This document shows positions 1 through 32,788 of a stretch of 32,788 nt of DNA, piece by piece. The position numbers were made by a program, and so were the translations under genes. The notes under the pieces are model-generated. The model saw only the letters and a program-made list of their open reading frames with translations, was not told the DNA's origin and did no database searches. Source of the stretch: a virus; IMG/VR virus record IMGVR_UViG_3300043420_000293, positions 1 through 32,788 of that record. One strand, 5' to 3'. How positions within the stretch are numbered: position 1 is the stretch's first letter; the number at the start of each line of letters is the position of its first letter.

Positions 1-136
1 CAGAGTTATACCCACCCGGCACCTCTTGGATCATGCCGTATTGCAGCGACAAGTCGAACAGAACAGAGCCGTCCAGATCACCAGTTGGCCAGTCTGTCAG
101 CACAGCCTTGGCGAAGTTTTCCCAGTCAGGTTGCAT
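1..136 (-). CDS. Conserved small phage protein, C-terminus outside window
   Basis: Only the first 45 residues are inside the window. The protein begins MQPDWENFAKAVL and continues with a WPTGDLDG stretch and a DLSLQYG motif. I recall similar acidic phage proteins of the form W..FAKAVL..WP.GD.DG..L.DLA..YGLL, whose function is unknown. The start is well supported: AAAGGAG lies a few bases upstream, inside the end of the preceding leftward gene, and the two genes overlap by 11 bases. It is the last visible gene of a long leftward operon. No catalytic motif is visible. Confidence 0.7.
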   Translation of the reverse strand, partial: MQPDWENFAKAVLTDWPTGDLDGSVLFDLSLQYGMIQEVPGGYNS

Positions 137-437
137 CGGCCTCTCCTTTCAGTTCTGCGAGGGTGGTGCGGGCATCAGAAACCCAATCCCCTTGCATCGT
201 GTATCCGTGCTTGTTGTGGTCGTCCCAACAAATCAACGCCCAGTCGATAACATCCACCGCCTTCGCCAGCTTGGCCTCTGCTGTTTGCACACGATCCAGC
301 ATCAAAGCAAAAGTCTCGTCCCGTTCCGTGATAACCCAATCCAGCTTGGCCTCAAGTTCTTCGATGCGGTCGGCTGCTTCTTCTTGCGCCAACATGGAAA
401 GACTAGCACGCAGCCGCTTCACCAGATCGTCACTCAT
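126..437 (-). CDS. Small coiled-coil protein with duplicated MSDDL N-terminal module
   Basis: A 103-aa acidic, helical protein. Its first 30 residues (MSDDLVKRLRASLSMLAQ, then EEAADRIEELEA) are identical to the N-terminus of the neighbouring gene at 430-1035, because 91 bases are copied exactly. The remainder is unrelated to that neighbour and includes a WALICWDDHNKHG stretch. The start overlaps the previous stop as ATGAGTGA. The module resembles the N-terminus of Ea22-like or other early phage proteins of unknown function, a resemblance I cannot confirm. It is probably expressed as part of the leftward operon. Confidence 0.75.
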   Translation of the reverse strand: MSDDLVKRLRASLSMLAQEEAADRIEELEAKLDWVITERDETFALMLDRVQTAEAKLAKAVDVIDWALICWDDHNKHGYTMQGDWVSDARTTLAELKGEADAT

Positions 438-438
438 C
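348..438. repeat. 91-bp exact direct repeat, copy 1
   Basis: Identical to 946-1036 over all 91 bases. The copies encode the N-terminal 30 residues of the 126-437 and 430-1035 genes. The repeat ends at the ATGAGTGA junction, so each copy includes the start codon overlap with the preceding gene. Confidence 0.95.
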
Positions 439-1035
439 GCCTTCGATCCTCTGCAATGCCCGTTCCGCTACCACCTTCATGTCGGTAACAGCCCGCTCGG
501 GGTCGGGGTACGTTTCGTTTCCAAAGCGGATGATTACATCCAGCGCCGCCATTGCGATCCGCAGCTTGGCCTCTGCCGCTTCTGTTCTGCCTTCCCAATG
601 CCGCATGTATTCCATGACGCTTGGGTTTCGCGCGGCCACCTCTGCGATACCTGATGTTTTCATCAGGTGCAGTTCGGCCTCAAGTTCCTCGATGCGGGCC
701 TCATGTCGCTTGCGTTCTGCTTCCATTGCGTTGGCGTATCCTTGTTGTTCTGCGGATTCTAACATGACCTCCATCTGCACCGCATACGCCTCGGCTTCCT
801 TGGCGTCATCTGTCGCTGCCTTGAGGCGTTCCTCCAGTTCTTCGATCTTCCGCATCGCGTGTTCGTGGCGGCGTGTTAGATCGCCGATGGTTTCGCCCAT
901 CTGCCCGGTGTCGGACAGATATTGCAGCGCATCCTTTTTGATCTGGGCCTCAAGTTCTTCGATGCGGTCGGCTGCTTCTTCTTGCGCCAACATGGAAAGA
1001 CTAGCACGCAGCCGCTTCACCAGATCGTCACTCAT
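430..1035 (-). CDS. Long coiled-coil protein with MSDDL N-terminal module
   Basis: About 201 aa and almost entirely predicted coiled coil, with several IEELEA/IEELEE heptads. I chose the internal ATG at 1035 rather than the upstream in-frame start because it forms the same ATGAGTGA stop/start overlap as the adjacent genes and begins with the conserved MSDDLVKRLRASL module. It ends ALQRIEGDE, the same kind of ending as the gene at 1308-1493. No enzymatic motif is visible. A scaffold-like or host-interaction role is possible, but the function is unknown. Confidence 0.75.
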   Translation of the reverse strand: MSDDLVKRLRASLSMLAQEEAADRIEELEAQIKKDALQYLSDTGQMGETIGDLTRRHEHAMRKIEELEERLKAATDDAKEAEAYAVQMEVMLESAEQQGYANAMEAERKRHEARIEELEAELHLMKTSGIAEVAARNPSVMEYMRHWEGRTEAAEAKLRIAMAALDVIIRFGNETYPDPERAVTDMKVVAERALQRIEGDE

Positions 1036-1036
1036 C
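946..1036. repeat. 91-bp exact direct repeat, copy 2
   Basis: Second copy of the repeat at 348-438, lying in the 5' part of the 430-1035 gene. A related, less perfect segment (GGCCTC, AAGTTC, CTCGATGCGG) occurs near 677-700 inside the same gene, coding another IEELEA heptad. Confidence 0.95.
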
Positions 1037-1315
1037 TGCAAACGCCCCCTCATCAATCATTCGCTGCGCATTCAGGACCACCATTGTCCGTTTCTGCTTT
1101 TCAGCTTTGCGCTTGGCTGGGCGCATAAAAGCGTTGATGAACTCGACGCTACTAGGATCGACCACGGCACCCGATAGCGTGTCGCAGTCTGGGCAGCGGA
1201 AGATCACGGTGTCGGCAGGTGCGACGGCAATCCAATCCTTTGCGCACTCTAGGCAAGCAACATAGGCGGTCAGGTGCGGACGATGGTCGTCTAGGTTTAT
1301 TATGTTGTCACTCAT
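1028..1315 (-). CDS. Small zinc-ribbon-like protein
   Basis: 95 aa starting MSDNIINLDDHRPH. It carries two CxxC pairs (CLEC and CPDC) about 17 residues apart, a typical zinc-ribbon arrangement, followed by a basic stretch RPAKRKAEKQKR that could contact nucleic acid. The ATG at 1315 was preferred over the in-frame codon 18 bases upstream because it overlaps the previous stop as ATGAGTGA, like its neighbours. Metal binding is an inference from cysteine spacing. Its partner or target is unknown. Confidence 0.75.
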   Translation of the reverse strand: MSDNIINLDDHRPHLTAYVACLECAKDWIAVAPADTVIFRCPDCDTLSGAVVDPSSVEFINAFMRPAKRKAEKQKRTMVVLNAQRMIDEGAFADE

Positions 1316-1493
1316 CGCCCTCAATCCTTGCAATCGCCTTCTCGGCCAGCATGGCGTAGAACTCCACGCCCTCAGAAATGGCAGCTATGTCTCGGATTTC
1401 TTCCAGCGCATCCGTGGCCGTCTTGAGTTTCCGCCGGAGGTGGCCCACCTCGATGCTACGCATCTCCGATATTGAAAAGTTACGATTCAACAT
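1308..1493 (-). CDS. Small helical phage protein
   Basis: 61 aa, starting MLNRNFSISEMRS and ending AIARIEGDE. The frame stays open for another 80 codons upstream, but that part is read in another frame by the gene at 1480-1662. GGGAGAAG precedes the ATG at 1493, so this internal start is preferred. It contains a helical segment (LRRKLKTATDALEEIRDIAA). The last codons and the junction with the next gene repeat those of the gene at 430-1035, suggesting both descend from one cassette. Function unknown. Confidence 0.65.
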   Translation of the reverse strand: MLNRNFSISEMRSIEVGHLRRKLKTATDALEEIRDIAAISEGVEFYAMLAEKAIARIEGDE

Positions 1494-1662
1494 TGTTCTT
1501 CTCCCGACACTCTTTTCGGATGCGATTGACTTCTTCCTGATGGTTATGGGCAATTCGGTGGATGGCTGAGAGTTCGTCCTGCGTGACCCACCAGCGGGGT
1601 AGAGGGATGAAGCCCGCGTTGCGGAGGGCTTCATTAACACCGATGTTCTTAGGCTTCCCCAT
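1480..1662 (-). CDS. Small hypothetical phage protein
   Basis: 60 aa, MGKPKNIGVNEALRNAGF followed by a PRWWVTQDELSAIHRIAHNH stretch. A GGAGTG ribosome-binding site, overlapping the upstream stop, lies just before the ATG. It overlaps the next gene by 14 bases. The compact helix-turn-helix-like look (V..EAL...GF..PRWW.TQ.EL) is suggestive but not diagnostic. I do not recognise a family. Confidence 0.6.
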   Translation of the reverse strand: MGKPKNIGVNEALRNAGFIPLPRWWVTQDELSAIHRIAHNHQEEVNRIRKECREKNNVES

Positions 1663-1665
1663 CGC

Positions 1666-2337
1666 TCACTCCGCAGCTGTCGCAGTGATGCGGTGGGCAA
1701 CACCCAGTGCTGCAAGCTGGTCACGGTCCACAAACACTTCTGTTTCTACGGGTGCTGTCTTGTTAACACGCGCTTCCTTGACCTCGTGGTATTTATCCAT
1801 AAACTCTTGCGGCACATACAACTCCAGCTCTGGCATCTCAGACAGTGCGGCATTCAGCGAAGTCTTGGTCGACATGAACGCCACGATTTGACGCTCGACG
1901 TCGTGATACTGCTGGCGCAGCTCGTCTCGCTGCCGCTTGCGCTTGTCCTCTTCGGCCAACCACTGGCGCAGGGCAGTGGACTGGTGGCGGAAATACACAG
2001 ACACGTCGTCGTAGTAACTGCTTGGTTTGCAGGGAAATACGAGTCGGTCGTCGTTACGCATTGAGATGCTAGACGCCATGATCCGGTCGTTGTGCTGGTC
2101 GAAGAAAACAACACGGCAATGGTCGCTTGTGTAACACCACTCTTGTGGCATCGCATCGCGAAGCTCTGGTTTCAGCTCCCATGCAGCAGCCTCGATTGCC
2201 TTACGCACTTCGTCGTGGATGGGTGTGCCCGGCTCAATGCGCTCAGATGCGTGCATCTCTTCTGCCTTTTGGCGCATGCGTGCGATCTTCTGTTTGATGC
2301 CGTCGATCAGTTTGTCAGTTCTGCGTACGTAGGCCAC
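1666..2337 (-). CDS. Hypothetical phage protein with coiled-coil segments
   Basis: 223 aa. The start is GTG, preceded at normal distance by AGGAGA, and the reading frame is MAYVRRTDKLIDGIKQKI. An N-terminal helical region (residues 1-60) is followed by a central mixed region with RVVFFDQHNDRIMAS, then a charged coiled coil (EEDKRKRQRDELRQQYHDVERQ) near residues 125-150. It lies downstream of the VWA gene in the same leftward operon, so a link to that machinery is possible. No known family is recognised. Confidence 0.7.
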   Translation of the reverse strand: MAYVRRTDKLIDGIKQKIARMRQKAEEMHASERIEPGTPIHDEVRKAIEAAAWELKPELRDAMPQEWCYTSDHCRVVFFDQHNDRIMASSISMRNDDRLVFPCKPSSYYDDVSVYFRHQSTALRQWLAEEDKRKRQRDELRQQYHDVERQIVAFMSTKTSLNAALSEMPELELYVPQEFMDKYHEVKEARVNKTAPVETEVFVDRDQLAALGVAHRITATAAE

Positions 2338-2348
2338 GGTGTGTCTCC

Positions 2349-2927
2349 TCAGTGTGCAAAGGTAAATGTGATGGTTTCGCCGGTCTTAATGCTGTCGACG
2401 AGGCGGCTGACGGCTTCTTTCTCGCGGACTTCCGAGGCCTTCAGGTATGTGTGAATGAACTCACGCTTCTCGTCGTAGGTCATCGAGTTGTTCATCGGGA
2501 TATACTTGGGCGTCTCGCCGCGCTCGATGGCCTCAAGCGCGCGCACCTCGTGGCTTCGATGCCAAGCATACCGGTTCTCATAGGCTCCAGTGGCTTGCGC
2601 CATGCGCAGCCATGCGGCGGTATATGCCAGCAACTCGTCGAGCTTGTGCGGCAGCACCTCATCCACGGTGACGTAGTTTTTCCAGTGTGAGATTGTGTTG
2701 ACGTGGTGCCCGACACTCTTCGCGAGGTGCTCGACGATGGACCCAGTTTCCCAGCCGCAGGCAGCGACGCCCTTCTCCAGCGAGGAAGTGATGATGTTGC
2801 GCTTCCGACTGGACCACTTGGAGGTATCCAGTTCAACAGTGACACGCGTGACTGCTTTGTCTTTGGTCAGCTCGTTTGCTGACATCACATAGAGACGCTC
2901 TCTGGTCCCGTGGTTTTGTAGTGCCAT
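2349..2927 (-). CDS. Hypothetical phage protein
   Basis: 192 aa, MALQNHGTRERLYVMSAN at the start. AAGGAGA precedes the ATG. A segment around residues 60-85 (IVEHLAKSVGHHVNTISHW) has the spacing of a helix-turn-helix and could be DNA-binding; this is only a visual impression. The rest is helical and charged. It follows the 2939-3631 gene by 11 bases and precedes 1666-2337 by a similar gap, so it belongs to one transcription unit. Function unknown. Confidence 0.7.
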   Translation of the reverse strand: MALQNHGTRERLYVMSANELTKDKAVTRVTVELDTSKWSSRKRNIITSSLEKGVAACGWETGSIVEHLAKSVGHHVNTISHWKNYVTVDEVLPHKLDELLAYTAAWLRMAQATGAYENRYAWHRSHEVRALEAIERGETPKYIPMNNSMTYDEKREFIHTYLKASEVREKEAVSRLVDSIKTGETITFTFAH

Positions 2928-2938
2928 GGTCGGTCTCC

Positions 2939-3631
2939 TTACTTGATGTAGAGGTATTCGTGTTTGGTCTCGGCGCGCGGGAAGGCGAAGCCGTTGGTTG
3001 CCACGGTGCGCATACTGGCCTCATCTGCACACACGTAAGCACATAGTTCCTCGACTGTTTTCTCAATCCAGTCGGGCTGTGCCGTTAGCTTGTCGGAGTG
3101 CCACGCTGGGTGCAGCCCTTGGATACGCGCCGCAGCAGTCACGGCGGTGCGCACCTCGTCTAATTTGGCGGCAAGGTCTTTCTTCACAGACCTATCGGGC
3201 ATGCTCACTGTGATCTCAGCCAGTGCGATAGGAAGGCGCGAGTGCCCAGTCCACACAGCCGCAGCGTACTGGAGATGCTTGCCGAGATACTGGAGCTTGT
3301 CGGTCTTGATGCCCCAGCGTCCGTTGACTTTTATGGCAACGCGCTGCTCGTGGTCGACGGCAAGTATCTGCTGCCCGCCTTGCGTAACCCACGCAGTCTT
3401 GACCTCTTCAGTGCATTCCTTGTCGAGGTATAGCTGCGGGCACCAACGTGTGTCCGACGTGGACACCAACTGTAGACCGTAGCGGTCATAGTGCTTGCGC
3501 TGGTCAGGCTCGGGGCTTCGCGTGAGGATAACCTCGCCGGTCTCGAACTCCACAAACGGGCCGTGGTTGCTGTAGAAGCACCGGTAGCTATCCCAGTGCT
3601 TGTTGGTGTGGTTGAACTCGAACTTCTTCAT
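2939..3631 (-). CDS. Hypothetical phage protein next to VWA gene
   Basis: 230 aa, starting MKKFEFNHTNKHWDSYRCF. The start at 3631 forms an ATGA overlap with the stop of the VWA gene, so the longer frame running into that gene was rejected. The N-terminal half is rich in aromatic residues (Y, W, H); the middle has HSRLPIALAEITVSM and then a helical DLAAKLDEVRTAVTAAARI segment. Translational coupling to the VWA/metallopeptidase gene suggests a shared process, but no domain is recognised. Confidence 0.7.
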   Translation of the reverse strand: MKKFEFNHTNKHWDSYRCFYSNHGPFVEFETGEVILTRSPEPDQRKHYDRYGLQLVSTSDTRWCPQLYLDKECTEEVKTAWVTQGGQQILAVDHEQRVAIKVNGRWGIKTDKLQYLGKHLQYAAAVWTGHSRLPIALAEITVSMPDRSVKKDLAAKLDEVRTAVTAAARIQGLHPAWHSDKLTAQPDWIEKTVEELCAYVCADEASMRTVATNGFAFPRAETKHEYLYIK

Positions 3632-4803
3632 GCCGCGTCCTTCTCGAACTTGATGACTTCGCCCCACGGGAAGGCGGTGCCGCTGGTTGTGAGCCAAACG
3701 GTGTCGTGCTGACTGGTGAAGCTGTTCTGGTCTCCGTGACCGTCAGTCAGATAGACAACGACCTCTGGTTCGATGTTGTTGTCGTCGATGTAGTCGAACA
3801 CCGGCTTGAACGACGTGCCGCCACCGCCGTGGGCTACGAGGCGCACGGGATACTCATCGGGGGTGAACTCGTCGACGTGCTGGACCTTGGAGTCGCAGTA
3901 GATGACCGTCACCGCCTCGGGGTTGCAGGTCTCAAGGATACGGTTGACGTGGCCGCCGAACTTGTCGAGTTCCGGCTGGTCGATGGAGCCTGACGTGTCG
4001 ACGCCGATCACCACGGTGCCCATCTTGGGTTTGTAGTCAGTGCCGGGGATGTAGATGTTGCGTGCGATGAACCGACGGTTGGGGCGGTTCCAGCTGTAGC
4101 CATCCTTGATCTTGGCAACCATGCGGCGCTCAAGGATTTCGTGCCAAGGGGTTGGCACATGGACAAGCTCGTCGACCATGCGCTGCAACGAACCGGGCAT
4201 CTTGCCTACAGCCTTGGCAGCCTTGGCGGACTGGATCGCCTCGATCTTGGCTTGGGCCTCCAGTGCGTGCACTTGGCTCTCATCCAGCGGCTTGCCGTTC
4301 TCGTCGACTGGATCGCCGATGTCGTTGCCGATGCCACCCGGTCCCTGACCGTTGCCGTTGTCGTCCTCGTCGTAGAGTTCCTCGGCTGCGTAGTTGCGGG
4401 CGTCCCGCATCTGGATGCCACCCTCGATGAAGTCGCCGACCTTGGCGTCGATCAAAGTGTCGTTGATGACCTTGTCAGCTGCGATGTTCCACGCCTTGGG
4501 GTCACGGTGTCCGCGGCGCAAGCCATGGGCCAGCATGTAGTGCATAGCCTCATGGGCCAGCAGGAACATGACCTGACGGACAGACAGCGGGCCGTTGTCT
4601 TTACCACCAGTCTCGATGAAGGCGGGGTTGATATACATCTGCCCTGTGGCGGCCATGGCCGCAGTGGGCACCGTGTCGGTGTAGATGATGGGGCGGCGTG
4701 ATGCCGCCGTGCCGAAGAACGGATGGTCCAAGATCAGCAGGGACTTGGCCTTGGAGACCTTGCGCTGCACCTCGGCAAGATTAACAGATAGCACTGTTGT
4801 CAT
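3628..4803 (-). CDS. Metallopeptidase-like/VWA domain protein (DUF2201 type)
   Basis: 391 aa. The N-terminal domain carries an HEAMH zinc-peptidase motif (residues 84-88) and a WNIAADKVIND segment, as in the metallopeptidase-like N-terminal half of the DUF2201 family. A Gly/Asp-rich linker follows (about 145-175). The C-terminal von Willebrand A domain has an intact MIDAS: DTSGS (D269, S271, S273), T330 in GGGGTSF and D354 in YLTDG. Such proteins usually pair with MoxR-type AAA+ ATPases, and one lies upstream in the same operon (7120-8133). I chose the ATG at 4803, with GTGAGGACC upstream, over the GTG at 4815. The substrate is unknown; a role in remodelling or cleaving host or phage complexes is inferred. 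Confidence 0.9.
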   Translation of the reverse strand: MTTVLSVNLAEVQRKVSKAKSLLILDHPFFGTAASRRPIIYTDTVPTAAMAATGQMYINPAFIETGGKDNGPLSVRQVMFLLAHEAMHYMLAHGLRRGHRDPKAWNIAADKVINDTLIDAKVGDFIEGGIQMRDARNYAAEELYDEDDNGNGQGPGGIGNDIGDPVDENGKPLDESQVHALEAQAKIEAIQSAKAAKAVGKMPGSLQRMVDELVHVPTPWHEILERRMVAKIKDGYSWNRPNRRFIARNIYIPGTDYKPKMGTVVIGVDTSGSIDQPELDKFGGHVNRILETCNPEAVTVIYCDSKVQHVDEFTPDEYPVRLVAHGGGGTSFKPVFDYIDDNNIEPEVVVYLTDGHGDQNSFTSQHDTVWLTTSGTAFPWGEVIKFEKDAA

Positions 4804-5047
4804 GTTGGTCCTCACTAGATGTAGTGTTTTGGTTGATCGCCACGAGCGCGGCGGTCTTCAGGTCTGTTAGCGGTTTCATAACAATGGTCTCGCCGAAGCA
4901 GTCGGCACACAAATCCCAGTCGTCGCTTTCGGACAGCTCGAAATACCACCGCTGTTTATACTTATCCCAGTAGGCATACGCCCCAACGCTCACGTTCTCG
5001 GAGCCACAGTCGCGGCAGACCCACGTGAGAGGGTTTTCCTTGGACAT
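4781..5047 (-). CDS. Zinc-ribbon-like protein, paralogue A
   Basis: 88 aa. A CRDC pair near the N-terminus and a CADC pair near the middle suggest a zinc ribbon, with a W-D-x-x-K-Q-x-W-x-F strand region between. It is clearly paralogous to the next gene upstream (5047-5280): both share the CxxC spacing, the aromatic block and a TD.K.AAL.AI.QN C-terminal pattern. The start ATG overlaps the previous stop as TGATG. The 3' end overlaps the VWA gene and contains its ribosome-binding site, so the two are probably translationally coupled. Confidence 0.8.
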   Translation of the reverse strand: MSKENPLTWVCRDCGSENVSVGAYAYWDKYKQRWYFELSESDDWDLCADCFGETIVMKPLTDLKTAALVAINQNTTSSEDQHDNSAIC

Positions 5048-5280
5048 CACACCACCTCATTCTGTCTGATCGCCGCGAGTGCGGCGGATTTAACGTCAGT
5101 TATGGGAACGAACTCGCCGCAGACGTACCCTAAGCAATCACCGCAGTAGTCGTCTGCTCCGTCATTTATGGAGAAGTCCCATGTTTGTTTCTCCTCATCC
5201 CACCATGCGGTGGCATTGACAGACAACTCGGTGCCGCCGCAGTGCGGGCACACGAGCCGCTCGGGGATTTTTTCATCCAT
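5047..5280 (-). CDS. Zinc-ribbon-like protein, paralogue B
   Basis: 77 aa, MDEKIPERLVCPHCGG at the start. It has two CxxC pairs (CPHC and CGDC) with a WWDEEKQTWDF block between them, matching the neighbouring paralogue. The start is ATG at 5280 in a GTG-TGA-TG junction with the upstream gene, the same junction that joins it to its own downstream paralogue. It may be an adaptor or regulatory subunit for the ATPase/VWA cluster. That role is inferred only from position. Confidence 0.8.
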   Translation of the reverse strand: MDEKIPERLVCPHCGGTELSVNATAWWDEEKQTWDFSINDGADDYCGDCLGYVCGEFVPITDVKSAALAAIRQNEVV

Positions 5281-6446
5281 CACACCAACCCTGCCATCTG
5301 GGTCATCAGGTCGCTGATCTGCGTGGCTGCCTTCTTGCGAACGTCGGGCATGGAGCGCAGCACGTCCTTGTTGTTGGCGTAGGTCGTGGCCAGAGATTTA
5401 AGTTCAGCAATCTTGTCTGTGATAGATGGGTCATCTGACAGGTTCACACGGCCCATGCGGTCAGCCACCTCCACGATGTTGTCGATCAGGCTGTCGCGGA
5501 AGATCGCACCGTCGGCACCGATAGGCACGTTCAGTTTCTCCACGGCGGATTTCATGGGGGCGATCATCTCTGTGATGACGTGCTTGGCGGCTGCATCCTC
5601 GGCGTCTTCCAGTTGCTTCTGGAGTGAGGCTTTCTCCTCATCGCTAAGACCGAAGCGCGGGTCGAAATGGCTCGCCTGCGGGATCGGCATGTAACGAACG
5701 TCGATGGCAAACCTTCCACGGATGTCGTCGACACTTGGGTAGTCTGATGGATTGGCAAGGTTGGGTTTACCCTTGGCCGCAGCGATGGCAGCGAGACGAT
5801 CAAGGTCAGCTTGGACCTCATCCTCCCAGTGGGCAGCAAGATCGTCGGCGGCGTCTAGTGCCTCGTCGATACGACGGCGAAGCCCCGAAGAGAACTCAGT
5901 GTGGTGCATAATGTTCAGCATACGCACACCAGTTGCCCACGGCACGGTGTTGTCATTGACGAAAGTACGAACCTCGCCGAACTTGCTCAGGGTGCGCCGC
6001 ACGCGGTTGTCCCTGCCCTCAAACAGGTGCTTGTTCACGTTGCCAGCGCCGTACTGGCGCGTTTCTTCCTCGTCCCGCTTGTATGGTGAGTACATGCTGC
6101 GCTTCAGCTGCACCAGCACGGCCTTCTCGTCGAGACCCTTAACCTTGATAGCCTTGCGCATCAGAGGTGCAGCCGCCTCGGAAACATGTGTCCACGTGTC
6201 AGCAGATTGATCCTCGTCGACGTCGCTCAGCGAAATTTCGTCGAGCGCAGCGACGGACTGGTACATATCGTGCAGACGTTCATGCTCTTGAATGAATGCC
6301 TTCTCATCGTCGTCAGTGATGTCAAGGCGCTCGATGGCGTCCTCGGCGCGGGCAGCGGCTGATGAGTCGTGTTGTTTGGCTGCTTGCTCTTCTTCCCACT
6401 TCTCGATGTTGGCGAAGGCAGCGGCGAGTGTTGCGTTCATGCTCAT
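5280..6446 (-). CDS. 388-aa helical protein of the MoxR/VWA cluster (DUF3150-like?)
   Basis: Mostly alpha-helical and acidic at the N-terminus, with a central region containing LKRSMYSPYKRDEEE, then VRTFVNDNTVPWATGVRMLN, and a FAIDVRYMPIPQASHFD segment near residue 255. The combination of a MoxR ATPase, a protein of this size and a VWA/metallopeptidase protein is a gene trio I recall from other large phages, where the middle protein is often labelled DUF3150. The assignment rests on context and general appearance, not on a verified domain match. AAAGGT lies upstream of the ATG. A role as adaptor or substrate-recognition partner is an inference. Confidence 0.75.
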   Translation of the reverse strand: MSMNATLAAAFANIEKWEEEQAAKQHDSSAAARAEDAIERLDITDDDEKAFIQEHERLHDMYQSVAALDEISLSDVDEDQSADTWTHVSEAAAPLMRKAIKVKGLDEKAVLVQLKRSMYSPYKRDEEETRQYGAGNVNKHLFEGRDNRVRRTLSKFGEVRTFVNDNTVPWATGVRMLNIMHHTEFSSGLRRRIDEALDAADDLAAHWEDEVQADLDRLAAIAAAKGKPNLANPSDYPSVDDIRGRFAIDVRYMPIPQASHFDPRFGLSDEEKASLQKQLEDAEDAAAKHVITEMIAPMKSAVEKLNVPIGADGAIFRDSLIDNIVEVADRMGRVNLSDDPSITDKIAELKSLATTYANNKDVLRSMPDVRKKAATQISDLMTQMAGLV

Positions 6447-6461
6447 GTCAGTTACCTTTCC

Positions 6462-6707
6462 TTAGATGTTGGCTTCAGGGTCGAAGTCGGACGGGAAGTC
6501 CTTCTCATGCAGCACGGGCAACTCACTTGCCCGCAGCCACCGCTGCGCCAGTTGCTTGATACCATCGACAGTCTCGCTGCCGGGGCAGGGGTTACCGTGA
6601 CCTATGAGGCTACCGTCCTCGTCGTAGTAGACCTCACGTAGCTCCACCCAATCGTCGCCACCGTTGCCGGATGGCATGTTCACGAAACGAAATTCCCAAG
6701 TGCTCAT
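6462..6707 (-). CDS. Small acidic hypothetical protein
   Basis: 81 aa, MSTWEFRFVNMPSGNGGDDW at the start. The upstream frame extension was rejected because a clear GTGAGGAC site precedes the ATG at 6707 and the extension overlaps another gene. The sequence reads as beta strands followed by a helix (VDGIKQLAQRWLRAS). It lies between the 57-aa gene and the 388-aa gene in the leftward operon. Family unknown. Confidence 0.7.
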   Translation of the reverse strand: MSTWEFRFVNMPSGNGGDDWVELREVYYDEDGSLIGHGNPCPGSETVDGIKQLAQRWLRASELPVLHEKDFPSDFDPEANI

Positions 6708-6717
6708 GGCAGTGTCC

Positions 6718-6891
6718 TCACTTCGTGTCTTTGCGTGCGATGCGAGTAGCCGCACCTTCCCAGCCGAGATCACCAGCCAAGCCATTGTTAATGATACGGC
6801 CCTTCTCGTAGTCTGCGATGGCCTCGGCCTCGTCGATGTTGTCAGCCTCCACCGTGCGGTAGAGGGTCAGTTCGATGTCATACTTGGGCAT
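6718..6891 (-). CDS. 57-aa small protein
   Basis: This short frame reads MPKYDIELTLYRTVEADNID, then EAEAIADYEKGRII and a GWEGAATRIARKDTK end. It fills the space between its neighbours exactly: its start overlaps the end of the zinc-finger-like gene by 14 bases, and its stop sits in an ACGAAGTGAGGAC sequence that also supplies the ribosome-binding site of the next gene. A very similar ACGAAGTGAGGC sequence ends the ATPase gene. The pattern T...V.A.n..EA...A is common in small phage proteins. Function unknown. Confidence 0.65.
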   Translation of the reverse strand: MPKYDIELTLYRTVEADNIDEAEAIADYEKGRIINNGLAGDLGWEGAATRIARKDTK

Positions 6892-7111
6892 CAGTCATTT
6901 CCTTAGTTGCTATATGAACGCCGCGCTCGCCGTAGTTCTGGCGCAAGTAGTCGGCCCCCTCCTGCACGCTGCCAGTTGAAACAACGTGCCGCTGCTCGAT
7001 CCAGTCGGCGCAGTCGGCGCACAGGGCGTAGCCTGTGTCTTGGTTGGGGTGCTGCATGAGTGGCGGGGTAACCTCGCCACAGCACGCACAGATTTTCCTG
7101 TTAGGTTTCAC
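6878..7111 (-). CDS. Small zinc-finger-like protein (GTG start)
   Basis: 77 aa with two cysteine pairs, CACC near the N-terminus and CADC about 25 residues later (KICACCGE ... ALCADCAD), consistent with a small treble-clef or zinc-ribbon fold. The GTG at 7111 is preferred because GTGAGG sits seven bases upstream; a GTG at 7123 is the alternative. It directly follows the MoxR-type ATPase gene, and it is one of four CxxC...CxxC proteins in this arm. Function unknown. Confidence 0.75.
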   Translation of the reverse strand: MKPNRKICACCGEVTPPLMQHPNQDTGYALCADCADWIEQRHVVSTGSVQEGADYLRQNYGERGVHIATKEMTDAQV

Positions 7112-7119
7112 GGCGTGCC

Positions 7120-8133
7120 TCACTTCGTGTTCATAAAGATGTCTTTGTTGGCGATGGCCCAGCTGATGAAGTCTTTGGTCTGCTGGAGCTTGGGGTGCAG
7201 CCGCAGTGCGTCAGTGACGTAGACCATCTGGAACTCGCGGGGCATGCGAGACACATACTCCATGTCGCGGGTGAAGGCGTCAGGCTCGGTCGTCATGGAC
7301 AGCGCAGTCGCCACTGCGTATTTCACAGCAGGTTCCTCAGGCACCTCGGCACCCTTGGGGTGCATACGGATACTGTCGACGCTGGGCATCTTCACCATCA
7401 TATCGCGGGCAGCAACCCACTCGGCGGCGGCACCCTCGCCGACTTTACCCTCTGCTGCGTATAGATACAGGTCAGTCGGCAGGTCTTGTGGCACCTCGGT
7501 GAACAGCTTGGTCCAGCTGCGCTGTGTGGGGTTGCTACGCCGTGTCGGGTCGTAGTCGTTCAGCAGCTGCGGCCGCAGTCGTAGGAACGCGATGCCCATG
7601 TGATCCACACCGTTGACCATGGCCCACTCACACCAGTCGTCGAGCGATGTCTCTACATCCTCGTGATACAGGCGGTCGTTGAGGTGACCCAGCAGTGGCT
7701 TGGCACCAGCGCGGTCTTGGGCGCGGTTTCCTGTTGCGATGATACGCACCTGCGGATCGAGCTTGAACGTCGGCGTCTCACGCTCAAGGATAAACCCAGC
7801 AGCCCATGTCTGGAGCTGCGTCGATGACTGTGCCAGTTCCTCAAGGATAATGAGGCCGGGGCCAGTGCCCTCGCGGAAGTCGTAGAACATTTTGGTAGGG
7901 TTGAAGATGGTCATGCCGTCGGTGACGCTCGGCACACCAGTGAAGTCCACCACGTCGTGGTTGTTGATGTGTATCACCAGCTGGCGATCGTCTTGGATGC
8001 CTAGGTTGTAGCCAACCTGACGGCAGCCGTCCGACTTACCCATGCCCGGTGCGCCATGCCACATGAACGTGGCCTTGGGCGATTTACGCATGACAGATGT
8101 GGTGAGGTCGATGACTTGGTTGAGAGATGGCAT
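7120..8133 (-). CDS. MoxR-type AAA+ ATPase
   Basis: 337 aa. Walker A is GAPGMGKS (residues 27-34), Walker B lies at LIILEE (94-99) and sensor 1 at IIATGN (131-136). A DVVDFTGVPSV block precedes Walker B, as in MoxR/chelatase-like ATPases that partner VWA proteins, and a RSNPTQRSW segment resembles the sensor 2 region. The usual Walker B Asp-Glu pair is Glu-Glu here (E98, E99). Family members use ATP to load or remodel targets together with a VWA partner, here probably the product of 3628-4803. AAGGGA precedes the ATG. A promoter-like sequence at 8185-8212 would give a leader of about 45 bases. Confidence 0.9.
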   Translation of the reverse strand: MPSLNQVIDLTTSVMRKSPKATFMWHGAPGMGKSDGCRQVGYNLGIQDDRQLVIHINNHDVVDFTGVPSVTDGMTIFNPTKMFYDFREGTGPGLIILEELAQSSTQLQTWAAGFILERETPTFKLDPQVRIIATGNRAQDRAGAKPLLGHLNDRLYHEDVETSLDDWCEWAMVNGVDHMGIAFLRLRPQLLNDYDPTRRSNPTQRSWTKLFTEVPQDLPTDLYLYAAEGKVGEGAAAEWVAARDMMVKMPSVDSIRMHPKGAEVPEEPAVKYAVATALSMTTEPDAFTRDMEYVSRMPREFQMVYVTDALRLHPKLQQTKDFISWAIANKDIFMNTK

Positions 8134-8184
8134 CGTATTCCCTTTCTAAATGTAGATGCAGGTGAGCGCACGGGATAGCACGCA

Positions 8185-8212
8185 AGGTTACATGTAAGCA
8201 GATACGTGTCAA
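8185..8212 (-). promoter_or_regulatory. Promoter-like sequence for the ATPase/VWA operon
   Basis: On the minus strand: TTGACA (8212-8207), 16-base spacer, TAACCT (8190-8185). The spacer contains CTGCTTACATG, an 11-mer found again in front of the coat protein gene, and the site includes the palindrome TTACATGTAA (8188-8197). The 75 bases between the ATPase gene and the 8209-8517 gene otherwise hold nothing. A bound regulator at the palindrome would cover the -10 region. Confidence 0.6.
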
Positions 8213-8517
8213 GCGGTTGCTTTGTACAACGCCCAAACCTCGTCGGAGTTGCCAGTGCAGCGGGCGCAGTTACGGAACGGAGCGTCGCGAAGATGATCGA
8301 CGAAGGTTATCGTCGGCTCTCCACCAAGCAGTTTCTCGTGGGTCTTGATGACCACGCCAGCGTCGAGGTCTTCCTCGGCATAGACGCCATACTCATCGTG
8401 GTAGGAATACTTGGTGAACGAGCCGATACCGAGACCCAGCGTCTTGAGTTGCAGGTGCGATACGAACAGCCAACCGTGGCCGGGGTCAGTGTGGAATGTA
8501 AGGTTCATGTGGGGCAT
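8209..8517 (-). CDS. Conserved small phage protein (HTDPGHGW type)
   Basis: 102 aa starting MPHMNLTFHTDPGHGWL. I recall a family of small phage and bacterial proteins beginning with a hydrophobic strand, then HTDPGHGWLxV, and later YxYxxxxxVYxEEDxDA. This protein has all of these in order (KYSYHDEYGVYAEEDLDAG). The function is unknown. The ATG at 8517 has AAAGGA upstream; an ATG at 8532, overlapping the previous stop, is the alternative. Two cysteines (CARC) occur near the C-terminus. Confidence 0.75.
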   Translation of the reverse strand: MPHMNLTFHTDPGHGWLFVSHLQLKTLGLGIGSFTKYSYHDEYGVYAEEDLDAGVVIKTHEKLLGGEPTITFVDHLRDAPFRNCARCTGNSDEVWALYKATA

Positions 8518-8528
8518 GTGTTGTCCTT

Positions 8529-9041
8529 TCATGCAGATTGGGTTGCGCGAGCCTTAAACACGTCCAGCCACCAAGGCTTCTGGCGGCGCGTATATGTGAG
8601 GAAGTCGGTTTTTGCGGTGACGTAGTATGTGCGGTAGGCGGTCACCGGATCATCGTGTTTACACGTGTCTGGCATGGCCTGTGCGAATGGTGTTCGCGGC
8701 GCGTGGTTAATGTTGCGCGGTGGCTGCCAGAGTTTGTGTTTAAGTGTGAGCCACGATTTGTGGGTCTTGCCGTACCTGTGCGTGTACTCGTCCGCCAGTG
8801 CAGCGAAGTGAGTGAACAGCCACATGTAATTGCCGGAGGTCTTGGCGGTCCACAGGGTTGATGGGTGGTTGGCGTGGGTGGTTGCGTAGATGCCGTCGGG
8901 TGCGGGGTGATCGGGCGTGGCGTGGATGTGGTGTGCGGACGAGAGCAGCTGTGCTGTCTCCAAGGTCATCTTAACCACGTGCTTGTCGCACTGATACATG
9001 GCTGCGTAGATGGGGTCTACGTCGAGCGCGAAGATGTTCAT
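8529..9041 (-). CDS. Conserved phage protein (CDKHVVKM family)
   Basis: 170 aa, MNIFALDVDPIYAAMYQCDK at the start. The pattern MNIF.LD.DP..AA...CDKHVVKM.LE.AQLL.....H, then HPS..W...S..NY.WL, then a DDPV.AYR.YY segment, is one I recognise from many marine and T4-like phages, where it is annotated as hypothetical. Conserved His, Asp and Cys residues hint at a metal site. AAGGGATC precedes the ATG at 9041, which overlaps the previous stop. Its function has not been established as far as I know. Confidence 0.8.
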   Translation of the reverse strand: MNIFALDVDPIYAAMYQCDKHVVKMTLETAQLLSSAHHIHATPDHPAPDGIYATTHANHPSTLWTAKTSGNYMWLFTHFAALADEYTHRYGKTHKSWLTLKHKLWQPPRNINHAPRTPFAQAMPDTCKHDDPVTAYRTYYVTAKTDFLTYTRRQKPWWLDVFKARATQSA

Positions 9042-9199
9042 TCGATGATCCCTTTCAGCCGAAGGCGTTTCTCCAACTCCAGTCGGGCGTTGCGTTGGCG
9101 CTCGATGCCCTGTGCCATATCGTTGACCATCCAAGCGTAGACGCCAATGAGGCCAATGAGGCTGATCGCGAACGCAGCGCAGAGAGTGAATGTGATCAT
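9038..9199 (-). CDS. 53-aa single-span membrane protein
   Basis: This short frame reads MITFTLCAAFAISLIGLIGV, then YAWMVNDMAQGIERQRNARL and a basic helical tail. One N-terminal transmembrane segment (about residues 3-24) is followed by a charged amphipathic helix. A perfect GGAGGT sits just before the ATG, and the stop overlaps the next ATG. A holin-like or inner-membrane accessory role is possible, but the lysis genes are on the other arm. Confidence 0.7.
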   Translation of the reverse strand: MITFTLCAAFAISLIGLIGVYAWMVNDMAQGIERQRNARLELEKRLRLKGIIE

Positions 9200-9215
9200 T
9201 GGTTACCTCCAGTTG

Positions 9216-9482
9216 TCACGAGTGGAAACCAAAGTGGTCGTCGTGCCAAACGGCACCGATGACATATCCGGGTCTCCGGTCGTCTGCGTTTGTGCGGTAG
9301 GCTGCCAGCAGTTCCGGATTTCCGTCAAATACGCCACCGCTGATGGTGACGTGCGGGAAGGTCATGTTCCACCCAGAGAGGTAGCCAAGGGCGGCGTTGA
9401 GTTTGTCGTGTCCGGTGATCTCTGCGATCTCAGTCTTGGTCACGGCATCCACGTTGAGCGTGATGGTGCGCTGTTCGGTCAT
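9216..9482 (-). CDS. Small hypothetical protein
   Basis: 88 aa, MTEQRTITLNVDAVTKTEIA at the start. The ATG at 9482 has GAGGTAA upstream; the longer in-frame start was rejected because it lies inside the previous small gene. The middle has HDKLNAALGYLSGWNMTFPHV, and the C-terminus is aromatic (VIGAVWHDDHFGFHS). No family recognised. Confidence 0.7.
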   Translation of the reverse strand: MTEQRTITLNVDAVTKTEIAEITGHDKLNAALGYLSGWNMTFPHVTISGGVFDGNPELLAAYRTNADDRRPGYVIGAVWHDDHFGFHS

Positions 9483-9486
9483 GGTG

Positions 9487-9615
9487 TTACCTCGGGTAAA
9501 GGATGCAGGCATCCATGTTGGTTATGCCGTCGACGATCTCGCCACAGCCGGATATGAAATTGAGCAGCACCCATGCGGTGATGGCGAGGGCTGCAAAGGT
9601 TGAGGTGGGTGTCAT
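9487..9615 (-). CDS. 42-aa putative lipoprotein or membrane peptide
   Basis: Reads MTPTSTFAALAITAWVLLNF followed by ISGCGEIVDG and a short tail. The hydrophobic segment ending ISG-C fits a lipobox, although there is no positively charged N-terminus. It ends in the sequence that serves as ribosome-binding site for the next gene. It is the first gene downstream of the regulatory region at 9640-9710. Small size and a weak ribosome-binding site limit confidence. Confidence 0.5.
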   Translation of the reverse strand: MTPTSTFAALAITAWVLLNFISGCGEIVDGITNMDACILYPR

Positions 9616-9639
9616 GTGTTACCCGCTTCTGTTTACGTG

Positions 9640-9668
9640 TTGACATGTGGTGGTCTCGGATGTAAGCT
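9640..9668 (+). promoter_or_regulatory. Rightward promoter-like sequence
   Basis: TTGACA (9640-9645), 17-base spacer, TAAGCT (9663-9668). Transcription would begin near 9675 and meet the terminator at 9687-9710, giving an RNA of only about 35-40 bases. The -10 lies inside the left arm of a perfect 12-bp inverted repeat (9659-9670 and 9675-9686). Confidence 0.5.
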
Positions 9669-9686
9669 GCGAAGGCAGCTTACATC
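9659..9686. repeat. Perfect 12-bp inverted repeat (candidate operator)
   Basis: GATGTAAGCTGC and GCAGCTTACATC separated by GAAG. It overlaps the -10 elements of both divergent promoter-like sequences. A related, shorter inverted repeat (TAAGCTG, 5 bases, CAGCTT) occurs at 11985-12002, upstream of the nuclease gene. Confidence 0.75.
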
Positions 9687-9688
9687 AA
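9660..9688 (-). promoter_or_regulatory. Leftward promoter-like sequence
   Basis: On the minus strand: TTGATG (9688-9683), 17-base spacer, TTACAT (9665-9660). It would drive the small genes from 9615 leftwards, with a leader of about 38 bases. It overlaps both the inverted repeat and the opposing promoter, so one regulator could control both. Confidence 0.45.
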
Positions 9689-9710
9689 CCGCCGGAGACG
9701 GCGGTTTTTT
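9687..9710 (+). terminator. Rho-independent terminator, rightward
   Basis: An 8-bp perfect stem AACCGCCG / CGGCGGTT with a GAGA loop, followed by TTTT (six T in all from 9705). The T-run is on the plus strand, so it stops rightward transcription, although both flanking genes are leftward. It may end a very short RNA or block antisense transcription. Confidence 0.85.
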
Positions 9711-9733
9711 CGTTTGGGTTGTTCCAGAATGGC

Positions 9734-10014
9734 TATTGTTCCATTCTATTGTTCCATTGTTCCCCGCGTAAGCTATTGAAATTCCAGTATTGTTCTATTG
9801 TTCCACGTTCTAGGAGAGTAAGGCGGGGTGACGTGGATGGGGTGGGTGGCGGGGCGCGCGAGAGCGCCACACAAGAGAGAGTAATTTCCACCCCGGTTAC
9901 TCTGCCAGAGCAGAGAACAATAGAACAATAGAACAATACAGTATTATTATTATTATATTATATAGACTTAGTATTGTTCTCTCTATTGTTCCCCACTTTT
10001 CCCGTGGAACAATA
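9734..10014. repeat. Array of eleven (T)ATTGTTC octamers
   Basis: Plus-strand copies start at 9734, 9747, 9756 (ATTGTTCC), 9788, 9796, 9972 and 9984. Minus-strand copies (GAACAATA) occupy 9915-9922, 9923-9930, 9931-9938 (three in direct tandem) and 10007-10014. An AT-rich stretch of TATTATTAT type lies between the groups. The last two copies form a perfect 10-bp inverted repeat (9983-9992 and 10006-10015). This looks like iterons of an origin or a dense operator array. No initiator protein gene is in the window. Confidence 0.8.
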
Positions 10015-10049
10015 GGATTTGGCGGGCGCAAGCGCCCACCACGCTTGGT

Positions 10050-10241
10050 CTAGACGCGAATGATGCGCGGGTTGAGGATGTCATACACACCCTTCCCGTT
10101 GGGGTAGGTGCGTGGCGTTCCGTCCGCATGTAGGTATCTTGCCTTGAACCTAGCAAGCTGACGCTCGGCTTCGTGCAGCGGCATGTTGCACTTGCAGTAG
10201 CGCTTTACGCCGCCACTAGTGTCGTATGCTACGTTATACAT
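10050..10241 (-). CDS. Small hypothetical protein
   Basis: 63 aa, MYNVAYDTSGGVKRYCKCNM at the start. The ATG at 10241 overlaps the upstream stop as TGATG. It includes a helical, basic segment (HEAERQLARFKARYL), then a PNGKGVYDILNPRIIRV tail resembling a short beta hairpin. No family recognised. It is the last gene of a four-gene leftward group. Confidence 0.65.
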   Translation of the reverse strand: MYNVAYDTSGGVKRYCKCNMPLHEAERQLARFKARYLHADGTPRTYPNGKGVYDILNPRIIRV

Positions 10242-10489
10242 CACAGCGCAGCCACCGCGTCAGACACACTGGCGAAACGCGCCACAACCTTTTCACCCAC
10301 GACGTGCAGCCATGATGAGTCGTCACCCTGCACAATACGCACCGCAGCGAGCTTGGCGCGCATGACGGACGTGGCAACATGGGAACGAGTGCGTGCTTTG
10401 ACGCGGGCATCCGCAGTCACGTTGGACACATTGCGGTTTACATTCACGCGTCCGGTGGGGACGGCATAGCGGTTATACTTGCGTGCCAT
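10241..10489 (-). CDS. Small basic hypothetical protein
   Basis: 82 aa and strongly basic, MARKYNRYAVPTGRVNVNRN at the start. AAAGGATC precedes the ATG. The many Arg/Lys residues and lack of cysteines suggest nucleic-acid contact, but no domain is recognised. The C-terminal half (VQGDDSSWLHVVGEKVVARF) is more hydrophobic. It is translationally coupled to the next gene. Confidence 0.65.
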   Translation of the reverse strand: MARKYNRYAVPTGRVNVNRNVSNVTADARVKARTRSHVATSVMRAKLAAVRIVQGDDSSWLHVVGEKVVARFASVSDAVAAL

Positions 10490-10501
10490 GATGCGATCCT
10501 T

Positions 10502-10705
10502 TTAGCTGAGTGTTGCGCGGCGAGCGGTTACGTCGACGTCGACGGTGCAGGGCCAGAAATCACGATCACACGCGAAGTCGACGCCAAGGGTCCAGATAGC
10601 GTGCTTGCGAATGCCGTGGTCAGACGGGTGCCAGCCCGCAGCGATCAATTCCTGCACACGGTGGCGGATTGCGTCGGGGCAAAAGGTGACGTTGTGAGGT
10701 GCCAT
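10502..10705 (-). CDS. Small hypothetical protein
   Basis: 67 aa, MAPHNVTFCPDAIRHRVQEL at the start. GAAAGGAT lies upstream of the ATG at 10705; the longer frame was rejected because it runs through a terminator hairpin. It contains an AGWHPSDHGIRKHAIWTLGVD stretch. Function unknown. Confidence 0.65.
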   Translation of the reverse strand: MAPHNVTFCPDAIRHRVQELIAAGWHPSDHGIRKHAIWTLGVDFACDRDFWPCTVDVDVTARRATLS

Positions 10706-10735
10706 GAGAAATATCCTTTCATGGAGTGAACACAT

Positions 10736-10759
10736 AAAAGGGGGCGGCAAAGCGCCCCC
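10736..10759 (-). terminator. Rho-independent terminator, leftward
   Basis: On the minus strand, GGGGGCG and CGCCCCC form a 7-bp stem with a six-base loop, followed by TTTT. It lies just after the 10784-11326 gene and before the 10502-10705 gene. It may stop or attenuate transcription from the promoter at 11385-11413, so the downstream small genes may be expressed at a lower level. Confidence 0.75.
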
Positions 10760-10783
10760 TCACAATGCTCACATGTTGTCAGG

Positions 10784-11326
10784 TTAGGCGGCGATGCGGC
10801 CCGCAGCGTCGACGGTCGCGGGTGCGGTGTGTTCGTCGATGATGGCGGCCTTGAGCAACTCCATAGCCTTGCGGATTTCGCCCGCGTCGATGGTAACCTG
10901 CGTGTTCTTGTTCGATGCGTTCTTGATCTGCGACGCGAGGCTCTTGATGCGTGCAGCCACGTCGAGTTGCTTGACAATGTCGCCAGCACCGTCCTCATCC
11001 GCGAACCAGTCGCGGGCGTTCTCGGTCAGATAGACCACAACGTCCTCACCATTGGCGAAGTCGGCATCCTTGTGGGCACTGGCGTTCAACTTGAACGAGC
11101 CATCCTTTTGTAGGATGGCAAAGCCATAATCCTGCACCCACTTGGCGATCAGCTTGCGGTTCATGCCAGACGTCGCTGCGAATAGGCGCGTGAAGGCCGT
11201 GACGTCGCGGTGCTGATACGCATGCGCCGCAGCGTTGATAAGGATAGTTTGCACGTCCGCACGGATGGTCGCAGTGCGCTTGGATACGGACGCAATTTTG
11301 GCGTTGATTTGCTTGATGGTCAGCAT
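10784..11326 (-). CDS. 180-aa hypothetical protein, first gene of leftward unit
   Basis: MLTIKQINAKIASVSKRTAT at the start. The ATG at 11326 has GAAAGGAC upstream; the longer frame covers the promoter and leader and was rejected. Helical N-terminal half, then GMNRKLIAKWVQDYGF, a YLTENARDWFADEDGAG block and a long amphipathic helix. The pattern is that of a small DNA- or protein-binding phage protein, but I recognise no family. It has its own promoter-like sequence and is followed by a terminator, so it may be strongly and separately expressed, as early phage genes often are. Confidence 0.75.
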   Translation of the reverse strand: MLTIKQINAKIASVSKRTATIRADVQTILINAAAHAYQHRDVTAFTRLFAATSGMNRKLIAKWVQDYGFAILQKDGSFKLNASAHKDADFANGEDVVVYLTENARDWFADEDGAGDIVKQLDVAARIKSLASQIKNASNKNTQVTIDAGEIRKAMELLKAAIIDEHTAPATVDAAGRIAA

Positions 11327-11384
11327 GGGAAATGTCCTTTCGTGTTGCATGCTAGGGGTATTTGAAAACAGACCGCGTGTGATC

Positions 11385-11413
11385 TGCTTACAGATACCCC
11401 GCCCCATTGTCAG
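11385..11413 (-). promoter_or_regulatory. Promoter-like sequence and symmetric element for 10784-11326
   Basis: On the minus strand: CTGACA (11413-11408), 17-base spacer, TAAGCA (11390-11385), leaving a leader of about 52 bases. The -10 sits in an ATCTG-CTTA-CAGAT symmetric element (11382-11395) related to the CTGCTTACA motif of other promoters here. GGGGTAT and ATACCCC (11355-11361, 11394-11400) could also pair. Confidence 0.5.
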
Positions 11414-11984
11414 AGGGGCAGAGGGTATCCTGCCACTTACTGTGATTGCCGGGCGCTTGCGCGCCGGTCGGGCCGCCTTCCACCGTCACGCGCTATGCGA
11501 CGCGGGCAGATAGGGAATGGTCCCATCACATTCTTCGCGCCACGGTTCCTTGGGCGCAGGCGTCCCCGCTTCCCCGCACGCACTGGCGGTTCACACTTGA
11601 CGGCTTGCGCTTGGCCACGCGCACGGGATGCGTGCGTGACTTCACTTGGGCCGCAGGGGGCAGACCGAAGGCGGAACCTTGTCCGAGTAGGGCTTTTCAC
11701 CGCCTTCACCAATGGCGCGGGGTAAACAGGGGGGGAGGGACCGAGAGGGGGCAGCCCCCGCCCCAGCCCTTAGGTATCGCGTATACCCCAACCCAAATTT
11801 TAGACCCTTTTAAACCAGGCACACGTAACCAACTTAACCTACGCAGCCATTTCCAGAACACCCACAACATGCTATGGTGTTAACAGATAACGAGTTTGTT
11901 TTCCCAAATCAGAAGGTGCAGGGGCTGTGCACTGGATTTCAAACCTTTCTCGACTGACGTATCGCGCGTTTTCAGGTCGCAACA

Positions 11985-12002
11985 TAAGCTGGTGTGCAGC
12001 TT
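11985..12002. repeat. Inverted repeat upstream of nuclease gene (candidate operator)
   Basis: TAAGCTG, a five-base spacer, CAGCTT. Seven and six of these bases match the arms of the 12-bp inverted repeat at 9659-9686, where TAAGCT is also placed as a -10 element. No good -35 is visible here, so it is listed as a candidate protein-binding site only. Confidence 0.45.
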
Positions 12003-12089
12003 CATGGGAAAAACACCTACAAGGCAGAACTGCCTTTCTCGTCTACATCTTTGGCAAGAATCACTGCCAGAAAAGTTGGCTCTGGTACA

Positions 12090-12485
12090 ATGGGCCGATC
12101 TAAACAAACCAGCATTGGGCGCGCTGGGGAGTACCTTGTAGCGCACCTCCTTGAGCTGGCTGGGATCGAGGTGTACCGGGTCGATGGCGACTGCGATTTG
12201 ATCGTGAGCATGGACGGGACGCTCCTCCGCGTGGAGGTCAAAGCCGCCAGCGCGATTAACAAACGAGGTTTCTACCGCTTCAACATGAAGACCCGCCCCG
12301 ACGCGGATTACTGCGCCTTCGTCGCCCTCGATTTAGCGCTGCTTCGTATGTTTAAAACAAGTGACCTTGGGAGAGCGGATACCAAGACGATTAACCCAAA
12401 GTATTTCACAAGCGCCAACCAGATCGCTGACATCAACCGCTTCACAGATAACTTGGTTAAACTTAAAAAATGTGATAACCTGTAA
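12090..12485 (+). CDS. PD-(D/E)XK nuclease-like protein
   Basis: 131 aa. The segment RAGEYLVAHLLELAGIEVYR is followed by DCDLIV and LLRVEVKAAS, giving the PD-(D/E)XK pattern E14, D36, E49-x-K51. Small proteins with this layout include group I intron-type endonucleases, resolvase-like nucleases and restriction-type enzymes. A role in DNA processing close to packaging is likely. The start is uncertain: no ribosome-binding site precedes the ATG at 12090, and the frame is open upstream to a GTG at 11994. A TGGTACAAT sequence overlaps the ATG. It lies just upstream of the terminase genes. Confidence 0.8.
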   Translation: MGRSKQTSIGRAGEYLVAHLLELAGIEVYRVDGDCDLIVSMDGTLLRVEVKAASAINKRGFYRFNMKTRPDADYCAFVALDLALLRMFKTSDLGRADTKTINPKYFTSANQIADINRFTDNLVKLKKCDNL

Positions 12486-12487
12486 AC
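12453..12487 (+). promoter_or_regulatory. Promoter-like sequence, start site on the next ATG
   Basis: TTGGTT (12453-12458), 17-base spacer, TAACCT (12476-12481). Six bases separate the -10 from the ATG at 12488, exactly where transcription should begin. The ATG lies in the perfect palindrome TAAACATGTTTA (12483-12494). The -35 is weak. Confidence 0.45.
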
Positions 12488-12679
12488 ATGTTTAGCGCAC
12501 TGATCCTTGTGTGCACGGCACACCTAACAGACTGCGGCACGTTGGCAGCCCCAACTTTCCCGACTAGGCAGGCGTGTGAGCAGTCCAGCCGCGCGTACAT
12601 AGCATCCGTGGGGCCGATTCTGCCGGAGAACGTGGTTATCGTTAATTTTACTTGCTACCAATGGGGGCTACCCAGCTAG
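12488..12679 (+). CDS. Small exported or Cys-rich protein
   Basis: 63 aa, MFSALILVCTAHLTDCGTLA at the start, with a hydrophobic N-terminus and four cysteines (C9, C16, C29, C56). I recall similar small phage proteins with a signal-like start, an FPT..ACE motif and a C-terminal Cys; this one has FPTRQACEQ. No ribosome-binding site precedes the ATG; the spacing from the -10-like TAACCT suggests a leaderless mRNA. It could act in the periplasm, but the function is unknown. Confidence 0.65.
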   Translation: MFSALILVCTAHLTDCGTLAAPTFPTRQACEQSSRAYIASVGPILPENVVIVNFTCYQWGLPS

Positions 12680-12690
12680 CGCTGTTCACC

Positions 12691-12719
12691 TTGACCAATA
12701 CATGTTCACGCGTTAGCAT
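12691..12719 (+). promoter_or_regulatory. Promoter-like sequence for the packaging genes
   Basis: TTGACC (12691-12696), 17-base spacer containing ACATGT, TAGCAT (12714-12719). Transcription would start near 12726, at or beside the alternative ATG at 12728, which again implies a leaderless or near-leaderless mRNA. Confidence 0.5.
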
Positions 12720-12721
12720 TT

Positions 12722-13072
12722 ATGGCCATGGGCAATCAGGTAGATAAACTTACGACAGAAGAGTTGGCTGCGAAGCCAATCCTTTCGCGTGGGCAGCTCG
12801 AAGAGATCGAGGAAGACCCGTCCAAGATGGAGATCGTGGCGCGCCTTATGGGTGCCGTGAACCTCGATAACCTGTTTCGCCACATGCAGAATCCCACGAT
12901 CAACCCGCAGACGCGGATCGAGTTCCAAAAATTGCTGAATAAAATGGGCAGACTGGAGCCGGAAGAGAAGTCAAAAAGCGCTGAGACTGGGCCACAAGTC
13001 GTCATCAACATCACACGCGCCAAAGACTCCGAATCCGTGACTATTGAGGGGCATACGGTGGATGATTTTTAA
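12722..13072 (+). CDS. Putative terminase small subunit
   Basis: 116 aa from ATG 12722, or 114 aa from ATG 12728. Neither has a ribosome-binding site. Helical, with LTTEELAAKPILSRGQLEEI, a MGAVNLDNLFRHMQNPTI segment and a C-terminal beta-like tail (PQVVINITRAKD). The call rests mainly on position: it lies directly upstream of the large terminase, with one tiny gene between, and its size and helical content suit a DNA-recognition subunit that directs the packaging motor. No verified family motif is seen. If the start is 12728 the mRNA would be leaderless. Confidence 0.6.
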   Translation: MAMGNQVDKLTTEELAAKPILSRGQLEEIEEDPSKMEIVARLMGAVNLDNLFRHMQNPTINPQTRIEFQKLLNKMGRLEPEEKSKSAETGPQVVINITRAKDSESVTIEGHTVDDF

Positions 13073-13235
13073 CGACATCGACTTCGAACCCGGATGGCAC
13101 GTCATCCCGGCGGACGATCTCAAAGAGCACACGTCTACTCTTGACTGCTGGTGCAGACCTTATCTGGACTGCGCGTCCGACGGGCTGGTGTATATCCACC
13201 AATCGTTGGACGGACGCGAGCGTGAGGTAAACTGA
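13062..13235 (+). CDS. Small conserved phage protein (WHVIPxDDLKEH type)
   Basis: 57 aa from ATG 13062, overlapping the upstream stop by 11 bases. The pattern WHVIPADDLKEHTSTLDCWC followed by a YIHQSLDGRE end is one I recognise in many phages: H..P..D..EH....C.C.P.......I.HNS.DGRE. Its function is unknown. Three cysteines and several His/Asp residues suggest a metal site. The stop overlaps the start of the large terminase as TGATG, so the two are co-translated. Confidence 0.8.
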   Translation: MIFNDIDFEPGWHVIPADDLKEHTSTLDCWCRPYLDCASDGLVYIHQSLDGREREVN

Positions 13236-14647
13236 TGCCCCACGAGGTTAATTTCGAGGTTATTGAGAGCCTCGACGGGTTCTTCTACTCGGAGAAGTTC
13301 ATCTCCCTGGCGATTGGCCCGGTTGGCTCCACGAAAACCACTGCGGGGATTATGAAAATCCTGCACCATGCGGCGCGCATGGCCCCATGTAAGGACGGCG
13401 TACGCCGGTCTCGGTGTATTTGGGTACGTAACACACGCGAACAGCTGCGTGACACGTCAATCCCTGACTTCCTGAAGTGGATACCTGACGGCGTTATGGG
13501 GTATTTCCTCAAGACGGAGTACAAATTCGTTATAAAAATCGGGGATATAGAGTGTGAGGTACTGTTCAGAGGTCTCGACGACGCCAACGACGTCCGGCGA
13601 CTTTTGTCTTTGCAGGCGAGTTTTATCATCTTCGACGAGTTTAGGGAAATTCACCCTGACATCTACAACGCCGCGCAGGGCCGGGTGGGCCGCTACCCGG
13701 ACAAAATGATGAACGGTGTGGGCTGTAAGACCGACGATGGGAAGCCAAACGCTCACCTGTGGGGTATGACGAACCCACCGGACCAAGATACGTTCTGGGA
13801 AGAGCTGATAAGCAACCCTCCTGAGAATGTGCACATCACGATTCAGCCTTCTGGCCTCTCCCCCGAGGCCGACTGGACGCGGTTTCTGCCCGATGACTAT
13901 TACGATAACCTCGCGCAGGGGAAAACGCAGGACTGGATTGACGTTTACATCCATGCGGAATTTGGGAAATCGCTGTCTGGGCAGCCCGTTTTTAGGGCTT
14001 TTGACCGGTCTGCTCACGTCGCGAAACATGAAATTACGCCCATGTTCGTTCAGTCTCCGCTGCTCATAGGCGTCGACGCGGGACTCACACCAGCCGCTGT
14101 AATCGGTCAGTTGGCCTACGATGGGCGCTTGGTGATCTACGACAGCCTGATTTCCGAGGATATGGGGGCTTTGCGGTTCATTCAGGAGCGTCTGAAGCCG
14201 CTTTTGACCAACAAATTCCCCGGTCGGAGCGCGATGGTCATCATCGACCCCGCTGCGTTCCAGCGCGTGCAGACAGATGAGCGTACTGTGGCGGATATTT
14301 ACCGGTCTGAGGGTTTTTTGCTCAAACCGGCCAAGACAAACTCCGTCGCTGCGCGGATCGCGGCTGTTGAGAGGTTTATGACCCGCGTTGTCGACGGGAA
14401 GTTCGGGCTGACGCTCGATCCGATCCACGCAAGTTCACTGGTGCAGGCGCTTGCGGGGAAATACCGGTACAAGATCAACACGAAGGGCGTCAAAGACGAG
14501 AAACCCGAGAAATCGCACCCGTGGTCCGACATCGCCGACGCGTTTCAGTACCTCTGCCTTCACGCCGACGGCGGGGAGACGTTTGGAGGGTTTATCGGGG
14601 AAGAGCGCCGGACGGTTCGAAAGGTCTCAGCTGGCGGCTGGACCTGA
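13235..14647 (+). CDS. terL: Terminase large subunit
   Basis: 470 aa, about the normal length. The N-terminal ATPase has Walker A at GPVGSTKT (residues 28-35) and Walker B at FIIFDEF (130-136, D134-E135). The C-terminal RNase H-like nuclease has D281 in VDAG, D338 in IIDPA and D432/D435 in SDIADAFQY. The protein cuts concatemeric DNA and pumps it into proheads through the portal, using ATP. The usual Gly before the Walker A Lys is Thr here, a variation I regard as tolerated in terminases but flag. GTGAGG lies before the ATG. The portal gene follows after 62 bases with its own promoter-like sequence. Confidence 0.95.
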   Translation: MPHEVNFEVIESLDGFFYSEKFISLAIGPVGSTKTTAGIMKILHHAARMAPCKDGVRRSRCIWVRNTREQLRDTSIPDFLKWIPDGVMGYFLKTEYKFVIKIGDIECEVLFRGLDDANDVRRLLSLQASFIIFDEFREIHPDIYNAAQGRVGRYPDKMMNGVGCKTDDGKPNAHLWGMTNPPDQDTFWEELISNPPENVHITIQPSGLSPEADWTRFLPDDYYDNLAQGKTQDWIDVYIHAEFGKSLSGQPVFRAFDRSAHVAKHEITPMFVQSPLLIGVDAGLTPAAVIGQLAYDGRLVIYDSLISEDMGALRFIQERLKPLLTNKFPGRSAMVIIDPAAFQRVQTDERTVADIYRSEGFLLKPAKTNSVAARIAAVERFMTRVVDGKFGLTLDPIHASSLVQALAGKYRYKINTKGVKDEKPEKSHPWSDIADAFQYLCLHADGGETFGGFIGEERRTVRKVSAGGWT

Positions 14648-14651
14648 ATTG

Positions 14652-14680
14652 TTGACGTGTAAGCAGATAAAAGCTACTGT
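14652..14680 (+). promoter_or_regulatory. Promoter-like sequence upstream of portal gene
   Basis: TTGACG (14652-14657), 17-base spacer, TACTGT (14675-14680), giving a leader of about 23 bases. The spacer holds CGTGTAAGCAG, the reverse complement of the CTGCTTACA motif. The perfect palindrome TCACATGTGA lies at 14691-14700, just before the portal gene. Confidence 0.55.
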
Positions 14681-14709
14681 ATCCATACGATCACATGTGA
14701 GAAAATGCC

Positions 14710-16746
14710 ATGCAACTTGGACCCGCACTGATACCAGTCGCGCGCGCTTCTGACTTAGAAGCGGCTGCCCAGCGGGCCGCTGCCGAAAAACAGAACACCC
14801 CTATGATCCAAGGACTGGCGTCGCACGTAAGACGTCGGTGGGAAGTAATGCGGGATCACAAGCGGCTTGAGATCGAGCCGCGCCTCACCAAGTGCTTGCG
14901 CGCACGCGCGATGCAGTACGACCCCGAGAAATTGGCAGAAATTCGCGCCCACGGCGGCTCCGAGATTTTCATGGGGATCGTCTCCACGAAGTGCCGGACC
15001 GCGACTGCTTGGCTGCGCGATACCCTCCTCGGCACCGGTGCCGATAAGCCGTGGTCGCTCTCCCCTACCCCCATTCCAGAGGTTCCTCCGTCGGTCCAGC
15101 AGGACTTGCAGAAGATCATGGCGCAGAACCTTGCCATGTACTACGCGCAGGGTAACGCCCCCATCCCCGCTGAAGACCTGAAAAAACTCGCGTCCGGTAT
15201 GAAAGATACTGCGATGCGGGCCATGAAGGAGGAGGCCGACAAGCGCGTCAGCCGGATGGAGCAGAAAATGGAGGACCAGCTGATTGAAGGCGGGTTCATC
15301 AAAGCGCTCTACGAGTTTACAAACGACATCGCGACGTTTCCCTACGCCGTGATGAAAGGCCCGATACCCCACAAGCGGAAAGCGATGAAGTACGTGGAAG
15401 GCGGCTTGGCCGCTGTCGATGTCCTGCGTGATGAGTGGGAACGCGTAGACCCGTACAAGTTTTACTGGGCACCTTGGGGTGACGATGTCCAGAACATGCC
15501 GATTATTGAGCTTCACCACCTGACCCGCGGTGATGTCGAAGCCATGATCGGTGTTGAAGGCTACGACGAGGATTCTGTTCGTTCGATTTTAGCTGATTTC
15601 GGTGCTGGGGCTTTCGACTGGCTTGAGCACGACGACAGCGAGATTGAGACGGCCACCGGTAAAGACTTCGACGACGCGCACTCGGATATTGTTGCCGCAC
15701 TTCAGCTCTGGGATACGATCCCCGGCTCGCTTCTCCTAGACTGGGGTATGAGCGAGCAAGAAGTGCCCGACCCGCACATGTCTTACCCATGTGAAGTCTG
15801 GATGATGGGAAATACCGTCATTAAGGCGGTACTTAACTACGACCCTCTGGGCCGTAAGCCCTACTACGTTACGTCGTACGAGAAAGTGCCCGGTCGCGTC
15901 GACGGGAACGGCGTTGCTGATCTCTGCATGGACGCCCAGAACATGTGTAACGCCGCTGCGCGTTCGCTGGCGAACAACATGGGGATCGCTTCGGGTCCAC
16001 AGGTAGGCGTAAACATCAGCCGTTTGCCCGCCGGGGAAGACATCACCCAGATGCACCCGTGGAAAATCTGGCAATTCCGGCAGTCGGAATATAACGACAA
16101 CACGCCCCCGATGACGTTCTTTCAGCCAAATTCTAACGCTGGAGAGCTTATGGCGGTGTTTGACCGCTTCATGGGGATTGCTGATGAGGTTTCGGGTATT
16201 CCGCGCTACATGACCGGTGAACACGTGCCGGGTGCGGGACGTACGTCGTCCGGTCTGTCGATGCTGATCTCGAACGCGGGCAAGAGCATCAAACAGGTGA
16301 TCGGGAACATCGACTACGACGTTCTCACCCCGATGCTGGAGCGACAGTACCAGCGCAACCTGCGCTATGCGACAGACCCCGACTTGATCGGTGATGTTCA
16401 GATTCTTGCCCGTGGTGCGATGTCCCTCGTCGTCAAAGAAGCGGAGGCCGTTCGCAAAAATGACTTCCTGCGCCTCGTTCTGGAAAGTCCGATTGCCCAG
16501 CAAATTGTCGGGTTGCCGGGCACTGCCGAGTTGATGCGCGACTTGGCGGGCAACCTGAACGTCAACGTTGACAAGCTCGTACCGACGCGAGAGCAGGTTG
16601 TTAAACAGCAAGAGGCGGCTCAGCAGGCGCAACTTGCGATGATGCAGCAGGCAGCAGCCGTGCAAGAGCAACAGCTTCAGGAGGACGGCACCCCGCAAGG
16701 TGGACGCCAGAGCAATGCAGTCAGCCCACGCCCCAACGGGCGCTAG
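14710..16746 (+). CDS. Portal protein
   Basis: 678 aa, similar to the large portal proteins of short-tailed phages. Supporting features are its position between terminase and scaffold, the long helical N-terminal half, the RVDPYKFYWAPWGDDVQN segment, an EVSGIPRYMTGEHVPGAGRT stretch near residue 500 followed by SSGLSMLISNAGKSIKQVIG, and a Gln/Ala-rich C-terminal coiled coil (about 635-665). Twelve copies normally form the ring at the prohead vertex through which DNA enters. No strong ribosome-binding site precedes the ATG; GTGAGA lies 12 bases away. The leader is short. Confidence 0.9.
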   Translation: MQLGPALIPVARASDLEAAAQRAAAEKQNTPMIQGLASHVRRRWEVMRDHKRLEIEPRLTKCLRARAMQYDPEKLAEIRAHGGSEIFMGIVSTKCRTATAWLRDTLLGTGADKPWSLSPTPIPEVPPSVQQDLQKIMAQNLAMYYAQGNAPIPAEDLKKLASGMKDTAMRAMKEEADKRVSRMEQKMEDQLIEGGFIKALYEFTNDIATFPYAVMKGPIPHKRKAMKYVEGGLAAVDVLRDEWERVDPYKFYWAPWGDDVQNMPIIELHHLTRGDVEAMIGVEGYDEDSVRSILADFGAGAFDWLEHDDSEIETATGKDFDDAHSDIVAALQLWDTIPGSLLLDWGMSEQEVPDPHMSYPCEVWMMGNTVIKAVLNYDPLGRKPYYVTSYEKVPGRVDGNGVADLCMDAQNMCNAAARSLANNMGIASGPQVGVNISRLPAGEDITQMHPWKIWQFRQSEYNDNTPPMTFFQPNSNAGELMAVFDRFMGIADEVSGIPRYMTGEHVPGAGRTSSGLSMLISNAGKSIKQVIGNIDYDVLTPMLERQYQRNLRYATDPDLIGDVQILARGAMSLVVKEAEAVRKNDFLRLVLESPIAQQIVGLPGTAELMRDLAGNLNVNVDKLVPTREQVVKQQEAAQQAQLAMMQQAAAVQEQQLQEDGTPQGGRQSNAVSPRPNGR

Positions 16747-16758
16747 TGTTACCATCTG

Positions 16759-16787
16759 TTGACTCGTTAACACATGTGAAGTAACCT
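16759..16787 (+). promoter_or_regulatory. Promoter-like sequence, start site on the next ATG
   Basis: TTGACT (16759-16764), 17-base spacer containing CACATGTG, TAACCT (16782-16787). Six bases lie between the -10 and the ATG at 16794, so transcription is expected to begin on the ATG itself. This is the same arrangement as at 12476-12488. Confidence 0.6.
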
Positions 16788-16793
16788 GACACC

Positions 16794-17027
16794 ATGATTG
16801 ACCTCAACACCGCGAACCCACAGGCAGTGCGTGCACTGTCCCGACTGAAAGAACCGGGGTGGGAAGCGTTGGTTGGGTTGCTGCGTTCAGAATTGGACGC
16901 CGCGAAGCAGAAGTTGGTCCACGCTGGCGATATGGTCACGATCCACCGCCTCCAAGGACGAGCGGAAGCACTAGAAGATTTGCTGAGGGCGACTGAAGAG
17001 TCGGCCAAGGTAGTGAACCGAAACTAA
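16794..17027 (+). CDS. 77-aa helical protein between portal and scaffold
   Basis: Starts MIDLNTANPQAVRALSRLKE, helical and charged throughout, with ALVGLLRSELDAAKQKLVHA and a RAEALEDLLRATEESA helix. Small helical proteins in this slot of podovirus-like genomes are common and of unknown role. The start codon has no ribosome-binding site, but it lies exactly at the predicted transcription start of the promoter at 16759-16787. Confidence 0.7.
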   Translation: MIDLNTANPQAVRALSRLKEPGWEALVGLLRSELDAAKQKLVHAGDMVTIHRLQGRAEALEDLLRATEESAKVVNRN

Positions 17028-17096
17028 AGCATACCATGACGGGAGCAGCATACTACGGGCGCTGCAAAACAGAGTTGATGCTTTGAGGAGATAAAA

Positions 17097-18086
17097 ATGG
17101 CATTGCCCAAGCAGGTGCAAGCTCAGCTTGCTGAAGTTGAAGAACTGGAAAAGACACTCACGGCCCGCAAGGAAAAACCGAAAGATGCCAAGAAGGCGAA
17201 GTCGGAAGACCAAACGGATACTGAGGTGGAAGACACCGGTGATGATGTTTCGCAAGATGTTGTACCCGAGAAAGTAAAGCCAGCTGACACGTCGATTTCG
17301 GATGTAGAGGAAGAGACCTTTGCGCAGAAGTACAAGACCCTACAAGGTAAGTACGATGCGGAAGTTCCACGCCTGCACCAGCAGGTAAGGGATTTAACTG
17401 CGAAACTGGAAGCGCTTGAAACCGCTTCAAAAACGCAGTCAGAGGCACCGACAAAGGCGAAAGAGAAAGTCAGTTATGTAACCGACGCTGATCGGGCTGA
17501 ATTTGGCGAAGAGTTGATCGACGTGCAAAGGCGCGTGGCTCGTGAGGTTGCTGCGGAATATCAGGAGCAACTTGAGGCACAAGCCAAGGTTATCGAAGAT
17601 TTGAAGGCGAAAGTCTCAAGTACAGGTAACCAACTTGGTCAAATGTCCTTCTCTCAAAGACTGGTGCAACTTGTGCCTGACTTTGAGAAGGTAGACCAAG
17701 ACCCACGTTGGATCGCGTGGCTCAACGAGCATGACCCCATGCTCCGCGCACCCCGCAGGACTCAAGCTAAGGCCGCTTTTGAAGCCGGTGATGCTGAAGC
17801 AGTTGCGCACTATGTACAGCTGTGGAAATCGAGCATCGCTGATACCCAAGAGCCGGTACGCGCACAACGCCAGACAGAGCTTGAGAGGCAGGTTGCGCCA
17901 AATCGGACTGCTAACTCTGCGCGTAATCCTAGCGCCGGAAAGGAAGCCAAACTCTACTCTGCTCGAGAGGTGGAAGGGGTTTGGAACAAGATTCGGGTTA
18001 TGAATATGCGGGGGCAAGTGGACGAAGCGGCCAAACTTGAAGCTGAAATTACAGCTGCGTACCTTGAAGGTCGTGTTCGCGCGTAA
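17097..18086 (+). CDS. Scaffolding protein
   Basis: 329 aa of low-complexity acidic and helical sequence directly upstream of the coat gene, as expected for an internal scaffold. The Lys/Glu/Asp-rich N-terminus is followed by a coiled coil (FAQKYKTLQGKYDAEVPRLH, then QQVRDLTAKLEAL), a second helical stretch (EYQEQLEAQAKVIEDLKAKV), a more globular SQRLVQLVPDFEKVDQDPRW region and a basic C-terminal tail that could bind coat subunits. It would guide coat assembly and leave before or during packaging. GAGGAG precedes the ATG. No protease motif is visible. Confidence 0.85.
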   Translation: MALPKQVQAQLAEVEELEKTLTARKEKPKDAKKAKSEDQTDTEVEDTGDDVSQDVVPEKVKPADTSISDVEEETFAQKYKTLQGKYDAEVPRLHQQVRDLTAKLEALETASKTQSEAPTKAKEKVSYVTDADRAEFGEELIDVQRRVAREVAAEYQEQLEAQAKVIEDLKAKVSSTGNQLGQMSFSQRLVQLVPDFEKVDQDPRWIAWLNEHDPMLRAPRRTQAKAAFEAGDAEAVAHYVQLWKSSIADTQEPVRAQRQTELERQVAPNRTANSARNPSAGKEAKLYSAREVEGVWNKIRVMNMRGQVDEAAKLEAEITAAYLEGRVRA

Positions 18087-18132
18087 AATGTGCTAACATG
18101 TAAGCAGCTGACTGACACAATAGGAGGCCAGA

Positions 18133-19143
18133 ATGGCTGCTGTTTTCCCCGTCGTCTCCGCTGGAGACTTTGATACCTCCCCGTCCTACTCGGGTGGTTT
18201 CATCCCCCAACTTTGGTCGAACAAGCTTAACGCGAAGTTCTACGCCAACACCATGATGACTGAGATCGCCAACACCGATTGGGAAGGCGAAATCCGCAAT
18301 CAGGGTGACACCATCCGCATTCGTACCGCACCGTCGATCACTATCAACGACTATGCGGGCGCAGGTACGACCCTTTCGTCGGAAGTCCCGGCACCGATCT
18401 ACACCGACATGCAGATCGACAAGGGCAAGTATTTCAGCGTTCAGGTCAACGATGTGCTCGCGCATCAGGCTGACATGGACCTGATGAACATGTTCACCGA
18501 CGACGCCGCTAAGCAGTTGAAGATCGCCATCGAAAACGAGGTTTTCTACAACTGGTTTGTGACCACCGGCGCGGACGCGGACAACAAGGGTGCCACCGCA
18601 GGTGCACTGTCTGCTGAGTACAACCTCGGCACGGACTCGGCTCCCATCGACCAAGCCACTCCGGCGAACGTCCTGAACACCATCCTCCGCATGTCGGCGG
18701 CTCTGGATGAACAGAACGTCCCTGAAGATGGCCGCTGGCTGATTATGTCGCCCTACGAGCGCCAACTGCTGATGCAGACGGACATTGCTCAGGCGTACTT
18801 CACCGGTGACTCGGCGTCGACCATCCGTACCGGCAAGATTGGCATGCTGGACCGCTTCACGGTCTACGTGTCGAACCTGCTGCCCAAGGGCACCACTGAC
18901 AAAGCTCTCGTAGCTGGCCTCAGCGCTGCTTCGACCGGTTCGGCTGACGTTGGCTCCAAACCCCGTCGCATGATGGTTGCTGGCACCAAAGCAGCTTGCG
19001 CGTTTGCTTCGCAAATCAGCAAGACCGAGCCTCTGCGGAACCAGAATGACTTCGGCGACATCGTTCGCGGCCTCGCAGTCTACGGGCGCAAGGTCGTGAA
19101 GGGTGAAGCACTGGTATCCGCCCTCATCGGCGACCCTTCGTAA
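18133..19143 (+). CDS. Major capsid protein
   Basis: 336 aa, an HK97-fold-type coat protein by position and pattern: an N-terminal arm ending SYSGGFIPQLWSNKLNAKFY, an EIRNQGDTIRIRTAPSITIN beta strand, a KYFSVQVNDVLAHQAD strand, a central DGRWLIMSPYERQLLMQ motif typical of P22-like and related coat proteins, and the ending FGDIVRGLAVYGRKVVKGEA. TAGGAGG lies eight bases before the ATG, the best ribosome-binding site in this arm, as expected for the most abundant protein. Upstream at 18091-18107 are TAACATG and the CTGCTTACATG motif on the other strand, but no good -35. Confidence 0.95.
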   Translation: MAAVFPVVSAGDFDTSPSYSGGFIPQLWSNKLNAKFYANTMMTEIANTDWEGEIRNQGDTIRIRTAPSITINDYAGAGTTLSSEVPAPIYTDMQIDKGKYFSVQVNDVLAHQADMDLMNMFTDDAAKQLKIAIENEVFYNWFVTTGADADNKGATAGALSAEYNLGTDSAPIDQATPANVLNTILRMSAALDEQNVPEDGRWLIMSPYERQLLMQTDIAQAYFTGDSASTIRTGKIGMLDRFTVYVSNLLPKGTTDKALVAGLSAASTGSADVGSKPRRMMVAGTKAACAFASQISKTEPLRNQNDFGDIVRGLAVYGRKVVKGEALVSALIGDPS

Positions 19144-19156
19144 GTGATGGGTGAAT

Positions 19157-19182
19157 GAGAGAGGGGGGAAACTCCCTCTCTC
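19157..19182 (+). terminator. Hairpin after the coat gene
   Basis: A perfect 9-bp stem GAGAGAGGG / CCCTCTCTC with an eight-base loop, starting 13 bases after the coat stop codon. There is no T-run, so it is not a classic terminator. It may slow polymerase or protect the coat mRNA 3' end, so that downstream genes are expressed less than the coat gene. Confidence 0.55.
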
Positions 19183-19203
19183 TAGCCTCTGAGGAGATAC
19201 AGC

Positions 19204-19479
19204 ATGGATGCGTTCGAGCTTGTTACTCGGCTGGGCGGCGAAAAAGTTAACGGGGAAGCTCGTGTTCGCGTTGACGGCAAGTGGGTAACCCTTGCTGTTT
19301 TCGGAGAGTTGACTGAGGCCGGTAAAGAGGCCGCAGCAAAACTGACCGCTCAAGACACCCCGCCCAAAAAGGAAATGCCAGCGAAGCGCGTTCGGGCGCG
19401 CAACAACAACGGCACTTTGAAGGGCGATGATCCCACCACGCCCGAGATAAATGAGGCATGGACAGATGGCGACAACTAA
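19204..19479 (+). CDS. 91-aa head-region protein
   Basis: Starts MDAFELVTRLGGEKVNGEAR and contains a VDGKWVTLAVFGELTEAGKE segment. The C-terminus NNNGTLKGDDPTTPEINEAW is a pattern common in small phage proteins placed after the coat gene (GTLK.DDP.TP..NEAW). The role is unknown; a head-completion or minor capsid protein is possible. GAGGAG precedes the ATG, and the end overlaps the next gene by 11 bases. Confidence 0.7.
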   Translation: MDAFELVTRLGGEKVNGEARVRVDGKWVTLAVFGELTEAGKEAAAKLTAQDTPPKKEMPAKRVRARNNNGTLKGDDPTTPEINEAWTDGDN

Positions 19480-20155
19480 GGTCATAGATATTATCCGGCG
19501 CGTAGAGTATGTCCTTCAAGACACGAACGTCCGCTGGCCCCGACTAGAACTCCAGAGCTGGGTAAACGAGTCCTATCTCGCGATTACCTTGCTGCGACCT
19601 GATGCCAATTCTTCCGCTGGGACACTGACATGTGTCGCTGGTACACGTCAGAGCTTGGCAAGTGATTTTCCTGAAGCCTTGAGGTTGCTCGATGTCACCA
19701 GAAACATGGCGACAACCTCGACGAAAAAAGTTGTTCGTCTTGTGTCACGCGCTGTGCTCGATGACCAAAGACCCGGATGGCACGGTGAAACTGGCTCTGT
19801 AAACATCCAGCACTACACGTTTGACGCGCGGCAGCCTAAAGAGTTTTTTGTTTACCCGCCAGCAACAACATCCGCCCAGCTGGAGGTGGTTTATTCCACG
19901 GCACCGACTGCGCACACTTTGACTGAGGCGGAGCTAGACCCCGACAGCGGCAGCGCAGAGGTCATCAAACTCGACGACATCTACATGTCGCCGATCATCG
20001 ACTGGGTTCTGTACCGGGCTTACTCGAAAGATGCCGAGTATGGGGCAAACGAACAACGTGCAGCGGCCTCCTATCAAGCGTTTAACGCCGCTATCGGAGC
20101 CAAGTCGCAGGTTGATAGCTCGTCAACTCCGCAGCGGCAGAGTTCGGTGACGTGA
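19469..20155 (+). CDS. Head-tail adaptor-like protein
   Basis: 228 aa, MATTKVIDIIRRVEYVLQDT at the start; GAGG lies upstream of the ATG at 19469, and a longer ATG at 19451 is possible. The pattern of an N-terminal helix (I..V..VLQDT...RW...EL..WVNE....I...RPDA) followed by a beta-rich domain (QHYTFDARQPKEFFVYPPA) and a final helical region is that of phage adaptor proteins annotated as DUF6682, which I recall but did not verify. It would bind the portal and connect the tail. Confidence 0.75.
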   Translation, partial: ATTKVIDIIRRVEYVLQDTNVRWPRLELQSWVNESYLAITLLRPDANSSAGTLTCVAGTRQSLASDFPEALRLLDVTRNMATTSTKKVVRLVSRAVLDDQRPGWHGETGSVNIQHYTFDARQPKEFFVYPPATTSAQLEVVYSTAPTAHTLTEAELDPDSGSAEVIKLDDIYMSPIIDWVLYRAYSKDAEYGANEQRAAASYQAFNAAIGAKSQVDSSSTPQRQSSVT

Positions 20156-20156
20156 A

Positions 20157-20771
20157 ATGGCGACAGAGTGGGGAGAATTCTACAGGCTTATACAGCCCCA
20201 CTTGCCGGGCTGTCCTGAGATCGTGATGGACAACCACTTGAGGGACGCCGCATCCGACCTGTGCGAGCGGGCCGAGGTGTGGCGTTACCGTTCGGCGGCG
20301 TTCAATACCCAATCTGGTGTTTCCGACTACTTCGTCGACATCCCCGGTTCGTCGCTGCTCGAAAACATTGCATCCCTGCACGTCGATGGTCGCCTCTTAA
20401 AGCGAACTTCTGATTTGTACTTCGAGCAAAACCCGACACGGTCGAACTCTTTTCCGTTGTTGTACTCGGTGTTTGAAGACCAACTCGTACGGTTTTTTCC
20501 AACACCGGATGCCGCCTACGAAGTGCGTACCACGGTTGTGCTGAAGCCTTCGCTGACGTCAACGGGCGTGCCTACTTTTATCTTCGAGACACATGCACAG
20601 ACTATTGCCTGCGGGGCGATTGCTTCCCTCTGCATGATACCCGGCAAAGAATGGACCAACGTAGAGGCTGCATCTTACTACAAGACGAAGTTCGCAAGGG
20701 AAGTCGATGATGCAAAAGGCCGCGATTTTCGCAGGTCAAACATGCGTGTTCGCGGACCAAAGTTTGCGTAA
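20157..20771 (+). CDS. Tail/head-completion protein
   Basis: 204 aa, MATEWGEFYRLIQPHLPGCP at the start. The sequence reads IVMDNHLRDAASDLCERAEV, then WRYRSAAFNTQSGVSDY, like the connector or stopper proteins that follow the adaptor in short-tailed phages: a helical N-terminus binding the previous ring and a beta-rich middle (VYSVFEDQLVRFFPTPDAAY-type strands). It starts one base after the adaptor gene stop. The assignment as head-tail connector is by position and pattern only. Confidence 0.7.
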   Translation: MATEWGEFYRLIQPHLPGCPEIVMDNHLRDAASDLCERAEVWRYRSAAFNTQSGVSDYFVDIPGSSLLENIASLHVDGRLLKRTSDLYFEQNPTRSNSFPLLYSVFEDQLVRFFPTPDAAYEVRTTVVLKPSLTSTGVPTFIFETHAQTIACGAIASLCMIPGKEWTNVEAASYYKTKFAREVDDAKGRDFRRSNMRVRGPKFA

Positions 20772-20799
20772 CCGCACGCAACAGAAAAGGAGCTAAACT

Positions 20800-21165
20800 A
20801 TGGCGAGTATTGCTGATTACGTGCTGGACGCGGCCCTGAGTAAACTCGATACCGAGGCCGATCTCATTCATATTACTTCTGCCGAGGCGACAAGCTGGGC
20901 CGACGTAGCCACGTACACCCTTGGTGACGCGGCAGTGTCTATCGGTGCGCCTGCGGACCGCAGCGGCGGCGGTCGCGAAGTAACTGTGGCGGCGGTAAGC
21001 GGAGCAGCAGTCGACAACAGCGGAACGGCTACCCACTACGCCATCGTCGACTCTTCAAACACTCGACTGCTGGTTACCGGATCGCTGACGGCGTCGCAGG
21101 CGGTGGTATCCGGCAACACGTTTTCATTGGGTGCATTTACTATCGGCATCCCTGATCCTGCGTAA
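20800..21165 (+). CDS. Small structural-type phage protein
   Basis: 121 aa, [20 protein letters not shown] followed by a beta-rich domain ([18 protein letters not shown]). The pattern M..I.DYVLDA.L..L.......I.S.E...W..A..YTLG is familiar from phage genomes just before the fibre genes, where it is usually annotated as hypothetical. AAGGAG precedes the ATG. It may be part of the virion. Confidence 0.75.
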
Positions 21166-21179
21166 GGAGCAGCTGGCCA

Positions 21180-23117
21180 ATGGTCACTCTAGTTAACCGC
21201 GCCAAGGTCAGCACCTCCACCCTAGGCACTGGCACCATAACCTTGGGCACCCCGGAGAGCGGGTATCAAAGTTTCGCAGATGCTGGCGTGACCGACGGCC
21301 AGACCGTCCGCTATACCATCGAAGACGGCACGGCGTGGGAAATCGGCACTGGCACCTACACGGCGACCGGCACCACCCTGTCGCGGACGCTGACAGAAAG
21401 CAGCACAGGGTCGCTCCTGAACCTGTCTGGCAGCGCGGTAGTGTTTGTTACGGCGGCAGCGGAAGACCTCCAGTATGCCGCTGACATGGATCAGGGTGTG
21501 GCGACGACCGACAGCCCGTCTTTCGTGGACGTGACTGCCACGGCGCACATCTATCTTGGTCAGAATGATACTGCTCTTGGTCAGATGTACATGTACGGCG
21601 ACGGGGCTGGCAGCAACAACGGCGCTGAGTTCTACATGTACACAGCCGCTGACTACGACACAAATATTGACTACTACCGTTTCCGCCTGTTTCAAGACGA
21701 TTTCTTTATTCAGGACAACAGCGGCAACACGCTGCTGCGGCACGATTACAGCGCCGGAACTTGGTGGATGCCCACCACCCGCCTACAACTTGGTACAAAT
21801 GGCACCACCTTCGGTGATTTTTACCTGTATGGAGATGGTACTGGGTCCAGCCAAGGCGGCATGATCCGCCTGTACAACGCAGCCGACCACACCAGCACAA
21901 ATGGCGGTTACAACATCAAAGCGTGGGGCGATAGCCTCACTTTTGAGTTGCAGGGCGGCACCGACATCTTCACCTACACCAACGTCGATGGCGCATTCCG
22001 CTTCCCAGAGGGCAAGTTGTACGCTGGGACAAACGACAGCAAGCGCGGCGCGCTGTATCTGTTTGGGGATGGCACTGGCTCAACGCTTGGTGGTGAGATA
22101 TTTATGTACACGGGTGCGGACCACGACACCTCACCTGACCCAAATTACTACCATATCCGCACGATCAGTGAAGATTTCTATATCACCGCTGGCGGAAGTA
22201 CTTTCTTACAGTGGGACCACAGCGCCTCTCAGTGGCTTATGCCGCAGAGTGGTGGGCTTGATGTGACTGGAAACATAACTGTCGGTGGTACTGTTGACGG
22301 CAGGGACATTGCGACCGATGGCACCAAACTGGACGGCATCGCAACGGGCGCTACAGCCTACGCGGACAGCGATGTGGACGCGCATCTAAATACTGGCACA
22401 GCTACGACCGGCGAGGTGCTGTCGTGGACTGGGACGGATTACGATTGGGTGGCTGTTAGTGGCTCTGGGACAGTCACGTCTGTCGCCGCCACTGTGCCTA
22501 CAGGATTTACCGTCAGTGGCTCTCCTATCACCACATCTGGCACGCTCGCCATTGCTTACGACACCGGTTATCAGGGCTTTACAACTGCCCAATCCACCAA
22601 ACTATCTGGCATTGAGACAGGCGCTGACGTAACGGACGCTACCAATGTTGCTGCCGCTGGCGCTGTGATGGACGGCGACTTTGGCTCCAACGGCCTAATG
22701 ACCCGGACTGGCGCTGGAACTTACAGCGTCACCACAGCGCCCTCTGGCACTATCGTTGGTACAACAGACACGCAAACGCTGACCAACAAAACACTAACCG
22801 ACCCGGCGATCACCGGGACCATCCTTGAGGATGTCTACACGGTCAGCGGCACCACCCCGGCGCTGGACCCATCAAACGGCTCTATCCAGACGTGGACTTT
22901 GACAGCCAATTCGACGCCCACCGACAGCTTGTCCGCAGGCGAGGCAATCACGTTGATGGTTGATGACGGTACTGCATACACGATCACATGGCCGACAATT
23001 ACTTGGGTCAACAATGGTGGCTCTGCGCCTACGCTGGCAACTACTGGCTATACGGTCATTGCAATCTGGAAGGTCAGCACAACGCTCTACGGAGCACTCG
23101 TTGGGGACGGTTCCTGA
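21180..23117 (+). CDS. Tail fibre protein with three internal repeats
   Basis: 645 aa. The N-terminal domain ([19 protein letters not shown], then [20 protein letters not shown]) is common at the start of phage fibre proteins. Residues about 120-350 hold three repeats of roughly 80 aa, each with LGxN-D/G-x-x-x-G-x-x-Y-x-Y/F-G-D-G-x-G and ending in a strand with W-x-M/F-P, separated by beta-rich segments. The rest is a beta-rich shaft of Gly/Thr-type repeats and a C-terminal hydrophobic beta domain. It is likely a fibre that contacts the host surface. It is translationally coupled to the next gene through TGATG. Confidence 0.85.
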
Positions 23118-23776
23118 TGTTGTGGCATAAGGTTCAAGGTGCGGGTGGAACCGTTGGTGGTAGTGGCATACAGCATCTTGGGTCGGTGACCAAAAGCGGT
23201 GCGGATGTGGGCGTTTGGAATAGCAGCGCTGAAGCGTTAGACGTTTTATCAATCGCTTCGCCCGGAGACCTTGTTGTTATAGCGTTTAGCTATGCCGCTG
23301 AGCAACGTTATCCCCAGTGGCGGGGTATGTCATTTTCCAACATTTACAATGGAACTAATTCAACAAGCCCCGGTGCTTTCGTGGGTTATCGGTTTGTGCA
23401 GGCTGGAGATGCTAATCCGTACAACGACCTAGACGCCGAATACTGGCTAGGGTTATCAGTTGTTGCATCTGTTTTCAGCGGGGTGAGCAGCTTTGTAAAT
23501 TCAGCTCTTTCTTTCAATACCATTGGTATACCTAATCCCCCTAGCTTAACTGCAAGTGGTGGGTTGTGGATTGCCACCGGTCACTTAGACGACGACGCGG
23601 TTACAATGACAGCACCGTCCGGTTGGGAACTTAGTGGTGCTACATCCTATGCCGGTTCTGATAATTCGTCTACGGCGATTGCGTATAAAATTGCCGAGCA
23701 AACATCAGATGACCCCGGCGGGTTTGGCGGCGGTGGAAATGACGCTTGGAGAGCCGTCACGGCGGTTTTTGACTGA
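23117..23776 (+). CDS. Fibre-associated protein
   Basis: 219 aa from ATG 23117, in a TGATG junction with the fibre gene. The frame is open further upstream but overlaps the fibre gene there. Gly/Ser-rich with beta strands (DVLSIASPGDLVVIAFSYAA, a GASGGLW-like GGLWIATGHL strand, GWELSGATSYAGSDNSSTAI and a Gly-rich C-terminus). The composition resembles receptor-binding tips or fibre chaperones. Function inferred from position. Confidence 0.7.
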   Translation: MLWHKVQGAGGTVGGSGIQHLGSVTKSGADVGVWNSSAEALDVLSIASPGDLVVIAFSYAAEQRYPQWRGMSFSNIYNGTNSTSPGAFVGYRFVQAGDANPYNDLDAEYWLGLSVVASVFSGVSSFVNSALSFNTIGIPNPPSLTASGGLWIATGHLDDDAVTMTAPSGWELSGATSYAGSDNSSTAIAYKIAEQTSDDPGGFGGGGNDAWRAVTAVFD

Positions 23777-23785
23777 GGTAAAACA

Positions 23786-24226
23786 ATGTACGCGAAACTG
23801 ACAAACGGCTCTCCTGATAAATACTCTCTGCGTCAGTTGCGGTCTGACAACCCCAACACATCCTTTCCGGCAGAACCAACTGACGCTCTGCTGGCTGAGT
23901 GGGACGTGTATCCGTACACACGGCCTGATCGCCCTGACTACGATCCGTTAACGACAACGCTGGTTGATGGCAGTTTTGAACAGGATGCTGTCGGCAACTG
24001 GTCTTTGCCATATGTTGTTCAGCAACGTCCGCAAGCGGATGCTGAGCGCAACGTGCGGTCGCGCCGGGATGACTTGCTGCAAGAAAGCGATTGGACCCAG
24101 CTACCTGACAGCCCGCTGTCTGCCGACAGCAAGACAGCGTGGGCTACCTACCGACAGCAACTTCGTGATATAACAAGTCAAGCGGGTTTCCCGTACAGCG
24201 TCGTCTGGCCCACGCCCCCGGAGTAG
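23786..24226 (+). CDS. Tail assembly chaperone-like protein
   Basis: 146 aa, MYAKLTNGSPDKYSLRQLRS at the start. The C-terminal half matches the pattern of the Phage_tail_APC family (PF16778): RRDDLLQESDWTQLPDSPLS, then W..YRQ.LRDI.SQ.GFP..V.WP..P. Such proteins accompany fibre genes and act as fibre assembly chaperones or minor tail components. GAGGTAA precedes the ATG. The family call is from memory of the motif. Confidence 0.85.
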   Translation: MYAKLTNGSPDKYSLRQLRSDNPNTSFPAEPTDALLAEWDVYPYTRPDRPDYDPLTTTLVDGSFEQDAVGNWSLPYVVQQRPQADAERNVRSRRDDLLQESDWTQLPDSPLSADSKTAWATYRQQLRDITSQAGFPYSVVWPTPPE

Positions 24227-24231
24227 CAGAC

Positions 24232-24372
24232 ATGGATCAGAAGGTGATTGCAGGAATGTTTGCCGCCGCCGCCATGGCCATGATGACTTGGATGGCGAAT
24301 ACTGCATTGGAGTTGAAGCTGTCTGTTCAGCGACTAGAAATCGTCCTCTTGGACGACGCAATGAAGAAGTGA
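24232..24372 (+). CDS. 46-aa membrane protein (holin candidate)
   Basis: Reads MDQKVIAGMFAAAAMAMMTW, then MANTALELKLSVQRLEIVLL. A single hydrophobic segment (about residues 5-22) is followed by an amphipathic helix. It sits in a small-protein cluster just after the fibre chaperone gene and overlaps no other gene. Size and topology suit a single-span holin, antiholin or other membrane factor. There is no direct proof. Confidence 0.6.
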   Translation: MDQKVIAGMFAAAAMAMMTWMANTALELKLSVQRLEIVLLDDAMKK

Positions 24373-24380
24373 GACTGCCC

Positions 24381-24605
24381 ATGGAAGCCTTGGACATGTT
24401 CCTCAAGTATGTGGTTCTGCCGGTCTGCGGGTTTGTCTGGATGATCCACGTCCGTGCGTCGAAGCACCAGACCGAGATTGAGGTCTTGAAGGCTCAGGTC
24501 TCAGCTACCAAAGAGGCGCACGACCGCGAGTTCAAAGAGATGAAGGACATGATGCGCCGCGTCTTTGAGAAGCTGGATGGCATTGAAGGGGCGCTACGCA
24601 AATGA
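24381..24605 (+). CDS. 74-aa membrane-anchored helical protein
   Basis: Starts MEALDMFLKYVVLPVCGFVW, giving one N-terminal transmembrane segment, followed by a long coiled coil (QTEIEVLKAQVSATKEAHDR, then EFKEMKDMMRRVFEKLDGIE). The ATG at 24381 is preferred because GTGAGA lies upstream and the longer frame overlaps the previous gene. The layout could be a small holin partner or an inner-membrane tether. It is paired with the 46-aa protein just upstream. Confidence 0.65.
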   Translation: MEALDMFLKYVVLPVCGFVWMIHVRASKHQTEIEVLKAQVSATKEAHDREFKEMKDMMRRVFEKLDGIEGALRK

Positions 24606-24643
24606 GACCGACCCGTCGGTAGCGCAGGTAGAGGGGCACAGAC

Positions 24644-25828
24644 GTGCTAGGTTTTTCACCCTTAGCTTCTTCCCCGATTTCGGCGACCAGTAAGTCGGCG
24701 GAAAGCCTTTTCGCGTCTTCAGTTTTTACAGGCGCACCGAGTGTCGGTTCCCCGGCGGTTACTCAGACCCACGCACTTACGGCATCCGCCGTCCTAGTGG
24801 GCGCACCGAGTGTCGGTTCCCCAGCGGTTACTCAGACCCACGCACTTACGGCATCCGCCGTCCTAGTGGGCGCACCGAGTGTCGGAGCTGCGGATACTAG
24901 CAGCGCGTACGCTTTCGTGGTGGCGACCACTGCAACGGGCGCGCCGAGTGTCGGTTCCCCAGCGGTTACTCAGACCCACGCACTTACGGCATCCGCCGTC
25001 CTAGTGGGCGCACCGAGTGTCGGTTCCCCAGCGGTTACTCAGACCCACGCACTTACGGCATCCGCCGTCCTAGTGGGCGCACCGAGTGTCGGTTCCTTGA
25101 CGCTCTTCGCGGACTATGTTTTTGTTGCGTCTTCGGTAGCTACGGGTTCTCCTAATCTTGGTTATCCGGCTGTCGCGCAGACGCATTCGCTGGCAGCGTC
25201 CTCGTGTGTGTCGGGTTCCCCTTCCGTTGCAACAGCGGAACTCTCGGGCAACCGCGCCCTGACCGCAACGTCAGTTGCTACTAACCCCCCCACGGTTGGG
25301 TCACCAGTCCTCGCCGAAGACTATAACTTTAACGCTCAGACTGTTCTTTCCGGCGCGCCGATCCTTGGGGCCGTGTCGTTTACCGAGAATTTCTTTCTTT
25401 CCTCGGAAGAGGTTTTGTCCGGCGCGCCGAGTGTCGGTTCCCCGGCGGTTACTCAGACCCACGCACTCACTGCTACCCCGCTTGCGAGCGCTGCACCGGT
25501 TGTTCAACCGGGGACTCTGACCGTAAACCATGTTCTTGTTGCGGCTAATACGAACTCGGGACCGGTGGCAGTCCTAAAAGTTCCGGTTACTTTAAACTTT
25601 GTTCTTCAGGCGCAGCCGCTACTTATGCCCAGTTTCTCAGTTGGGTCCGCGTACCTGAATTCTGCGCTCCGTCGAACTGCTCTGTTTGGCGTTTCTGACG
25701 GCAATACCAACGCCGTCGTTTTGGAGGCACCCTCGACGACAACCGTTCCGCCCGTCACCAACGACGTCACACACCAAGGCAGTTCGAATTTTGCTGTCGT
25801 ACAATCGAGCGATCTCTATGCGGCCTAG
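24644..25828 (+). CDS. 23-residue tandem-repeat virion/fibre protein
   Basis: 394 aa, starting with GTG preceded by GAGGGG. From residue 30 on, the protein is built of about 13 tandem 23-residue units of the form GAPSVGSPAVTQTHALTA plus a variable hydrophobic end. The first units are almost identical at DNA level (69-base period), the later ones diverged. I recall PxLGxPxLxQxH-type repeats in proteins of alphaproteobacterial phages. A fibre or adhesin-like structural role is likely; there is no signal peptide or enzymatic motif. It has no homologous neighbour in the window. Confidence 0.8.
   Translation: MLGFSPLASSPISATSKSAESLFASSVFTGAPSVGSPAVTQTHALTASAVLVGAPSVGSPAVTQTHALTASAVLVGAPSVGAADTSSAYAFVVATTATGAPSVGSPAVTQTHALTASAVLVGAPSVGSPAVTQTHALTASAVLVGAPSVGSLTLFADYVFVASSVATGSPNLGYPAVAQTHSLAASSCVSGSPSVATAELSGNRALTATSVATNPPTVGSPVLAEDYNFNAQTVLSGAPILGAVSFTENFFLSSEEVLSGAPSVGSPAVTQTHALTATPLASAAPVVQPGTLTVNHVLVAANTNSGPVAVLKVPVTLNFVLQAQPLLMPSFSVGSAYLNSALRRTALFGVSDGNTNAVVLEAPSTTTVPPVTNDVTHQGSSNFAVVQSSDLYAA
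24731..25144 (+). repeat. 69-bp tandem repeat array inside the fibre-like gene
   Basis: Units begin at 24731, 24800, 24869, 24938, 25007 and 25076. Units 1, 2, 4 and 5 are nearly identical (one A/G difference in the first, one A/G difference at the start of the fourth); units 3 and 6 share the first 17-20 bases (GGCGCACCGAGTGTCGG) and then diverge. The gene continues with further diverged units, and a near-exact partial unit recurs at 25421-25468. Confidence 0.85.
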
Positions 25829-25843
25829 CGCTGAAATACATGC

Positions 25844-25887
25844 TTACATGTAAACGTATTGAGTTTTTCGTCGCTTTTTGCGATTAT
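25844..25887 (+). promoter_or_regulatory. Promoter-like region with palindrome
   Basis: A palindrome TTACATGTAA (25844-25853) within TGCTTACATG, then TTGAGT (25859-25864), a 17-base spacer and GATTAT (25882-25887). It would drive the 25917-26243 gene and the lysis genes. AGGGGA precedes the ATG at 25917. The palindrome is shared with the leftward promoter at 8185-8212. Confidence 0.45.
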
Positions 25888-25916
25888 GCGAGAGAGACAC
25901 CCTCTAGGGGACCGAT

Positions 25917-26243
25917 ATGGCGTTCATAATCAAACAGGGTGACACAGGCCCGTCGCTCGCGGCAAACTTGGTGACACCTTCGCAGCAGCCTGCTGACTTG
26001 AGCGGAGCGAGCGTGCTGTTTCATATGCGGAACGCCAGAAGCACCACGGCAAGCGTTCTGACCGCAGCCGCAGTCGTGGTGGACGCGGAGAATGGTCAAG
26101 TACGGTACGATTGGCAAACTGGCGACACCGACGTTGCCGGAGATTTTGAAGCTGAGTTCCAAGTAACCTACGCAGACAACACAATCGAGACATTCCCTAA
26201 CTCTGGTTATGTCAACATCTCGATCATAGAGCAAATTGCTTGA
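25917..26243 (+). CDS. Baseplate/tail upper protein-like Ig-fold domain
   Basis: 108 aa, MAFIIKQGDTGPSLAANLVT at the start. The pattern KQGDTGP.L...L......DL.GA.V.F.MR......V....A.VV....G.V.Y.W..GDTD..G.F.AEFQVTYAD, then TFPNSGYV.I.I, is the familiar BppU N-terminal Ig-like domain (PF10651). In other phages this domain attaches receptor-binding parts to the baseplate. Here it stands alone, so it may be a minor tail or neck protein. The promoter-like region lies upstream. Confidence 0.85.
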   Translation: MAFIIKQGDTGPSLAANLVTPSQQPADLSGASVLFHMRNARSTTASVLTAAAVVVDAENGQVRYDWQTGDTDVAGDFEAEFQVTYADNTIETFPNSGYVNISIIEQIA

Positions 26244-26253
26244 GGGTTTTAGG

Positions 26254-26946
26254 ATGGTTAACCAAGCGGGGTTGGACCTTATCAAAAAGTGGGAAGGCTG
26301 CAAGCTAAAGGCTTACCGGTGCCCTGCCGGTGTATGGACAGTTGGGTACGGCCTGACTTCCGCCGCCGGATTTATTCAGGTTGGACCGGATACCGTACTG
26401 ACCCAAGAGGAAGCCGATTGGTACTTGGAACAAGCTGTTAACAAGTACGCAGATGGAATACGAGACATCTTTACCGCACCGATCAACGACAACCAGTTCG
26501 CGGCCTTTGTTAGCCTTGCGTACAACGTCGGGATACGCGGTGTGAGGAATTCCTCGGCAGTTCGCCACTTCAACGCGGGTGATTTAGACAAAGTACCCGC
26601 CAGCATTCGCGCTTGGAACAAAGCGGGCGGGAAAGTCGTGAAAGGTTTAGTCAATCGCCGCGACGATGAGGTTCGTCTTTTTGAGACCCCAGACACTGCC
26701 TCCCGGCCTGACCAAATTCCCGCAGAACACCCAGCATCAAAGGGTCGCTCGTCCCCTGCGCAAAGCCGAACCGTACAGGCCACCATGGTTCAAATCGCTT
26801 CCGGCGCCGGTGGCGGGATCGGGGCAATCGCTTCCTTAGAGGGCAACGCGCAACTCGTCGCCATCGGTGGCTGTGCGTTGATTGTTCTCATGGCGCTGTG
26901 GATTCTCCGGGAACGTCTCCAGAAGTGGGCTGCGGGAGTAAAGTAA
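26254..26946 (+). CDS. Endolysin, T4/P22-type lysozyme (GH24) with C-terminal membrane segment
   Basis: 230 aa from ATG 26254, with GAGGGT upstream. The lysozyme domain has E14, C23 and T29 in the E-x8-(D/C)-x5-T spacing of GH24 enzymes: KKWEGCKLKAYRCPAGVWTV. It cleaves the glycan strands of peptidoglycan. After a Pro/Ser-rich linker and a Gly-rich stretch, the C-terminus carries one clear transmembrane segment (about 200-218, LVAIGGCALIVLMALWIL) and a basic tail. Most GH24 endolysins have no such segment at this end, so the membrane tail is unusual. Confidence 0.9.
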   Translation: MVNQAGLDLIKKWEGCKLKAYRCPAGVWTVGYGLTSAAGFIQVGPDTVLTQEEADWYLEQAVNKYADGIRDIFTAPINDNQFAAFVSLAYNVGIRGVRNSSAVRHFNAGDLDKVPASIRAWNKAGGKVVKGLVNRRDDEVRLFETPDTASRPDQIPAEHPASKGRSSPAQSRTVQATMVQIASGAGGGIGAIASLEGNAQLVAIGGCALIVLMALWILRERLQKWAAGVK

Positions 26947-27230
26947 TGTCAAAAGACCCTCGTTTCGAACGCGCAGGTGTGGAGGGCTACAACAAGCCCA
27001 AGCGCACGCCAAGCCACCCCACCAAGAGCCACGTCGTGGTTGCCAAGCAAGGCAATCAGGTGAAGACCATCCGCTTTGGGGAGCAAGGGGCCAAGACCGC
27101 AGGCAAACCTAAAGCAGGCGAGTCTGATGCCATGAAGAAAAAACGCGCCAGCTTCAAAGCCCGCCACGCCCAAAACATCTCCAAGGGGAAAATGTCAGCA
27201 GCTTATTGGGCAGACAAGGTGAAGTGGTGA
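26946..27230 (+). CDS. DUF6321-like small basic phage protein
   Basis: 94 aa from ATG 26946, overlapping the endolysin stop by one base (TAATG). It begins MSKDPRFERAGVEGYNKPKR, continues TPSHPTKSHVVVAKQGNQVK and ends ARHAQNISKGKMSAAYWADK, the hallmark sequence of a widespread family of small basic phage proteins I know as DUF6321. Basic throughout and probably DNA- or virion-associated. The function is unknown. Confidence 0.85.
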   Translation: MSKDPRFERAGVEGYNKPKRTPSHPTKSHVVVAKQGNQVKTIRFGEQGAKTAGKPKAGESDAMKKKRASFKARHAQNISKGKMSAAYWADKVKW

Positions 27231-27382
27231 TGACAAAGAAACCCGGCCTCTACGCAAACATCCATGCGAAACGCAAACGCATCGCTGCCGGTTCTGGCGA
27301 GAAGATGCGCAAACCCGGCACTAAAAACGCTCCCACAGCTGCAAACTTCAAGCGTGCAGCACAAACCGCGAGGAAAAAGTGA
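27230..27382 (+). CDS. 50-aa basic phage protein
   Basis: Reads MTKKPGLYANIHAKRKRIAA, then GSGEKMRKPGTKNAPTAANF and a basic KRAAQTARKK tail. The pattern KKPGLYANIHAKR.RI..GSGEKM.KPG.K.APT...F is one I recognise in many phages. Its stop overlaps the next ATG as TGATG. Highly basic, suggesting nucleic-acid binding or packaging with DNA. No experimental role known to me. Confidence 0.8.
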   Translation: MTKKPGLYANIHAKRKRIAAGSGEKMRKPGTKNAPTAANFKRAAQTARKK

Positions 27383-27480
27383 TGGCTAAGAAACCGACCA
27401 TGAAAGCGTTCAAGCCCTGTAAAGGGTGCCCCACTCCGGCCAAGTGCATGAAAGCCGGAAAGTGTCTGAAGGGCAAATGA
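27382..27480 (+). CDS. 32-aa Cys-rich basic peptide
   Basis: Reads MAKKPTMKAFKPCKGCPTPA and then KCMKAGKCLKGK. Four cysteines (C13, C16, C22, C28) in a small basic peptide suggest a zinc knuckle. The gene is tightly packed between two genes with TGATG overlaps on both sides, which supports it as real despite its length. Function unknown. Confidence 0.65.
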   Translation: MAKKPTMKAFKPCKGCPTPAKCMKAGKCLKGK

Positions 27481-27734
27481 TGTGGTTTTTGCCGCTTCAA
27501 GTTCCACTGCGCTACAAGCTCTACGGGCTTGTAGCACTCGCCTTTGTGTTGGGCCTTCTCCGGTGGCGGAGTGAAGCTGTGCAAAGGGCAGTGCAGGACT
27601 TGGAGAGCCGTCAACGAGAGGCCGCAGCCGAGGCTGCAAGGGTAAGGCGAGGCGTCGAACATGAGGTCGAACTACTTGACGACGTTGGTCTTGTTGAGCG
27701 TGCCTCTCGGTGGGTGCGGAGTAATGACACTTAA
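27480..27734 (+). CDS. i-spanin-like (Rz) protein
   Basis: 84 aa, MWFLPLQVPLRYKLYGLVAL at the start (an ATG one codon earlier is possible). An N-terminal transmembrane segment (about residues 14-27) is followed by a Glu/Arg/Ala-rich periplasmic coiled coil (EAVQRAVQDLESRQREAAAE). This is the layout of the inner-membrane spanin. A lipoprotein gene starts inside it in another frame (27661-27873), the classical Rz/Rz1 arrangement. Together they would disrupt the outer membrane after the endolysin acts. Confidence 0.8.
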   Translation: MWFLPLQVPLRYKLYGLVALAFVLGLLRWRSEAVQRAVQDLESRQREAAAEAARVRRGVEHEVELLDDVGLVERASRWVRSNDT

Positions 27735-27873
27735 CACGTACTGCGACGTCAGTGCGCCAATCGTGTTCGACAACGGCAAAGTCGTGGACCTTCTTCTGAA
27801 GCACGACAGGAATTTACTCACGGACATTATCGTCCACAATGAGACGTACGAACGCGTCTGCAACATTTACTGA
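27661..27873 (+). CDS. o-spanin-like (Rz1) lipoprotein
   Basis: 70 aa, MRSNYLTTLVLLSVPLGGCG at the start: a short signal peptide ending LGG-C, a good lipobox. The mature part (NTYCDVSAPIVFDNGKVVDL, then a HDRNLLTDIIVHNETYERVC end) matches small phage lipoproteins with the C...PI.F.......V..L..HDR......HN..Y...C pattern. It overlaps the i-spanin gene by 74 bases in another frame; a GCGAGGCG site precedes its ATG. It is the probable outer-membrane partner of the spanin pair. Confidence 0.8.
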   Translation: MRSNYLTTLVLLSVPLGGCGVMTLNTYCDVSAPIVFDNGKVVDLLLKHDRNLLTDIIVHNETYERVCNIY

Positions 27874-27881
27874 GGTGACGC

Positions 27882-30431
27882 ATGCCGGTTATTAAAATCC
27901 AAGGGTTTGGCGGGATCGCCCCCGCCATACCGGCGCGCTACCTAACGGAGTCGCAGGCTCAGATTGCGCTCAACTGCCCGGTGTTCAAGGGCAGCATCCA
28001 GCCCCTGCCGGATGTCGGGAGTAGCTTGCTTACGCTCGAAAAGACCGGCGAGCCGCAGACGATATATCGGTATGGTCAGGATACCATATCAGACACGAAC
28101 TATTGGTTTCACTGGACGACGGATGTCGATGTTTGCCGTGGTCAAATATCTGGCGACACTTCTGAATGGACGTATTTCACTGGCGATGGTACACCCAAAG
28201 CGACCTTTTCTTCTCTTGCCCTAACGGGATCAAACTATCCGGCTGATGCTCGTCGCCTTGGTCTCCCGGCCCCCACCGGTGCCCCTACCGTTGTTGCGGC
28301 GTCATACACCCCTCCAGAACATGAGGCTACGGTCTACCTTGTAGCATCCGATATAGCTAGGCTTACGACCACCGACGGTTTGCAAATTAGTGTCCTTGAG
28401 GACGAGGACGCAGATTACACGACCGTCAGTCTGACCGGGACAATCACCGAAGTTTCCGTGGCATCCGCCATCAACACGGCTCTTAGCAGTGATGTGACTG
28501 CGACGGCTGTGTCTGGTGAGGTTCAGATCGTCACTACGGCCACCGGCCCAGACGCAAAACTTTACGTCCGCTACAAGACGGGTGAGACAGTTGGTACGAC
28601 AGGCACCCCGACAAACCAGTCACCAACTCTGAGCAGCGTGGGCGCTGCGGACACGGCTCCATATCTCGTCATCGAGGACGGAGAGATTGGCTCGATTTCG
28701 TCTGGTGACGTTATCCAGATCAAGGCCAATGGGACACAGGTTTATTCTCTGACGGCTACGGGGACGATGACAGCGACTTCTCTTAGCGCGAGTATCACCG
28801 GAGCGACGTCTGCGATTACTGCGACCGTTTTTGGTAGCTGCGTGGTTATCCAGCCAAACACCTCGGGCGAAGACAGTTTGAATTACAACCGGACTTCAAA
28901 CTCGGTGAAGGTCACGGATCAAACTAGCAATAGCTCTGAAGCCGCCGCTCCGGCACGAGTTTTCCTGACGAGCACTGATATTGAGGACAATCGCGGCGAC
29001 TACTTCGAACTCATCGTCAACGGTGGTGACCCAAGCTACATCGAGATAACAGACTTCGTCACTGTGGATTCCATGTCGGTGTTGGAGGGGTATGACTGCG
29101 ACGTCACCTTCTTTGGCGCGCTCGACAAGATCGCAATGGTTACGACACGAGTAGTCGGCTCTTCCGCTTCGCTTTCGATTAAAGGGGCCACGTTTGGCCC
29201 CACGCCAACGTACGCAACGTATTCTGATACTGGGCATACCGAGTCATCGGGTGCCCCAGAAACGCGCGTCTACACCTACACTTGGGTGAGTAAAGAGGGC
29301 GGTGTCGAGGTTGAATCCGCCCCAGCTCCCGCGTCGTCTTCGCTTGAAGTCGTGGCAGGTCAGACTGTTCAGGTTTCCGGCTTCGATAGTGTGCCCAGCG
29401 GGGCTTACAACTTCACGCACAAACGTATCTACCGGTCCGTCAGCGGAACCTACCTGTACGTCGATGAAGTTACCGCAGCGGCTAGCACCTACGACGATAG
29501 TGTTTCTGCCGACTCTCTAGGTGAGGTTTTGCCTTCGCTGTATTACGCGCAGGCTCCCGACGCCATGGTTGGCCTAACGAACTTACCCAACGGGATGATG
29601 GCAGGGTTCGTGGGGAGAGACGTGTACTTCTGCGAACCCTACCGCCCATATGCTTGGCCCGAGAACTACATCCAGACGGTGGATTACCCCGTCGTCGGAC
29701 TTGGCCGGATGGACAGCACACTAGCCGTGCTAACCACGGGTGTTCCGTACTTAATGCAAGGTTCAAACCCCGCATCCATCGCCGTGATTAAATCTGACCT
29801 CGAACAGGCATGTGTGTCCAAGCGCAGCATTGTCAGTTTTGGCAGCGCGGTTTTATACGCTGCACCAGACGGGTTGATGATGTTGTCCACCGCAGGTTCG
29901 CGTATCGTGACATCGCAGCTGTTCAACTACCAACAGTGGCAAACATACTTTGCGCCTTCATCAATCCACGCATACGCCCACGACAACCAGTACATCGGTT
30001 TTTACGACAATGGGACCGACCAAGGCGGGTTTATCTTTGACGTGGCGTCTGGGCAGTTCATCCTGCACGACATCTACGCATCTTGCGGCTACCGCGATTT
30101 GCAGCGCGACAAGTTGTTTTTGGCCTTCGCTGACCGGTCGGTAAGAGTTTGGTACGACGGAAGCGCCAAGTCTTACGTGTGGAAGTCCAAAAAATTCACT
30201 CTGCCGCAAGTCGGTGGTTTTTCGTGCGCCCAACTGGAAGCCGAGAGCTATCCGATGACGATGAAGTTTTACGTCGACGGGTCGTTGACATACACAAAAA
30301 CGGTATCGTCCAGAGACCCATTCCGTCTACCGGCCAAGGTAGGTCGAGACTGGGAGATGCAGGTGGAGGGGAGTTCTGAGGTGTTTGCGGTTGCGCTTTC
30401 CACTTCTATGACGGAGCTTGCCAGTGCCTAG
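27882..30431 (+). CDS. Large tail/nozzle-like structural protein
   Basis: 849 aa. GAGGTG precedes the ATG. The N-terminus (IKIQGFGGIAPAIPARYLTE, then SQAQIALNCPVFKGSIQPLP) has the IxGFGGI.P......L....A..A.NC....G...PL pattern of large podovirus-type tail proteins, with later beta-rich Ig-like modules (about 150-450) and a C-terminal part rich in aromatic residues and short strands (HAYAHDNQYIGFYDNGTDQG). A tail-tip nozzle or tail tubular B-like role is the best guess by position and pattern. It overlaps the next gene by eight bases. Confidence 0.75.
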   Translation: MPVIKIQGFGGIAPAIPARYLTESQAQIALNCPVFKGSIQPLPDVGSSLLTLEKTGEPQTIYRYGQDTISDTNYWFHWTTDVDVCRGQISGDTSEWTYFTGDGTPKATFSSLALTGSNYPADARRLGLPAPTGAPTVVAASYTPPEHEATVYLVASDIARLTTTDGLQISVLEDEDADYTTVSLTGTITEVSVASAINTALSSDVTATAVSGEVQIVTTATGPDAKLYVRYKTGETVGTTGTPTNQSPTLSSVGAADTAPYLVIEDGEIGSISSGDVIQIKANGTQVYSLTATGTMTATSLSASITGATSAITATVFGSCVVIQPNTSGEDSLNYNRTSNSVKVTDQTSNSSEAAAPARVFLTSTDIEDNRGDYFELIVNGGDPSYIEITDFVTVDSMSVLEGYDCDVTFFGALDKIAMVTTRVVGSSASLSIKGATFGPTPTYATYSDTGHTESSGAPETRVYTYTWVSKEGGVEVESAPAPASSSLEVVAGQTVQVSGFDSVPSGAYNFTHKRIYRSVSGTYLYVDEVTAAASTYDDSVSADSLGEVLPSLYYAQAPDAMVGLTNLPNGMMAGFVGRDVYFCEPYRPYAWPENYIQTVDYPVVGLGRMDSTLAVLTTGVPYLMQGSNPASIAVIKSDLEQACVSKRSIVSFGSAVLYAAPDGLMMLSTAGSRIVTSQLFNYQQWQTYFAPSSIHAYAHDNQYIGFYDNGTDQGGFIFDVASGQFILHDIYASCGYRDLQRDKLFLAFADRSVRVWYDGSAKSYVWKSKKFTLPQVGGFSCAQLEAESYPMTMKFYVDGSLTYTKTVSSRDPFRLPAKVGRDWEMQVEGSSEVFAVALSTSMTELASA

Positions 30432-32322
30432 CCTTCCTTCCATCGCCAGTAACATCCCCATGGATTTGCGCATCTATTTGGATCGCGTGCGGGAGATACT
30501 GAACGCCCAAGGTACAAACGCCGTTTTAACCGTTGGAGACCTAACGGCAGCTGGGCTGATTCAGTACAGCAACGGCACCATTGGTGCCATCATCCAACAG
30601 GAAAACTATGGGACTCCTCCCGCTCCGACTAACGTATCGGTTAGCGGGGCGCTCGCGAGCATTATCGTAACGTGTTCCCTGCCCAACTATCCAGGGCACG
30701 CATACACTGAAATTTGGGCAGCCCCAGAACGCACCGGTGGCGGCGCACCGACGATTGGTGATGCGGAACTGGTGGGTATGACTGCTGGCTCCGTGTTCAG
30801 TCATGTTCTGGGGAGCGGAGCGACACGTTGGTATTGGGTACGCTTCGTAAATCGCAACAGCGTGGCGGGTGCTTACAACGCGGTAGAGGGTATCCAAGCT
30901 GCCACCAGTGAAGACCCGGCGTATTTACTTGATTTGCTGACAGGACAGCTCACCGAAAGCCAACTGTATCAAACGTTGGGTGAGCGGATCGACCTTATCG
31001 ACGCTGACGCTTCTGTCACAGGGTCAGTGGCTGCTCGCATTGCATCGGAGGCCCAGACACGTGCCAGTGAGATCGCCGCTGAGGCTCAAGCCCGTGCAAA
31101 CGCAATCGCAGCGGAAGCAGCGGCCCGTGGCACTGCGATTACTAATGAGGAGACGGCCCGCCAAAACGCTGACAACGCATTAGCCCAGTCTATTACCACG
31201 CTTACGTCGACGGTGGGTTCGAACACCAGTGCTATTCAGGCTGAGCAGACCGCCCGGACCAACGCAGACACGGCCTTGGCCACAGACATCACTGCGCTAG
31301 ACAGTAGGCTGACGACAGCCGAGGGTGGCGTCACTGGGAACTCAAGCGCAATTACGAGTCTCGACGCTCGGGTAACCACGGCCGAAGGCGGCATTACTGC
31401 GAACTCCACAGACATCACTGCGCTAGACAGTAGGCTGACGACAGCCGAGGGTGGCGTCACTGGGAACTCAAGCGCAATTACGAGTCTCGATACCCGCGTG
31501 ACCTCAGTGGAAGGCACCGTCACTGCTCAGGCAACGAGTATAAGTACGTTGAGTGCAAGTGTTGGCAACAACACAGCAGCGATACAAACAGAAGCAACTG
31601 CGCGCGCAAGCGCGGATGGAGAGCTTCAAGCCCAATACACCGTCAAAGTAGAAAGTAACGGTTACGTGGCGGGGTTTGGTTTGGCGAGCACCGCTGTTGA
31701 CGCAGTTCCGACCAGCGAGTTTATCGTTCGGTCTGACAAGTTCGCGATTGCCAGCCCGTCTGGACCGGGTATTGCTCCCTCCGAACCGTTTATTGTCCTT
31801 ACGACAGCTACCACAATTAATGGCGTTTCTGTGCCTGCCGGTGTCTACATTAAAGATGGCTTCATCCAAAACGGCACGATCACCAACGCCAAGATCGGGA
31901 ACGCCGCGATTGATGCGGCTAAGATTTCGGATGCTTCGATTACTACCGCCAAGATTGCGGGTGCAGCTATTACCTCTGCGCTCATCGAAGACGGCTCTAT
32001 TACAAACGCCAAGATCGCACTGGCAGCTGTTGGCACCGCCACTATCGAAGACGCCGCTATTACCAACGCCAAAATTGGCGACGCAGAAATCACAACGGCC
32101 AAGATCGCGGACGCTCAGATCACCAGTGCAAAGATCGCGGACGCGTCCATAGGGATCGCTAAAATAGACACGGCTGGAATAACAAGTTTGTCCGCGCTAA
32201 GTGCGACCATCGGCACATTCCAATCAGCATCATCAGGCGCGCGTCTGGTCATCAGCGATGACAAGCTGGAGGTCTACGATGCCAACAATGTGCTGCGTGT
32301 CAAACTAGGGAACTTGGTATGA
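30424..32322 (+). CDS. Receptor-binding-type tail protein with coiled coil and repeats
   Basis: 632 aa from GTG 30424, with GGAG upstream (a TTG at 30418 and ATG at 30460 are alternatives). An N-terminal PSLPSIASNIPMDLRIYLDR segment is typical of tail-tip proteins of the gpJ type. An FN3-like domain follows (about 60-160), then a long coiled coil with AEARANA- and LDSRLTTAEGG-type repeats (about 200-390), a DUF1983-like block (YTVKVESNGYVAGFGLASTA) and a C-terminal solenoid of about fifteen (A/S)ITxAKI-type repeats. It probably contacts the host surface. Exact 85-base repeats lie in the coiled-coil part. Confidence 0.8.
   Translation: MPSLPSIASNIPMDLRIYLDRVREILNAQGTNAVLTVGDLTAAGLIQYSNGTIGAIIQQENYGTPPAPTNVSVSGALASIIVTCSLPNYPGHAYTEIWAAPERTGGGAPTIGDAELVGMTAGSVFSHVLGSGATRWYWVRFVNRNSVAGAYNAVEGIQAATSEDPAYLLDLLTGQLTESQLYQTLGERIDLIDADASVTGSVAARIASEAQTRASEIAAEAQARANAIAAEAAARGTAITNEETARQNADNALAQSITTLTSTVGSNTSAIQAEQTARTNADTALATDITALDSRLTTAEGGVTGNSSAITSLDARVTTAEGGITANSTDITALDSRLTTAEGGVTGNSSAITSLDTRVTSVEGTVTAQATSISTLSASVGNNTAAIQTEATARASADGELQAQYTVKVESNGYVAGFGLASTAVDAVPTSEFIVRSDKFAIASPSGPGIAPSEPFIVLTTATTINGVSVPAGVYIKDGFIQNGTITNAKIGNAAIDAAKISDASITTAKIAGAAITSALIEDGSITNAKIALAAVGTATIEDAAITNAKIGDAEITTAKIADAQITSAKIADASIGIAKIDTAGITSLSALSATIGTFQSASSGARLVISDDKLEVYDANNVLRVKLGNLV
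31280..31490 (+). repeat. Exact 85-bp direct repeat in the tail protein gene
   Basis: Copy 1 is 31280-31364 and copy 2 is 31406-31490, a 126-base period (42 residues). They encode the same heptad-like LDSRLTTAEGGVTGNSSA segment in the coiled coil. The exact identity indicates a recent duplication, or gene conversion, of a coiled-coil segment. Confidence 0.9.
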
Positions 32323-32660
32323 GTTTTGGTCTGTCTCTTTATGCAGCGGATGGCTCGGAGCGGCTGTCGAACATCAACACGGTGCTGCGGAAGGTCACAG
32401 AAATTGAGTATGCGCAGGGTGCATCTCAGACAGATTCCGTCAGTCCGTTCAACAATCCGGTGGCGGCACTAGAAATTGCGCCTGTTGCCAAGCGTTTTAC
32501 AAACGTCAACAACTTACCTTACTACATCTGCGGATACATCGGGAACTATTCGGTAGCGTATTCCGACACAAATGAAGAGATCACCTTCAGCCAAGGCGGG
32601 GCGATTAATGTCTATCACACAGTGACACCGCAAATGGTGGCCCTGTATTCTTGTGTGTGA
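32319..32660 (+). CDS. Hypothetical tail-associated protein
   Basis: 113 aa in an ATGA overlap with the tail protein stop. MSFGLSLYAADGSERLSNIN at the start, then VAALEIAPVAKRFTNVNNLP and a beta-rich YYICGYIGNYSVAYSDTNEE region. The composition suits a small virion protein, but no family is recognised. It is translationally coupled to the large tail protein, so a tail-tip role is possible. Confidence 0.7.
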   Translation: MSFGLSLYAADGSERLSNINTVLRKVTEIEYAQGASQTDSVSPFNNPVAALEIAPVAKRFTNVNNLPYYICGYIGNYSVAYSDTNEEITFSQGGAINVYHTVTPQMVALYSCV

Positions 32661-32663
32661 CTC

Positions 32664-32788
32664 ATGACCTATTCTATAGAGATCATCAATGACTACGATG
32701 AATTTGTGCTGGATGACTACCCAGTCATGCACGAAGTTGACTCAGGTCAAGCATGGTTCAGCACAAGCAGCAGCAATCTGACATTTGG
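32664..32788 (+). CDS. Tail-region protein, C-terminus outside window
   Basis: The visible 41 residues read MTYSIEIINDYDEFVLDDYP, then VMHEVDSGQAWFSTSSSN. No ribosome-binding site is obvious, but the gene follows the previous stop by three bases, so it is probably translated by coupling. It resembles the start of tail-tip or fibre-type proteins. Too little is visible to name it. Confidence 0.6.
   Translation, partial: MTYSIEIINDYDEFVLDDYPVMHEVDSGQAWFSTSSSNLTF

Follow-up and report, generated by a model that had tools for sequence, protein, structure and literature searches.

Phage N4 carries two adjacent genes, gp24 and gp25 (phrog_1297 and phrog_1314), which code for an ATPase and for a protein combining the PF13203 and PF09967 domains, respectively. 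Pairs of this type occur in the Schitoviridae and in many myoviruses, and are widespread (about 700 sequenced phage records), uncharacterized, and often named “HNH endonuclease”. The same two components, with the same metallopeptidase-vWA fusion, form the MoxR/vWA-metallopeptidase pair reported in group 2.2 jumbo phages by Iyer et al. 2021, who proposed a role in virion assembly; the part of their paper that describes the pair mentions no third partner (PMC7824862). In the open-access literature, virion assembly was the only functional proposal that we found for a gp24/gp25-type pair. A three-component logic involving MoxR and vWA proteins is known from the vWA-MoxR-VMAP ternary conflict systems, in which the third component is VMAP with other domains (Kaur et al. 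2020; PMC7159879). More remotely, NorQ/NorD, RavA/ViaA and Midasin likewise bring together a MoxR-type AAA+ protein and a VWA domain with a MIDAS, Midasin and NorQ/NorD having come up here solely through distant similarity of sequence or fold. To our knowledge, these systems possess neither a zincin domain nor a DUF3150 partner.

The locus described here was found in a 32,788-base IMG/VR virus record, IMGVR_UViG_3300043420_000293 (the window), which represents a fragment of a marine-type podovirus. Its plus strand encodes terminase, portal, major head protein, internal virion protein and tail fibre; the capsid protein is nearest to that of Rhizobium phage RHph_TM3_14A (43% identity), followed by Roseobacter, Pelagibacter and HMO-2011-type phages. 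A leftward operon contains genes for an ATPase, a helical protein (H) and a metallopeptidase-VWA protein (V), together with two paralogous zinc-ribbon-like ORFs and other small ORFs. A first-pass annotation of this DNA had placed the three larger genes on the minus strand and listed the motifs GAPGMGKS, a Glu-Glu Walker B, HEAMH, DTSGS and a full MIDAS; the genes lie at the coordinates given there, and all of these motifs are present, Walker B reading IILEEL. The features of the region are as follows:

1666..2337, minus strand: 223-aa protein without known domain, the most constant downstream neighbor of the three genes (family in 44 loci)
2349..2927, minus strand: 192-aa protein without known domain (family in 27 loci)
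2939..3697, minus strand: 252-aa protein downstream of V, without known domain (family in 19 loci)
3628..4815, minus strand: V, homolog of N4 gp25, with an N-terminal zincin-type metallopeptidase domain (PF13203) and a C-terminal VWA domain with MIDAS (PF09967)
4781..5050, minus strand: small zinc-ribbon-like protein, 89 aa, paralog of the 5047..5283 product
5047..5283, minus strand: small zinc-ribbon-like protein, 78 aa, not constant (11 loci have this family, which lies between H and V)
5280..6446, minus strand: H, helical 388-aa protein, DUF3150-like third partner (BLASTP, AlphaFold2 model, Foldseek)
6462..6785, minus strand: 107-aa ORF, phrog_21321 (unknown function), start uncertain; among the loci fetched, in the window only
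6718..6891, minus strand: small 57-aa ORF of the operon
6878..7123, minus strand: 81-aa zinc-finger protein, weakly DksA-like; among the loci fetched, in the window only
7120..8133, minus strand: ATPase, MoxR-like AAA+, 337 aa (phrog_1297), homolog of N4 gp24, with Walker A GAPGMGKS and Walker B IILEEL
8529..9134, minus strand: pyrimidine dimer DNA glycosylase-type protein (PF03013, by Pfam); 9 loci have it upstream of the ATPase gene

Adjoining genes overlap by a few bases at 7123/7120, 5283/5280 and 5050/5047, a pattern typical of translational coupling within an operon. A promoter dedicated to the operon, also postulated in the first-pass annotation, was not borne out: in a promoter scan of the window, sigma-70-like sites were no commoner than expected by chance, and the sole one on the minus strand (9985-9957) lies upstream of two more leftward genes. 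The zinc-ribbon genes are real, but of about 55 loci no more than 11 have them, and a reading as obligatory partners was therefore rejected.

By sequence comparison, the ATPase and V are homologs of N4 gp24 and gp25, and are located close together on one strand, like the N4-type pair. The ATPase matched phrog_1297, annotated as “ATPase”, with an E value of 1.7e-56, and N4 itself in tblastn with 1e-23; a tblastn search of 50,697 phage records found the ATPase in 661 and V in 732. Unlike the window, N4 has no H, its proteins are only about 24-28% identical, and its Walker B motif reads DE instead of EE. No Pfam model, including Pfam AAA, matched the ATPase of the window; its homologs match AAA_5 and AAA, and the most significant of its distant PDB matches was Midasin, with CbbQ/NorQ also among them. 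Walker A is intact, and the GN motif, R154 and R205/W207 are invariant. The Glu-Glu Walker B is present in all IMG/VR relatives scored, while DE is found in N4, S-TIM5, phage G, a PA5oct-like phage, CRP-7 and MinM2, so that Glu-Glu is a trait of the clade. We also considered whether it might signify decay, which could be dismissed, since the whole clade shares it and dN/dS is low.

V matches PF13203 (2.7e-41) and PF09967 (4.1e-25), fused in a single protein, and carries HEAMH as its HExxH motif and a complete MIDAS including DTSGS, in which T334 and D358, numbered with the GTG codon at 4815 as the start, correspond to T330 and D354 counted from an ATG four codons later. Distant phages show no variation in the HExxH...H motif, in DxSxS, or in the GGT threonine and second Asp, and this conservation supports the view that both sites of V are in use; its zinc-peptidase activity is putative, as suggested by the HExxHxxxxH motif. 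The AlphaFold2 model of V (pLDDT 79.6) was connected by Foldseek to VWA domains, including the Midasin MIDAS and NorD. The label “HNH endonuclease”, which is frequently attached to V and phrog_1314 in PHROGs and RefSeq, was rejected, as the Pfam domains are those of a metallopeptidase and a VWA protein.

H yielded no convincing family match in Pfam, PHROGs or NCBIfam. In BLASTP it is related to a protein of the cyanophage MinM2 annotated as “DUF3150 domain-containing protein” (2e-20, 26% identity over the aligned region), and its AlphaFold2 model (pLDDT 81.8) matched a viral model named DUF3150 in Foldseek with an E value of 3.8e-15, the TM score of the best Foldseek match being 0.87 when normalized by target. 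A weak fold match to a protein of mycobacteriophage Dylan was also seen (E 2e-3). A DUF3150 affiliation of H thus held at the level of homology to proteins bearing that name, but not at the level of the Pfam model itself (PF11348), which was matched neither by H of the window nor by that of MinM2; the best plasmid homolog, from Cupriavidus, scored 22.1 bits, just short of the 24.9 set as the cut-off. H therefore matches DUF3150-type proteins in sequence and predicted fold. A known solved fold was rejected for H, the best PDB fold match having an E value of 0.07 and a profile search giving only 0.016, to a designed repeat protein. No mention of DUF3150 was found in the open-access literature searched.

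To survey the relatives of this locus, we retrieved from IMG/VR 60 loci that encode relatives of either V or the ATPase, and then performed an iterated profile survey. In all 41 of the 41 loci in which the three genes were detected, they follow the order ATPase-H-V on one strand, and not a single locus in the IMG/VR clade surveyed has the ATPase and V without H. In the 15 loci without the ATPase, the stored sequence begins at most about 1.8 kb from V. Additional scans of viral sequences, starting from different H or V proteins, added one new locus or none. Median dN/dS values of 0.058 for the ATPase, 0.114 for H and 0.077 for V demonstrate that purifying selection acts on each of the three. 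The expectation that a MoxR-like/VWA pair would travel with a conserved third partner is thus confirmed, as is its occurrence in other phages, namely the IMG/VR relatives and MinM2. The locus had also been put forward as an undescribed system, and in this respect a distinction has to be made: the ATPase/V pair is already known from N4 and from Iyer et al. 2021, while the trio looks undescribed.

Outside this clade, Synechococcus phage MinM2 and the Planktothrix phages Pag-Yong1 and Pra-JY27 encode the ATPase, an H protein named DUF3150 and the VWA protein on the same strand, separated by small ORFs, H being placed between the ATPase and V in MinM2. Homologs of the MinM2 H protein occur on 42 plasmids. 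Contiguous trios of homologous genes in the same order, with no small ORFs listed between them as there are in the window, were found on Rhodovastum, Cupriavidus (pRK1-1) and Paraburkholderia (pPT365) plasmids; a Simplicispira plasmid retains the order with small genes inserted, and the trio is contiguous on a Bryobacterales contig. The plasmids make up a small set, in which some of those bearing the trio could be phage-derived. None of the three genes was found in the first 50 kb of the IncC/IncA plasmids pAR060302 and pRA1. An HMM search detected no H in the pair-only loci of N4, S-TIM5, the PA5oct-like phage, phage G, CRP-7, pSYSA and pBD2, and Rhizobium phage TM3_14A has the order ATPase-V-DNA polymerase I without H. 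Thus, H is not obligatory for the ATPase/V pair everywhere, and, since many pair-bearing phages are devoid of it, should be seen as a partner specific to clade and element rather than a universal one.

A third protein joining the same two core components, as in the architecture described by Kaur et al. 2020 (PMC7159879), together with the proximity of the trio or pair to toxin-antitoxin genes on plasmids, would suit an inter-element conflict system acting in superinfection exclusion or defense against competitors. V consists of PF13203 and PF09967 only, with no added effector domain, and H had no match to the Pfam models, a comparison in which a remote VMAP relationship might go unnoticed. However, variable effector domains are absent from the trio, all three genes are conserved under purifying selection, their position in the replication operon is stable, and PADLOC gave no match of note. 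We consider a role in conflict quite improbable.

The genomic context of the trio is that of replication. On the strand of the trio, V is followed by the conserved 223-aa protein family and later by DNA polymerase A, which in 34 of the 34 loci holding both trio and polymerase has this downstream position; a PD-(D/E)XK exonuclease, VRR-NUC and a SNF2 helicase come after it. The portal and TerL genes lie on the strand opposite to the trio. The window itself ends before any polymerase gene. CRP-3 shares its capsid and portal with the phage of the window, but its complete genome contains no member of the trio; conversely, MinM2 has the trio, but no homologs of the window capsid, portal, terminase or internal protein were found in the roughly 52 of its 65 kb that were read. 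There is thus no fixed link between the module and a given virion type.

These observations bear on the virion assembly proposal, in which the MoxR/VWA-peptidase pair would act as an assembly or maturation factor, a chaperone processing structural proteins. As set out in the part of the paper concerned with the pair, it was built on the MoxR-VWA precedent of Acidianus two-tailed virus (Iyer et al. 2021; PMC7824862). In phage RPP1 four virion proteins are encoded near the gp24/gp25 homologs, which keeps a structural role open (PMC4193335). On the other hand, in N4 gp24/gp25 are transcribed as middle genes, not late ones (PMC4193335), plasmids, which have no virion, also carry the trio, its replication operon runs opposite to the structural genes, and CRP-3 and MinM2 part virion genes from trio in both directions; overall, we regard a virion role as unlikely, although it deserves consideration. 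The first-pass annotation had left the target as either a host or a virion complex, and both gene neighborhood and plasmids speak for a target inside the cell, in the DNA phase or of the host, and against a virion complex. Because of the plasmid trios, the replication-gene context opposite structural genes, and CRP-3 lacking the trio, we favor an early, intracellular AAA+ remodeling or proteolysis machine over virion assembly. The third-partner lock, the replication operon, the decoupling from the virion and the plasmids thus lead to a different and testable proposal for this type of locus, an early AAA+/peptidase machine whose substrates would be proteins of the DNA phase or of the host.

We tentatively suggest, at somewhat less than an even chance, that the ATPase, H and V constitute one functional module for AAA+ remodeling or proteolysis of targets in the intracellular DNA phase, and not of the virion. 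The ATPase would form a MoxR-like AAA+ ring, and V would be an adaptor-peptidase, its MIDAS-bearing VWA domain docking on or into that ring, by analogy with NorQD, in which a finger of the NorD VWA domain enters the ring of the MoxR protein (PMC13036017), and bringing clients to its N-terminal zinc peptidase. H may be a DUF3150-like helical adaptor that selects or holds the client, which would be remodeled through ATP hydrolysis, in analogy to NorQ/NorD and Midasin, and cleaved by the zincin. The physical complex, its client and its early timing are, like the peptidase activity, putative. Since the module is encoded with replication genes, an intracellular DNA-phase target appears most likely, such as host proteins or DNA-bound or replication-associated complexes.

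The conserved zincin site also bears on a chaperone role in which a cofactor or metal would be inserted into a metalloenzyme of the phage or its host, similar to NorQD, CoxDE or CobNST, and in which the zincin fold would bind metal without being proteolytic. This is the role of the best understood MoxR/VWA pairs, and small zinc-ribbon-like genes are present in the operon. Nevertheless, HExxH is fully conserved, and no single metalloenzyme gene was found alongside the trio across phages and plasmids, making such a chaperone rather improbable.

Within the preferred intracellular remodeling scheme, a more specific version would have the trio operate in lytic phages and plasmids as a hitherto unrecognized AAA+/adaptor/zinc-peptidase machine that strips and cleaves proteins on the DNA of the element, with H as the client selector. 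Its clients could be bound host proteins or DNA-protein crosslinks, and it would be functionally similar to p97/SPRTN; we view this version as doubtful. The only hint of p97/SPRTN-like activity, and a thin one, is that the distant V alignment, although not the clade alignment, gave a weak profile match to the MJ1213 peptidase (E 0.002).

The family most constantly found downstream of the trio, in 44 loci, is represented in the window by the following protein:

1666-2337, minus strand, 223-aa protein with no known domain, downstream of the trio

It is a possible candidate for a fourth component of the trio system. On the opposite side, the trio is directly preceded in nine loci by a pyrimidine dimer glycosylase-type protein (window 8529-9134). 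At the left end of the contig (window 1-1665), the expected place of the DNA polymerase, plus- and minus-strand ORFs overlap each other, and none of them has recognisable domains.

A single ORF on a Pseudomonadales contig (L076, 7860-8963) matches H (E = 1e-16) and also V, its V part consisting of partial PF13203 plus PF09967; it may represent an H-V fusion or a deletion product. The label “HNH endonuclease”, common for PHROG 1314 and RefSeq N4 gp25 (L001, 5131-6273), was rejected, the domains being metallopeptidase and VWA. The ATPase/VWA pair is also carried by the Synechocystis plasmid pSYSA (L073, 26352-28630), which offers a genetically tractable setting for it in a laboratory cyanobacterium.
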